A DNA stretch of 56,304 bases from an uncultured Acidimicrobiales bacterium (GTDB lineage Bacteria > Actinomycetota > Acidimicrobiia > Acidimicrobiales > SHLQ01). The position numbers and the translations under genes are program-made. The DNA lies in contig CALKGG010000029.1 in the NCBI GenBank assembly GCA_938084885.1, forward strand, positions 1 to 56,304. The letters run 5' to 3'. Of the stretch, positions 1-56,304 are shown piece by piece (the first letter of the stretch is position 1; each line of letters opens with the position of its first letter). The notes under the pieces were generated by a model, which did not search any database, was not told where the DNA came from, and saw only the letters and a program-made list of their open reading frames with translations.

Positions 1-860
1 CCGCGCTCGCAACGACGTCCACAGTGGTCGATGGCGAGTCGGATTCTGCATCCTCCACCACGACGCAACTCGCGCCGGCGACGACCGAACCTGCGCCAAC
101 TCAACCGGTTCCTGTTCCACAACGACCAGACGTCACTACCACGACACGTCCGGCCCAACAAAGAACGACCACAACCATACTCACGACCACAACACGCCCG
201 GCCCAACAAACAACGACGACCACAGCTGTTGAATCGCAGGGTTGCACTGCCATCCGAAGCGGCGAGACCTTCATGCCCGGTGCAGACCTTCGGAACTGCG
301 ACCTCGCTGGTCTTACCTTCGATGGGTTGCACCTCGTTGGCGCTCGCCTCGAAGGAGCAGACCTGACCGGGGTTCGCTTCACGAACTTCAATTTCAACGA
401 TGCTGTCTTTGACGGGGCAACGCTGACAAACGCGACCTTCGTATCGGGTTCGGCCGACAGGGCGTCGTTTGATCGTGTCGTCGCAGATGGCGCCCGCTTC
501 GACAACGTCAACATGTGGAAGGTCACGGCGACGCGAATCGACTTCACCGACGCAAGGATCGACGATGTGTCCTTTGGTGAAGCCGATCTGCGAGGCGCCG
601 ACTTTCGAGGTGCCAGGATCAAAGCAAGCAACTTCAACCGCGCCGATATGACTAACGCCGATGTGACTGGGGTGAACCTCTCCCACCTCGACTTCGACAA
701 TGCTGTGATCGAACGGTTGAACCTCAGTGACTCAATCCTCACGTGGACGAATTTCACGCTTGCAATCGGAACTCCACTAGGAACAGAAACCGCAATCTTC
801 ACCACGACGATCTGTCCTGATGGGTCGACGACTGTGAGAACCACCGACACCTGCTGGTAA
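1..860 (+). CDS. Pentapeptide-repeat protein with Thr-rich linker (5' end outside window)
   Basis: The frame is open to the left edge of the window, so the true N-terminus, possibly with a signal peptide, is not visible; a GTG at 24 is the first in-frame start but has no ribosome binding site. The visible part begins with about 60 residues rich in Thr, Pro and Gln, containing two copies of TTTTRPAQQ, typical of an extracytoplasmic linker. About 150 residues of pentapeptide repeats of the A(D/N)LxG type follow (for example ADLRNCDLAGLTFDG), which fold as a right-handed quadrilateral beta helix. The C-terminus has two cysteines (TTICPDGS and TDTCW) that could form a disulphide. The family is common but rarely has a known biochemical role, so no function is assigned. 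Export is inferred from the linker and cysteines only. Confidence 0.8.
   Translation, partial: ALATTSTVVDGESDSASSTTTQLAPATTEPAPTQPVPVPQRPDVTTTTRPAQQRTTTTILTTTTRPAQQTTTTTAVESQGCTAIRSGETFMPGADLRNCDLAGLTFDGLHLVGARLEGADLTGVRFTNFNFNDAVFDGATLTNATFVSGSADRASFDRVVADGARFDNVNMWKVTATRIDFTDARIDDVSFGEADLRGADFRGARIKASNFNRADMTNADVTGVNLSHLDFDNAVIERLNLSDSILTWTNFTLAIGTPLGTETAIFTTTICPDGSTTVRTTDTCW
138..210 (+). repeat. Imperfect direct repeat (48-bp period) in the Thr-rich linker
   Basis: Two copies of about 25 bp, at 138-162 and 186-210, differ at two or three positions and encode the repeated TTTTRPAQQ peptide. This is a low-complexity coding repeat, probably arising by slippage, not a mobile element. Confidence 0.7.
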
Positions 861-915
861 CGCCCAGCACTGCTCGCTCCCCTGAGCTCGACCAGGTCTG
901 CGTTAGCGTTGCCCT

Positions 916-1833
916 ATGGAACGCACCTACCCAATCGGAACACCCGGAAAGCCGTGGGGCGAGGCCGAACGGCGCGAGTGGTTCGAGCAACAACGAGTCC
1001 AGCGCAGCTACAGCGACGATGTGCTTGCTCAGCTAGGCCCGATCGCCACGATCCCGAACGTCGAGGTTGCCCAATACGGCTCGCTGCCCATCGGAACCGA
1101 TCGCTACCCGCTAATGCACGTGACAATGCAATCGACGAACCCCGATGCGCCATGGGTGCTCATCACTGGGGGAGTGCACGGCTACGAAACGAGCGGAGTG
1201 CAGGGTGCGTTGCGATTCCTCGAGGTCGATGCGCAATCGTACGTCGACCGGGTCAACATGCTGATCGCCCCCTGCGTGAGCCCGTGGGGCTATGAGGTGA
1301 TCAATCGGTGGAACCCAAATGCGATCGACCCGAACCGATCGTTCACTGCCGATAGTCCGTCCGAAGAAGCAGCACAACTGATGAACCTCGTGAAGAGCTC
1401 AGGCGTCGAGTTCATGATGCACCTCGACCTCCACGAGACGACCGACACCGACGAGAGCGAATTTCGTCCCGCGGTCGCTGCACGAGACGGACAACCCTTT
1501 GTGCCCGGAACGATTCCCGACGGCTTCTATACCGTTGGCGACACGGCCAATCCTCAGCCCGAGTTGCAGGCGGCGATCGTTGCGGGTGTCGAACCAGTCA
1601 CCCACATTGCGCCCGCCGACGAGAACGGTCAACTCATTGGTTCTGACATGGTGCAGCGTGGGGTCATCAACTACGACGTTCGTGGATGGGGTCTGTGTGC
1701 GGGCATGACCACTGCTCGCCTCACAAGCACGACCGAGGTTTACCCCGACAGTCCAAAGGCAACGAGCGAGATCTGCATCTTGGCTCAGGTGGCTGCGGTC
1801 AACGCCGCGTTAACGTTCGCACTCGGCACCTAG
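916..1833 (+). CDS. M14-family zinc carboxypeptidase-like protein
   Basis: This 305-residue protein belongs to the M14 / succinylglutamate desuccinylase-like fold, whose members cleave C-terminal or amide-linked residues with one zinc ion. The zinc site is visible as GGVHGYE (His88, Glu91) and a later histidine in HLDLHE (His169 or His173). NPNAIDPNRSF around residue 133-143 matches the substrate-carboxylate Asn/Arg segment. There is no signal peptide, so it is probably cytoplasmic. The length fits a single catalytic domain. The substrate cannot be told from the sequence. It follows the pentapeptide gene by 55 bp and precedes a convergent gene, so it may be transcribed alone. Confidence 0.75.
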   Translation: MERTYPIGTPGKPWGEAERREWFEQQRVQRSYSDDVLAQLGPIATIPNVEVAQYGSLPIGTDRYPLMHVTMQSTNPDAPWVLITGGVHGYETSGVQGALRFLEVDAQSYVDRVNMLIAPCVSPWGYEVINRWNPNAIDPNRSFTADSPSEEAAQLMNLVKSSGVEFMMHLDLHETTDTDESEFRPAVAARDGQPFVPGTIPDGFYTVGDTANPQPELQAAIVAGVEPVTHIAPADENGQLIGSDMVQRGVINYDVRGWGLCAGMTTARLTSTTEVYPDSPKATSEICILAQVAAVNAALTFALGT

Positions 1834-1846
1834 GTACGCCGCGACG

Positions 1847-2200
1847 TTAGGGCTCGGCGACAATCCACCCGCGGCGCTGCAATTCGGCGGCGAGCTCACC
1901 CGCTGGATACTTGCTCAACGCTTGGCTCGCAGGTGATGGTTTCTTCGACTTTGGGATCGCAATCACGGGCGCAAGGCTGTCCGCTTCGATCTCGGACCGT
2001 TCGTGCAGCTTCGCAATGAACTCGTCGGCTTCGTCGCGGGTGAACTTCCCGCCGGCTTGGCGCTGGGTGAATTCCATTGGGTAGCGAGCTTCTTTGAAGC
2101 TCTCGAACCCGGCCTCCATGAGCAGATCGAGAAGTTCGTCGACTTGTTTGTGGGTTGCAGGCGGTCCTGCTGCTTGTCCAAATGCCATAGCCTGTATCAT
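1847..2200 (-). CDS. Conserved hypothetical protein, 117 aa
   Basis: I do not recognise the family. The protein is small, soluble and charged, with an N-terminal helical half (KQVDELLDLLMEAGF), a middle segment rich in Lys, Arg and Glu (GGKFTRDEADEFIAKL) and a C-terminal helix ending in LAAELQRRGWIVAEP. No cysteine, signal peptide or membrane segment is present. Two in-frame ATGs lie four codons apart (2200 and 2188) and neither has a strong ribosome binding site. It is convergent with the M14 gene (13 bp between stops) and divergent from the ureohydrolase gene. Codon usage resembles its neighbours and the frame is clean, which is why it is called a gene. Confidence 0.55.
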   Translation of the reverse strand: MIQAMAFGQAAGPPATHKQVDELLDLLMEAGFESFKEARYPMEFTQRQAGGKFTRDEADEFIAKLHERSEIEADSLAPVIAIPKSKKPSPASQALSKYPAGELAAELQRRGWIVAEP

Positions 2201-2334
2201 CGCGCATCCAATCGATCACGTGTTCGATTTCGTCCGTTTCTGTTGATGCTGCTCTGTTGGGTGTTGTTCTTGGGTGTTGAAGAGTCGGCCGTTGGGGCGG
2301 GCCCAGTTTCTTTGCGAACGGTAGCGTTTCTCCC

Positions 2335-3156
2335 ATGCCAGCAGAGCGAAAGAGAAAGCTGATCGGGCTGCCATTCGACGGGGCGTCCTCGTTCCTTCGT
2401 GGCCCGGCAAACGCGCCAGCAGAGGTGCGGCGAGTGTTGCACTCGGGATCAGCAAACTGGTTCACCGAGCTCGGGATCGAGGTGCGGCCCGCCGGTGATG
2501 GTGTGCTGGATGGATGGGTGGATTTGGGAGACCTCCACCTCGTTGATGACCCCGAATCGGCGCGCCGCCAAATCATCGCTGCGATCACCGAAGCCACCTT
2601 CGATGGCTCGCGGGTGGTCTCGATTGGAGGCGACCACTTTGTGACCTGGCCGATCGTCGAAGCGCTCTCGGCGCGCCACTCGGATCTGACGATCGTCCAC
2701 ATCGATGCACACCCAGATCTCTACGACGAACTCGACGGCGATCGGTTGACCCACGCGAGTCCGTTCGCTCGAATCATGGAGGCGGGGCTGGCGAAGCGAC
2801 TGGTGCAGTACGGCATCCGCACCGCCACCACACACCAGCGAGAGCAGGTCGAGCGTTTTGGTGTTGAGATGTTCGAGCTTGCCTCATGGGATGGGTTGTT
2901 TGCTTCGGTCGACGGGCCGGTATATCTAACGATCGATGTCGACGGGTTGGACCCCGCGTTCGCTCCCGGCGTCAGTCATCACGAGCCCGGTGGTTTGTCG
3001 ATGCGTGACGTGCTCGGCATTGTTCACAACCTCGCCGCGCAACGCGTCGAGGTGGTTGGGGCCGACATTGTGGAGATCAACCCCGAGCGTGATGTCCACG
3101 ACATGACCGCCATGGTTGGCGCCAAGCTTGTCCGTGAGTGTCTCGGCCTGCTCTGA
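2335..3156 (+). CDS. speB: Agmatinase/arginase-family ureohydrolase
   Basis: This is a 273-residue binuclear manganese ureohydrolase, the family that hydrolyses agmatine, arginine, formiminoglutamate or guanidino acids. All metal ligand motifs are present: GGDH (98-101), DAHPD (124-128), a downstream His in LTHAS (140) and DVDGLDP (201-207). Length and motif order match agmatinase-like proteins. The exact substrate is not determined by these motifs, so the symbol speB is only a best guess. It is a single plus-strand gene, convergent with the Rieske oxygenase gene, and no polyamine gene is adjacent to support an agmatinase role. Confidence 0.8.
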   Translation: MPAERKRKLIGLPFDGASSFLRGPANAPAEVRRVLHSGSANWFTELGIEVRPAGDGVLDGWVDLGDLHLVDDPESARRQIIAAITEATFDGSRVVSIGGDHFVTWPIVEALSARHSDLTIVHIDAHPDLYDELDGDRLTHASPFARIMEAGLAKRLVQYGIRTATTHQREQVERFGVEMFELASWDGLFASVDGPVYLTIDVDGLDPAFAPGVSHHEPGGLSMRDVLGIVHNLAAQRVEVVGADIVEINPERDVHDMTAMVGAKLVRECLGLL

Positions 3157-3214
3157 CAGCCCACCCATGCCCTGGCGCTAACGTCGATACTGCTCGTGGC
3201 GTGGTGGTGCGGGC

Positions 3215-4228
3215 TCAGTCCTCGACGAGAGCAAACACATTGCTCAGCATTCGACGCAATTCAACCGTGCTCTTGTCCGCTCTCGTGTGGGTCTCCACGC
3301 CGGGGTCGAGCGGCACGGCTTTGACGACGAGTTGTTCGAGTAGTTGGCGGTCTTCGAGTCCAACGGCGGCTTGGAAGGCAATGTGGTCTTCGGGCTGCAT
3401 CTGTCCGTTGGCGATGTTCTCGGCCAACGCCACGCAATAGAGCGTGGTGGCATCGCGGTCGACGGGTTGATGAAAGAACAGCAGGACCAGGTTGCCGTCG
3501 GCCCCGTAGTCGATGTGGAGGCGCACATGGTGAGGTGCATCGCAGCGAAATGTCATTGTTCGGTCGAAGGTCTCGAACTCGTTGGTTTCCCCAGCGGTTG
3601 CGTCGGCGAGAACCTTGCTCGAATGGCGATGCACCGACCCGAATGACCAATCATCTCGCGTGACCGTGAAGTCGTCGACCTCGACGTCGTCTGGGTCGCC
3701 AATCGTTCCGAGGTGGGTGAAGGGAAAGTGTGCAACGTCGAGAAAATTGTCGGCCATCTGCGCGGCGCTCGCATTCCACGTTTGGGTAGGAATGACCGCA
3801 AGTCCGAATGCGTCGTCATCCCATTCGGGGTTCTCGGGAAGTGGAGCGAGGGGTTCATCGAGCGCCACCCAAATCAACCCGAACCGCTCCGACACGTTCG
3901 CCGCAGTCGGGAGGTGTGCGCTTGGGGGAATGGTGGCATCGGTGCCGATGGCCGGGATGCTCACGCACGTGCCGTCGCCAGCGAAACACCAGCCGTGGTA
4001 TGCGCACTGGAGAGCATCGCCAACAATCTCGCCGGCGGTCAACGGCGCCAAACGGTGAGGGCACGCTGCTTCGAACACTGCCCAGCCGGTCGAGAGTCGG
4101 GCGAGGGCGTAGTCGACTCCGAGGAGCCGAACCGCATGCGGGCCGTCGCCATCGAGGTCGTCGAGTCTGGCAACGGGTTGCCAGAACTGGCGAAGGCCAG
4201 CGTTTTCGTTGTCGAACCAGCGAGTCAT
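3215..4228 (-). CDS. Rieske [2Fe-2S] aromatic-ring oxygenase, alpha-subunit type
   Basis: This 337-residue protein has an N-terminal Rieske domain with CPH (56-58) and CAYH (75-78) ligating a 2Fe-2S cluster, and a C-terminal non-haem iron domain with the bridging Asp and two His in MADNFLDVAHFPFTH (Asp160, His167, His172). This layout resembles vanillate O-demethylase or phenoxybenzoate dioxygenase large subunits: a monooxygenase or dioxygenase that takes electrons from a separate reductase. No reductase or ferredoxin gene is adjacent. The frame extends 60 codons upstream, but that part has no family resemblance, so the ATG before TRWFDNENAGLRQFW is taken as the start. The substrate is unknown. 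Confidence 0.85.
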   Translation of the reverse strand: MTRWFDNENAGLRQFWQPVARLDDLDGDGPHAVRLLGVDYALARLSTGWAVFEAACPHRLAPLTAGEIVGDALQCAYHGWCFAGDGTCVSIPAIGTDATIPPSAHLPTAANVSERFGLIWVALDEPLAPLPENPEWDDDAFGLAVIPTQTWNASAAQMADNFLDVAHFPFTHLGTIGDPDDVEVDDFTVTRDDWSFGSVHRHSSKVLADATAGETNEFETFDRTMTFRCDAPHHVRLHIDYGADGNLVLLFFHQPVDRDATTLYCVALAENIANGQMQPEDHIAFQAAVGLEDRQLLEQLVVKAVPLDPGVETHTRADKSTVELRRMLSNVFALVED

Positions 4229-4324
4229 CGTGTGGACAATCTTTGCAGGCACAGCTCTGTCAGGCGTAAGTGACCGACCATGTTCTCTCGACGAACTTCG
4301 CCATTGCTCGGATCCGCTACCGAA

Positions 4325-4340
4325 GTACGTTTGACCGTAC
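4325..4340. promoter_or_regulatory. Inverted repeat GTACG-N6-CGTAC between Rieske gene and metY
   Basis: Perfect 5-bp arms separated by six bases lie in the 263-bp divergent region. This may be an operator for either gene, but the arms are short and the idea rests on position alone. No SAM riboswitch was recognised upstream of metY. Confidence 0.25.
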
Positions 4341-4491
4341 AAATAATTGACTTTGTCTGGTTGGGGAGGATGGTCCTCGGCGGCCGCGCACCGTAGGTTC
4401 ATGTCCACACCAAGTCCAGGTTGCGCGGGTTCGAGGACCTTGGTTCAGGTACACGTCGCAGCCCGCACACATCTCGAGGTAAGGGAACCAA

Positions 4492-5802
4492 ATGAGCAAC
4501 GAGTGGGGATTTGAAACAAAGCAGTTGCATGCAGGGCAGGTGGCCGATCCAACGACCGGATCGCGAGCGGTGCCCATCTACCAGACGACGTCGTTCGTCT
4601 TTAACAATGCAGAACACGCGAAGAACCTTTTCGCCCTCGCCGAAATTGGCAACATCTACACCCGAATCATGAACCCGACCCAAGGCGTCCTCGAAGGACG
4701 GATCGCTGCGCTCGAAGGCGCGACCGAGACCGCCGTTGGTCTTCCCGGTGCACTCGCAACATCGAGCGGTCAAGCCGCCGAGGTTCTCGCGATCTTGAAC
4801 CTTGCCGAAGCCGGCGATCACATCGTCGCTGCCTCATCGCTCTATGGCGGCACCTACAACCTGCTCCATCACACGCTGCCGAAAATGGGAATCACCACGA
4901 CCTTCGTCGATGACCCCGACGACCTCGACGCGTGGGCCGCAGCGGTGCAAGAGAACACCAAGGCGTTTTACGGAGAGTCCATTGGGAACCCGCGGGCGAA
5001 CGTGCTCGACATCGCCGGCGTGAGCGAAGTCGCCCACGCTCACAACGTGCCGCTCATCGTCGACAACACCGTCGCCACGCCCTACCTCATCCGCCCGTTT
5101 GAACACGGCGCAGACATTGTGGTGCACTCGGCAACAAAATTCATTGGCGGACACGGCAACTCGATCGGCGGGCTCATCGTCGACGGAGGTTCCTTCGACT
5201 TCGGAGCGAGCGGCAAGCATCCAATGCTCACCGACCCCGATCCGAGTTACCACGGGCTTCCTTACTGGTCGGCGCTCGGGCCTGGTTCGTACATCATCAA
5301 GGCTCGCGTGCAGCTTCTCCGAGACCTCGGTTCGGCCGTTGCTCCAATGAACGCCTTCCTGTTCCTGCAAGGTCTTGAAACGTTAAGCCTGCGAATGGAG
5401 CGGCACTTCTCGAACGCCCAGAAGGTCGCTGAGTATCTCGATGCGCATCCACTCGTCGAACAGGTCTCATATGCTGGACTGCCCAGCTCACCGTGGTACG
5501 ACCGCGCCACCGAACTCGGTCAGGGCGTTGGCTATGGCTCGATCGTTGCCTTTGACATCGTTGGAGGAGTCGACGCGGGTGTCTCGTTCGTCAACAACCT
5601 CGAACTACACAGCCACGTCGCAAATATCGGCGACGCGAAGTCGCTTGTCATTCACCCGGCGAGTACCACGCACAGCCAGCTCACCGAGGAAGAACAAGCA
5701 GCCTCGGGCGTGCGCGCTGGGCTCGTTCGACTCTCGGTCGGCCTGGAAAGTATCGACGACATTCTCGCCGATCTCGATAGAGGTTTCGCCGCAGTCGGTT
5801 AG
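4492..5802 (+). CDS. metY: O-acetylhomoserine sulfhydrylase (MetY type)
   Basis: This 436-residue PLP enzyme of the Cys/Met metabolism family probably makes homocysteine from O-acetylhomoserine and sulfide. The PLP lysine is Lys216 in VVHSATKFIGG, and the Asp that contacts the pyridine nitrogen is Asp191 in DNTVATPYL. The N-terminus (FETKQLHAGQ) and the long insert between about residues 220 and 260 (SFDFG, HGLPYWSALGP) are typical of O-acetylhomoserine aminocarboxypropyltransferases rather than cystathionine gamma-synthases. AAGGGAACCAA before the ATG serves as ribosome binding site. No metX lies nearby. It converges with the coiled-coil gene. Confidence 0.9.
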   Translation: MSNEWGFETKQLHAGQVADPTTGSRAVPIYQTTSFVFNNAEHAKNLFALAEIGNIYTRIMNPTQGVLEGRIAALEGATETAVGLPGALATSSGQAAEVLAILNLAEAGDHIVAASSLYGGTYNLLHHTLPKMGITTTFVDDPDDLDAWAAAVQENTKAFYGESIGNPRANVLDIAGVSEVAHAHNVPLIVDNTVATPYLIRPFEHGADIVVHSATKFIGGHGNSIGGLIVDGGSFDFGASGKHPMLTDPDPSYHGLPYWSALGPGSYIIKARVQLLRDLGSAVAPMNAFLFLQGLETLSLRMERHFSNAQKVAEYLDAHPLVEQVSYAGLPSSPWYDRATELGQGVGYGSIVAFDIVGGVDAGVSFVNNLELHSHVANIGDAKSLVIHPASTTHSQLTEEEQAASGVRAGLVRLSVGLESIDDILADLDRGFAAVG

Positions 5803-5818
5803 ATCAGCGGATTTTCAC

Positions 5819-5833
5819 TCGACGGCGCGTCGA
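5819..5833. terminator. Short inverted repeat between convergent genes
   Basis: TCGACG-GCG-CGTCGA lies between the metY stop and the stop of the convergent coiled-coil gene. The stem is short and no T-run follows on either strand, so a terminator role is only suggested by position. Confidence 0.25.
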
Positions 5834-5861
5834 TTGGTGGTGCTGCTTCCGGGCTCGGTGC

Positions 5862-8800
5862 CTACGACCTACCGAGTTGGCTCTCAAGTTCGCCAATCCG
5901 TTTTAGCGCAAGTTCGAGGTCGCCGCGAAGCGAGTCGACGATCTGCTGGTTCTGCCCCAAGCTCTGCGCAAGTTCGGATTCCACCGACGTGTGTCTGCGC
6001 TGCAGCTCACTCAGGTGCAAGATGTGCTGGGTAGCTTCGTTGACCTTGGTCTCGATAGTGTCGACTCGCCCGGAGGCGTCGGCGCCTAACGAAACAGCCG
6101 CTCCGGCAGGAGCCCCGTTGTTCATGAGGATCTGCTCATGGCGCTGGACCCGGTCAGCTTGGGCCGCGATCTCGGCCTGAATGGCTTGTACCAAGTCGGT
6201 TTGGAGAAGCCGCAGATTCTCCGAGAATGCGTACGCATCGCGTGCTCGTTCGTCGGCCTCGCCAACGGCGCGTTCGATTGCATCGAGGCGCTGACCACCT
6301 GCACCGCTCGCTTCGATATCGGCGAGTCGACGATCGATCCGATCCTCGGCCGTATCGATCCGGAAGACCATGAAGTCGCGCAGTTCGTTATTCGCAAGGT
6401 CGCCGGAGTGTTCAAGGTTCTGGAACCAGGTCTGAATGCTGGATTGTGTTTCTTGAATCGAACGTTCGGCTGCTTCGACCCGGGCGTGTACGGCTGCGGG
6501 ATCGTGTGCGATGGCCTGATCGTTGATCTGTGATTGCAGGTGCTCGGTCGCTGCAGCGAGCGCTTGAACCTGTCCACTCAGCCCCGCGTCTTGTTGGCCT
6601 TTGTCGATGAGAAAGGCCAATCCCTCGCCCATCTCAGCAAGGGCACTTTGGGCCTCATCGAGGCGGTTGGCCATATCGACGTGGCGGTTTTCGACGTTGT
6701 TCGCCCAGTCGTTGACCGCTTCGATCTGCTCGTGGGTTTCTGTCTCGCGACCATGAATCTCCGAGATTGCAGCGTCGAGTTCGGCGCTGCGCCCGTCGGT
6801 GGCGTGTAGCTGACCCTGGAGTGCAGTGTGAAGATTGTGAAGCTCGGTGAGCTTGCTATCGAGAGTCGAAGTTCGCTCGTGGGCCTCGATAATGTGCTGT
6901 TGGTTCGTGGCGACGCGTTGGTTCGTTGCCTCGATCTGTTCTTCAGCGGACTGGATCTGTTCGTTCGTGGCGAGAAGCAGCTCGTCGATCTCATCGGCAC
7001 GGGTGCTGCCCTCCACAATGCGCCCGTCGAGCTCGGCCGACCAATCGTTGAGGGCCGAGAACTGTTCGTCGGTGAACTCGCGGTGTTCGCGTATTTCCGA
7101 CACTCGACCGTCGAGCTCTGTGACCCAGTCGTTGACTGCCTCGAACTGCTGGTCATGGGTTTCGAGTTGCGGCGACAGCGTTTCGAGGCGCTCATGAAGT
7201 CCGTGGAACTGTGAACTCGAGACGTTGCTCTCTTGGTCGTTGTTTGACTGGTGTGTTGCGAGCTCGGCGATGCGTGCTTCGGTTTCGTTGGCTCGTTCTT
7301 CGAGCCCGGTCGTTCGTTGAGCGATCTCTTTGGTTTCGCTCTCGAGCGCATGTGTGCGTCCCTCGATGCCATCGGCCCTCTCATCGACAGCAGCAACCCA
7401 GCCATTGACGGTTTCTAGCTGCTCGATGGTCGAGGACACTCGCTCGGTCGTGGCGTTGAGTTGGTCTTCGGCGGCGGCGAAACGTTGGTTGGTGGAGTTG
7501 AGTTGTTCTTGGGTCGAGGAGATGTTCTCGTTGACGATGTCGAGCTGAACCTGTGTGGACTCAGCAGTCTCGGTGCTGGGGGGTTCGGGTGTCCGATTGG
7601 CGAGCTCCTCGAGCGTGCTTCGTGTGGACTCCGACAGGTCCTCGAGTGCGCTGGTCCGTTGGTCGAGTAATTGCGACCGCTCGTCCACGACATCGAGTTG
7701 TTCGCGAGTTGAACCAAGATCGGCAGTTGCCGCGTCGAGTTGTTCGAGAGCGGAGGTGACGCGGCGATGAGTATTGTCGAGGTCGGCCTCGGTGGCTTGG
7801 ACTCGTTGGGCGACTTCGCCGAGTTCATTTGCGGTTGCGTCGATGCGCTGGTCGCGTTCTTCAAGCTCCGCGGGTCCAACGTGGTCGTGTTCTTGGTTCT
7901 CGATATCGGCAATGCGTTCGTCGACGGTGATCGACCATTCGTTGACCGCGTCCATCTTTGCGTCGGTGAGTTCGCCATGCTGTTCGACCGCGGCGACGCG
8001 TTCGTCGAGTGTTGCAGACCAGCCGTTGAGGGCGTCGAGTCGCTCATCGTGGGAATCGATCGCGGGTTCGAGGTTCGACATTCGCTCGGCCAGCTCAGAG
8101 GAGTCAGCGTCGCGATCGTCGATGGCATCGAGGCGGCTATAGGTGTCATCGATGCGTGCGTGTGTTTCGTTGATTCGCGTATGCGTCTCGTCGATTCGGG
8201 CGTGTAGCGGATCGGTGTGTTCCTCGATGTTGGCAACGGTGGGTGCTGCTGGTTCCTTGGCGGCAGATACCGCCCGGAGGGCAAGTTTTTCCGTGGTGCT
8301 CAGACGATCGGCGAACCCGTCAAGGGTGTCGTCTTGGCCATCGATCCGCTCGCGTAGTTGTTCGATGTGCTCGTGTGTTTGGTCAATTTCTTCGCCCACT
8401 CGACGCGAAGCGTGGCGAGCATCATCGGCGTTGCGTTTTGCTTCCTCGATCGCCTGGGTTTGCGCTGACCCATCTTCGGCCAACTCGGCGATTGCGTCGG
8501 CGTTGCGCCCCGCGATGTCGTTGTGGTCGCTAAGGAGTTGTGTTGTTGCCTCCAGGATCGCGGAGTGTGTTTCGAGCACGTCGGAGTGTGAGTCCAATAC
8601 GGCGTTGTGCTCGTCGATTCGACCATTTGTTGATTCGTGCGCCGCCTGGAGGTCATCGAGCAGCGCTGCCTGTTCGACAGCGTGCGCATCGACCTTCTCC
8701 TCGAGGGCATCGAGGTGTTCGACCGCTACCGCAGCGGGCTTTTCGGCCAGCTCAGAACGAAGCGCGGCAATATCGTTCAGACCGTCGTCGAGACGCTCAT

Positions 8801-9773
8801 TGGCCTCGCCGAGGCGCTCGGCGAGTTCTGCTGCGCGGCCGACGTGGGTTTCTTCTAGCGATTGGGTGGTCTCGGTGAGCGACTCGGTGGCTTCAGCAAT
8901 GGATTGGGTTGTTGCATCCATTGTCTGCGCGCGGTCTTGCAAATACTGAATGGTTGCAGCGATGTCGTCGTGAACGTCGCTGTGTTCGCTGATCCGTTCG
9001 GCGAGGCTCTCGATTCGGGCTTTGGTGCTTTCGATTTCGCTGGACGTGGCCTCGACCCGCTCTTCGGTGTCGGAGATGCGCACGTCGTGCGCGTCCATCT
9101 TGACTGCGACCTCTTCGAGCGCACGGGCGAGTTCGGCGTTGACTGAATCGGTCGCCTCGTCGATGCGATTGTTGAGCTCAGAAACCGAGAGTTCGACACT
9201 TCCGATCTTTGCGGCGAAGTCCTCCATCTTGGAGGCAAAGGTTTCGAAGCCTTCTTGGTAGTTGGTGTGTGCAGTGTGGTTTGCGTCGCGTTCGTGGTCG
9301 ATCACCGAGGCGAGGTCGCCAACGCGGGTGAATGCCTCTTCGAGATAGCTCGAGAGTTCGTGGAGTTCGGTTGTTTGGGCTGCCTGTGCTGTTTCGACGA
9401 CGTCCATCCGGGTGTCGACCGATGTCGACATGGAGAGCATGTTGGTCGCAGCGCTTTCTTCGGCTTGGGTGATGAGCGAGGAGAAGTAGTCGAATCGGGT
9501 GCTGGTCCCTTTGAGCGTCTTGTCGATTGTGTCGAGGCGCGCGACGAGATCTTCGGGGACCTCCCCTTGACTGTCGAACAGGTGTTGCTCGAGCGACGTC
9601 ATTCGAGTTCGCATGAGCTCGATCTGCGCTGCCAGTTCAAGGATGCGTCCATCGGAGTTCGCCCGCTGGGTGTCGAGCATGATCGACCGCGCCTGGGTGC
9701 GTGCGAGCGTTAGGTCTGCCGAGAGTTCCGGCCAGCTAGCTCCTGCGACTTCAGATGCCATTTCATTGTCCAT
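5862..9773 (-). CDS. Giant soluble coiled-coil protein, 1303 aa, with 28-residue Trp repeats
   Basis: The sequence is almost wholly alpha-helical heptad repeat, rich in Glu, Asp, Gln, Ala, Thr and Arg, with very few prolines and no signal peptide or membrane segment. The middle third carries a recurring unit of the form (V/L)N(D/G/E)W-x4-(D/E)xR: LNGWSATLDER, VNEWSITVDER, VNGWVAAVDER, VNDWVTELDGR, LNDWSAELDGR and VNDWANNVENR. Adjacent copies are spaced exactly 28 residues (four heptads) in two places. The protein resembles cytoskeletal or scaffold coiled coils of actinobacteria such as Scy or FilP in composition, but I cannot claim homology. Two starts five codons apart have weak ribosome binding sites. 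A structural or cell-pole role is inference. Confidence 0.7.
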   Translation of the reverse strand: MDNEMASEVAGASWPELSADLTLARTQARSIMLDTQRANSDGRILELAAQIELMRTRMTSLEQHLFDSQGEVPEDLVARLDTIDKTLKGTSTRFDYFSSLITQAEESAATNMLSMSTSVDTRMDVVETAQAAQTTELHELSSYLEEAFTRVGDLASVIDHERDANHTAHTNYQEGFETFASKMEDFAAKIGSVELSVSELNNRIDEATDSVNAELARALEEVAVKMDAHDVRISDTEERVEATSSEIESTKARIESLAERISEHSDVHDDIAATIQYLQDRAQTMDATTQSIAEATESLTETTQSLEETHVGRAAELAERLGEANERLDDGLNDIAALRSELAEKPAAVAVEHLDALEEKVDAHAVEQAALLDDLQAAHESTNGRIDEHNAVLDSHSDVLETHSAILEATTQLLSDHNDIAGRNADAIAELAEDGSAQTQAIEEAKRNADDARHASRRVGEEIDQTHEHIEQLRERIDGQDDTLDGFADRLSTTEKLALRAVSAAKEPAAPTVANIEEHTDPLHARIDETHTRINETHARIDDTYSRLDAIDDRDADSSELAERMSNLEPAIDSHDERLDALNGWSATLDERVAAVEQHGELTDAKMDAVNEWSITVDERIADIENQEHDHVGPAELEERDQRIDATANELGEVAQRVQATEADLDNTHRRVTSALEQLDAATADLGSTREQLDVVDERSQLLDQRTSALEDLSESTRSTLEELANRTPEPPSTETAESTQVQLDIVNENISSTQEQLNSTNQRFAAAEDQLNATTERVSSTIEQLETVNGWVAAVDERADGIEGRTHALESETKEIAQRTTGLEERANETEARIAELATHQSNNDQESNVSSSQFHGLHERLETLSPQLETHDQQFEAVNDWVTELDGRVSEIREHREFTDEQFSALNDWSAELDGRIVEGSTRADEIDELLLATNEQIQSAEEQIEATNQRVATNQQHIIEAHERTSTLDSKLTELHNLHTALQGQLHATDGRSAELDAAISEIHGRETETHEQIEAVNDWANNVENRHVDMANRLDEAQSALAEMGEGLAFLIDKGQQDAGLSGQVQALAAATEHLQSQINDQAIAHDPAAVHARVEAAERSIQETQSSIQTWFQNLEHSGDLANNELRDFMVFRIDTAEDRIDRRLADIEASGAGGQRLDAIERAVGEADERARDAYAFSENLRLLQTDLVQAIQAEIAAQADRVQRHEQILMNNGAPAGAAVSLGADASGRVDTIETKVNEATQHILHLSELQRRHTSVESELAQSLGQNQQIVDSLRGDLELALKRIGELESQLGRS

Positions 9774-10089
9774 AACGTTTCACAATCACTTGACGTAAAA
9801 TTCCCGCTGTGCCCCATCGGTTCGTCGAACGCAGATGTGAGACGCGACGGGCCGATCCACTCGCCGAACGTGAACGTCGAAGATATTCGAGCGATTCTCG
9901 AAGAAATTTGAACCCGGATATCCGACGGGTTTCCACGCGGGGTGAACCAAAAGGTCGTGAATCCTGCGTAACGCAGCACCTCGGTGTGACGGCGCCGCGA
10001 AAGTTCGGTCACGATGCGCCCCGAAGTGGCCGTTTGGCCACATACAGCGATATTGCGCGGACTTGGCATTCGCCGTCAGGCTTACCTTC
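9774..10089. other. 316-bp divergent intergenic region with several short palindromes
   Basis: The region between the coiled-coil gene and the DUF2510 gene contains no credible coding frame. It holds the 10-bp palindrome CGGATATCCG (9915-9924), CTGCGT-A-ACGCAG (9964-9976) and GTGGCC-GTTT-GGCCAC (10026-10041). It must contain both divergent promoters, but no convincing -35/-10 pair could be picked. Confidence 0.4.
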
Positions 10090-10818
10090 ATGCTTTCTGA
10101 ACTCGCACTCGTTGACTGGGTAGCACTGCTTATCGCTCTCGTACTGCTCGGTGTCGCCGGAATTGCCTCGTACCTCTCCTACGGCGCATCCAACCACGCC
10201 ATGGCCGAGTCGTTGGGAACGAACGAACCACTGGCAAACGAACCACGGCAGTACACGCCTAGCCATGCGCAGTCGATCCGAGACGACGGATCGACCTCGC
10301 AGGTTTCGAGGCCAGCGCACGCAGCGCCGCAACCGTCAGCCGCCGAACCTGCGGGTCCACTCAATGTCCCACCTCCTCCGATCCTCACACGGTCAAGTGC
10401 GCCCGAGGACATCGGCGAAATCGACACGCTCACCGAGATCGACCTCACCGGCTCACGCCACCAAACCGACGCTGAAAGTACCGAGCACACAAGCCAGGAC
10501 GAGGACCACGAAGCCGAGAGCATCGCGGACCGAGCTGCTCGGCTACGCAACCGCCCCATTTCTGAGCCAGAGGCGAACATGGCGGCGAGCCTGCCGCTTC
10601 CAATCGTTGCGGTTGTCGACGAAGAGGCAACCGAGCTCGTGTTTGCCAACGCGACAAACAAACTCAGCGTTGGCATGGAAAACGCCGAGGGCTTCAAAAA
10701 GCGAGCACCGGGGTTCTTCTCGGACCCGATTGGACGCCACGAACTTCGCTACTGGAACGGCAGCAGCTGGACCGAGTATGTGAAAGAAGGCGGCGATCGT
10801 TTCATCGATCCGCTCTAG
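10090..10818 (+). CDS. Membrane-anchored DUF2510 protein
   Basis: This 242-residue protein begins with an N-terminal transmembrane helix (LVDWVALLIALVLLGVAGIA, about residues 6-25). A long, acidic, Pro/Ser/Thr-rich disordered region follows to about residue 190. The C-terminal DUF2510 module reads PGFFSDPIGRHELRYWNGSSW, matching the family signature PGWYxDPxGxxxLRYWDGxxWT. DUF2510 occurs widely in actinobacterial membrane proteins and has no known biochemical role. An upstream in-frame start at 10063 would add nine residues, but the ATG directly before the membrane helix is preferred. It is divergent from the coiled-coil gene. Confidence 0.75.
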   Translation: MLSELALVDWVALLIALVLLGVAGIASYLSYGASNHAMAESLGTNEPLANEPRQYTPSHAQSIRDDGSTSQVSRPAHAAPQPSAAEPAGPLNVPPPPILTRSSAPEDIGEIDTLTEIDLTGSRHQTDAESTEHTSQDEDHEAESIADRAARLRNRPISEPEANMAASLPLPIVAVVDEEATELVFANATNKLSVGMENAEGFKKRAPGFFSDPIGRHELRYWNGSSWTEYVKEGGDRFIDPL

Positions 10819-10843
10819 CACCTATCGCTACCGACGTCGCGCC

Positions 10844-11236
10844 CTAATTGCTGGGGCCGTCGAGTCGAGAACTTTCAAACTTGGCCCGGTCGATCGCGTC
10901 GACGATTCGCTCTTGGGTTTCGAGCTCGAGCTGAATAAACGACAGGCCGATGCGCTGAAACGGACCATCCGGCCGAGAGTTACGAATCTCGGCGAAGCAC
11001 GGGCGACCGTCAATAAAGACGCGAAAACGCTTTCCGACCTTGAACGCACTGTTTGGTTGCACATGGCATGCAGCGCCGCCGATTGCGAGATCGACGGGTT
11101 GGGCCTTCACGAGTTGTCGGCCGACGAAGGGGCCTTTGCGGATTTCGATCTCCACCGGCAATTGAATCGTGTAGCGATAGTTCTCGCGCGACGGCGGTTC
11201 TTCAGGCTCGTCGGGCTTTCGCAGCATCCATTTCAT
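10844..11236 (-). CDS. PilZ-like domain protein
   Basis: This is a 130-residue protein whose core resembles PilZ, the cyclic-di-GMP binding beta barrel. RENYR (about residues 18-22) matches the RxxxR motif. PVDLAIGGAAC, about 35-40 residues later, sits where the (D/N)xSxxG motif is expected, but alanine replaces the serine, so nucleotide binding is uncertain. PFQRIGLSFIQLE fits the closing strand. The frame is open further upstream with a basic, proline-rich tail of no family character; the ATG before KWMLRKPDEPEEP is chosen because it leaves a 43-bp gap to the upstream EcsC-like gene, with which it probably forms an operon. Confidence 0.55.
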   Translation of the reverse strand: MKWMLRKPDEPEEPPSRENYRYTIQLPVEIEIRKGPFVGRQLVKAQPVDLAIGGAACHVQPNSAFKVGKRFRVFIDGRPCFAEIRNSRPDGPFQRIGLSFIQLELETQERIVDAIDRAKFESSRLDGPSN

Positions 11237-11279
11237 ATCGGTGAAGTCTTGCTCGAAATTAGCGTTCGAACGTACGGGT

Positions 11280-12128
11280 CTACGACGAGCTCGGCGTCGA
11301 TCCGGGGGGAGGAGGAGGTGGGGTGGCCGCCACACCACCCGACACGTCGATCGCGTCGTGGCCATCTGATGACCACTTCATGTTGGCGACAAATCCTCGG
11401 TCATAGGTGCCGAAAAAGTCGTCGGCTTGGCTCGCGAGCTCTCGCAACATCATGTAGTTCGCCGAACCGCCGACGGCCGCTCCAATTCCGAACGGCAGCA
11501 GCCGGCCCAGGGTGGCAGCACCCTTTCGAGCGCCCCACTTTTGCAGGATCTGGGCCACGAGTGCCTGGTTGATTCGCCGGAGTGCATCGACGGTCGCAAC
11601 TTGGCCAGCCCCTCCACCAATTGCTTCGCTCGCAAGCTCAAGTGCGTGGTTCTCGCCGAGTTTGAGACCAATATCTCGTGCAAGCGTCGTGAACTCCTCA
11701 GCCGCGTCATCGCCAAAGGCGAGTACGGCGAGCACCCATGCGCGTCGTTCTTCAGCGGACGCGTCGGTGTGGCCGTGGGCCGCGCCGATGGCCATCACCA
11801 TGTCGGTGACCTGTAGCGCTACCACCCCAAGTTCGGCGACGATCGCGCCGACAGCAGCGCTCGTTCCGACCCCAGGTGCAGCCGCCGTTGCGCCAGCAGC
11901 CGCGCCGAGCACGGTCATGCGGCGCTTCACGGGTGCGGCAATGAGTCGGGTCTTTACGTCGGCCGATGCTCCAGGCGCGGTGCGCTCTGCAGTCTCGAGC
12001 GCGTGATCCCATCGGCTTTCGACCGCGCGGTCGATTCCCTCTATCAATGCCTTGCCCGCCGCGTCGAGAAGTGGTGTCGGAATTCGTTCCGTTGCCTTCT
12101 TCTCGATGAATTTCCTCGCGATGCCCAT
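11280..12128 (-). CDS. EcsC-family-like protein
   Basis: This protein of about 282 residues resembles the EcsC family: an N-terminal helical region, a Gly/Ala-rich hydrophobic stretch ([27 protein letters not shown] in the mature protein, about residues 72-98) and a conserved C-terminal [20 protein letters not shown] region. EcsC proteins are peripheral or membrane-associated and of unknown activity; some lie beside ABC transporters, but none is present here. The C-terminus ends in a proline and serine tail. Starts at 12146 and 12128 are both possible; the second has GGAG close upstream. It is divergent from the sigma factor gene. Confidence 0.6.
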
Positions 12129-12251
12129 AGCTCCAGTGTGGTCCATTGTGAGCAAACATCAACCGACCCCCGTCCCATGGCGGGGTTGGCCCGTGGTCGC
12201 TTGCGGCAGGTTCGTTTGTTTCGCCCGCGAAGCTCTAAGATCGCGAGGTAT

Positions 12252-12914
12252 ATGGCAGACCCGTCAACTTTCGCAGAGCAGGCCATGCCGCTCATGGACC
12301 AGCTGTACTCCGCTGCTATGCGAATGACCCGCAATCCAAGCGACGCCGAAGACCTCGTGCAAGAGACGTATATGAAGGCCTATCGAGGCTTCGAGCGGTT
12401 TCAGGACGGCACGAATCTCAAGGCGTGGATGTATCGCATCCTCACGAACAGCTACATCAACCGCTATCGCCAGAAACAACGCCGACCTGACGAATCTGAC
12501 ATTGCAGACGTCGAAGACATGTACTTGTACCGTCGGCTTGGAGGCGAGAACTCTGACATTGGGTCAAGTGCTGAAGACGCGTTCCTCAACACCGTCACCG
12601 ATACGACGGTGAAAGCAGCGATCGAGGCGCTGCCCGAGAACTTCCGAATTGCGGTGCTGCTCGCCGATGTTGAGGGCTTTGCGTACAAGGAGATCGCCGA
12701 GATCCTCGATATTCCAATCGGTACCGTGATGAGTCGGATCCATCGAGGGCGCAAGGCCTTGGAGAAGCACCTTCACGATTTTGCTTCGGAAAGAAATTTG
12801 TTGCCCGACGAAGAAATCGGGAATGAAGCCGCAGAAGGTGCTGTTGGCGACACTGCGGGCACCTCAGCGAGTGAATCCACGAACGACAACTCTCAAACGG
12901 AGATTGCGACATGA
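12252..12914 (+). CDS. sigR: ECF RNA polymerase sigma factor, SigR/SigH type
   Basis: This 220-residue sigma factor of the ECF group directs RNA polymerase to stress promoters. Region 2 runs from about residue 12 to 80 ([40 protein letters not shown]). Region 4 spans about 115-175 ([40 protein letters not shown]). Both are typical of the SigR/SigH oxidative-stress class. The C-terminus has about 40 extra acidic, low-complexity residues. GAGG lies five bases before the ATG; the frame is open upstream, but that part overlaps the divergent gene and has no sigma features. The stop overlaps the anti-sigma start by four bases (ATGA), so the two are translationally coupled. No GGAAT/GTT SigR promoter was found upstream. 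Confidence 0.85.
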
Positions 12915-13288
12915 GCACCGATCCGAACAGTCAGCCAAGCCAAGACGATGTCTTTGCAGCTTCGCCGCCTTTTGCGAGTGCGGGCGACGGATTTGTTGCG
13001 GTCGACGCGTTCCATCCCGATGGTCCGCAGGTGGTCTCCCATTTCGGCGGCCAGGCAGCCACGACCGCAACATGCCTCGATGTGCATCGCAGCCTCGGTG
13101 TGTACCTCGACGGCGAGTTGGGGCCAGCGCAGTCAGCAGCGGTCCAACAGCACCTCGGCACATGCGGGTCGTGCCAAACCGCCCAAGCCTTCCAGATGCA
13201 ATTCCGGTCGACGCTCGCGGCCAAGGCACTCGATCCAATGCCCGACGATGTGCGGGCTCGAATCACCAAAGCCCTGGGATTCGAATAG
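12911..13288 (+). CDS. rsrA: Zinc-binding anti-sigma factor, RsrA type
   Basis: The 125-residue protein has a disordered N-terminal half of about 55 residues. The C-terminal half is a ZAS domain: Cys at [18 protein letters not shown] and then HLGTCGSC, giving the HxxxCxxC zinc motif plus the upstream Cys seen in redox-sensing RsrA. Members hold their sigma factor under reducing conditions and release it when the cysteines form a disulphide. The four-base overlap with the sigma gene fits a cognate pair. The 55-residue N-terminal extension is longer than usual for this family and of unknown role. Confidence 0.8.
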
Positions 13289-13302
13289 CGAGTCGACCTG
13301 TG

Positions 13303-13323
13303 GGGTGGTCCTTGCGGCCACCC
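13303..13323 (+). terminator. Hairpin after the sigma/anti-sigma operon
   Basis: GGGTGGTC and GGCCACCC form an eight-pair stem (one G-U) with loop CTTGC, 14 bases after the anti-sigma stop. No T-run follows on the plus strand, so intrinsic termination is not assured. Confidence 0.35.
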
Positions 13324-13333
13324 GGTCAAAAAT

Positions 13334-13347
13334 TGAACGATCGTTCA
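13334..13347. promoter_or_regulatory. Perfect 14-bp palindrome TGAACGATCGTTCA, probable operator
   Basis: A perfect palindrome lies about 100 bp before the oxidoreductase operon. Its form, TGAAC-N4-GTTCA, is like operators bound by TetR-family dimers. No regulator gene is adjacent in the window. Confidence 0.5.
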
Positions 13348-13366
13348 GTTCTGGTTGTATTGTGAC

Positions 13367-13388
13367 GAACGTCTACTGTTAGACGTTC
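13367..13388. promoter_or_regulatory. Inverted repeat GAACGTCTA-CTGT-TAGACGTTC, probable second operator
   Basis: Perfect 9-bp arms with a four-base spacer start 19 bp after the first palindrome and share its GAACG/CGTTC half-site. It may be a second operator site or a 5' UTR hairpin, depending on where transcription starts. Confidence 0.5.
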
Positions 13389-13445
13389 TAACGCCCCTCG
13401 CAACGATGCGAGAGCGTTCCCAATCACAAACCGAAGGATGAACAC

Positions 13446-15899
13446 GTGCAAGACCGCGCTCGCGTCGTCATTATTGGCGGAGGTGTGCATGGCGCATCCC
13501 TGCTCTACCACCTCGCACTCGAAGGTTGGACCGACTGCGTCCTGATCGAAAAGGCCGAACTCACCTCCGGCTCGACCTGGCACGCGGCAGGACAGATCAC
13601 CCGATCGGTCGCCGACTACACGACCGCCGCGTTTCATCACTACGCAATCGAACTCTACGAACGCCTCGAACAAGACACCGGTCAAGCAATCTCGTTCCAT
13701 CAGCCCGGCGGTCTTCGCGTGGCCTACACCACCGACGAAGTCGAGGCGCTGAAGACACAGCTCGGCATTGGCAAGTACCTCGATTACCCAATCGAACTCA
13801 TTGGCCCAGATGAAGCCAAGAAGTACAACCCCTACTACGACTTCACCGACGTGTTGGCCGCTATCTGGACCGAGGGCGAAGGCCACGTCGATCCGAGCGG
13901 CGTCACCATGGCCTTCGCCAACGGTGCACGCGACAAGGGCTCGACGATTCTTCGCCGCAACCGGGTCACCAATGTCCAACAGCTCGCGAACAGCGAATGG
14001 GAAGTGACCACCGAGAAGGGCACGATTACGTGCGAACACGTCGTTGACGCTGCCGGTTGTTATGGCCACCAGGTCGGCCAACTCTCCGGATTTAGTGTTC
14101 CGCAGGCCAACATTCTCCATCACTACCTCGTCACCGACGAGGTCCAAGAACTGGTCGATGCGCAAAAGAACGACGGCTGGGAGATGCCGGTCATGCGTGA
14201 CAACCGGGTTGCTGGTTACATCCGTCAAGAACAGACCGCTGGCCTCATTGGCATCTACGAACACACCGGCGCCGAATCTATCTGGGACGACGGTGTGCCA
14301 TGGGAAGCCGAGAACCCGCTCTTCCCCGAGGACTACGACAAGATCGCTCCGTGGCTCGAAGAGTCGTTCAGTCGTGTGCCGATCTTTGGCGACGTTGGCA
14401 TCAAGCGCGTCATTCACGGCGCCATCACCCACACCACCGATGCACACATGTTGCTCGGCCCCGCACCAGGTCTGCGCAACTACTGGCTCAACACTGGTTC
14501 GTCTATTGGTCTCGCGTGGGGCCCAGGCGCTGGCCGCGAGCTTGCCCGCTGGATTGTCCACGGTTCGACCGAACTGAGCCTGCGACACTACGACCCTCGA
14601 CGCTTCGGCTGGGCGAACCAAGAGTTCGTCCGTCTCAAGTCGATCGAGGATTACGAGTGGATGTTCCGAGCGCACCCGCCGGGCGAGGAGCGCATGGCGC
14701 ATCGCCCCGTGTGGACCTCCGCGCTCTATGACACCCTCGTCGACAAGCGCGCCATGCACGCCCAGGCATATGGCTGGGAGCAGCCGAAGTGGTTCGTGCC
14801 CGAAGGCCAACCGCTCGAAGATTCACATGGATGGCGTCGGCCAGCGTGGTACGCCGCTGCAAAAGAAGAGAGCCGGGCCGTGCGCGAGCGGGTCGGGATC
14901 ATGGACATGTCGGCGTTCACCAAGTTCGAGGTCTCAGGCCCAGATGCTCACGCCTTCTTGAACAGGCTCACCACCGGCATCGTTCCAACCACGGTCGGCA
15001 AGATCGCGCTCAACTACGTGCTCACGCCTCAGGCCCGTATCGAGACCGAGGTCACCATCACCTGCCTGGCCGAAAACCATTACTACGTGGTGTCGGCTGC
15101 GGTTGGTCACGTCCGCGACCTCGACCACTTCAACCACAACGTCGGGGATGACAATGTCACCATCACCGACGTGACCCGCGAGCGCGGTGCGGTCGCAATC
15201 GCTGGACCAAACGCCCGTGCGCTGATGCAAGCATGCACGTCGGCCGACGTCACGAACGACGGCTTTGGTTTCCTTCGCCAACAAGAGATCGAGGTGTGCG
15301 GCGTTCCCGTGCGTGCGCTTCGAGTGGGCTTCACTGGCTCTCGAGGCTGGGAACTCCACGTCGAGATGGACCGCCTGCTCGAGCTCTACAACGGCCTCTT
15401 CGCCGCGAACGACGAACACATTGGACTCACCGACATTGGTAGCCATGCGCTCAACTCGCTTCGCATGGAAAAGGCCTATCTCAGTCGCTTCGAACTAACC
15501 CACGACATCGGCCCACTTCAAGCCGGCGTTGAACGTTGGGTCAAGCGCGACCGGGGCGACTTCATTGGCCTCGAGGCACTCGATGCGCCACCGACCGGAA
15601 ACGATTGGCGGCTCGTCTACCTCGAGCTCGACCTTGCGCCATATGTCGAGGGCAACCCCGACGGCATTGCCGACTGCCTCGGCGGTGAAGCAGTCATGCA
15701 CGACGGCGACGCGGTGGGCCTCACCACGACTGGTGGCTACGGCTTCACGATCGACAAGAGCCTCGCCTTTGCCTTCGTCAGCGAGAGTGCGTCTGCTGCG
15801 GGAACAGCGCTGACCGTCATGATCCTCGGCGAAGAAGTTCCAGCGACCGTCCTCGACGGGCCAGCATGGGATCCACAGAATGAGGAGCTCCGAGGATGA
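13446..15899 (+). CDS. FAD-dependent oxidoreductase with GcvT-like C-terminus (sarcosine/dimethylglycine dehydrogenase type), copy 1
   Basis: In this 817-residue protein the N-terminal DAO-type FAD domain starts with VVIIGGGVHGAS and carries STWHAAG. His46 there aligns with the covalent-flavin histidine of dimethylglycine and sarcosine dehydrogenases. A central FAO_M-like segment links to a C-terminal GcvT/aminomethyltransferase fold (from about residue 450: VREGVGIMDMSAFTKFEV-like region, YVLTPQARIETEVT, GSRGWELHVE), which in this family passes the one-carbon unit to tetrahydrofolate. The start is GTG with AAGGAT upstream; the ATG seven bases earlier is out of frame. It overlaps the next paralogue by four bases. 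The true substrate (sarcosine, dimethylglycine or another N-methyl amine) cannot be fixed from sequence. Confidence 0.85.
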   Translation: MQDRARVVIIGGGVHGASLLYHLALEGWTDCVLIEKAELTSGSTWHAAGQITRSVADYTTAAFHHYAIELYERLEQDTGQAISFHQPGGLRVAYTTDEVEALKTQLGIGKYLDYPIELIGPDEAKKYNPYYDFTDVLAAIWTEGEGHVDPSGVTMAFANGARDKGSTILRRNRVTNVQQLANSEWEVTTEKGTITCEHVVDAAGCYGHQVGQLSGFSVPQANILHHYLVTDEVQELVDAQKNDGWEMPVMRDNRVAGYIRQEQTAGLIGIYEHTGAESIWDDGVPWEAENPLFPEDYDKIAPWLEESFSRVPIFGDVGIKRVIHGAITHTTDAHMLLGPAPGLRNYWLNTGSSIGLAWGPGAGRELARWIVHGSTELSLRHYDPRRFGWANQEFVRLKSIEDYEWMFRAHPPGEERMAHRPVWTSALYDTLVDKRAMHAQAYGWEQPKWFVPEGQPLEDSHGWRRPAWYAAAKEESRAVRERVGIMDMSAFTKFEVSGPDAHAFLNRLTTGIVPTTVGKIALNYVLTPQARIETEVTITCLAENHYYVVSAAVGHVRDLDHFNHNVGDDNVTITDVTRERGAVAIAGPNARALMQACTSADVTNDGFGFLRQQEIEVCGVPVRALRVGFTGSRGWELHVEMDRLLELYNGLFAANDEHIGLTDIGSHALNSLRMEKAYLSRFELTHDIGPLQAGVERWVKRDRGDFIGLEALDAPPTGNDWRLVYLELDLAPYVEGNPDGIADCLGGEAVMHDGDAVGLTTTGGYGFTIDKSLAFAFVSESASAAGTALTVMILGEEVPATVLDGPAWDPQNEELRG

Positions 15900-18373
15900 G
15901 CGTCGACCTTCCCGCACACGCTGAGGTCATTGTTGTTGGTGGCGGAATCGTCGGCGCCTCGATTGCCTACCACCTCACAAAGAAGGGCATTGGCGATGTG
16001 CTCGTGCTCGAGCGCCATCAACTGACCGGCGGCACGACCTGGCATGCAGCCGGGCTCGTTGCCCAGCTGCGATCGACTGAGAACCAGACCAAGCTGGCTC
16101 GGTATAGCCACAACCTCTACCAAACGCTGAAAGAAGAGACCGAGCAGGACACGGGCTTCCGTGCGCCGGGCGCAATCTCGATGGCCTCGACGCCGCATCG
16201 TTGGGAAGAACTGCGCCGCACCGCCGGCATGGCCCGCTATCTCGGTATCACCGCCGACGAAATCACCGCCGACGAAATCAAGGAGCGGTTCCCGCTCGCC
16301 GAAACCAGCGACCTCTTGGGCGGCATTTGGCTTCCGGAAGATTCGGTCGTTGGTCCGTCGGATTGCACCATGGCGTTGGTTCGCGGCGCCCGCAACGGCG
16401 GCGCAAAGGTCGTCGAAGGGGTAGGTGTCGACGATGTGCTCACCGAGTCGACGGACAACGGCCGAACCAAATGTGTTGGTGTTCGTACCGATGACGGAAC
16501 CGAGATCTCCGCGTCTCACGTGGTTCTGGCGTGTGGACTCTGGACCCGCCACCTCGCACAAAAGGCTGGGGTCAACGTGCCGTTGATGGCGGCTGAGCAC
16601 CACTACGTGGTCACCGAACCAATGGATGGCATCGACCCCGATGGTCCAATCTTGCGCGACCCCGACCGTTGGGCATACCTGAAGCCAGAAGCCGGCGGCA
16701 GCATGCTCGTTGGCCTCTTCGAGCCAATCGCTCGGCCGTGGCCAGCGTCTGGGCCACCGCCGACGGACAAAGCATTCATCACCATGGATCCAGACCCCGA
16801 TCACCTTGGCGAATGGATTGGTCCGGCGTTCGATCGCATCCCCAAATTGCACGAAACCGGCCTGCGGTTGCTCTTTGACGGTCCGGAGAGCTTCACCCCA
16901 GATGACTCCTACATCTTGGGTGAAGCTCCGACCCTCGACTCGCTGTTCGTTGCTGCTGGCTTCAACTCGATCGGCATCCAATCGGCTGGTGGTGCGGGCA
17001 TGGCGCTCGCGCATTGGATTACCGAGGGTGAGCCGCCGTTCGATCTGCACGATGTCGACATTCGCCGCTTCGAGTCATGGCAGAACAATGAGTCGTACGT
17101 GCGAGACCGCACGGTCGAGGTTCTCGGCCTGCTCTACGCGCCGCACTGGCCAACACGTACGTACGAGACGGCCCGCGGGATCAAACGTTCGCCGCTCTAT
17201 GACCGCACCGCTGCCGCGGGCGCCTACTTTGCCGACCTCAACGGCTGGGATCGCCCGATGTACTACGCACGCAAGGGGATAGGACCAAACGGTACCGACA
17301 TCCCCAACACCTACGACTACTCGTGGGGTATCGAAGGCTGGCACGGCGCGAACGCCGTCGAACATAAGGCAGTGCGCGAGACAGTCGGAATGTTCGACCT
17401 GTCCACGTTCGCCAAATTGCGTGTCGAAGGCGCCGACGCCGGTGAGATCCTCGATTACTTGTCGGCCGGAGCAGTCAATGGCGACGTGGGCGCATCGGTC
17501 TACACCCAGTGGCTGAATGATCACGGTGGTATCGAAGCCGACCTCACCATCAGCCGTATTTCTGACGATGCCTTTTGGGTAATCGGTGGTGCAGGCACGC
17601 GCCAGCGAGACCTCACGACCCTGCAGCGTGCTGCCGCGGGTCGAGCGTGCACGGTCACCGATGTGACCGAAGAGCACGCATGCGTGGCCGTCATGGGTCC
17701 ACGCGCTCGAGACCTCGTGTCCGCGCTGACCTCAGCCGATATGAGCAACGACGCGTTCCCGTTCGCCACCAACCAGCAGATCGAAATCGCTGGAGTGTCG
17801 GTGATGGCCAATCGCATGAGTTATGTCGGCGAACTCGGTTGGGAGCTCTACGTTGCCGCCGCCGACGCCGTGACGCTTTGGGATGCGCTTTCGACCGCTG
17901 GCGCCGAGTACGGGCTCGAGCTGTGCGGCTATTTCACGCTCAACTCGCTCCGCTTCGAGAAGGGCTATCGGCACTGGGGCCACGACATCACCCCCGACGA
18001 CACACCAGTCGAAGCTGGGCTGTCGTTTGCAGTGGCGTGGGACAAGGAGGCCGACTTCCGAGGCAAGGCCGCGCTTGTTGCACAACGCGAAAAGGGAGCA
18101 ACCCAACGCCTGGTGCAAGTACAGCTCGTTCAGGAGTCGGGCCTCGATGCCCAGCTCATCCATCACAACGAGACGCTGTTCCGCGATGGCGAACCGGTTG
18201 GTTATGTCACCGGCGGCATGTGGGGACACACCGTCGACGCCGCAATCGGCATGGCCCTCGCTGTTCGAGGTAACGAAAAGGTGACGCCCGATTGGGTGAA
18301 GGACGCCACGTGGGAAGTCGAACTCCCAGGCGGTCGAGTGCCCGCAGAAGTCCAGCTGCGCCCCTGGTTGTAG
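15896..18373 (+). CDS. FAD-dependent oxidoreductase with GcvT-like C-terminus, copy 2
   Basis: An 825-residue paralogue of the preceding gene with the same architecture. It has a Rossmann FAD motif VIVVGGGIVGAS, a probable covalent-flavin site GTTWHAAG (His50), a central linker domain, and a GcvT-like C-terminal half ending in WEVELPGGRVPAEVQLRPWL. The two proteins are clearly diverged from each other, so this is an old duplication, not a recent one. Translational coupling through ATGA suggests equal production and perhaps a complex. Folate-dependent one-carbon transfer is expected from the family. The alditol oxidase gene starts four bases after the stop. Confidence 0.85.
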   Translation: MSVDLPAHAEVIVVGGGIVGASIAYHLTKKGIGDVLVLERHQLTGGTTWHAAGLVAQLRSTENQTKLARYSHNLYQTLKEETEQDTGFRAPGAISMASTPHRWEELRRTAGMARYLGITADEITADEIKERFPLAETSDLLGGIWLPEDSVVGPSDCTMALVRGARNGGAKVVEGVGVDDVLTESTDNGRTKCVGVRTDDGTEISASHVVLACGLWTRHLAQKAGVNVPLMAAEHHYVVTEPMDGIDPDGPILRDPDRWAYLKPEAGGSMLVGLFEPIARPWPASGPPPTDKAFITMDPDPDHLGEWIGPAFDRIPKLHETGLRLLFDGPESFTPDDSYILGEAPTLDSLFVAAGFNSIGIQSAGGAGMALAHWITEGEPPFDLHDVDIRRFESWQNNESYVRDRTVEVLGLLYAPHWPTRTYETARGIKRSPLYDRTAAAGAYFADLNGWDRPMYYARKGIGPNGTDIPNTYDYSWGIEGWHGANAVEHKAVRETVGMFDLSTFAKLRVEGADAGEILDYLSAGAVNGDVGASVYTQWLNDHGGIEADLTISRISDDAFWVIGGAGTRQRDLTTLQRAAAGRACTVTDVTEEHACVAVMGPRARDLVSALTSADMSNDAFPFATNQQIEIAGVSVMANRMSYVGELGWELYVAAADAVTLWDALSTAGAEYGLELCGYFTLNSLRFEKGYRHWGHDITPDDTPVEAGLSFAVAWDKEADFRGKAALVAQREKGATQRLVQVQLVQESGLDAQLIHHNETLFRDGEPVGYVTGGMWGHTVDAAIGMALAVRGNEKVTPDWVKDATWEVELPGGRVPAEVQLRPWL

Positions 18374-18377
18374 CCGC

Positions 18378-19649
18378 GTGGCTGGGTGGAACTGGTCCAA
18401 AAATATCGAGTACAAAGCTCGTGAACTCGCTCATCCAACATCGATTGATGAGCTCGCCGAACTGGTTGCCGCGGCGTCCACGGGCAAAGCTCTCGGCACG
18501 CGTCACTCGTTTAACCGCATTGCAGATAGCGCTGCCGGTCTCCAGATCTCCACCGCGTCACTCGACCTTTCGGTTTCGGTCGATCGCGAAACAATGACGG
18601 CAACCGTGCCCGGTGGGTGGACGTACGGCGAGGTTGCTGCCTGCCTCCATGCCGAGGGCGTTGCGCTTCCAAACATGGGCTCGCTTCCACACATCTCGGT
18701 CGCTGGGGGAACTGCGACAGGAACGCACGGGTCGGGCAACACGAACCAGATCCTCGCCGCGGCGATCAGCGGCATCGAGCTCGTCACCGCCGACGGGTCG
18801 GTGCGTTCCTTCGATCGGTCATCGCCCGAGTTGCCTGCACTTGCGGTCGGCCTCGGCGCGTTCGGGATCATCACGCAGGTGACGCTCGAGGTCGAACCGT
18901 CGTATCTCATGCGCCAAGACCTTTACCGGAACACCACCTGGGGTCACGTCCTTGAAAATCTCGACGAGGTCTTGGCGAGCGCATACAGCGTGAACTTGCA
19001 TTGCCACTACGGGGTCGACGAGTTCCGCACCATCTGGCAGAAGTCGCGCATTGCGGTTGATGGGTCGGGCGAGCCCGTCGACGTCGAAGTGCCAGATATC
19101 GCGTGGGGAGCGGAGCGCTGGGACACCATTGCGATCGAAGGCGACCGCCTGAACCCGGCAACGATCCCCGGACCATGGCATGAGCGGCTCCCACACTTCA
19201 CCCCGCAAGGCGAACCATCGGCACGGGGTGACGAACTTCAGACCGAGTACTTCGTCGGCCGCTCCGACGCCGTTGCGGCGTTAGAGGCGCTTCGGCGCAT
19301 GGGGGACGATATCGACCCTCACCTACGCGGCAGCGAGATTCGAAGCGTCAAGGGCGACGGCCTCTGGCTCAGTCCGTGCGTGGGTCGGGACTGTCTCTCG
19401 ATTGGTTTCACGTGGAACAAACACCCCGAAGAGGTCGAGGCGCTGCTCCCCAAAATCGAGGAGGCGCTCAGGCCATTCGCACCGACCCCGCATTGGGGGA
19501 AACTCTTTGCCATGGAGCGTGCCGAACTACTCGACCGCTTTCGCCGCCTCGACGACTTCTTCACACTCGCACATGCGCTCGACCCCGCTGGCACGTTCTC
19601 CAACGAGTTCTTACAACGCCTGTCCGGGGAGCAGGACGCAGCGGACTAG
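18378..19649 (+). CDS. xyoA: Alditol oxidase-like FAD enzyme
   Basis: This 423-residue flavoprotein of the VAO / aldonolactone oxidase family closely resembles Streptomyces alditol oxidase as I recall it: NWSKNIEYKARELAHP at the N-terminus, RHSFN with His43 as the probable covalent FAD site, LPNMGSLPHISVAGGTATGT and GTHGSG (His117 region), GPWHERLPHF, and a C-terminal ALDPAGTFSNEFL. Such enzymes oxidise the terminal hydroxyl of xylitol, sorbitol or similar polyols to the aldose, giving hydrogen peroxide. It starts with GTG four bases after the previous stop and is the last gene of the oxidoreductase operon. A gulonolactone-oxidase-like function is an alternative. It overlaps the convergent gene by four bases. 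Confidence 0.8.
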   Translation: MAGWNWSKNIEYKARELAHPTSIDELAELVAAASTGKALGTRHSFNRIADSAAGLQISTASLDLSVSVDRETMTATVPGGWTYGEVAACLHAEGVALPNMGSLPHISVAGGTATGTHGSGNTNQILAAAISGIELVTADGSVRSFDRSSPELPALAVGLGAFGIITQVTLEVEPSYLMRQDLYRNTTWGHVLENLDEVLASAYSVNLHCHYGVDEFRTIWQKSRIAVDGSGEPVDVEVPDIAWGAERWDTIAIEGDRLNPATIPGPWHERLPHFTPQGEPSARGDELQTEYFVGRSDAVAALEALRRMGDDIDPHLRGSEIRSVKGDGLWLSPCVGRDCLSIGFTWNKHPEEVEALLPKIEEALRPFAPTPHWGKLFAMERAELLDRFRRLDDFFTLAHALDPAGTFSNEFLQRLSGEQDAAD

Positions 19650-19984
19650 TCAACAAAGCTCACGAGAATCGCTGCGTTTGCAATGACCATGAGGTCGATG
19701 CCGTTGGGTGCGGGCACATCGAGACCGCCCATGGTCGGCGTGACAGTTACCGTGCCGTATGGAACCTCTTCGGCAATGCTGGCAACGTCAACTTGATCGG
19801 GATGTTGCACAGCGACCCGAACCTCGACGTGCATGTCCTCACGGCTCTTGCCTGCCGCGTTGAAGAAGTTGAGACTGCTGTGGCGCAAGGCGTCAGAAAC
19901 GGCGCGTCGTCCGGCCTTGGTGTAGTCGCCTCCATGGACGTCGACGCCCATGCCCATCTCGGTGATCCAACGTGTGGTGCTCAT
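19646..19984 (-). CDS. Lin0512-family conserved protein
   Basis: This 112-residue protein matches the small Lin0512 family: GMGVDVHGGDYTKAGRRAVSDALRHSSL near the N-terminus and GTVTVTPTMGGLDVPAPNGIDLMVIANAAI in the second half. Its biochemical function is unknown. The start is set at the ATG before STTRWITEMGMG because the family begins there; an in-frame extension of 21 residues is possible. Stop codons of this gene and the alditol oxidase overlap by four bases in convergent orientation. The upstream 105 bp also hold the promoter of the divergent small membrane protein gene. Confidence 0.7.
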   Translation of the reverse strand: MSTTRWITEMGMGVDVHGGDYTKAGRRAVSDALRHSSLNFFNAAGKSREDMHVEVRVAVQHPDQVDVASIAEEVPYGTVTVTPTMGGLDVPAPNGIDLMVIANAAILVSFVD

Positions 19985-20089
19985 GGGGACGAACCGTATC
20001 GGACTCGTTGGCTTCTGGCCTAGCGGTGCGAACGGCCCGCCAACCAACTCCGATCACTCACGCCTCTGCGGGGGCGGTAAGCTGCAAGG

Positions 20090-20257
20090 ATGCTCGCAGT
20101 TGTCTGGACCTTCTGGATCTCCATCGTTCTCGTCGCGGCCACCATTGGTGCCATCGTGTCGATCATCCTCGGCTACCTGTTCTTTGTGACGAAGAAGCAA
20201 TACCCAAGTCGCAAGCAGCGCAAGATGATGCAGGCCCAGGCCAAAGCCGAGCTGTAA
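20090..20257 (+). CDS. Small single-pass membrane protein, 55 aa
   Basis: An ATG preceded by GCAAGG opens a short frame encoding MLAVVWTFWISIVLVAATIG, a continued hydrophobic helix to about residue 33, and a very basic tail (KKQYPSRKQRKMMQ) predicted to face the cytoplasm. The frame ends with TAA three bases before the GTG of the metalloprotease gene, so the two are probably co-transcribed. The hydrophobic/basic layout and tight spacing support a real gene. Function unknown. Confidence 0.6.
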   Translation: MLAVVWTFWISIVLVAATIGAIVSIILGYLFFVTKKQYPSRKQRKMMQAQAKAEL

Positions 20258-20260
20258 CAC

Positions 20261-21334
20261 GTGTCTGAAAGCCCGGTCATCGATTGGGACCTCGCTCGCA
20301 CCATCGCGGCCAAGGTCGCCCGCAAACAGCCGCAACTCAGTAACGCTGACCGGGCCAAGATGACCGAGGACTTCGAAGAGTTCACTGCGCTCGCCGAGAC
20401 CCTCGTCGGCGAAGAAACGGGTCTGCACTCGGTCGCTGGCAAAGCCCGCGGTCAAGTCGCCGAACGGGCCGATTGGGTCGACGCAAACCTGCGTTCCTTC
20501 CAGCGCCTACTTCGTCCAATGCTGCAGAAGATGGAAGACGAGATGTCCGGGCCAATGTCAATGGTCAGCCCCAAGATTGCTGGCGCCGAACTCGGCATGA
20601 TGCTCGGATGGATGAGCACCCGTGTGCTTGGCCAGTACGACCTGCTGGTCATCGAAGACGAAGAGCCCGAAAAACAAGACATCGTCTACTACGTGGGTCC
20701 GAACGTCAAAGCGCTCGAGGAGCGATTCGCGTTTCCCGAGCGAGATTTCCGTCTCTGGCTTGCGCTTCACGAGGTCACCCATCGAGCGCAGTTCACCGGC
20801 GTGCCATGGATGCGCGATCATTTCCTTGGTCTGGTCGAGAGCACCCTCGAAGAATCTGATGCCGACCCGCAACGCTTCACCGAAGGAATCAAGCGAGCGT
20901 TGGAGGCAAAGAAGGCCGGCGACAACCCGCTCGACGAAGGCGGCCTGAGCGCCGTGTTCGCGTCGGAAAAGCAGCGCGAAACGCTCGGCCACATCGGCGG
21001 ACTCATGAGCCTGCTCGAAGGTCATGGCGACGTCACCATGGATCGCGCCGGAGAAGGCTACGTACAGAACGCCGAACGCTTTGGGCGAGTGCTTCGCCAG
21101 CGCCGCCAAAACGCGTCCGGGTTTGTCATGTTGATCCAGCGCCTCGCCGGCCTCGAAGCAAAGATGAAACAGTACGCCCAGGGCGAAGCGTTCATCGAGG
21201 CCGTCGAGGATCACGGCGGTCGCGCCCTGATCGATCGGGTCTGGGAAGCGCCGACGCTGCTTCCGCTCCTCACCGAAATCAAGGAGCCCGAACTCTGGAT
21301 CGAACGTGTCGAGCCCATCCCGCAGGTCGCCTGA
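20261..21334 (+). CDS. DUF2342-family zinc-dependent metalloprotease-like protein
   Basis: This 357-residue protein belongs to the actinobacterial family annotated as zincin_2 / DUF2342 (F420-biosynthesis-associated uncharacterised protein). The zinc motif is HEVTH within LWLALHEVTHRAQFTGVPW, about residue 170, with a likely third ligand downstream in SLLEGHGDVTMD. No signal peptide, so cytoplasmic. The family is normally encoded next to tilS and hpt in actinobacteria, as here. Start is GTG, three bases after the small membrane gene. The next gene, tilS, begins four bases after the stop. No proteolytic substrate is known. Confidence 0.85.
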   Translation: MSESPVIDWDLARTIAAKVARKQPQLSNADRAKMTEDFEEFTALAETLVGEETGLHSVAGKARGQVAERADWVDANLRSFQRLLRPMLQKMEDEMSGPMSMVSPKIAGAELGMMLGWMSTRVLGQYDLLVIEDEEPEKQDIVYYVGPNVKALEERFAFPERDFRLWLALHEVTHRAQFTGVPWMRDHFLGLVESTLEESDADPQRFTEGIKRALEAKKAGDNPLDEGGLSAVFASEKQRETLGHIGGLMSLLEGHGDVTMDRAGEGYVQNAERFGRVLRQRRQNASGFVMLIQRLAGLEAKMKQYAQGEAFIEAVEDHGGRALIDRVWEAPTLLPLLTEIKEPELWIERVEPIPQVA

Positions 21335-21338
21335 GGCA

Positions 21339-22247
21339 ATGGAGATTCGCCATGCCATGTCGGCGTGGCTCCCAAACACAACGTTTCCGGCCGGGTCACA
21401 GCCGTTGCGTTGCGGTGTTTCCGGTGGCGCAGATTCGCTTGCCTTGATGGCGTTGGCTGTCGCTGCCGGGTGTGAGGTGACCGCCGTGCACGTCGACCAT
21501 AGGCAGCGCCCCGGTTCGGCTAACGAAGCGCACCTTGTCGAGACCTATGCGAGGTCGATCGGTGCGGCGTTCGAAAGTCATCGTGTCGACGTCGAATCGG
21601 GTTCCAATCTCGAGGCTCGGATGCGCACTGCTCGATATGGCGTCCTTGGCCCTCACGCTGCCACTGGCCATACCGCCGACGATCAAGCCGAAACAATGCT
21701 GATCAACCTTGTCAGGGGGAGTGGCTTGGTGGGGCTCGGTGCAATGGAGCCTGGTCCTCGGCGACCTATTCTTGGGCTTCGGCGATCCGACACCGAGGCG
21801 GTGTGTGCCGCCCTCGACTGGGAACCGCTGGTGGATGCATCGAATGCTGATCCTGCGTTTGTGCGCAATCGGATGCGCCACGAGGTCCTGCCGTTGCTTA
21901 ACGAGGTCGCTGGGCGTGACGTGGTGCCGTTGTTGGTCCGGTCGACAGCGCACGCACGCGAGGTAGCTGGAGTAATCGCTGCTCAGGCAGCGGTGCTCGA
22001 TCCAACGGATGCAAAGCAGCTCGCTGCCGCCCCGCGTCCGGTCGCGGCGATCGCCGTCCAGCGGTGGATTCAGACCGAGACAGGCACCGATCATCCAGTC
22101 GATGCAGCCAGCGTGCAGCGGGTGTTCGATGTGGTTCACGGGAACGTCATCGCCGCCGAAGTCACCGGCGGTTGGCGGGTTGCGCGCTCACAACAGCGAT
22201 TGAGTATTTCAGCCAGCGTGCCTCGCGAATCGGGTTCTGTCTCCTAG
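21339..22247 (+). CDS. tilS: tRNA(Ile)-lysidine synthase
   Basis: This 302-residue ATP pyrophosphatase changes cytidine 34 of the CAU-anticodon isoleucine tRNA to lysidine, so that it reads AUA. The PP-loop is visible as SGGADS (about residue 30). HVDHRQRPGS, GHTADDQAETMLINLVRGSGL and NADPAFVRNRMRHEVLP are the characteristic TilS motifs. The start is the ATG with GAGG seven bases upstream, just after the metalloprotease stop; the frame itself is open a little further. It is shorter than E. coli TilS because the far C-terminal domain is reduced, as usual in actinobacteria. Confidence 0.92.
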   Translation: MEIRHAMSAWLPNTTFPAGSQPLRCGVSGGADSLALMALAVAAGCEVTAVHVDHRQRPGSANEAHLVETYARSIGAAFESHRVDVESGSNLEARMRTARYGVLGPHAATGHTADDQAETMLINLVRGSGLVGLGAMEPGPRRPILGLRRSDTEAVCAALDWEPLVDASNADPAFVRNRMRHEVLPLLNEVAGRDVVPLLVRSTAHAREVAGVIAAQAAVLDPTDAKQLAAAPRPVAAIAVQRWIQTETGTDHPVDAASVQRVFDVVHGNVIAAEVTGGWRVARSQQRLSISASVPRESGSVS

Positions 22248-22269
22248 AGCCGCTATTCTTCGGCTCTGC

Positions 22270-22845
22270 ATGAGCATTGAACCAATGGCTGGCGCCACAC
22301 CCTGTGTTGGACGGGCTCCAACCGACTGTGTCGGCGAGATACTTGTCACCGAAGAGCAGATCCGTACCCGAGTCAAAGAACTCGGCAAACAGATCACCGC
22401 CGACTACGCGGGAAAGAACCCCTTGTTTGTCGGTGTGCTGCGAGGTGCGTTCCTCTTTATGGCCGACCTTGTGCGTGAGGTCGACCTGCCACTCGAGATC
22501 GACTTCATGGCCGTGTCGTCGTATGGCAACAACACGGCGTCGTCGGGTGTGGTCCGAATCCTGAAGGATCTCGACGAAGATCTCGAGGGCCGCCACGTCG
22601 TCGTTGTTGAAGACATCATCGATTCGGGTCTGACGCTCAGCTACCTGCGTCGCAATCTCGAGAACCGGGCAGCGGCATCGGTCGAGGTGTGCACGCTCCT
22701 GGTGCGTGAGGGTCGCCAGAAGGTCGACGAAGACATTGCCTATGTCGGGTTCGAACTTCCCCCTGATTTTGTGGTCGGTTACGGCCTCGATGCCGGCGGC
22801 GGCTACCGAAACCTGCCCTGTATTGCCCGCTACATCGGTTCGTAA
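22270..22845 (+). CDS. hpt: Hypoxanthine phosphoribosyltransferase
   Basis: This 191-residue type I phosphoribosyltransferase salvages hypoxanthine and guanine to IMP and GMP using PRPP. The PRPP loop is [14 protein letters not shown], about residues 111-124. The N-terminal [14 protein letters not shown] and the C-terminal [22 protein letters not shown] complete the HGPRT signature. It follows tilS by 22 bp. The first about 20 residues are not conserved, so translation could begin a little later, for example at the second Met. A long hairpin overlaps its stop codon. Confidence 0.92.
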
Positions 22846-22882
22846 TCGTGTCCTTCGGGGTCAGACCCCGAAGCACACGATT
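22844..22882. repeat. Long perfect-armed hairpin with GGGGTCAGACCCC core after hpt
   Basis: AATCGTGT, one mismatch, then CTTCGGGG pairs across loop TCAGA with CCCCGAAG and ACACGATT: 16 base pairs interrupted by a single C-C mismatch. It overlaps the hpt stop codon. No T-run follows on either strand, so it may be a REP-like element instead of, or as well as, a terminator. Its core resembles the GGGGTCAG ends of the element at 46.3-46.5 kb. Confidence 0.6.
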
Positions 22883-22952
22883 AGCCTGCGCGCAATGGCG
22901 TGGTTCTGCGCCGGCGCCTCCAAGCTCTCGAGCAATGGATAGGCTCTGAGCC

Positions 22953-24857
22953 TTGAAGAAGCTCTCCCGTTCGGTGAAATTTCTCGTCGCAGCCGTCGTG
23001 TCTGTGGTGATCCTCGCAGTCGTGCTCTCCACCCGAGGTCCCTCGGCGAACGAGCTGACCTTCAGCGAGCTCGAAGATGCAATCTCGAGCGGCGAAATCG
23101 TCGAAGCGACCATCCTTGATTCGTCACACCAGGTCGAAGGCACACTCGAAAATGGCGATCTTTTCACCGCCACGTTCCCCGAAGAAGCGACCGATGAGGT
23201 CTTCGCTGAACTTCGCGCCGCAGAGCCAGAGATCGCTCTCGAAGTCGATGCCGAATCAGGCAACCTGTTCGTCAACCTGCTGCTCAACTTGCTGCCGCTC
23301 CTGATCATCGTTGGGGTCTTCTGGTTCTTCCTCAGCTCCATGCAAGGAGGACGAGGCGGAATGATGGGATTTGGCAAAGCCAAGACCCGCAAGCTCTCCA
23401 AAGACCAACCAAGCGTCACCTTTGCCGATGTTGCCGGTGCAGATGAGGCCGTCGCCGAACTCACCGAGATACGCGATTTCCTCGCCGACCCCGAACGCTT
23501 CGCCAAGATCGGCGCACGCATTCCAAAAGGCGTCCTGCTCTTCGGCCCTCCGGGAACAGGAAAGACACTGTTGGCCAGGGCCGTCGCCGGCGAAGCTGGC
23601 GTTCCGTTCTTCACGATCTCAGGCTCGGACTTTGTTGAAATGTTCGTCGGTGTCGGTGCGAGCCGAGTTCGCGACCTCTTTCAACAAGCCAAAGACGAAT
23701 CGCCCGCCATCATCTTCGTCGACGAAATTGACGCCGTGGGACGCCATCGCGGCGCGGGCCTTGGCGGCGGACACGACGAACGCGAACAGACGCTCAACCA
23801 GCTCCTCGTCGAAATGGACGGGTTCGACGTAAGCACCGGTGTCATCCTCATCGCGGCCACAAACCGCCCCGACATCCTCGACCCAGCTCTACTACGGCCC
23901 GGACGGTTCGATCGCCAGATCGTTGTCGACCGGCCCGACCTTGAGGGCCGCAAGGCAATCGCCGAAGTCCACGCCAAAGGCAAGCCGCTCGCGAGTGATG
24001 TTTCAACCGACGTCATTGCCCGCCGAACGCCAGGTTTCACCGGGGCTGACATGGCCAACCTGTTGAACGAAGCCGCGCTTCTCACCGCCCGAGAAGGACT
24101 GGCCACGATTGGTCAGCGTCAGATCGAAAACGCGATCGATCGGGTCATTGCCGGACCGGAACGCAAAAGTAGAGCCATGTCGGATCATGAGAAGAGCATC
24201 ATTGCGTACCACGAGGCAGGCCACGCCATTGTTGGACATGTGCTGAACGGCACAAACCCGATTCACAAAATCTCGATCGTGTCGCGCGGGCGAGCCCTTG
24301 GCTGGACCCTCGCGCTGCCGACCGAAGACAAATATCTCCAAACCAAGTCCGAACTCAACGATACGATGGCGATGCTGCTCGGCGGCCGCACGGCAGAAGA
24401 GCTCATCTTCGGCGATCCAACGACCGGCGCGAGCGATGACATTGACCGGGTGGCGTCGATCGCTCGGTCCATGATCACCGAATACGGCATGAGTGACGCG
24501 CTTGGTCCGCAGCGTCTCGGGACTGGCGGCGGTGAGGTCTTCCTCGGCAAAGAGCAAGGTGGTCAGGCCGATTACTCCAACGAGCTCGCAGCCCAAATCG
24601 ATGAGGAAGCAACCGGACTCGTCGAGGTTGCACATACCCAAGCGCGGCGAGTGCTCGAAACGCACCGCACCGTCCTCGACGAGATGGCGGCATACCTCAT
24701 CGAACATGAAACGCTCGACGGCGAGACCCTCGAAGAGATGCTTGGACGAACCGGACACACGAAGGATACCGGCACCGGCCACGCTGACCTGAAGCACGCG
24801 TCTTCGGTTCAACGGATACACGACGACCGGGCCGAAACTACGAATGGGAGCGAGTGA
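22953..24857 (+). CDS. ftsH: ATP-dependent zinc metalloprotease FtsH
   Basis: This 634-residue membrane protease degrades membrane and short-lived cytosolic proteins as a hexamer. TM1 is about residues 9-25 and TM2 about 106-128, flanking a small extracytoplasmic domain. The AAA module has Walker A GPPGTGKT (198-205), Walker B IIFVDEID and an arginine-finger region RPGRFDRQ. The zinc site is HEAGH (420-424). Start is TTG before KKLSRSVKF, supported by the following membrane helix. The C-terminal tail after about residue 600 is short and polar. The stop is followed at once by folE, an arrangement conserved in actinobacteria. Confidence 0.95.
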
Positions 24858-24858
24858 A

Positions 24859-25452
24859 ATGAACGAGCACGAAGAACTCGAAAAGCAGGTCGATTCGGCC
24901 AAGATCGAGGCGGCGGTCCGGGCAATCCTCGAAGCGGTCGGAGAAGACCCTGATCGCGATGGCCTCGTCGACACTCCTGCCCGGGTCGCGCGCATGTATG
25001 CCGAGATCACGAGTGGTCTTCGAGAAGACCCGAAGGAACACCTGTACAAAGTCTTCGACGTCGACCACGACGAGATGATCATGGTGCGCGAGATTCCCGT
25101 CTACTCGATGTGCGAACACCATTTGCTTCCGTTCTACGGACAAGCCCATGTCGCCTACATTCCAAAGCCTGGCGGCCGGATCACGGGTCTGTCGAAGATT
25201 GCCCGCCTCGTCGATGGCTTTGCTCGGCGCCCACAAGTGCAAGAGCGACTGACCCGCCAGATCGCCGACGCGGTCCAAGAGGTCCTCGATCCCGCGGGTG
25301 TCCTGACCGTCGTCGAGGCAGAGCACATGTGCATGTCCATGCGCGGTGTCCGCAAACCGGGATCGTCCACGGTCACCTCGGCGGTGCACGGCAGCTTCCG
25401 GGACAACCCTGCGACTCGATCAGAAGCTATGCAGTTCATCACCGGACGGTAG
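24859..25452 (+). CDS. folE: GTP cyclohydrolase I
   Basis: This 197-residue enzyme opens the folate pathway by turning GTP into dihydroneopterin triphosphate. Zinc ligands are the Cys in [13 protein letters not shown] with its adjacent His, and the Cys in [25 protein letters not shown] is the conserved signature. Start choice: the ATG before NEHEELE has GGGAG nine bases upstream and lies just after the ftsH stop. An ATG five codons earlier has no ribosome binding site. It is first of the folE-folP-(unknown)-folB-folK set. Confidence 0.93.
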
Positions 25453-25463
25453 AGACCCGCCTG

Positions 25464-26303
25464 ATGACTTCGGTCGACGTTCACTCCCAACTTCGATCGC
25501 TGCCAACGGATCGCCCCACCGTGATGGGGATTTTGAATACGACACCTGACTCGTTCAGCGATGGCGGGGCGTGGGGCACGGTCGACCGTGCTGTTGCTCA
25601 CGCCGAACAGATGCTCGCCGACGGCGCCGACGTGATCGATATCGGCGGCGAGTCCAGCCGCCCCGGCGCTGACCCGGTCGATAGCGCAGAGGAAGCCGAA
25701 CGTGTGCTTCCCGTAATTACTCGTCTCGCCGGGCGGTGTGTCATGTCGATCGACACGGCGAAACCCGAGGTGGCTGAAGCCGCGTTGAACGCTGGCGCGT
25801 CCATCGTCAACGACATCACAGCGTCGCTCGAAGAGGTCGCCGGCGCGGCAACGGCGGGGTGGATTGCCATGCACATGCAGGGCAAGCCACGAACAATGCA
25901 AGACAACCCGACCTATAGCGACGTGGTCGCCGAGGTAGCTGAGGCCCTCGATGGTTACGCGCAGCGTGCCCAAATTGCTGGGGTTGGCCGGTTGTGGATC
26001 GACCCCGGTATCGGGTTCGGTAAGACGACCGAGCACAACTTGACCCTTCTGCGAGATCTCGAAGCGCTCGGGCGAATTGCTCCGCTCGTGCTCGGGGTAA
26101 GTCGAAAGCGCTTTATTGGAGAGGTTCACGCGCTCAGCAACGATAGAAATGCGACCGAAATTGCTGCTGCGAGTGACCGAATTGAAGGGTCAGTTTTGTC
26201 CGCGGTGTGGGGTTGGGCGCATTCGGCGAATATGGTGCGAACACACGACGTTCGAGTTACCGCGCTGGCGGCGCGAATGCTCATCAGACCGGAACGGATT
26301 TAG
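25464..26303 (+). CDS. folP: Dihydropteroate synthase
   Basis: This 279-residue TIM-barrel enzyme joins para-aminobenzoate to dihydropterin diphosphate and is the target of sulfonamides. Motifs: VMGILNTTPDSFSDGG (pterin/diphosphate loop), VIDIGGESSRPGA, SIDTAKPEVAEAAL, WIDPGIGFGKTTEHN and LGVSRKRFIGE. The frame is open far upstream inside folE; the ATG 12 bp after the folE stop is the natural start and gives the usual family length. It is followed four bases later by a gene of uncertain function rather than directly by folB. Confidence 0.93.
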   Translation: MTSVDVHSQLRSLPTDRPTVMGILNTTPDSFSDGGAWGTVDRAVAHAEQMLADGADVIDIGGESSRPGADPVDSAEEAERVLPVITRLAGRCVMSIDTAKPEVAEAALNAGASIVNDITASLEEVAGAATAGWIAMHMQGKPRTMQDNPTYSDVVAEVAEALDGYAQRAQIAGVGRLWIDPGIGFGKTTEHNLTLLRDLEALGRIAPLVLGVSRKRFIGEVHALSNDRNATEIAAASDRIEGSVLSAVWGWAHSANMVRTHDVRVTALAARMLIRPERI

Positions 26304-26307
26304 AGGA

Positions 26308-26943
26308 ATGGCAAGCCAGAAGCTGAAAGGCAAATGGGCTCTCGGAATTGAGCCGAGAAACTTCAAATGGGTTTTGCGGGGTCAGTTGGCGGTGTGCGAG
26401 CGCCTCGGTGGCTACGGAGACGCGCATCGACGCGTGCGGAGACAAGAAGAGATCATTTGGTCACGCGTTAACGGTTTCGACCGCATCATGTCGCTCATCC
26501 CAAACAACGCAAACCTGCACAACTACGACGAAGAGGATGTGTCGTGGATCCACCGTCCCTTCAGAGGCCCCGAGGACGGTGAGGCGTTCCTCAACCGCGT
26601 CTACTCCGACATCAACATGCTCACCACGCAGGGCTTCAAGATTTTGATGCATCGCGAAGAGCTCGGCGATCACGTCTCTGGCCTTGTTGCCGGCTATCTC
26701 GTGTGGACCGAGATGGTCCCCGATCAGCCGAAGGCCATCGTCGCTGTCGAACAACTGCTGTCCCAGCAGATCGGTCCGGTCGGACGCGAGATCGTTGCTG
26801 TTGCAGGTCGTGTCGACCGTGACGCCGAGAACGCGATCGCTGCCGAGAAAATGGCCGAAGCGCAGGCAATCGCTGCCGAAGCTGCCGAAGCAGGACAGGT
26901 AGCCGACGTCGACTTGGTCGACGAGATCGATCTTCGTGACTGA
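26308..26943 (+). CDS. Uncharacterised protein in the folate operon, possible degenerate dual-specificity phosphatase
   Basis: This 211-residue protein is preceded by AGAGGA and lies four bases after folP, overlapping folB by eight, so it is part of the operon. VNGFDRIMSLIPNNANLHNYDEEDVSWIH followed by a segment ILMHREELGDHVSGLVAGYLVW recalls the layout of a protein-tyrosine-phosphatase fold, where the second segment would be the HC-x5-R loop. The catalytic Cys is Arg here and the Arg is His, so it would be inactive. The C-terminus is a long Ala/Glu helix. The phosphatase resemblance is by eye only; it may be an unrelated lineage-specific protein. No folate-pathway enzyme motif is present. 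Confidence 0.6.
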   Translation: MASQKLKGKWALGIEPRNFKWVLRGQLAVCERLGGYGDAHRRVRRQEEIIWSRVNGFDRIMSLIPNNANLHNYDEEDVSWIHRPFRGPEDGEAFLNRVYSDINMLTTQGFKILMHREELGDHVSGLVAGYLVWTEMVPDQPKAIVAVEQLLSQQIGPVGREIVAVAGRVDRDAENAIAAEKMAEAQAIAAEAAEAGQVADVDLVDEIDLRD

Positions 26944-27295
26944 CACGATCGAACTGCGCGCCCTGCGCGTGATGGCGTTCTGCGGCATCCTTCCCGAGGA
27001 AGTCGAACGCCGCCAGCCCTTCGAGATCGACGTCGAGGTCGACTGTGACCTCTCTGCTGCGGGAAGTTCCGACGACTTGAGCAACACGATCGACTACGGC
27101 GGTCTTGTCGCTCAGATCCAGGCGCTCGCCGACGAGCAGCGATACGGCCTTCTCGAGCGTTTCGCCAGTGAGGTCGCCGCGGTCGTGCTCGGCCACAATC
27201 TGGCTACCGCCACGAGGGTGACCATCCGCAAGCTCCGGCCACCGGTTCCTCAAGACCTCGCAAGTTCAGGTGTCACCATCCGGAGGCAGAAGTAG
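26936..27295 (+). CDS. folB: Dihydroneopterin aldolase
   Basis: This 119-residue enzyme turns dihydroneopterin into 6-hydroxymethyldihydropterin and glycolaldehyde. Family features: IELRALRVMAFCGILPEE at the N-terminus, with the catalytic-region GILPEEVERRQPFEIDVEV, the TIDYGGLV motif, and the C-terminal TIRKLRPPVP with its catalytic Lys region. Start is GTG, overlapping the upstream gene by eight bases; the stop overlaps the folK GTG by one base. The tight packing means folB and folK are translated from one message with folP. Confidence 0.92.
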   Translation: MTDTIELRALRVMAFCGILPEEVERRQPFEIDVEVDCDLSAAGSSDDLSNTIDYGGLVAQIQALADEQRYGLLERFASEVAAVVLGHNLATATRVTIRKLRPPVPQDLASSGVTIRRQK

Positions 27296-27750
27296 TGACG
27301 CGGCGAGCCTTTGTTGGGCTCGGCTCCAATCTCGGAGACCGAGAAGCTCATCTGCTGCACGCGGCAGGACACCTGCCCGATGTGGTCAAGATGTCGTCGA
27401 TTTGGGAGACCGCGCCGGTCGGTGGCCCAGAACAAGGCCCGTATCTGAACATGGTCGTGCAACTCTCGACCGACCGGACTGCCCGGCAACTGCTCAGCGT
27501 GTGTTGGGAACGCGAAGCGTTTGCCGAACGTGAGCGGGTCGAGCGGTGGGGGCCTCGTACGCTCGATGCCGACGTTTTGTGGGTCGACGGAGAGACGATT
27601 ACCGATCACGATCTGATCGTTCCGCATCCTCGCATGTTCGAGCGTGCCTTTGTGCTCGTTCCCCTTCGCGAACTCGCCCCAGATCTCATTCCCGATGACT
27701 TCGTCGACCCGTCGCTCGACGATGTTTGGCCCTACCAGCCCGAAGGGTAA
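27295..27750 (+). CDS. folK: 6-hydroxymethyl-7,8-dihydropterin pyrophosphokinase
   Basis: The 151-residue HPPK moves pyrophosphate from ATP to hydroxymethyldihydropterin, supplying the substrate for FolP. FVGLGSNLGDRE is the N-terminal signature. SSIWETAPVGGPEQGPYLN binds the pterin, and WGPRTLDADVLWV contains the two metal-binding Asp residues of the RTLDxD motif. VPHPRMFERAFVLVPLREL closes the fold. Start is GTG, sharing one base with the folB stop. Length is normal. Confidence 0.93.
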   Translation: MTRRAFVGLGSNLGDREAHLLHAAGHLPDVVKMSSIWETAPVGGPEQGPYLNMVVQLSTDRTARQLLSVCWEREAFAERERVERWGPRTLDADVLWVDGETITDHDLIVPHPRMFERAFVLVPLRELAPDLIPDDFVDPSLDDVWPYQPEG

Positions 27751-27759
27751 GGGCTGGTT

Positions 27760-28491
27760 GTGGCTGGCCGTTTCAACCTGATTGGCAACGGACGCGCTGG
27801 TGGGTCGATGAGGAACGCGCTCGTCGATCGAGGGTGGGATTGTGTGCGCGTCTTTGGCCGTGACGACGACGTCACCAATGCAGCATCCGGTGTCGACGTC
27901 TGCATCATTGCAACACCAGACCGATCGATTCGGCTGGTAGCTGACGAGGTGCGACCAGCCGACGCGGTGCTCGTGCACCTCTCGGGAGCGTTGGGTATCG
28001 ACGTGCTTTCGCCGCATCGTGCCGGATGTGTGCATCCCCTCGTATCTCTGGCTAATCCAACCATCGGGGCCCAACAGCTCGCCACGGCATGGTTCGCTGT
28101 TGCGGGAGATCCGCTCGCGACGACGATCGCAGACGAACTCAGCGGCCGTTCCTTCCCCCTCGATGATGTCGATCGGGCGCTCTATCACGCGGCGGCGGTG
28201 ATTGCCTCCAACCATCTCGTGGCGCTCTTAGGTCAGGTCGAAACCTTGGCTGATGGGCTTGGCATACCGTTCGAAGTCTTCATGCCGCTCGTGCGAGGAA
28301 GCGTAGACAACGTTGCCAAGCTCGGTCCACAAGCTGCCCTTACTGGTCCGGCAGCACGCGGCGACATGGACACGATCGAGACGCACCGGGCAGCGCTTCG
28401 TGCCGGGCACGAAGGCGAGCTTGCGGCCTACGATGCCTTGGTTGCACTAGCGATGCGTTTGAGCGAACGAGACATCACCCCCGAACCTTGA
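27760..28491 (+). CDS. Rossmann-like / DUF2520 domain oxidoreductase-like protein
   Basis: This 243-residue protein has an N-terminal NAD(P)-binding fold (FNLIGNGRAGGSMRNAL; CIIATPD; VLVHLSGALG). The C-terminal DUF2520 helical domain contains GCVHPL, RALYHAAAVIASNHLVALL and GSVDNVAKLGPQAALTGPAARGD. The architecture resembles 6-phosphogluconate or ketopantoate reductases. Members are commonly encoded next to panC, as here, which makes a link to pantoate formation an attractive but unproven idea. Start is GTG nine bases after folK; panC follows 19 bases downstream. Confidence 0.82.
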   Translation: MAGRFNLIGNGRAGGSMRNALVDRGWDCVRVFGRDDDVTNAASGVDVCIIATPDRSIRLVADEVRPADAVLVHLSGALGIDVLSPHRAGCVHPLVSLANPTIGAQQLATAWFAVAGDPLATTIADELSGRSFPLDDVDRALYHAAAVIASNHLVALLGQVETLADGLGIPFEVFMPLVRGSVDNVAKLGPQAALTGPAARGDMDTIETHRAALRAGHEGELAAYDALVALAMRLSERDITPEP

Positions 28492-28510
28492 TGATGGAGA
28501 GTGTCGAGCT

Positions 28511-29362
28511 GTGAAGATCATCCATACCATTGCCGAACTCCGCGCCACCCTCGATGCCGAGCGATCGGCCGGTCGACGCATTGGCTTCGTGCCAACAATG
28601 GGGGCGCTTCACGGCGGCCACGGGCAGTTGATCTCGACAGCTAGCGAATCCAGCGACTGTGTCGTTGTTTCCATCTATGTGAACCCGCTCCAGTTCGCTC
28701 CCGATGAAGATCTCGATACCTACCCGCGAATGCTCGAGGCTGATAGCGAAGTAGCCGAACGGGCCGGGGCCGAGTTCGTCTTTGTTCCCAGCGATGGTGA
28801 GATGTACCCCCACGAGAACTGGTCGACCGTGTCGCTCCGGGTCGTCACCGAGCCGTGGGAGGGGGCGAGCCGTCCCAGCCACTTTGACGGTGTCGCGACC
28901 GTGGTGACCAAGCTGTTCAACATCGTTGGCGAGTGTGCGGCGTTCTTTGGAGAAAAGGACTTCCAGCAGCTCGCGATGATTCGACGCATGGCGAGCGACC
29001 TGAACATGCTGGTCGAGGTGATTGGTGTGCCGACGGTTCGTGAAGACGACGGCCTCGCCATGTCGAGCCGCAACCTTCGACTCACCGCCGAGCATCGGGC
29101 GCAGGCGCCCATTGTCAACCGGGCACTTCGCGCTGGCGCCACCGTCATCGACGAAGGGGAACGCGACCCCGCAGCCGTCGAGGCGACGATCCGCCAGGTC
29201 CTCGCGACCGCACCTGCTGCCGCGCCGCCCGACTATGTTGCGGTCGTCGACGCTGCCTCGTTGCGCACACCTGATGTAGTGGACGGCGAGATACGCCTCC
29301 TGACCGCTGTTCGTTTCGGCGATGTGCGCCTCATCGACAACATCGGAGTCACCGTTTCATGA
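28511..29362 (+). CDS. panC: Pantothenate synthetase (pantoate-beta-alanine ligase)
   Basis: This 283-residue ATP-dependent ligase makes pantothenate from pantoate and beta-alanine through pantoyl adenylate. Motifs: GFVPTMGALHGGHGQLI (HxGH ATP site), VVSIYVNPLQFAPDEDLDTYPR, FFGEKDFQQLAMIRRM and DGLAMSSRN. Start is GTG with GGAGA about ten bases upstream. The stop overlaps the CobW-type GTPase by four bases. panD and panB are not in the window. Confidence 0.93.
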   Translation: MKIIHTIAELRATLDAERSAGRRIGFVPTMGALHGGHGQLISTASESSDCVVVSIYVNPLQFAPDEDLDTYPRMLEADSEVAERAGAEFVFVPSDGEMYPHENWSTVSLRVVTEPWEGASRPSHFDGVATVVTKLFNIVGECAAFFGEKDFQQLAMIRRMASDLNMLVEVIGVPTVREDDGLAMSSRNLRLTAEHRAQAPIVNRALRAGATVIDEGERDPAAVEATIRQVLATAPAAAPPDYVAVVDAASLRTPDVVDGEIRLLTAVRFGDVRLIDNIGVTVS

Positions 29363-30273
29363 ACCTCGATGAAGAAGAGATCACGATGGTCGAACCCGTG
29401 TATGCGCCATGGGATGGACGCCGGGTTCCGGTGACGCTTCTGAGCGGCTACCTCGGGGCTGGAAAGACGACGGTCATCAACGAGATGCTCGCCCGCACCG
29501 ACGTGCCCATTGCGGTCATGGTGAATGATGTTGGCGATATCAACATCGACGCCGCACTCATCAGTCGTCAGCAGGGTGACACCCTCGATCTCACTGGCGG
29601 TTGTGTGTGCTGCAGCCTGAAGAACGGGTTCCTCGAAGCGTTCGACGAGCTCCGCCAACGACCAAACCCACCCGAACATGTCGTCGTCGAACTCAGTGGC
29701 ATTGCAGACCCGCGTTCCGCGGCGTCGCTTGTGAACACCCCCGGGTTTGTTCACGACAGCACCATCGTCCTCGTCGACCTCGATCAGTTTCTACGGTTCG
29801 AGGACGAGTCTTCGGTTGTTGCCGACGCGGTTCGCGCTCAGGTGCGCGCAGGCGACGTGCTGTTGGCGTCGAAAGGCGATCTCGTGGACGCTGCGCAACG
29901 AGCAGCAGTGATGGCGCGCCTTGCTGAACTCGCCCCCGATACACCTGCGATTCTCGCCGACTCTGCCCATTCGATTGCTGGTCTTGCGAACCTCGGCGCT
30001 CGACGACCGGTGCCACAACTGGGGGAGGGGGCGAGTCTGTTTGACCAGTACCGCACGTCGGTCGTGTCGATTCCTGGCACGATCACCCGTTCGGACCTCG
30101 ACGCCATCGTCGAAGGTCTGGCGCCCACCACCATTCGGGCTAAAGGCATCGTGCAAGTGGAAACGGGAGAGTTTCTCATTGTTCAGGTCGTCGGGAATCG
30201 CCGTTCGATCGAACCGCTCCCAATGGCCGAGTCGACCGCGCCGACCGATCTTGTGGTTATCGAAGTCGGGTAG
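29359..30273 (+). CDS. CobW/G3E-family GTPase
   Basis: The 304-residue P-loop GTPase is of the metal-chaperone class. Walker A is GYLGAGKTT (30-38). GGCVCCSL contains the CxCC zinc motif near residue 82. VVVELSGIADP and ASKGDLVD (in place of NKxD) provide the base-recognition region. The usual C-terminal CobW domain is short here (about residues 215-304) and lacks a His-rich stretch. A start at Met10 is possible. It overlaps panC by four bases and stands in front of nadC, suggesting metal delivery to, or coregulation with, cofactor enzymes; this is inference. Confidence 0.82.
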   Translation: MNLDEEEITMVEPVYAPWDGRRVPVTLLSGYLGAGKTTVINEMLARTDVPIAVMVNDVGDINIDAALISRQQGDTLDLTGGCVCCSLKNGFLEAFDELRQRPNPPEHVVVELSGIADPRSAASLVNTPGFVHDSTIVLVDLDQFLRFEDESSVVADAVRAQVRAGDVLLASKGDLVDAAQRAAVMARLAELAPDTPAILADSAHSIAGLANLGARRPVPQLGEGASLFDQYRTSVVSIPGTITRSDLDAIVEGLAPTTIRAKGIVQVETGEFLIVQVVGNRRSIEPLPMAESTAPTDLVVIEVG

Positions 30274-30308
30274 AGCCCGCGGGTCTCGCATCGGACTATC
30301 GTCGGGAC

Positions 30309-31181
30309 GTGTCTCGATACTTGCACCCACCGCACCACGACGTGATCGACGCTGTTCGTCGAGCCCTCACCGAGGACTTGACGCCGCTCGGCGACCTGAC
30401 AGCGTCGCTCGTCCCATCCAATGCTCTGGCAACCGCAGCCTTTGTGAGCAGGCCCGCTGGAGTGATTTCCGGCACGGCATGTGTCGTTCAGACGATTGCG
30501 CAGGTCGATCCATCGCTCGAGCTCGATTGGATGGTCGACGAAGGTGAGATCGTCGAATCTCGACAGGTGTTGGGCACGATCCGAGGATCGCTCGAATCGA
30601 TTTTGATACTCGAACGCACCGCCCTGAACTTCATGATGTACCTGTCGGGGATTGCCACAAACACCCGCCGGTACGTCGATGCAGCAACCGGGTCGGCCCA
30701 GGTATGGGACACTCGCAAAACCACGCCCGGGCTTCGCAGCCTGGAAAAGGCGGCGGTGCGTGCGGGCGGGGCTCGAAACCACCGCGGCAACTTGAGCGAC
30801 TGGATCATGCTGAAGGACAACCACCTGATGGGTGTGTCGATCGCCGACGGCGTGGCGACGGCGAAGGAGCGCTGGCCGGGACGCACGATCCACGTCGAAG
30901 CCGACCGCCTCGAACAAGTCGAAGCTGCCGTGCACGCACGCGCCGATGCCATCCTCCTCGACAATATGAGCCCGGCCGTGTTGACCAAAGCCGTGCAAAA
31001 GGTCGACGCTCTCACGAGTGGCGGGCATCGTCCGCTACTCGAAGCGAGCGGCGGAATTGATCTGTCGACCATCGACGCGGTCAGTCACACCGGCGTCGAC
31101 ATGATCTCCACATCCAAGTTGTCGTTCGGTGCGCCAACCCTCGACATCGGGCTCGATATCCATACCGACGCTAACTCGTAG
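30309..31181 (+). CDS. nadC: Quinolinate phosphoribosyltransferase
   Basis: This 290-residue enzyme converts quinolinate and PRPP to nicotinate mononucleotide and carbon dioxide in de novo NAD synthesis. Motifs: EDLTPLGDLTASL, ERTALNFMMYLSGIAT, VWDTRKTTPGLRSLEKAAV, GGARNHRGNLSDWIMLKDNH, DAILLDNM and the C-terminal LEASGGIDL with TGVDMISTSKLSFG. Start is GTG with a GGGA three bases upstream. nadA and nadB are not present, although they often adjoin nadC. Followed at two bases by coaX. Confidence 0.93.
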   Translation: MSRYLHPPHHDVIDAVRRALTEDLTPLGDLTASLVPSNALATAAFVSRPAGVISGTACVVQTIAQVDPSLELDWMVDEGEIVESRQVLGTIRGSLESILILERTALNFMMYLSGIATNTRRYVDAATGSAQVWDTRKTTPGLRSLEKAAVRAGGARNHRGNLSDWIMLKDNHLMGVSIADGVATAKERWPGRTIHVEADRLEQVEAAVHARADAILLDNMSPAVLTKAVQKVDALTSGGHRPLLEASGGIDLSTIDAVSHTGVDMISTSKLSFGAPTLDIGLDIHTDANS

Positions 31182-31183
31182 CC

Positions 31184-31987
31184 GTGGCCGATTACCTCCT
31201 CACCATCGACGTTGGCAATACCCAAACCGCTGTCGGCCTCTACGACACGGGCGTGCCGGGCGTGTCCGCGGACGATGGGCTGATCAACCACTGGCGAGTG
31301 TCGACCGACCACGACCGCACCAGCGATGAGTTCGCCACGATGATCACCGGGTTCCTCCGGTTTGCTGGTGCCGACCTCGATTCGGTCAGTGGGGTGTCGG
31401 TGTGTTCGGGCGTTCCCCGGTTGTTGTCGATGGTCCGTGGGCTCGCCGATCGATACTTGTCGTTCGAACCAGTCATCATTGGGCCCGGGGTCAAGACCGG
31501 CATGCCGATCAAATACGACAACCCCCGCGAGGTCGGTGCTGATCGCATTGCGAACGCAATCGCCGCATATGAGCTGTATGGGGGTCCGGCGATCGTCGTC
31601 GACTTTGGGACCGGCAACAACTTCGACATCGTGTCGGACTCGGGAGCGTTCCTCGGTGGAGCGATCTCGCCGGGTATCGAAGTGTCGATGGATGCCCTCG
31701 TCGGTCGAGCATCGGCGTTGCGCGACATCGAGCTCGTCGAACCGCGAAGCGTCATTGGAACCTCGACGGTCGAGGCGCTTCAATCCGGCGCAATGTACGG
31801 ATTTGCTGCTTCGATCGACGGAATGGTCGCCCGATTCCAGAACGAACTAGGCGGCGAGGCAGTGGTGGTTGCCACCGGAGGGCTTGCACCGGTGATTGCG
31901 CCGGTAACGTCAACGGTTGAATACGTCGAACCGTTCCTGACCCTTCACGGTCTGCGGATTGTTCATGCTCGCAACACCGATCGGTAA
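31184..31987 (+). CDS. coaX: Type III pantothenate kinase
   Basis: This 267-residue kinase of the ASKHA fold phosphorylates pantothenate, the first step of coenzyme A synthesis. The N-terminal LTIDVGNTQTAVGLYD is the phosphate-binding motif. NPREVGADRIANAIAAYELYG and VVDFGTGNNFDIVSDSGAFLGGAISPGIEV are the family signatures. The last includes FGTG-N in place of the common FGTAT, a normal variant. GTG start, two bases after nadC; lysS starts six bases after its stop. With panC it places two CoA steps in one cluster. Confidence 0.93.
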   Translation: MADYLLTIDVGNTQTAVGLYDTGVPGVSADDGLINHWRVSTDHDRTSDEFATMITGFLRFAGADLDSVSGVSVCSGVPRLLSMVRGLADRYLSFEPVIIGPGVKTGMPIKYDNPREVGADRIANAIAAYELYGGPAIVVDFGTGNNFDIVSDSGAFLGGAISPGIEVSMDALVGRASALRDIELVEPRSVIGTSTVEALQSGAMYGFAASIDGMVARFQNELGGEAVVVATGGLAPVIAPVTSTVEYVEPFLTLHGLRIVHARNTDR

Positions 31988-31993
31988 CCAGCC

Positions 31994-33526
31994 ATGACCG
32001 AGATAGACCCAGCAAACGAAACCGCCGCGCCCGACCAAACCCCCAACGGTCAGCCCGAGGACACGTCCTCGAACTCGGGGCGGATTCCCAAGCGGGACTT
32101 CGATATCCCCTACCGCTACGAGGTCACCGCATCAACAGCGGAGGTCACCGCAGCGCACGGCGATATCGAGGATGGTGCAGAGACCGGGGTCTCGGTCTCG
32201 GTCGCTGGTCGGATCATGCTTAAGCGAGATCAGGGCAAGCTCGTCTTTGCCGATCTTCAGGACGGCACGGGTCGCATCCAGATCTTTGGTCATGCCAAGA
32301 CCACCCCGGACTTTGACGCCTTCTCGAGCCTTTTTCTCGGCGACTGGGTCGGCATTACTGGTGAGGTCATCAAGACGCGCCGCGGCGAGCTGTCTATCCG
32401 CCCGAGTGCTTGGACGATCCTGGCCCCAACCCAACGGGTGTTTCCCGACAAGTTCCATGGGATCAGCGATCAGGACACGAAGTACCGTCAGCGCTACGTC
32501 GACATGTGGGTGTCTGAGGAGTCGAACACCACGCTTCGGAACCGCAGCCGCATCATGTCGCTCACGCGCCGTTGGCTCGAAGACCGGGCTTTCATGGAAG
32601 TCGAAACCCCGACCTTTCACGGTGTCGCAAGTGGCGCGATGGCGCGTCCGTTCACGACGCATCACAACGCGCTCGATATGGATCTCTTTCTGCGCATTGC
32701 TCCCGAGCTGTACCTCAAGCGACTTACCGTTGGCGGTTTCGAGCGGGTCTTCGAAATGGCGCGGGTCTTTCGCAACGAAGGCATCTCCACCCGGCACAAT
32801 CCCGAGTTCACCATGCTCGAGCTCTACTGGGCCTATGCCGACTACAACGACATTATGGAGCTCGTCGAGAACCTCGTCAGTCACCTCGCCGTCGAAATCA
32901 CCGGCGGCACCACCATTTCCTACGACGAACGCGAGCTCGACCTTGCTGCACCCTGGCGCCGTGCGTCGATGATCGAACTCGTTACTGAACAGATCGGCGT
33001 TGAGCTGTCGGTAGGTATGGATCGTGCTGAACTGGTGGCGATCGCCGAAGCGCACGATGTCGAAGTAAAGGACTACTACGGCACCGGCAAGATCATTCTG
33101 GAGATCTACGAGAAGACCACGGAAGGCCAGCTGTGGGGCCCGATTTTCGTGACCGATTATCCAAAGGAAGTGTCGCCGTTATCTCGGGATCATCGAAGCG
33201 AACCAGGTCTGACCGAGCGTTTCGAGGCAATTGTTGCCGGACGCGAACTGTGCAACGCCTTTAGCGAGCTCACCGACCCCGACGAGCAGCTCGCACGCTT
33301 CAACGACCAAGAAGCCGAGCGTGCGGCGGGCGATGCAGAAGCAATGGGTATGGATCTCGACTACATCCGGGCGCTCGAATATGGGCTACCGCCAACAGGT
33401 GGTCTCGGCATTGGCATGGATCGGCTCGTCATGTTGCTGACGGGGTCGACGACGATCCGCGATGTGTTGCTGTTCCCAACGTTGCGCCCTGAGCAGGTTC
33501 GCGACGACTCAACCGGAGACAGCTAA
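31994..33526 (+). CDS. lysS: Lysyl-tRNA synthetase, class II
   Basis: This 510-residue class IIb synthetase charges tRNA-Lys. The OB-fold anticodon domain spans about residues 60-150 (VAGRIMLKRDQGKLVFADLQD). The catalytic core has motif 1 (MEVETPTFHGVASGAMARPF), motif 2 (VFEMARVFRNEGISTRHNPEFT) and motif 3 (GLGIGMDRLVML). An acidic N-terminal tail of about 30 residues precedes the OB domain. ATG start follows coaX by six bases. The downstream phosphatase starts eight bases after its stop. Confidence 0.95.
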   Translation: MTEIDPANETAAPDQTPNGQPEDTSSNSGRIPKRDFDIPYRYEVTASTAEVTAAHGDIEDGAETGVSVSVAGRIMLKRDQGKLVFADLQDGTGRIQIFGHAKTTPDFDAFSSLFLGDWVGITGEVIKTRRGELSIRPSAWTILAPTQRVFPDKFHGISDQDTKYRQRYVDMWVSEESNTTLRNRSRIMSLTRRWLEDRAFMEVETPTFHGVASGAMARPFTTHHNALDMDLFLRIAPELYLKRLTVGGFERVFEMARVFRNEGISTRHNPEFTMLELYWAYADYNDIMELVENLVSHLAVEITGGTTISYDERELDLAAPWRRASMIELVTEQIGVELSVGMDRAELVAIAEAHDVEVKDYYGTGKIILEIYEKTTEGQLWGPIFVTDYPKEVSPLSRDHRSEPGLTERFEAIVAGRELCNAFSELTDPDEQLARFNDQEAERAAGDAEAMGMDLDYIRALEYGLPPTGGLGIGMDRLVMLLTGSTTIRDVLLFPTLRPEQVRDDSTGDS

Positions 33527-33534
33527 TCGCCCCC

Positions 33535-34323
33535 GTGGAACAAACCGGAGCGGCCGCGTCCAACGCAGCGACAGCTGACGATCATGTCCTGGCCCATGAG
33601 TTAGCCCGAGATTGCGCAGACCGCCTTCTCGCGCTGCAGCGCCGGCTCTTCGATCGTGGTGTGGACCACTACGACATCGAGCGAGAAGGCGACGAACTAG
33701 GTCATTCGTGGATCGTCGAACAGCTGGCCGCTGCCCGACCTGGCGATGCGTTGTTTTCCGAGGAAGGACTCGACGATCAAACTCGTGTCGCGAGCTCTCG
33801 CACGTGGATTATTGATCCGCTCGACGGTTCGAGCGGCTTTGGGTATGGCGGGTCTGAGTGGGCGGTTCATGTTGCGCTCGCCATCGACGGTGAACCGATT
33901 GTTGGCGCAGTTGCCTCGCCTGGGGTTGGGGTTGTTGCTTCGACCCACGATGTTCCGGTGGCCAAACAAGCAGATCGAAGCCAACCGATCGTCGTATCAG
34001 GTCGTACTCGTGCCTACAGCGAAGGCGCACTCCTGGGTGATCTTCTCGGGGCGAAGGTCGTGGCGTGCAGTTCGGCTGGGGTGAAAGCTGCGTTGGTTGC
34101 CACTGGCCGCGCCGATGTGTACGTGCATGACAGCCCGCTCTATGAATGGGACGTCTGTGCGCCGGCAGCGATGGCGATCGCCGCCGGGCTTCATGTGTCG
34201 GACCCTTTTGGTGTGGCACTCGAATGTAACAAGGCCCGTCCCGTGGTCGATGGCCTGGTGATTTGCCGTCAGGAGTTTGCTGCGACCGTGTTGGAGGCGT
34301 TGGCTGCACGCCGCGTCGGCTAG
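33535..34323 (+). CDS. cysQ: Inositol monophosphatase-family phosphatase, CysQ-like
   Basis: This 262-residue Mg-dependent phosphatase is from the IMPase/FBPase/PAP-phosphatase fold. Metal ligands are in EEGLDDQ and IIDPLDGSSGFGYG, with the third metal Asp in YEWDVCAPAAMAIAAG. The pattern fits CysQ-like 3'-phosphoadenosine phosphatases or inositol monophosphatases equally well, and the symbol is a best guess. Start is GTG eight bases after lysS. It is the last gene of the long cofactor cluster; a 160-bp gap follows. Confidence 0.78.
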   Translation: MEQTGAAASNAATADDHVLAHELARDCADRLLALQRRLFDRGVDHYDIEREGDELGHSWIVEQLAAARPGDALFSEEGLDDQTRVASSRTWIIDPLDGSSGFGYGGSEWAVHVALAIDGEPIVGAVASPGVGVVASTHDVPVAKQADRSQPIVVSGRTRAYSEGALLGDLLGAKVVACSSAGVKAALVATGRADVYVHDSPLYEWDVCAPAAMAIAAGLHVSDPFGVALECNKARPVVDGLVICRQEFAATVLEALAARRVG

Positions 34324-34350
34324 CCAGTGTCACGAGACTTGGCGGAAATA

Positions 34351-34363
34351 TCACGCATCGTGA
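34351..34363. promoter_or_regulatory. Inverted repeat TCACG-CAT-CGTGA upstream of glycosyltransferase gene
   Basis: A perfect 5-bp inverted repeat lies about 120 bp before the start of the first sugar phosphotransferase gene. It may be an operator; length and position are the only support. Confidence 0.25.
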
Positions 34364-34483
34364 CGAGAATCCATCCATAGTTGTGTTCAGTAGGAACTTC
34401 CCGACTAGTGTTATGGCGCTTCCTCGGAGGATTTGCGGATTTCCTCTCCTGGCGTGTGAACGCGGCGGTGGTCTGGACGGCTC

Positions 34484-35965
34484 GTGATTATGGAAAATTC
34501 GGTATCGATAGCTGATTCTTCAGACGATGACGGCGCCGCAGGAGCGTTCGCGCTTGCGGTTCCGAGCAACGAATCTGGCCACGGTTCGATCGAACCTCCA
34601 CGGAGCCGGTCAGCAAAGTCGCTTGCGCTGCTCGATCTTGGCCTGGCGATTGTCATTGTTCTGGTAGCAACCGCAGTGTTGGTCGGGCCCTCGGGCTTTC
34701 GCACGCCGAGTGTGCTGATCCTTGGGTTCGGTGGCGTTGCTGCCCTGTCGGCGACGCTGTGGTGGCGCAACGCCTATGTGGTGAGCCAGTCGGTCGAGTG
34801 GGATGGCAACGTTTCGGTCACGCTCACGTCGATCGTCGGCGTGGTATTCGCCATGATTGCGGCGTCTTGGCTGTTCCAACTCGAACCCGAACGGGCATGG
34901 CAGTTCGGGCTCGCCGTTGGGTGGATGTCGGCAGCCCTATTGACTCGCTTCATCCTGAGTCGGGCCATGTCGTCCAACGCAGATCCGGTCAAGGTGGTTG
35001 TTGCGGGCAACACCGGCGATGCCCTGGCCACACGCCTTGCGCTGCGCGCCGATCCGCGCACGACATACAAAGTCGAAGGGTTCGTTATGGACCATCTCGA
35101 CAAGGACGTTCCCGAGTTGGTGTCGCGGTTGGCTCTTGGATCGATCGATCAGCTCCCCCACGTGGTCAAGCGGGCGAATGCAGATTTGGTCGTTGTGTGC
35201 CTTGGCGCGATCGACGCCGAGCGCTTTGCTCCGCTCGTGCGCCAACTGAACGTTCTCGGTGTCGATGTGGCACTCAGTACCGGCCTGTCGAACGTGGCCT
35301 TTCGGCGTGTGAGCCTCGGCCATATCTCGGGTCGGCCGCTGGTTCGGGTCACCGCTGCTCCCAAGGCGGGATGGCAACTCGCTGTTAAACGAGCTGTCGA
35401 TGTTATTGGGGCAACGCTGCTTTTGATCGCTGCAAGCCCGATCATGGTGTTGACTTCGCTCGCGATTCGGATCGAAGACGGCGGCGCGGCGATCTACCAG
35501 CAGGTCCGCGTGGGCAAGGGCGGTACGCCGTTCAAGATCTTGAAGTTCCGCACCATGTTCGTCGACGCCGACAAAATGGTCGTCGACCTTCGTAACGATC
35601 ATGAAGGGCCCGTCTTCAAAATGAAGGGCGACCCGCGAATAACGAAGGTCGGGCGTCTTCTTCGTAAGACATCGGTTGATGAGCTTCCTCAGCTCGTGAA
35701 CATCATCCGTGGCGAGATGAGCCTTGTTGGTCCACGCCCCCTGCCGGTCCATGAGGTTGAGGCAGCGCCAATCGAGTTTCTCGACCGCCATGCGGTCAAG
35801 CCGGGCCTGACTGGTCGTTGGCAGGTCTCTGGACGATCCGATACTGGATTCAAAGAACTCGACGAACTCGATCGCTGGTACGTCGACAACTGGTCACTTG
35901 GCCAAGACCTCGAAATCTTGGCTCGCACGGTTCCTGCGGTGCTCTTGGCCCGCGGCGCTCGCTAA
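34484..35965 (+). CDS. Polyprenyl-phosphate sugar phosphotransferase (WbaP/CpsE type), copy 1
   Basis: This 493-residue initiating transferase of surface polysaccharide synthesis has four or so N-terminal transmembrane helices between about residues 45 and 165. A CoA-binding-like Rossmann segment follows (VVVAGNTGDALATRLAL; GFVMDHL). After another membrane helix (about 306-328), the bacterial sugar transferase domain contains YQQVRVGKGGTPFKILKFRTM, KTSVDELPQLVNIIRGEMSL and VGPRPLPVHEVE. It moves a sugar phosphate from a nucleotide sugar to undecaprenyl phosphate at the inner membrane. A GTG start and an ATG two codons later are both possible. A diverged homologue follows 205 bp downstream. 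Confidence 0.9.
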   Translation: MIMENSVSIADSSDDDGAAGAFALAVPSNESGHGSIEPPRSRSAKSLALLDLGLAIVIVLVATAVLVGPSGFRTPSVLILGFGGVAALSATLWWRNAYVVSQSVEWDGNVSVTLTSIVGVVFAMIAASWLFQLEPERAWQFGLAVGWMSAALLTRFILSRAMSSNADPVKVVVAGNTGDALATRLALRADPRTTYKVEGFVMDHLDKDVPELVSRLALGSIDQLPHVVKRANADLVVVCLGAIDAERFAPLVRQLNVLGVDVALSTGLSNVAFRRVSLGHISGRPLVRVTAAPKAGWQLAVKRAVDVIGATLLLIAASPIMVLTSLAIRIEDGGAAIYQQVRVGKGGTPFKILKFRTMFVDADKMVVDLRNDHEGPVFKMKGDPRITKVGRLLRKTSVDELPQLVNIIRGEMSLVGPRPLPVHEVEAAPIEFLDRHAVKPGLTGRWQVSGRSDTGFKELDELDRWYVDNWSLGQDLEILARTVPAVLLARGAR

Positions 35966-35986
35966 GACTCGTTCCTTACCGAGTGT

Positions 35987-36038
35987 GACAAATTTCGGCA
36001 AAAGTATTTTGTCCGCGGTTACCAACGGGTAGTAGACA
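35987..36038 (+). promoter_or_regulatory. Inverted repeat and possible promoter before second transferase gene
   Basis: GACAAAT and TTTTGTC form an inverted repeat (35987-36013). TTGTCC overlapping its right arm is 18 bp from TAGACA (36033-36038), a plausible -35/-10 pair. The match to consensus is only fair. Confidence 0.3.
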
Positions 36039-36170
36039 GTAGGTCTGGGTGGTGCTCTTGTGCTTTTGGCACTGGGTGAGGAAGACCACACACGTGGCGG
36101 GACGACGCCTCGGCGTCGAATAGTCCACATGTCCAGGCGGTTGGCGCATTGGCGCTAAAGGTTGCACACC

Positions 36171-37538
36171 ATGAATACATCCCCACGGCGCATCGGCGTT
36201 GCCCACGTGGTCCTCGACGTCATCTTGCTCGCAGGAACGATGATCACCTCGACCATTCTTCTCTGGGACTCCAGCCACTTGCTCACGGCGGGTTCTGTTC
36301 GCCTTGGCGTGCCGATTGCGGTTTGCGTCCTTGGCTACCTGGGCTGGATTGGTATGTACAGCCGAGTTCGCCATCATCGTTTGCCCGCGGTGGTGTTCGA
36401 AGTGACCCGTGTCGTGCTCAGCGGCACGGCTGCGTTCTCCTTGGCCGGGTTCTTTGTCGACATCGGCCCTGGTGCTCGTCGGTGGGTCATAACTGTGACG
36501 GTGGTGTCGTGGCTGGTACTGCTGTTGCACCACGGCACTCGAGCGGCGTTCTTTGCCCAGAAGCGTCGGGTGATTGTCGCTGGTAGCCCTCGTCGTGCCG
36601 TCGCCATGGCCGAGGCGCTTCGCCAGGATCGACGCAAGACCTATGAGGTCGTGGGTTTCGTTGTCGATGAGGACGTTTCTCGGGTGCGCGACGACGCGTC
36701 GAAAGGGGCTCTTGGAGCAATTGAAGAGTTGCCGGCGTTGGCCGAACTCCATGACGCCAGCGAGGTTGTTTTCTCGCTCGAAGGACTCACTGGCGGCAAG
36801 TTTGCACCACTTGCTCGAATGCTCAACCGGCAAGGCGTCCACGTTGCGTTAACCGACCTCGGCAGCGTTGCTCCGCGCCGGGTGGGAATTGGACATGTCG
36901 AAGGCCGCCCAATGATCGAGATTGCTCCTTCGGTGCTCTCGGGGTGGCGCATGCACACAAAGCGCGTCGTCGATGTAGCGGTTGCGATTCCGGCGCTCAT
37001 CGTCTTTGGCCCGTTGATGGCGGTTGTTGCTGTTGTGATTCGCGTGGTCGACAAGGTGCCGCCGATCTTCCGCCAACAGCGCGTGGGCAAAGACGGCGTG
37101 ATCTTCACGATCTACAAGTTCCAGACAATGGTGGCGAACGCAGAACAACTCAAGCTCGACCTCACCAACGAGCTCGACGGCCCGATTTTTAAAATGGACT
37201 GCGATCCTCGGATCACCACGCTTGGTGCGGTTCTTCGCAAGACATCGATCGACGAACTGCCGCAACTGTTCAACGTGCTTCGTGGCGATATGAGTTTGGT
37301 TGGGCCGCGGCCGTTCGTTGAAGCCGAGGTGAGCCTGGCGCCGGCGAGTTTCCGTGAGCGCGAGGCGGTCACTCCGGGCATGACTGGACACTGGCAAGTC
37401 CACGGTCGTTCCGATGCCGACTTTGGTCAGCTCGACGAACTCGATCGTTGGTACGTGGATAACTGGTCGCTGTCTGAAGATCTGGGGATCCTGGCAAAAA
37501 CCGTGCCTGCGGTGCTTCGCCAAAAGGGTGCCCGGTAG
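36171..37538 (+). CDS. Polyprenyl-phosphate sugar phosphotransferase (WbaP/CpsE type), copy 2
   Basis: This 455-residue homologue of the previous gene has the same architecture: four N-terminal transmembrane helices, a Rossmann-like segment (VIVAGSPRRAVAMAEAL; VGFVVDED), a further membrane helix (about 265-290), and a sugar transferase domain with FRQQRVGKDGVIFTIYKFQTM, KTSIDELPQLFNVLRGDMSL and VGPRPFVEAEV. The two proteins are clearly different across the N-terminal half, so sugar specificity or regulation probably differs. ATG start with AAAGG ten bases upstream; a TTG three codons earlier is less likely. The rest of the polysaccharide locus is not adjacent. Confidence 0.9.
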   Translation: MNTSPRRIGVAHVVLDVILLAGTMITSTILLWDSSHLLTAGSVRLGVPIAVCVLGYLGWIGMYSRVRHHRLPAVVFEVTRVVLSGTAAFSLAGFFVDIGPGARRWVITVTVVSWLVLLLHHGTRAAFFAQKRRVIVAGSPRRAVAMAEALRQDRRKTYEVVGFVVDEDVSRVRDDASKGALGAIEELPALAELHDASEVVFSLEGLTGGKFAPLARMLNRQGVHVALTDLGSVAPRRVGIGHVEGRPMIEIAPSVLSGWRMHTKRVVDVAVAIPALIVFGPLMAVVAVVIRVVDKVPPIFRQQRVGKDGVIFTIYKFQTMVANAEQLKLDLTNELDGPIFKMDCDPRITTLGAVLRKTSIDELPQLFNVLRGDMSLVGPRPFVEAEVSLAPASFREREAVTPGMTGHWQVHGRSDADFGQLDELDRWYVDNWSLSEDLGILAKTVPAVLRQKGAR

Positions 37539-37780
37539 CGGGCAGATTTTGGCCCAAGAATCGGATGCGATTCGTGACGTCACGGCTCGTCGCATATAGG
37601 ATGGCTGATGAGACGGCGGTATCCCCTGGTTGGGCTGGGCATACGTGATCTCTTGTGGTGGTATCGCTCAGCCCACGACGGGATGTCGTTCTCGTCCGCT
37701 AGCTCGGCGTTCGTCGCGAGACGCCTGGACGAAACCGGTGGGTGCCAGCACGCGTCGGGCAATTCGGGAAGACTGGGGCC

Positions 37781-39415
37781 ATGCACGAACGCGCTGGCCA
37801 ACTCGCCCAACCCGACGACCTCATCGACGTAGACGCTTTGCTTTCGGCGTACTACGACACCACCCCCGACCCGAGCAACATCGAACAGCGGGTGGAGTTC
37901 GGCACGTCTGGCCATCGCGGGTCAGCATTCGATGCGTCGTTCAACGACGCCCATATCGCCGCCACGACCCAAGCAATCGTCGAATACCGGTCGGCTGCAG
38001 GAATTACCGGTCCGCTCTTTCTTGGTAAAGACACCCATGCGTTGAGTGGTCCAGCATGGACAACCGCGCTCGAAGTGTTAGCCGCAAACGAGGTGACCGT
38101 CATGGTCGACAGCGCCGACCGGTTCACCCCGACCCCGGCGATCAGCCTGGCGATCATCAACCAAAACCGCAGGGGAGGACCAGCGCAGGCCGATGGAATC
38201 GTGGTCACCCCGTCGCATAACCCGCCCCGTGACGGCGGGTTCAAATACAACCCGCCGAGCGGTGGCCCCGCTGACACCGACGCAACGTCGTGGATTGCCG
38301 ACCGGGCGAACGCGCTGCTCGAAGACTCCAACGCCGACGTCAAGCGAATGACCGAGGCGCAAGCCCGCGCAGCCGACACGACAAAGCTGCACGACTACAT
38401 GGGCCAGTACGTGCGTGAGCTCGAAAATGTCGTGAACCTCGACGCTATAACGTCGGCCGGAGTTCGGATCGGGGCCGACCCACTCGGCGGCGCTGCGGTG
38501 GATTACTGGGGTGCCATTGCCGAGCACTATGGCATCGATCTCACCGTCGTGAATCCTGAGGTCGACCCGACATGGCGGTTCATGACGCTCGATTGGGACG
38601 GCAAGATCCGCATGGATTGCTCGTCGCCGAACGCCATGGCGTCACTCGTTGCGGGCAAAGACCGGTTCGATATCTCGACCGGCAACGATGCCGACGCCGA
38701 CCGACACGGCATCGTCACCCCCGACCATGGCCTGATGAATCCCAACCATTTCTTGGCGGTTGCAATCGAGTATCTCTTCGCGAACCGGCCGGGTTGGTCT
38801 GGTCAGACCGCAATCGGCAAGACGCTCGTGTCATCGTCGATGATCGATCGTGTGGCGAGCAGCCTCGAGCGAACGCTCGTCGAAGTTCCCGTCGGGTTCA
38901 AATGGTTTGTGCCCGGTCTCGAGAATGGTTCAATTGGGTTTGGCGGTGAGGAATCTGCTGGCGCCTCGTTCCTACGCACCGACGGCTCGGTGTGGTCAAC
39001 CGATAAAGACGGGCTGATCCTGTGCCTGCTCGCCGCCGAGATCCAGGCGGTCACTGGTTCCAGTCCAAGCGAACGCTACGCCGAGCTGACCGAGCAGTTC
39101 GGTGCTCCGGCATATGCTCGCATCGACGCTCCGGCGAACCGAGAGCAGAAGGCGACGCTCAAGGCGCTTCGCCCCGACCAGGTCGAAGCAACCGAGGTCG
39201 CGGGCGAGACGATCACCGCCACGCTGACCGAAGCTCCTGGCAACGGTGCAGCGATCGGTGGCCTCAAAGTGCAGACCGAGAATGCTTGGTTCGCCGCACG
39301 TCCCTCGGGAACCGAAGACGTGTACAAGATCTACGCGGAGAGCTTCAATGGCCCCGAGCATCTCGCGCAGGTCCAGGACGAAGCCAAGGCGCTCGTCGAC
39401 GAGGTCTTGAGCTAG
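37781..39415 (+). CDS. pgm: Phosphoglucomutase, alpha-D-glucose specific
   Basis: This protein of about 544 residues interconverts glucose-1-phosphate and glucose-6-phosphate. Motifs: [16 protein letters not shown] near the N-terminus, the phosphoserine loop [14 protein letters not shown], the metal loop containing [10 protein letters not shown], the sugar-binding [12 protein letters not shown] and the phosphate-binding [12 protein letters not shown]. Length matches the Pgm type. ATG at 37781 is chosen for length; the frame also has a GTG 13 codons earlier. It supplies glucose-1-phosphate for the nucleotide sugars used by the upstream transferases. The 242 bp before it show no gene. Confidence 0.93.
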
Positions 39416-39427
39416 CCGCGCCCGGGA

Positions 39428-40423
39428 CTAGACGACGAGATTTTCGACTCGAGCAACGAGATGGTCGGCGGCCGCCTTTAAAGCGGCGCCCCCGGCGGTT
39501 GCTGCAAAGCTCCGGAGCGAATCGTTTGCTTCGTTCGCGTAGTGGCGGGCATCAGCGTGTGCACTGCGAAGCGCTCCGCTTCGTTTGACAAGTTCGCGGG
39601 CCTCGTCGCGGGCGGTCGTATCGATTGGACGCCCGAGCAGTTGGCCGAGTTCGGCCCCAACGATTGGGTCCTGCAGTGCTCGGATGACGGGAAGCGTGTA
39701 GACGCCTTCGATCATGTCGTTGCCGGCGGGCTTGCCGAGTTCTTCGTCGGACGCGGTGAGGTCGAGGATGTCGTCGACCACCTGGAATGCCATTCCGTAC
39801 GCCCGACCGAACGTCGTCAGCTTGTCGATTGTTTGCTCATCGAGTCCGCCGACAATGCCGCCGATCCGACACGCAGCAGCGAGCAGAGAGGCCGTCTTCC
39901 CATCGATCGACTTGTGATAGCTCTCTTCAGATCGGTCGACTCTGTACAGGTATTCGAGTTCGCGAACTTGACCGTCGCAGAGTTGGCTGATCGTGCTGGC
40001 GAGCAAGCCAGCAACCTCGACGCCGAGCGACGCTGCGATCTCTGAGGCACGTCCCAGAAGGAAGTCGCCAGCGAGAATTGCCTGGTGGTTACCCCACTGA
40101 GAGTTCACCGACGGGACCGTGCGGCGAGTCTCGGCTGAGTCCATGACATCGTCGTGATACAGCGACCCTTGGTGGACGAGCTCGACGGCGACCGCTCCCA
40201 AGATGACGTTGTGTTCGGCTGGCGCAAAGTCGTGGCTCGCACACGCCGCTGCCGTGATGCAGAAACCGGGCCGGACGCGCTTGCCGCCCGCGCTGATCAG
40301 GTGCGCAGCAATGTCCTGAAGGAGCTCGTTATCTGTCGCCACCGCCACATGCAACTGCTCCTCCACACGGGTGAGGTCACTTGCGAGAATGGGTACCTGC
40401 TCCAGGGGGCTCGTCGTTGCCAT
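39428..40423 (-). CDS. Trans-polyprenyl diphosphate synthase
   Basis: This 331-residue all-helical prenyltransferase extends allylic diphosphates with isopentenyl diphosphate. The first Asp-rich motif is HDDVMDSAETRR, the second is VVDDILDLTASDEELGKP. GGKRVRPGF near residue 50 binds the substrate diphosphate. Length suggests a long-chain product such as the menaquinone side chain (heptaprenyl to nonaprenyl), but chain length cannot be read safely. The frame runs 57 codons further upstream without family resemblance; ATG before ATTSPLEQV is used. It is convergent with pgm (12 bp between stops). Confidence 0.88.
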   Translation of the reverse strand: MATTSPLEQVPILASDLTRVEEQLHVAVATDNELLQDIAAHLISAGGKRVRPGFCITAAACASHDFAPAEHNVILGAVAVELVHQGSLYHDDVMDSAETRRTVPSVNSQWGNHQAILAGDFLLGRASEIAASLGVEVAGLLASTISQLCDGQVRELEYLYRVDRSEESYHKSIDGKTASLLAAACRIGGIVGGLDEQTIDKLTTFGRAYGMAFQVVDDILDLTASDEELGKPAGNDMIEGVYTLPVIRALQDPIVGAELGQLLGRPIDTTARDEARELVKRSGALRSAHADARHYANEANDSLRSFAATAGGAALKAAADHLVARVENLVV

Positions 40424-40743
40424 TCGTCCATCGTAGAGAATGGGCGGGTTGAGCGCGCTGTCGACTGGGGAACTTGGCGAAAACACCTGAGCGGCACCAA
40501 AAGTTGGTCGTTCTCGAAGTTTTCGGCCGTTCGTGGAATGAAATCGGAGGCGTTTACGCTCAGCACCTTCAGATAACTGCCGATTGGCCCTCAATCGTCA
40601 GAGAAATTCCCCTCGTTCCATTACCCAAAAGGTGAACGGAATAGGAAACTGTCAGTAACGATTGCAAGTAGAAGCCCGATCGAACGTGTGCGATTCGAGC
40701 GGTTGGGTAGACTTGCCATCTCTAGGTCGCAAGGAGAAAGCCG
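40424..40743. other. 320-bp divergent region upstream of clpC
   Basis: No coding frame is credible here. It must hold the promoters of the prenyl synthase and clpC genes. TAGACT at 40708-40713 could be a -10 for clpC, but no good -35 partner was found, and neither a CtsR/ClgR site nor a SigR promoter was recognised. Confidence 0.4.
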
Positions 40744-40746
40744 TTG
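40731..40746 (+). promoter_or_regulatory. Ribosome binding site that sets the TTG start of clpC
   Basis: AAGGAG lies seven bases before TTG. The residues that follow ([12 protein letters not shown]) are the universal ClpC N-terminus, so a TTG start is certain. Confidence 0.85.
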
Positions 40747-43293
40747 TTCGAGAGATTTACTGATCGGGCCCGCCGTGTTGTTGTGTTGGCACAAGAGGAA
40801 GCTCGCCTGCTGAACCACAACTACATCGGTACCGAGCACATCTTGCTCGGGCTGATTCACGAGGGTGAAGGTGTTGCCGCGAAGGCACTCGAATCCCTCG
40901 GGATTTCGCTCGAAGCTGTCCGCAGCCAAGTCGAGGAGATCATCGGGCAAGGTGGTTCGTCTCCGAGCGGGCACATCCCGTTCACTCCGCGCGCCAAAAA
41001 GGTTCTCGAGCTCTCGCTTCGTGAAGCCCTGCAACTCGGGCACAACTACATCGGTACCGAGCACATCTTGCTCGGACTCATTCGCGAAGGCGAAGGTGTA
41101 GCAGCGCAGGTTCTCGTCAAGCTCGGCGCCGACCTGTCACGGGTCCGTCAGCAAGTCATCCAGCTGCTGTCGGGATACTCCGGTCCGGGCGGATCCTCCT
41201 CTTCGTCGGACGGACCATCCGGCGACAAGGCCGGTGCAACCGCAGGCGGCGGTGGCGGGGACAACGCGTCGGGTTCTCTCGTCCTCGATCAATTCGGCCG
41301 CAACCTCACCCAGGTTGCCCGAGACAAGGGGCTCGACCCGGTCGTTGGGCGTTCGAAGGAAACCGAACGCGTCATGCAGGTGCTTTCGCGCCGCTCCAAG
41401 AACAACCCCGTCCTCATTGGTGAACCTGGCGTGGGTAAGACCGCCATTGTCGAAGGCCTCGCACAGGCGATTGCGTCCGACAACGTTCCCGACACCATTC
41501 GCAACAAACAGCTGTACACGCTCGACCTCGGTGCACTCGTTGCTGGTTCTCGCTATCGCGGTGATTTCGAGGAGCGCCTCAAGAAGGTGCTCAAGGAAAT
41601 CAAGACCCGCGGCGACATCATCTTGTTCATCGACGAGATCCATACGCTCGTCGGCGCCGGCGCTGCTGAGGGTGCCATCGACGCTGCATCGATCCTGAAG
41701 CCAATGCTGGCCCGTGGCGAACTGCAAACCATTGGCGCAACAACCATCGATGAGTACCGCAAGCATCTCGAAAAGGATGCTGCGCTCGAGCGCCGCTTCC
41801 AGCCAGTCAAGGTCGAAGAACCATCGGTTGCACACACCATCGAGATTCTCAAGGGCCTCCGCGAACGCTACGAAGAGCACCATCGGGTCACGATTACCGA
41901 CCAGGCACTCGTCGCAGCAGCCAACCTTGCCGATCGGTACATTTCCGATCGTTTCCTTCCCGACAAGGCCATCGACCTCATCGACGAAGCCGGTTCTCGT
42001 CTGCGCATCAAGCGGATGAACACCCCGCCTGAATACAAAGAGATCGAAGCCGAGATCGCCGACGTTGTTCGCGACAAAAAGATCGCTGTCGAAGAGCAGC
42101 AGTTCGAAGAAGCAGGTCGCCTCCGCGATCGCGAGAAGGAACTGCTCGCCAAGCGCGTCGAAGTCGAAGCCGAAATCAAGGCTGCCGGCACCGACCTGTT
42201 CGACGAAGTCGACGAAGAAGCCGTTGCCGAGGTCCTCTCGCTATGGACGGGTATCCCCGTCTACAAGCTCACCGAAGAAGAGACCGAGAAGCTCCTCAAC
42301 ATGGAAGGCGAGCTGCACAAACGAGTCATTGGCCAGGAATTGGCCATCGAAGCTGTCTCTCGTGCAATCCGTCGTACCCGTGCTGGCCTAAAGGATCCAA
42401 AGCGTCCATCTGGCTCGTTCATCTTCCTTGGCCCATCGGGTGTTGGTAAGACCGAGCTCGCAAAGACGCTCGCCGAGTTCTTGTTCGGCGAAGAAGACTC
42501 GCTGATCAGCCTCGACATGAGTGAATACATGGAGAAGCACACGGTCAGCCGACTTGTTGGTTCGCCTCCCGGATACGTTGGCTACGACGAAGGTGGCCAA
42601 CTCACCGAAGCCGTGCGCCGCAAGCCGTTCTCCGTCGTGCTCTTCGACGAGATCGAAAAGGGTCACCCAGATGTGTTCAACACGCTTCTGCAGATCCTTG
42701 AAGAAGGCCGACTCACCGACAGTCAAGGCCGCTCGGTCGATTTCCGTAACACGGTGCTCATCATGACCTCGAACCTCGGAACCCGAGACCTTCGCAAGGC
42801 GAACCTCGGCTTCACGAAGGTCGATACAGCGGTCAGCTACGAGCGGATGAAGGAAAAGGCGCACGAGGCGCTCAAAGAGCACTTCCGCCCAGAATTCCTC
42901 AACCGCATCGACGACACGATCGTGTTCCACGAGCTCAGCCAACCAGAGGTACGGCAGATCATCGACATGATGATTAAGCGTGTCGGCACACAGATGGCAA
43001 ACCTCGGAATGGGCCTCGAGCTCTCAGATGCAGCCAAGGACTACGTGTCGGTCAAGGGTTACGACCCAACGCTCGGTGCTCGTCCGCTGCGTCGTGCCCT
43101 CCAGCGTCTTGTTGAAGATCCGCTCTCGGAGAAGCTCCTGTACAAGGAGTTCCGGGCAGGCGAGATCGTCATTGTCGATATCGAGGATGACCCCGACTAT
43201 CCGGGAGAGAAGACGATCGTCTTCCGTGCCATCGAAGGGTTCGAGCCCCCACCGGTCGAAGAACTCGAAGAGAGCGAACGGGCGCAAGTCTAG
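40744..43293 (+). CDS. clpC: ATP-dependent Clp protease ATPase subunit ClpC
   Basis: This 849-residue HSP100 unfoldase feeds substrates into ClpP. The N-domain has two Clp_N repeats, each with [15 protein letters not shown] Ser/Gly-rich linker follows (about residues 145-175). D1 has Walker A GEPGVGKT and [16 protein letters not shown]. The middle domain contains the UVR motif ([19 protein letters not shown]). D2 has Walker [25 protein letters not shown] and the ClpP-binding-type loop region. Full length. The clear terminator after it suggests a monocistronic message. Confidence 0.96.
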
Positions 43294-43341
43294 GTACTCG
43301 CGTCGAGAAGAACACAGAACTAACGAGAACACCGAACAAAA

Positions 43342-43390
43342 GGTCGGGCCTTCGGGGCCCGGCCATTTGTTTGTTTTGTTTCGCTTTTGA
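43342..43390 (+). terminator. Intrinsic terminator after clpC
   Basis: GGTCGGGCC and GGCCCGGCC form a nine-pair stem (one G-U) with loop TTCGG, followed directly by a T-rich run (ATTTGTTTGTTTTGTTTCGC). This is a textbook rho-independent terminator 48 bp after the clpC stop. Confidence 0.9.
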
Positions 43391-43445
43391 GACAGATGGT
43401 TAGTAGTTGGATGTTTGGGGGTCTTCGCGCCTAGCGTGGGGCGCC

Positions 43446-44903
43446 GTGAAGCCTGTGCGCATACTGCTCTTCGCCGTCATGGCGCTGTTTCTCACCGCAT
43501 GTCAGATCGACGCAGTCGTCGACGTTGAGGTCCTCGAAGATGGCTCGGGCACTGTGGCGCTCACGGTCGCCTTCAACGATCAAGTGATCGAGGCCGCGCC
43601 AGAGCTGATCGATGCCCTTCGTACCGAAGATCTTCCGGCCGCTGGGTGGCAGGTCGAAAACCTTACGAACACGCCAGAGTCGGTCGTGGTGCGGGCAACG
43701 AAGGGGTTCGCGAATTCGGTTGACCTCGACGGTGTCCTCGCCGAGATTGCCGGCCCCAACACCCTATTTTCCGACTTCTCAGTCGATCGCTCCCGTTCGT
43801 TTGCTCGCACCACCTATGAAGTCACCGGCGTCATCGATCCTCGAATAACCCTGTCGACGTTCGGCGATGACAACATTACGGGCCTGGTCGGGAACCCCTT
43901 GGGCCTATCGCTGGTCGAACTCGAAGAAGTTGCGGGGCGTCCGCTCGACGAGACAGTCACACTCGAATTCACCGTCTCGCTTCCGAGCACGGTGCAAGCC
44001 AACACGACCGACACCGACGGCCAGGTTGCGGTGTGGCGACTGAGCCCGCAAGATCCACTTCCTACCGATATCGAAGTCACCTCGAGCATCGAAGATCAGC
44101 TGCCGCGAATTTGGGCGGCCGTCGCGCTCGTTGCCCTCGGTGTTCTCGGCACGCTAATCATCTTCCGCATCCTGGCTCGCTTCAGTGGGCGGCGGGTCGA
44201 CGAGCGCGGCGAAGAAGTCGTGCAGATGCGTCGGCCCGAGAAACCCGATGACGTTGCTCCGTCGACAGTCCCCCGGGAGCGCCCGCCCCGCCTCGAACTC
44301 GTCGTCATCGACGCCCGCGGTGTCCTCTATGACGAGTCGAACGATGTTGGCGCCCGTCTGGTGCCGTTCGTTCGCGAGCGTGGCGGCAAAGCGTCCCTGC
44401 AAGAGATCAACGACGCCTTTCGTTCGGCAAGCCTCGGTCGTTTGTCGAGCGCAGAATTGTGGGCGCTTCTTGGTTTGACCGATGATCCCGCCGAGCTCGA
44501 TGCTGCCTACGCTGATCACTTCCATCTGCGCGAAGGCGTGATCGATTTCCTCGACCGGCTCCACGAGCGTGGTCTTCGCGTCGCCGTCATTGCGAACAAT
44601 GTGCTCGGGTGGTCGACGATGCTGCGCAAGAAGTACGAGCTCGATGATCGTGTCGATTTCTTTATCATCAGCGGTGAGATCGGCGCTCGAATGCCCGAAC
44701 CTGCATTCTTCGAAGCGTTGCGGCGTATGACGATGGTCGAGTTCTCGGACAGTCTGCTGATCGACGATCAACTCAACGATCTCGATATGGCCCGATCACT
44801 CGGCATGTCGACGGCAATGTTCGTCGCGCAAGAAAGTCAGTTGCCGTCGTCGTCGCCGCATCCAATCGTGCACGGCTTCGATTCGTTTTTCGGTCGCAGC
44901 TAG
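43446..44903 (+). CDS. LppM-like lipoprotein fused through a TM helix to a degenerate HAD domain
   Basis: The signal peptide VRILLFAVMALFLTAC has a lipobox cysteine (Cys19). Residues 20-215 resemble LppM-type actinobacterial lipoproteins (DVEVLEDGSGTVALTV near the start). A transmembrane helix spans about 221-245, and the rest, from residue 284, is a HAD-like domain facing the cytoplasm. In the HAD motifs, the nucleophile Asp289 is kept (VVIDARGVLYD), but the second Asp is Arg291, motif II Ser/Thr is not evident (VIANN), and motif III Lys is replaced (ARMPEP). Motif IV Asp440-Asp441 remains. Catalysis is therefore doubtful. Start GTG at 43446 fits the signal peptide. It is likely a one-gene unit after the clpC terminator. 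Confidence 0.75.
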   Translation: MKPVRILLFAVMALFLTACQIDAVVDVEVLEDGSGTVALTVAFNDQVIEAAPELIDALRTEDLPAAGWQVENLTNTPESVVVRATKGFANSVDLDGVLAEIAGPNTLFSDFSVDRSRSFARTTYEVTGVIDPRITLSTFGDDNITGLVGNPLGLSLVELEEVAGRPLDETVTLEFTVSLPSTVQANTTDTDGQVAVWRLSPQDPLPTDIEVTSSIEDQLPRIWAAVALVALGVLGTLIIFRILARFSGRRVDERGEEVVQMRRPEKPDDVAPSTVPRERPPRLELVVIDARGVLYDESNDVGARLVPFVRERGGKASLQEINDAFRSASLGRLSSAELWALLGLTDDPAELDAAYADHFHLREGVIDFLDRLHERGLRVAVIANNVLGWSTMLRKKYELDDRVDFFIISGEIGARMPEPAFFEALRRMTMVEFSDSLLIDDQLNDLDMARSLGMSTAMFVAQESQLPSSSPHPIVHGFDSFFGRS

Positions 44904-44916
44904 AACCCATTAGCTT

Positions 44917-46227
44917 CTAAACGCTCGGCACCCAGTGACCGGGAAGTGCATGGGCGGGTGCTTGCGGTCGAAACGACAGCGACGCATCGTGGGCGAGGGT
45001 GGGCATGGTCTTTGCTCGAAGCGGGGTGAGCCATCGTTGTTCGAGCGGCGACCGTAGTTTGAACCACGTCGCGCCAGCTTCTACTCCGTTACCTTCGGCT
45101 AACCGATCCGAGCTGCCGAGATAGAAGACCCGGTTTGGTTGCGTGGCGCTTTCGACGAACACGTGAATTGTCCGACGCCGCTTCTGGGCGTCGAACTCAT
45201 GACCATCGAACAGCGCTCGGTGCTCCATGCCAGCGTCCCACCGGAACACTGTGGAGGTCTCGACCGGGCTCGAGTCGAGGTCGTCGAGGTCGACGACCAG
45301 GGCGAGGTGCGAGCCGGCGCTGAATAGCTGGTCGCTGATCGAATGCACGTCGGTGCCACTCGGGTCGAAGTGCAGCGGGAGTTCCGCAGTGACATAGTGC
45401 GAGCCGCGAATGAGCGTTGGCCAGTCGCTGACCGCTGCCCGTCCACCAGGTTCGCTGTGTTCACGTTGATCGGCGGGCTGGTGCGCTGTGGGCGTTTCGT
45501 CGAGGGTTAGGTCGATGGTCTCGTCCTGGGGCCCAACGGTTACTTCGGCGTCGACTGCGTCGTTGCTTGCGTTGATGAGCGGTTCGGCCGGTGTGTCTTC
45601 GACAGTGACCTTTGGTGGCCGAGGCTCAAGATCGAGCTGGAGTGTGATTGGCATGCTGTCGTGCATTGGGAGGGTGTCGCCGAGCGAGTCGGACACCTCG
45701 TGAGAGCGTTTGATGGTGACGGTGCCGTCTGCGGCTTCGAGCGCCTCGATGCGGAGCGTCTCGATGCGGGAGAACGGAAGGCTCGCCGACATGATATGTG
45801 GATCAAGATCGATGTCTGGGTTGATGAGCAGGACCCGCATCATCGACGCGAGGGTCAGTGGGATTCGCGGGCTGAGTTCGACGAGGCCTTCTGCGAAGCG
45901 GTCAGGGTCACCGGATAGCTCGCTGAGGTCGCGTAGGTCCATCGGTGCAAGCCATTGTTCGAGCGTGCTCAGGGTGTTCACGAGCACTGCCTGATTGCTG
46001 AAGTTCTCCGCGGTGACGAGGACGACGAGTTCGCCTGCGAAGTTCAGCGCGACCGATAGTGGTCCTGTCCGGTCATGTTCCCAGTGGGCGATTGGAAGCA
46101 CGGTCTCACCAACGGTGACGCCGAGGTCTCGTTGCAAAACAGACATGACATCGCTGCCCAGTTCGTCGCGAGCAACAAAGTGGTGCAAACGGTCATTGTC
46201 GACCACAAAGAGAACGCTTCGGTCCAT
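44917..46227 (-). CDS. Protein of unknown function, 436 aa
   Basis: I do not recognise this family. Residues 1-180 form an ordered alpha/beta region (DRSVLFVVDNDRLHHFVARD; FAGELVVLVTAENFSNQAVL; MMRVLLINPDIDLDPHI). About 180-265 is acidic and low in order (TVGPQDETIDLTLDETPTAHQ). The C-terminal part (about 275-436) is again ordered with VTAELPLHFDPSG and RTIHVFVESATQPNRVFYLGSS. No signal peptide, membrane helix or enzyme motif was found. It converges with the lipoprotein gene (13 bp) and its start lies just before the palindromic element. Confidence 0.6.
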   Translation of the reverse strand: MDRSVLFVVDNDRLHHFVARDELGSDVMSVLQRDLGVTVGETVLPIAHWEHDRTGPLSVALNFAGELVVLVTAENFSNQAVLVNTLSTLEQWLAPMDLRDLSELSGDPDRFAEGLVELSPRIPLTLASMMRVLLINPDIDLDPHIMSASLPFSRIETLRIEALEAADGTVTIKRSHEVSDSLGDTLPMHDSMPITLQLDLEPRPPKVTVEDTPAEPLINASNDAVDAEVTVGPQDETIDLTLDETPTAHQPADQREHSEPGGRAAVSDWPTLIRGSHYVTAELPLHFDPSGTDVHSISDQLFSAGSHLALVVDLDDLDSSPVETSTVFRWDAGMEHRALFDGHEFDAQKRRRTIHVFVESATQPNRVFYLGSSDRLAEGNGVEAGATWFKLRSPLEQRWLTPLRAKTMPTLAHDASLSFRPQAPAHALPGHWVPSV

Positions 46228-46286
46228 GCGGTGAACGGTAGTTCAGCACCGCACCAGCTTCGGGCCTTTCCCCCCGCAACTCCGCA

Positions 46287-46523
46287 ATGGGGTCAGGTCT
46301 CATTCATAACCCCCGCAGCCATGGGGTCAGGTCTCATTCATAACCACGACGCGCCAAAACGACCGTTTTTCAACGAGTTTGCTGAAGCGATGCAAACAGT
46401 TCGAACCGCCATGCGTCGGGAGACCGATTCTGCAAGTGTTGGTGATCGTTGAAAAATCAAAGGTCAGGTTATGAATGAGACCTGACCCCGCTCGAGTTTG
46501 GGTTATGAATGAGACCTGACCCC
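46287..46523. mobile_element. REPIN/MITE-like palindromic element, 237 bp
   Basis: The left side has two direct copies (46287-46311 and 46321-46345) of a motif beginning ATGGGGTCAGGTCTCATTCA. The right side has two inverted copies (46467-46489 and 46501-46523) ending GAGACCTGACCCC. The spacing is 34 bp on both sides. An inner inverted repeat, TTTTTCAACGA (46366-46376) with TCGTTGAAAAA (46446-46456), lies in the 121-bp core. The whole unit is an imperfect palindrome that fills the 302-bp gap between two genes and codes for nothing. This fits a REP doublet or non-autonomous element moved by a transposase encoded elsewhere. Confidence 0.75.
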
Positions 46524-46529
46524 GGTGGG

Positions 46530-47174
46530 TTAGTTTTGGGGGAGGGGGATGAAGTCGGGGAGGGCCATGAGGGTGAAGACGCCGCGGGCGGTGGCGACGG
46601 TCTTTTCGTCGTGGATTGCCTGGGCGTCGATGGTGAAGGCGCGGCTGGATTGGTCGACGAGCTGGGCGCGAAACTGCACGGTCTCATCGATTGGAAGCTT
46701 CGCTCGGTACGTGACTTCGAGAGTCCGCGTGTAGCCGCTCAACCCGGTGACGCGCTGCATAGCGCCCATCAGGTCGTCGAACACGGCGGCGGTAAGACCC
46801 CCGTGAGCCCGACCAGGCGCTCCCTCGAGGGCAGGTCCAACAAGCACCTCGGCGTGAACCTCGTCGCCAACAGCGATGTAGGTGACCGATGTTGGACGTA
46901 GCGGGTTGTGCTTGCCCGAATACGGCGACCCAACGAACGCTTCGAACCGTTCTCCGTCCGTAATGATCGGCGCGCCCATCGGCACAATCATTTGTGATGC
47001 GAACTCTCGCAACCGGTCATCTTCGGATCGTGGTTCGCCCGTCGCCAGAAGACTGTTCGCTTGGATCACCAGCGCTCGTGCTTCGTCGAGGACCGCATCG
47101 GGAATCGAGCGGGAAATCATGAGGTCAGCAGTGGCGTGAACAGCCTCTGCGAGTTCGGTTTTGGAATCGGACAT
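46530..47174 (-). CDS. Hotdog-fold thioesterase, PaaI type
   Basis: This 214-residue protein has a C-terminal hotdog fold from about residue 90. PGRAHGGLTAAVFDDLMGA is the family signature with the catalytic-type HGG and Asp. TRTLEVTYRAKLPIDETVQF and ATARGVFTLM are typical strands. The N-terminal 80 residues form an extra helical part. It probably hydrolyses acyl-CoA esters; the acyl group is unknown. The ATG before SDSKTELAE is used; a start 10 codons earlier is possible. Its stop lies seven bases from the palindromic element. Confidence 0.75.
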   Translation of the reverse strand: MSDSKTELAEAVHATADLMISRSIPDAVLDEARALVIQANSLLATGEPRSEDDRLREFASQMIVPMGAPIITDGERFEAFVGSPYSGKHNPLRPTSVTYIAVGDEVHAEVLVGPALEGAPGRAHGGLTAAVFDDLMGAMQRVTGLSGYTRTLEVTYRAKLPIDETVQFRAQLVDQSSRAFTIDAQAIHDEKTVATARGVFTLMALPDFIPLPQN

Positions 47175-47297
47175 CCCTGCGACTCTTGACCACATTTCGC
47201 GCATGAACCAAGTCGAGGCGGACGAAAATCGGCGGTGAAGTCACGCAAGTTGAAAGGGTCCACGCCTCTATCAGTGCGGCGCGCCATGATGTGAATA

Positions 47298-48167
47298 ATG
47301 ATGTCACCGCAATACGTGGAAACAATCGAAGCGGTCGACGCAATTCGGGAACTCTGCGAGGCCAACGAGCTCACCCCCGATCAGTTTGCGAGTCAGATCA
47401 CCGACGTTTTCTACGACTATCTGATCGACGAAGACCCCCGCGACGACATCTCGGGCCTTGTGGACTACTGCGTTCAAGTTGCATCGGAAGTCTGCCAACT
47501 GTCGTTATTCGCCGATCGTGTTCTGCCGCAGCGTCTCGACAATCAGCTTCGGTGGATCCTCGATCAGCAGGGCGACGGCTTCAACCTGGCCCACACGGTC
47601 CGCAGCCTGCGATCGCGTCTCGACCTCGACGACGGGGCAGCAAAGATCGAGCTCGTCGAGCTCTGCCAGCACGGCTACGAAACACACCAGGCAATGTTCT
47701 CCGCGGTCGACTCCGAGCGCGACGTAATTGCGCTCGCCCACGAGTATCGAGTCGTCGCAGCGCTCGCCGCAGCTGTCCGTCCAACCTCGACGGGCCGGTT
47801 GGCTAGCGAAGAGAAAAGTCGTGGACTCGCATTGCCCCGCACGTTCGACCTCATCGCCCACATCGCGAACGACCCGGTCGACCAGAGCGGCAAAATCGCC
47901 CGTGATTGCCTCGTCGAACTGTGCGCGTATCCCGAGACCGTTGCCTTCGCGGCGCTCCGATTGCCCATACACCTGCTCACGAGCGACCAACGGCGTGAGC
48001 TGCACGAGATCTACGTCGACCACGAAGAACGCCTCGGCCCCCAAGCAGTTCGAATCTTCATCACGGACGAGCAGTTGCGAGACCGTGAGATCCTTCGAAG
48101 CGTTCTATGGCAAGCAAACGACGTGACACGCATGGTCAGCGCCAGCGACCACACGTCGGCCTCGTAA
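47298..48167 (+). CDS. Hypothetical protein, 289 aa, helical
   Basis: I do not recognise the family. The protein is soluble and largely helical, with many Leu, Asp and Arg residues, several cysteines (ELCEAN, DYCVQVASEVCQLS, ELCQHGY, LVELCAYPE) that do not form a clear metal motif, and no signal peptide. The even codon use and long clean frame support a gene. It begins with two adjacent ATG codons, neither with a strong ribosome binding site, 123 bp from the divergent thioesterase gene. Function unknown. Confidence 0.6.
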   Translation: MMSPQYVETIEAVDAIRELCEANELTPDQFASQITDVFYDYLIDEDPRDDISGLVDYCVQVASEVCQLSLFADRVLPQRLDNQLRWILDQQGDGFNLAHTVRSLRSRLDLDDGAAKIELVELCQHGYETHQAMFSAVDSERDVIALAHEYRVVAALAAAVRPTSTGRLASEEKSRGLALPRTFDLIAHIANDPVDQSGKIARDCLVELCAYPETVAFAALRLPIHLLTSDQRRELHEIYVDHEERLGPQAVRIFITDEQLRDREILRSVLWQANDVTRMVSASDHTSAS

Positions 48168-48285
48168 GCTAAACGCAACGTCGAACAACCTGCGCCCGCA
48201 CCTGCGCCATTCGTCTGCGACCGGGTCCGCGGCGAGCGCTCGGTGCCCTGGGGCGTTGCGAGCGAACCGTCGATAGGGTGCTGTC

Positions 48286-48615
48286 GTGGATCCCTGGATG
48301 ATTGTGGCTCTCGTCGTCGGTGCGGGTTTTGTTGTGCTGTTGATCGCTCCGACGATTCATCGCAATATCAACGAGAAGTCACGCAACGAGGCGGAATCGA
48401 CGCGTGTGTCGAGGGCCGAAAGACTACGTACGTCGGCCGACGGGAAAACCCTGCGATTCGACAATGCAGGAAAGGCAACCCTGCTTCGAGACCGCCTGCT
48501 GCTCAACGGCGTACGGGCCGAACTCATTGGAGAGGATGGCCAAACGCTCGTGATCTACAACGCAGCCGATGAGGCCACGGTGAGCAACGTTATGGACGAG
48601 CTCGGTATCGGCTAA
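48286..48615 (+). CDS. Small membrane-anchored hypothetical protein, 109 aa
   Basis: GTG start before DPWMIVALVVGAGFVVLLIA, a single N-terminal membrane helix (about residues 4-24). The rest is a small cytoplasmic domain of about 55 residues (KTLRFDNAGKATLLRDRLLL; LVIYNAADEATVSNVMDELG) with a beta-alpha look. Not recognised. Its last 26 bases overlap the end of the convergent SWIM protein gene, so the two messages are antisense to each other at their 3' ends. Confidence 0.6.
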   Translation: MDPWMIVALVVGAGFVVLLIAPTIHRNINEKSRNEAESTRVSRAERLRTSADGKTLRFDNAGKATLLRDRLLLNGVRAELIGEDGQTLVIYNAADEATVSNVMDELGIG

Positions 48616-49177
48616 GACCCCGCTTGATAGCACCCCGTGCATCGACGACGACGGGCCCGGCATCGACTTCGTCGACGATCAGCTCCGGTTCGTGGTCGAG
48701 ATGCAACGGCGTCATTGGCGGGATTGTCGGCGCCTTTGACCAGTTGCCTGCAAGAAAATCGCTCGTCGACCCGTCGCTGGCAATCTCCACCGGCACAAGA
48801 TCATCGTTTGTGACTCCACCCGCCCAGATTGCGAGCAGCCGACCGTTCGCTTCGATCTCTTCGGCAATGCCAAGAATGCCAGCCAACCCGTGGGTGCAAA
48901 TGTCGCCTGCATCAGGACATGTGCATTCAGAAACAACATCGGGCGCTCCGGGAGCATCGCCGGGTCGTGCAGGAGCCTCGACGGTCACGGTCACGTCGAA
49001 CACCTCACCGCTCGGGTCGGCCACGGTGGTCTCGGCAATGCCCGGGCCAATATCGACAGTGCCGACGTTGTTTCCGCGGTGGAGTCGCCGGGCTTTGGCC
49101 ATTCGGCCCGGGTCGCCGAGATCGATAGCGAGGTTGGCGACGGCGCGTGCTTCATCGGAACGGAGTGGGCGTCTCAT
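48590..49177 (-). CDS. SWIM zinc-finger domain protein
   Basis: In this 195-residue protein ECTCPDAGDICTHGLAG (about residues 85-101) gives the CxCx(n)CxH zinc motif of SWIM domains, which bind DNA or protein partners. The start ATG overlaps the SNF2 helicase stop by four bases, so they are translated together. Pairs of a SWIM protein and an SNF2-type helicase are common in actinobacteria and cyanobacteria, and the two are thought to act as one remodelling unit. No other domain is visible. Confidence 0.8.
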   Translation of the reverse strand: MRRPLRSDEARAVANLAIDLGDPGRMAKARRLHRGNNVGTVDIGPGIAETTVADPSGEVFDVTVTVEAPARPGDAPGAPDVVSECTCPDAGDICTHGLAGILGIAEEIEANGRLLAIWAGGVTNDDLVPVEIASDGSTSDFLAGNWSKAPTIPPMTPLHLDHEPELIVDEVDAGPVVVDARGAIKRGLSRYRARP

Positions 49178-52158
49178 ACGAGTACCGGCTGACGTGCGGA
49201 GGGATCGAGTCGGAGGAGTTCTTTCAACTCGTCGGTGGAGAGCTCGGTCAGCCACGACTCGTCGGTGCCGACAACAGCGTCGGCGAGCGCACGCTTCTCG
49301 GTGAGCATGGTGTCGATGCGCTCTTCGAGGGTTCCGCGACACACGAGCTTGTGCACAAAGACAGTCTTGTCTTGGCCAATGCGCCAGGTGCGGTCGGTGG
49401 CCTGGTCTTCGACGGCGGGGTTCCACCATCGATCGAAGTGGATGACGCGGCTGGCAGCGGTGAGGTTGAGGCCGGTTCCGCCGGCACGAAGCGAGATCAA
49501 TTGCACTGGTGGGCCGTGGTCGCTCTGGAACGTGTCGACCATGTGCTGGCGCTTCTTGAGCGTTGTCCCGCCGTGCAAGAATGGCGTTTCGTGGCCGTAC
49601 TTGGCTTCGATATGGCTGGAGAGTAGCAGGCCCATTTCGCGGTATTGGGTGAAGATCAGGGTGCGTTCCCCGGCTTCGAAGATGGTCTCGAGGAGCTCGT
49701 CGAGCCGCTCGAGCTTGCCCGAACGCTCGTCGGCGCCTACTTCGCCTTCACGAAGGAAATGCGCTGGATGATTGCACACTTGCTTGAGCTTGGTGAGCGT
49801 CGATAGTACGAGGCCGCGCCGTTCCATGCCGGTGGCTTCGGCTGCGCTCTTGACGAAGTCGTCGAGGACTGCCTGATACAGGCCAGCCTGTTCGGGGGTG
49901 AGCGTCGACCACGCGACCTGTTCGACCTTGTCGGGGAGGTCGGGGACCAGTGACCGGTCGGCTTTGGTGCGGCGCAGCACGAAGGGTGCTGTGAGGCGCC
50001 GCAGCGAATCGAGTGCTTCGATGCCCTCGTCGCCTTCGCCGCGCTCGATGGGGTTCGCGAACTGGTTGCGGAACCACGTGATGCCGCCGAGCATTCCGGG
50101 GTTGAGCGCATCGAGGATCGCCCACAGTTCGGTGAGCTTGTTTTCGACTGGCGTGCCGGTGAGCGCGACCCGCTGTTGGGCGTTGAGTTCGCGCACTGCG
50201 AGCGCGGCGTTGGTTCGATGGTTTTTGATGGCTTGCGCTTCGTCGCAGATGATGACGTCCCACGCAATGGCGGCGAGCTCGCCGGTGATTCGGCTCGCGG
50301 TTCCGTACGTAGTGATGACGATGTCGTGTTCGGCGGCCGCCGCAGCAAATGCTCGGCCACGGGGTCGGTCGGCCCCGTGAGCAATCATGACCGACAGCTC
50401 TGGGCTAAAGCGTGTTGCTTCGTTCTCCCAGTTGGTGACCACCGACAGCGGACAGATGACCAGGTGCGGGAGCTTCGGTAGGTCGTTGTGGAAGCGTTGG
50501 AGTGTGCGTTCGAGAATGTGCGCAAGCGCCGTAGGGGTTTTTCCGAGACCCATATCGTCGGCGAGACAGCCTCCGAGGCCGAGTCGACCAAGGAATTGGA
50601 GCCAGCCGAGTGCCCGACGTTGGTAGGGCCGTAGCTCGCCCGCAAATCCGGCTGGTTCGACCGCTTCGGTGAGTTCATCTTCGGGAAGCCCGGCGAGAAG
50701 TTCGGAAATCCAGCCTTCAGCGGTGAAGTCCTCTGAGCTGCTCGAACCCATCTCGCTGATGGTTTCTCGTAAGAGTTCCGCCGGGGTCAGTTCGCTTGCG
50801 TCGCGTCGTTGCGTCTCGAGGCGTTGGAGCGCTGCGCGCATCTGGCGCCGGTCGACCTGAACCCATTCCCCTCGAAGCGCCACGATGTCGGCACTCGATC
50901 GGGCGAGTTCTTCGAGCTCGTCTTGGGTGAGGGACACGTCGCCGAGAGCGAGGCCCCAGTCGACGTTGACCATTGCTTGGGTGAGGCCGAGGCTCCGCCC
51001 GAAGCTCGTTTCGGTTTGGGCGCGTGCGGTGAGCCGGGCTGAGCGTGACAGCAGTCCCTTGGGGGTGAGGATCGGGAGTCCGGCGAGACGGCAGGCATCG
51101 AGGCCTTCGCTCAGCAGGTCGGATACTTCGTCGAGGCTCAGCAACAGTATGTTCGGGTTTGGTTCTTCGGCGAGTACGGCAAGAGCGGCGAGTTGGCTGG
51201 AAAGCCGATCGATGAGCTCGCGCATTCGCTGACGCAACGGCACGAGACCGTGGGCATCGGCGAGCTCGAGCGCGTCGGGTGTGGTGTTCCATACATCATC
51301 GAAGCCAATGGTGGTGCCGTCGGCGGCAACCACTTCGAGGTAGAGCTGCCAGGGGGCAGCATTGTTGTCTTCGTCGTCGAGGTGCGGCGGTTCGAGGCGG
51401 CCTTGAAGCGACACGTCGGGTGCCCCAAGGACTCGACTTGAGTATTCGGCGAGTTGGGTGGACCAGTCGGCGAATGCCGATTCGTGTGCGATCGAGTCGG
51501 CGAGGAAGACGGAGTCGACGCCCGCCCAGGCTGTGGTGACCCGTCGTAGGGCAACGACGCCTGATGCGCGGGTGCGGGGAAGTTGCGGACGCCAGTCTTG
51601 TTCTTGGAGCGCGAACCGGCTGACTGCGTCGACCAAGGCGTTGGTGATCTTGATGACCTGATCGAGGACAGATTCTTCTGATGCTGCGACCATGGCTGGC
51701 GGGACGATGTCGGCGAGTTGCTTAATCGTCTCTTCCCATTCGGGGTCGGCCACCGCTGCCCAGTCGGCTCGCCAGCGCAGGCCAGCTGTTCGCAGGCTCG
51801 GTATGGCTCGGCCGCTCACGGCGATTTCGGTTGCGACCAGGGTTGCGTGGTGCAGCCATGAGATCGACGGCGACCAACGTTGGTTGGTCGAGCGTGGCAG
51901 TAGCTGTTCGGCGAGGGGGCGGAGGCTGACCGGCAGTGCAGAGACGGTCGCCATTGGGGGAGTGGAACCCATCTTTTCGAGCAACGAGATGTCGTCCGGG
52001 CGTTCACCGATAGTTGCCCGGAGGTCTGGTCCGAAGACGCCAATGGCGGCATTGGCTATGTCTCGGGGTTGGGCCTCTGGATGCTCGATCCACAGGCCGA
52101 TTTGGTCGCCGAGCCACGTTGCATGCAGCGCGTCGGCGGGAAATGACGGTCGTACCAC
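49174..52158 (-). CDS. SNF2/SWI2-family DNA helicase-like ATPase
   Basis: This 994-residue protein has about 480 N-terminal residues that form the SNF2-associated region usual in bacterial members. Motor core: Walker A ADDMGLGKT near residue 530, motif II CDEAQAIKNHRT near 638, ALTGTPVENKLTELW, and a C-terminal helicase half with IFTQYREMGLLLSSHIE, LRAGGTGLNL and ATDRTWRIGQDKTVFVHKLV. These ATPases translocate on duplex DNA and remodel protein-DNA complexes. It lies 25 bp after the NurA-like gene in one minus-strand operon and overlaps the SWIM gene downstream. Confidence 0.9.
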   Translation of the reverse strand: MVRPSFPADALHATWLGDQIGLWIEHPEAQPRDIANAAIGVFGPDLRATIGERPDDISLLEKMGSTPPMATVSALPVSLRPLAEQLLPRSTNQRWSPSISWLHHATLVATEIAVSGRAIPSLRTAGLRWRADWAAVADPEWEETIKQLADIVPPAMVAASEESVLDQVIKITNALVDAVSRFALQEQDWRPQLPRTRASGVVALRRVTTAWAGVDSVFLADSIAHESAFADWSTQLAEYSSRVLGAPDVSLQGRLEPPHLDDEDNNAAPWQLYLEVVAADGTTIGFDDVWNTTPDALELADAHGLVPLRQRMRELIDRLSSQLAALAVLAEEPNPNILLLSLDEVSDLLSEGLDACRLAGLPILTPKGLLSRSARLTARAQTETSFGRSLGLTQAMVNVDWGLALGDVSLTQDELEELARSSADIVALRGEWVQVDRRQMRAALQRLETQRRDASELTPAELLRETISEMGSSSSEDFTAEGWISELLAGLPEDELTEAVEPAGFAGELRPYQRRALGWLQFLGRLGLGGCLADDMGLGKTPTALAHILERTLQRFHNDLPKLPHLVICPLSVVTNWENEATRFSPELSVMIAHGADRPRGRAFAAAAAEHDIVITTYGTASRITGELAAIAWDVIICDEAQAIKNHRTNAALAVRELNAQQRVALTGTPVENKLTELWAILDALNPGMLGGITWFRNQFANPIERGEGDEGIEALDSLRRLTAPFVLRRTKADRSLVPDLPDKVEQVAWSTLTPEQAGLYQAVLDDFVKSAAEATGMERRGLVLSTLTKLKQVCNHPAHFLREGEVGADERSGKLERLDELLETIFEAGERTLIFTQYREMGLLLSSHIEAKYGHETPFLHGGTTLKKRQHMVDTFQSDHGPPVQLISLRAGGTGLNLTAASRVIHFDRWWNPAVEDQATDRTWRIGQDKTVFVHKLVCRGTLEERIDTMLTEKRALADAVVGTDESWLTELSTDELKELLRLDPSARQPVLV

Positions 52159-52183
52159 CTATCCACGCTAGCGGTATCTGAGT

Positions 52184-53125
52184 CTATTCGACGCTCGCTT
52201 TTCGTAATGCTCGTTGCAGGAGTCGCTGGTCGCCGAGGTAGCGGCGCAATGCGTGCTCGAGACCCTTGATTGGATAGAGGTTCTGCGGGGCGCGGTGTTC
52301 TTTGTGCGGCTCGCTCGCGTATCGGGGAAGCGTTGCTGCAACCCGATCGGCGAGTGCACGAGCAGCGACGACCGTGGCGGGCACGTCGCCCGTGGTTGTG
52401 GCGTCGACGGTGCTCGCCGACGCTTCGCAGCGAACAATCCCAGCCCAGCCGTGGGTGCGGGGCCCGGGAAGTCGCAGGTACCAGCTGAACCTGGATCCAA
52501 TCATGAACAGCGGAGAGCGTTGGCCTGCATCGAGCGTGGTGACGACCTGTTGTTGGGACGGTTCGAGGTATTGGACGTGTTGGGTTTTGATGAGCCCGAC
52601 CGTCCGTTCACCGACGCGGCCACGCAGCGGTCCGTCGAAGATGACGAGGTCGCTCGGTCCGCTCGTTGGGACGATCTGTGTTTCGAGGTGTGTCATCTCT
52701 TCGTGGATGCCGAGATAGAGGTCTTCGGGCGAACCCGTTTTGATGGCCACATGTTCGTACTCGCCAAATTCGGTGACGATCGAGGTCGCTCCGGGCGTTG
52801 GGGGAGTGAAGAACGCTCGTTTGACCGCAACATCTTGGACGGCGGCGGCGTCGCTGCTGCACGCGACCGAACCGGCAGCGACGGTGGCGCAGGTCCCTGG
52901 AAGAACTCGACCGTCATCGGTGACCCACACCCGTGCGTCGATGCGGCGCACGCCGTCGACGAAGTAGACAACGCCAACGTGGCGATGTTCGCCCGGAGTG
53001 ATCGGCGTCCACGCCTCGACCGGTGTTTCAACGTCGGCCCGCACGACGTCGGTGGACGCATCGAGTGCATCGACGTCGCCTCCTGTTCCGTACTCGGGAT
53101 CCCACGCTTCGACGGCGAACTTCAT
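52184..53125 (-). CDS. NurA-like nuclease domain protein
   Basis: This 313-residue protein has an N-terminal VVYFVDGVRRIDARVWV that resembles the first Asp motif of the NurA 5'-3' nuclease domain. Further features are DLVIFDGPLRGR near the middle, VGLIKTQHVQYL, and a C-terminal LYPIKGLEHALRRYLGD that matches the closing NurA motif. NurA normally works with the HerA helicase, but no herA is present. Here the gene overlaps sbcC by four bases. The start is the ATG before KFAVEAWDPEYG; the frame is open 39 codons upstream inside sbcC but basic and unrelated. Assignment is by motif reading only. Confidence 0.65.
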   Translation of the reverse strand: MKFAVEAWDPEYGTGGDVDALDASTDVVRADVETPVEAWTPITPGEHRHVGVVYFVDGVRRIDARVWVTDDGRVLPGTCATVAAGSVACSSDAAAVQDVAVKRAFFTPPTPGATSIVTEFGEYEHVAIKTGSPEDLYLGIHEEMTHLETQIVPTSGPSDLVIFDGPLRGRVGERTVGLIKTQHVQYLEPSQQQVVTTLDAGQRSPLFMIGSRFSWYLRLPGPRTHGWAGIVRCEASASTVDATTTGDVPATVVAARALADRVAATLPRYASEPHKEHRAPQNLYPIKGLEHALRRYLGDQRLLQRALRKASVE

Positions 53126-55551
53126 CGGGGCGCCTCGAGGAGCGCATTGCCTTGGCTCACGGTGGAGCCGGTCGGGCTGCGGGTGACGCGCACGTGTTGG
53201 GGTAGCCGGTCGGCGAGTTCGGTGATGTGGGTGACGACGCACACGAGACGGCCAGCCGCGCCGAGTTCTTCGATTGCGGTAGCGACGACGTCGAGCGTTT
53301 CGCCGTCGAGGGTGCCGAACCCTTCGTCGAGAAAGACTGATTCGGTCGGTGGGATAGACGCTGAGGCCATGTCGGTGATGCTGTCGGCGAGCGCGAGGGC
53401 CAGTGCGAGCGAGGCGAGGAACGTTTCGCCGCCTGACAGCGTGCGGGCGCTGCGCACCTCATCTGCATTGCGATGATCGAGAACGGAGAAATCGGTGCCA
53501 TCGGTCGTGAGCGAGTAGGCGCTGCTCGACAGCACCCGCAACCGTTCGCTCGCTCGTTCGGCGAGGTCGGCCATGACGTCGGCCATAAGCCATTGTTCGA
53601 AGCCCTTTGCGTTGAGCAGCTTGCCGATCTCGGCGCTGACGATCGATTCATCTTCGAGTTCGGTGATGCGAATGGCGTTGGCTGAGTCGCGTGCTTGGCG
53701 GAAGGCGGCGTCATCTCGTCGTGACGTCGCGGCGTCACGTTCGTGGGTGAGCGCGTCATACATGTCGATTGGATTGAGGTTGGCGAGGTCGATGCCGTCG
53801 AGGTGGTCGAAGGGTTTGGCGTGTTTCACCATTGCCTTTTCGGAAGTGGCGACGGCTTTGTTGTTGGCGTGTGCTTGGGCCTCGAGTTCTTTGCGGTCGA
53901 GGCTGAGTGCCGATGCGTGCGTCGAGCTCCACTCGGCGAGTTCTTCCCAGTTGTCGATGACGTTGCCGTGGCTGGGCACCGGCGGATCGAGGAACGCTAA
54001 TCGATCTCGTGCTTCGACGAAGTCTCGGCTGAGCGCCGTTGAGCGTTCGTCGAGTGCGGATCGGCGCTCGAGTGCTTCGGCGAGGGCATTGGCTGCTGCA
54101 TGTGCCGATTCGGTCGCGGCGTCGAGTCGAGCCGATGCGGCGGTTGCCTTCTTGGACATGGCTGTGAGCTGGGAGCGCGTTGGCAGGTTCGTTATCTGTT
54201 CGTTGGCTGCGTCGAGCGCGGCTCGTTCGTTGGCGGCTGCGACCTGCGCTGTGGTTGCTCTCTTATTGGTTTCTTGGGCTGCGTTGCGGGCAGCTCGCGC
54301 AGCGTCTTCGACTTGGGTCACGAGCGATTCGAGTTGGCCAACGTCGTGATCGTGGGTTTCGGGGAGTTCGCCGATGACTTGGGTACATACCGGGCAGTCG
54401 TCTCCGATCGATAGCGTCGCGGCGATGCCGGCAGCGCCGGCGGCGATCCGGGTGTGTTCGAGTTCGTCGCGTGCGTGGGCGAGGCGTTCTTCGATCGAGG
54501 TCACGGTCTTTGTGGCCTCAGCAAACGTTGCTGCTTCGGTTTTGGCTGTGGCGTCGAGGGCTGCGACCGACGCCGTCAATTCGTCGGCTCTATCCCGGAG
54601 CGCCAGTCCGGATTCGATCTCGTCGGCGCTGGTGAGGGCGTCGAGTGCCTCACGCGCGGCGGACATTTTCTGGTCGGCGAGCTGTGCGTGCTTTTCTGCC
54701 TTTGCGATGTCTTTGTCGGCTGCCGACACGTCACCGCCATATGCCAGGGCATCGTCGGGGATGGAGACCCGTTCGAGCAGTGCGAGGGCCTCGCTGATCC
54801 GGCTGAGCGCTTCGGCGGTGCCGTGTTGTGCCTCGAGGGCGTTGGCTAGTTGCGAGTGGGTTTCACCGGCGGCGATTGTGGCGGTGTCGAGTTTGGTTGC
54901 TGCCTTCGTGAGCCGTGCGAGTGCAGCGTCGGTGACGATCTCGACGTTGCCGAGCGCGGCGCGGGTGGCGTCTGCTTGGATGCGTGCTTCCTTGGCTCGT
55001 CTGCGAGCCGTAGCTCCCATCGAGGCGTAGATGTCGAGTCCGAGGAGCCGGCGAAGCAGGGTCTGGCGGTCGCCTGCGGTTTCGGTGAGGAACCGAGCGA
55101 AGTCGCCTTGGGGTAGCACGATTGTTTTGGTGAACTGGGCGAAGTTCAATCCGAGGAGCGATTCGACTTCGGTGGTGACCTCGGCGGCTGTTCCTGCGAG
55201 GACTGCTGTTTCGCCGGCGATGTCTGCTCGTTCGAGTCGGGCTTCCTTGGTGCTTGCGCCGTTGGCGGTCTTTCGAATCACCCGGACTGCGGTGTAGCGC
55301 TCGTCGCCTAGCCCGAAGTCGAGCCGCACTCGAGCTTCGGTTGACATGGTGTTGATGATCGGGGCGATCAGTTTCTCGTTCCCGTAGCGAGCGACTGACC
55401 CAAAGAGCGCGAAGGCTATGCCGTCGATGATCGACGACTTTCCGGCCCCTGTCGGTCCGGTGAAGGCCAGCAGCTCGTGGCCTTCGAACTGGACAATGGT
55501 CGGCTCCCGGAAGGCAGCGAACCCGGTCATCTCGAGACGCAGCGGCCGCAT
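53122..55551 (-). CDS. sbcC: Exonuclease SbcC (Rad50-like ATPase)
   Basis: This 809-residue SMC-like ATPase forms with SbcD a nuclease that opens hairpins and processes double-strand breaks. N-terminal Walker A GPTGAGKSS (32-40). Two long coiled-coil arms flank a zinc-hook CPVC near residue 385. The C-terminal part has the ABC signature LSGGETFLASLALALALAD near 704 and Walker B SVFLDEGFGTLD near 743. The coiled coil is shorter than in E. coli SbcC. The start shares one base with the sbcD stop; the end overlaps the NurA-like gene by four bases. Confidence 0.93.
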   Translation of the reverse strand: MRPLRLEMTGFAAFREPTIVQFEGHELLAFTGPTGAGKSSIIDGIAFALFGSVARYGNEKLIAPIINTMSTEARVRLDFGLGDERYTAVRVIRKTANGASTKEARLERADIAGETAVLAGTAAEVTTEVESLLGLNFAQFTKTIVLPQGDFARFLTETAGDRQTLLRRLLGLDIYASMGATARRRAKEARIQADATRAALGNVEIVTDAALARLTKAATKLDTATIAAGETHSQLANALEAQHGTAEALSRISEALALLERVSIPDDALAYGGDVSAADKDIAKAEKHAQLADQKMSAAREALDALTSADEIESGLALRDRADELTASVAALDATAKTEAATFAEATKTVTSIEERLAHARDELEHTRIAAGAAGIAATLSIGDDCPVCTQVIGELPETHDHDVGQLESLVTQVEDAARAARNAAQETNKRATTAQVAAANERAALDAANEQITNLPTRSQLTAMSKKATAASARLDAATESAHAAANALAEALERRSALDERSTALSRDFVEARDRLAFLDPPVPSHGNVIDNWEELAEWSSTHASALSLDRKELEAQAHANNKAVATSEKAMVKHAKPFDHLDGIDLANLNPIDMYDALTHERDAATSRRDDAAFRQARDSANAIRITELEDESIVSAEIGKLLNAKGFEQWLMADVMADLAERASERLRVLSSSAYSLTTDGTDFSVLDHRNADEVRSARTLSGGETFLASLALALALADSITDMASASIPPTESVFLDEGFGTLDGETLDVVATAIEELGAAGRLVCVVTHITELADRLPQHVRVTRSPTGSTVSQGNALLEAPR

Positions 55552-56049
55552 CAGCTATCGCCTGGCCCTGTACCACTGTGCTGTTCGATGCCACTGTGCT
55601 GTTCAGCGAGTAGGTCATCGAACATCGTGACCAGGCGGGGGTCATCGATGTTGAGATCTGCAAGGTAGGCAGCAAAGAGCTCGCCCGGCGCTCGCCCGGA
55701 CCGCAGAGTGCGACGCCGGTTCGTCTGCTCGTCGGGAACATCGATCATCACGTCGACGCATTGGGGGCCGAGGATCTCTCGAACATGATCAGCAAGGTCA
55801 GGGCGCCGCGCCTCGGTTACCCGCACTCGCAGCCAGTCGTTGCCGACCTCGGCGTTGCGAAGTTCGTCGAGCGTACCGGTGAGCGTTCGAAGGCGACGAC
55901 CCTTTTCGAGCCGCACCTTCTTTGTCTTGGCAGGAGCTCCGGCTTTGAGGTCGACGAGCGTGACCGACTTGTTTGCATCGGGGTCGCCAAAGTCGAGCTG
56001 CAGCGGTGAGCCCGAGTAGTGGATGGCAGTTGCGCCGGGGATCGACGCT
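55551..56049 (-). pseudogene. sbcD: C-terminal part of SbcD nuclease, 5' part replaced by repeat array
   Basis: The frame encodes SIPGATAIHYSGSPLQLDFG and a further about 140 residues (DLKAGAPAKTKKVRLEKG) that match the SbcD/Mre11 region after the phosphoesterase domain. The metal-binding N-terminal part (DxH, GNHD, GHxH motifs) is missing. Upstream, the frame enters the 179-bp repeat, whose translation has no SbcD character, and reaches an in-frame TAG at 56235-56237. Translation from an internal GTG at 55916 is possible but would give only 121 residues. Either sbcD is disrupted, or the window end is rearranged or misassembled. Confidence 0.7.
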
Positions 56050-56228
56050 GTTGCTCTATCGAGCGAGCCGTTTTGGCCTTGCTCACGCGGCGGGTTACCT
56101 TGATCTTTTATTGCTGACGATGCTGTTTGTTTTTCTGGGACCGGTGGCCGGACGAAGCATTCTATGACGCAGAGGGAGTCGTGTATCGGTCCCAGGTAGC
56201 CCGCAGCGTGAGCAAGGAACAGCGATAC
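56050..56228. repeat. Structured 179-bp tandem repeat, unit 1
   Basis: The unit begins GTTGCTCTATCG. It contains 23-bp inverted arms (56077-56099 and 56195-56217) that match at 21 positions. An inner pair, CTGGGACCG (56135-56143) with CGGTCCCAG (56187-56195), is stacked next to the outer arm on its right side. A 35-base, T-rich bulge (56100-56134) separates the left arms. A small hairpin GCTC-TATC-GAGC (56053-56064) lies at the unit start. No protein-coding frame is credible. The layout fits a folded RNA or a single-stranded DNA hairpin substrate. Confidence 0.75.
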
Positions 56229-56304
56229 GTTGCTCTATCGGGCGAGCCGTTTTGGCCTTGCTCACGCGGCGGGTTACCTTGATCTTTTATTGCTGATGAT
56301 GCTG
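56229..56304. repeat. Structured tandem repeat, unit 2 (cut by window end)
   Basis: The first 76 bases of a second unit agree with unit 1 at 74 positions, the two differences being a G for A at base 13 of the unit and a T for C near base 68. It directly abuts unit 1, proving a tandem array. The G for A breaks one pair in the small GCTC-TATC-GAGC hairpin. How many more units follow is unknown. Confidence 0.8.

Follow-up and report, generated by a model that had tools for sequence, protein, structure and literature searches.

A foreign array of REP-like repeats, very probably misjoined to a contig tip within sbcD of an uncultured Acidimicrobiales bacterium

The window analysed here, 56,304 nucleotides in length, corresponds to contig C29 in its entirety and belongs to a metagenome-assembled genome (MAG) of 144 contigs from an uncultured Acidimicrobiales bacterium. 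Near its end lie two genes on the minus strand. sbcC (53122..55551), a genuine host gene of 809 aa, is assigned by its position after sbcD and by its sequence in the list of open reading frames, and its ATG overlaps the stop codon of sbcD. Of sbcD itself C29 carries a genuine C-terminal part (55551..56043), recognised by an SbcD_C Pfam match and by a joined open reading frame of 400 aa described below. At the 3' end of the gene (55573-55604), a 14-bp direct repeat with a spacing of 18 bp gives rise to a duplicated EQHSG motif. The break of the sbcD frame just upstream of the HYSGSPLQ region, reported in the initial annotation, is present on C29. Homology to sbcD extends to 56043 and homology to repeat arrays of a Granulosicoccaceae bacterium starts at 56045, which sets the putative chimeric junction at 56044..56046. 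The remainder (56045..56304), the final 260 bases of C29, is a tandem array of 1.4 visible units of a ~180-bp BIME-like repeat and stops precisely at the contig end. Near the opposite end of the window a 48-bp tandem repeat is found in 1.9 copies (125-217).

The first unit of the array measures 179 bp (56050..56228, plus strand) and the second is truncated by the contig end (56229..56304, plus strand). Comparison of 56050-56125 with 56229-56304 yields 74 matches in 76 bases at a spacing of 179 bp, confirming the two near-identical adjacent units first described. The inverted outer arms are likewise there, 24 nt each and complementary at 92%; both are REP-like, the one at 56077-56100 reading AGGTAACCCGCCGCGTGAGCAAGG on the minus strand and the inverted one at 56194-56217 reading AGGTAGCCCGCAGCGTGAGCAAGG on the plus strand, and a further arm lies in the second unit (56256..56279, minus strand). 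The description of an amplified, tandem, hairpin-capable element thus stands.

The same cannot be said of the proposal that the array replaces the N-terminal part of sbcD, having inserted into the gene. We find that sbcD is not interrupted, and that the intact gene is divided between two contig tips. A search of the same MAG for the SbcD family locates the N-terminal domain, 248 aa, at the end of contig C76 (48062 bp), where it runs off the contig. C76 finishes with 36 bases that recur without mismatch at 56008..56043 of C29, and this overlap directly adjoins the array junction. Joining the two contigs restores the frame and produces an open SbcD of 400 aa, reading ...SYVALGHLHKAQKIPGATAIHYSGSPLQLDFGD..., which resembles the SbcD of relatives in the same genus and is, like theirs, uninterrupted; an intact copy is therefore present in the assembly. 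C76 is the sole assembled upstream flank of sbcD, and it passes through the site without an array. Given that the joined flanks give an open SbcD like that of the relatives, the array branches off an intact gene.

The distribution of the unit points away from its host contig. A sequence search finds the 255-bp stretch a single time in its own MAG and nowhere in 18 further genomes of the family, and the 3.37 Mb of its own genome hold no second copy of the unit, which is thus not a high-copy repeat there. A search of genome contigs for the arm pattern led to the Granulosicoccaceae MAG R3_Bin_Bin_87_1 (CALISD01), in which dozens of contigs match, and also to Planctomycetes. In CALISD01 the copies are spaced ~180-186 bp apart; a 261-bp query matches 61 times, and the best array, on contig 36, is 94% identical over 260 bp. 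Across the loci examined there were 310 HMM matches, overlapping ones counted. Among the 48 genomes searched as the family of CALISD01, full-length units are found in CALISD01 alone, and three others carry only 23-34 bp of the arm region. The arrays are intergenic, 4.0% of unit bases falling within open reading frames of at least 150 aa as compared with 75.9% of the surrounding DNA. Phage and plasmid collections gave no match, nor did viral contigs searched with the arm core. The array of the window is almost certainly foreign to its own genome, and very probably stems from a Granulosicoccaceae array or from one closely related to it.

How did a foreign array come to lie at the broken end of sbcD? 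In a sample of the tips of 60 of the 144 contigs, seven other pairs overlap by exactly 141 bp (C2/C65, C10/C80, C13/C37, C14/C79, C15/C69, C24/C25 and C31/C73). The largest default k of MEGAHIT is 141, and these overlaps bear the mark of the k-mer size with which the assembler finished, the paired contigs being likely neighbours. The tips of C29 and C76, in contrast to the seven pairs, share only 36 bp and so remained unjoined at k=141, an overlap that would fit thin coverage at this break. At the junction, the sbcD side and the array have at most ~3 bp in common. So short a homology does not allow the join to arise in the k-mer graph by itself; it requires a DNA molecule that carried the junction, most likely a chimeric library fragment and less likely a rare real insertion. 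We consider it highly probable that the last 260 bases are a foreign REP/BIME-type array and that a chimeric molecule led to their misjoining at this tip: a piece of the Granulosicoccaceae array, or of a close relative, would have been linked to the tip of C29 in the library, and the assembler would have kept this path where the true sbcD path was thinly covered. Two observations count against this reading: the best identity to a CALISD01 array is 94% and not 100%, and, with almost no homology at the junction, the molecule behind it must be a chimera of the library or else an insertion that is real but rare.

That in a subpopulation the array did insert into sbcD, with a Granulosicoccaceae neighbour as its donor and the intact gene seen through C76 retained in the other cells, is improbable. 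The junction, almost devoid of common sequence, does require that some molecule carried a join, real or chimeric, and REPs within genes, including replication and repair genes, are described for other species (PMC3733652). Against a real insertion, neither the genome nor the 18 relatives hold another copy of the unit, the MAG encodes no relative of the class-3-like transposase discussed below, and the only assembled upstream flank crosses the site without the array. We give even less credence to a rare strain of this species having a Granulosicoccaceae-type REP array in sbcD, that is, to a real transfer between phyla. A pure error of the de Bruijn graph assembler, with no chimeric molecule, would agree with the position of the array at a contig tip and with the short terminal tandem duplications in which several other tips among the 60 contigs finish; we regard it as very unlikely, the ~3 bp or less in common at the junction being far below any k-mer length used. 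From their sample-style and c_000... contig names, CALISD01 and another Granulosicoccaceae MAG, CAKZSB01, probably derive from a macroalgae study that used MEGAHIT assembly with a 2.5-kb minimum (PMC10233909). The 141-bp tip overlaps of the window's MAG and its smallest sampled contig, 2741 bp, are compatible with that study.

The array itself is of a known kind, a REP/BIME-type array, in disagreement with the initial annotation, which had found no match to REP sequences. The consensus of 93 full-length copies is ~181 bp long and contains two near-invariant blocks, CCTTGCTCACGCnGCGGGTTaCcTTGATc and ATCGAtc.caGGtAgCCCGCnGCGTGAGCAAGG, with a drifting middle between them; the conserved parts of the unit are two inverted REP-like sequences of ~22 bp. 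This inverted pairing is seen in the window, in CALISD01 and in Pirellulales, where the ~22-bp core alone is frequent, with up to 20 in 8 kb, and the ~180-bp unit was not found. Shuffled sequence contains no such core. As in REP, BIME and REPIN-RAYT systems, a short conserved sequence is present in high copy, between genes, in inverted pairs and tandem clusters and beside a Y1 HUH transposase gene. A difference is the length of the unit, ~180 bp, of which ~93 bp separate the arms. As to the 5' GTAG/GTGG head next to a hairpin that is typical of REPs, one arm has GTAG (GGTAGCCCGC) and the other GTAA (GGTAACCCGC), and the hairpin inside each core is short and imperfect (GC-GTGA-GC). PMC3733652 lists R. 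baltica among the carriers of REPs, and tandemly reiterated REP dimers with their flanking DNA are described there as well. For attC sites, CRISPR and intron ends, judged without dedicated models, we find no supporting signal.

The strong inverted arms had also been taken to indicate a functional RNA. We compared the 93 other full-length copies and the window copy with controls in which the arms were swapped between copies. When the consensus structure is imposed, 92.3% of arm cells are paired, as against 92.8 +/- 0.2% with swapped arms, and compensatory cells number 4 versus 13.5 +/- 2.9, fewer than in the controls; the inner helices do no better than shuffles. No Rfam family reached the gathering threshold. 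Sub-threshold matches were to microRNA models only and were taken as chance. What forms the dyad is a single REP present twice, not a covarying RNA. A conserved structured RNA, or an attC- or intron-like element, amplified in tandem is thus barely credible in spite of the strong predicted fold of the consensus unit and its near-invariant arms, given the deficit of compensatory cells, the lack of an Rfam family and the existence of the same ~22-bp core without the unit in Planctomycetes. A structure in single-stranded DNA is plausible, by analogy with IS200/REP systems, and the suggestion of a hairpin DNA substrate remains a plausible one, as REP-like sequences adjoin an HUH Y1 transposase gene.

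This gene is flanked on both sides by REP cores in Rhodopirellula europaea (locus L237), Neorhodopirellula pilleata (L238) and Rhodopirellula solitaria (L239). Its product in these species is a Y1 transposase of ~160 aa with an NHxH and a Y----Q motif; in R. solitaria the matched stretch ends just before the final Q. In the transposases examined, the first motif reads NHLH, NHMH or NHVH and the second YVQVAQ, YTKDAQ, YVLEAQ, YILEAQ or YASEAQ. In N. pilleata ~30 REP cores surround the transposase frame, many in tandem at 32-65-bp spacing, and the frame has an in-frame TAA near its end. Elsewhere (L243; G035 contig 196, 1-750) the C-terminal fragment of a transposase lies at the end of its contig, and after it come eight REP cores, ~80 bp apart. 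CALISD01 encodes a transposase 55% identical to one of Rhodopirellula (L240; contig 183, 3-359), truncated by the contig end before the Y motif, with a REP array on one side that has the architecture of the window's array and whose ~186-bp units begin ~390 bp away. Both transposases are accompanied by the same kind of REP core, and this, with the 55% identity, suggests either transfer between phyla or strong conservation. The core of this neighbouring array is diverged (ACTCGCTCACGCGTCGGGTTTC), which counts against our reading and makes the transposase no more than a candidate partner of the window's exact repeat family. Canonical Y1 transposases (PF01797) were rejected as partners, having no REP core nearby in CALISD01, in another Granulosicoccaceae MAG or in the MAG of the window. 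In the latter a Y1_Tnp domain is matched by three frames, 327-371 aa long (C50:32652-32981, C76:21600-21920 and C36:5699-6022), with no REP core around them.

The transposase scores 28.1 bits with the RAYT equivalog NF047646, below the cut-off of 80, and is therefore not filed as a canonical RAYT. TnpA-Y1 class 3 is described from Planctomycetes, Acidobacteria and Proteobacteria, with a Y----Q motif and genes flanked by high-copy structures having a CnGA foot (PMC6006769). The transposase shares with this class the NHxH and Y----Q motifs, occurrence in Planctomycetes and Proteobacteria and a gene beside which a single structure is repeated many times; the hairpin is preceded by CCGA both in Pirellulales and in the transposase-side array of CALISD01. 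The window copies have CCGC instead of CnGA, and the class assignment is one by motifs and published description. In the home genome, an intergenic array of ~180-bp units, each with two inverted ~22-bp REP-like sequences, would most likely present single-stranded hairpin substrates to an HUH Y1 transposase of the TnpA-Y1 class 3 or RAYT kind. To judge from gene neighbourhood and related systems, the transposase may spread the REP-like sequences, and unequal recombination or replication slippage might then multiply the units in tandem.

The analysis removes a misleading claim, namely that a palindromic insertion had abolished SbcD, and illustrates that high-copy repeats of another community member can land on contig tips. 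Were the transfer real after all, it would mean that REP arrays can travel between distant bacteria and disable a hairpin nuclease that could attack them. The analysis also draws attention to a Granulosicoccaceae bacterium whose REP-based tandem arrays have unusually long units (~180 bp) and whose class-3-like Y1 transposase resembles that of Pirellulales; this branch, which lies between the IS200 transposases and the RAYTs, has been little studied.
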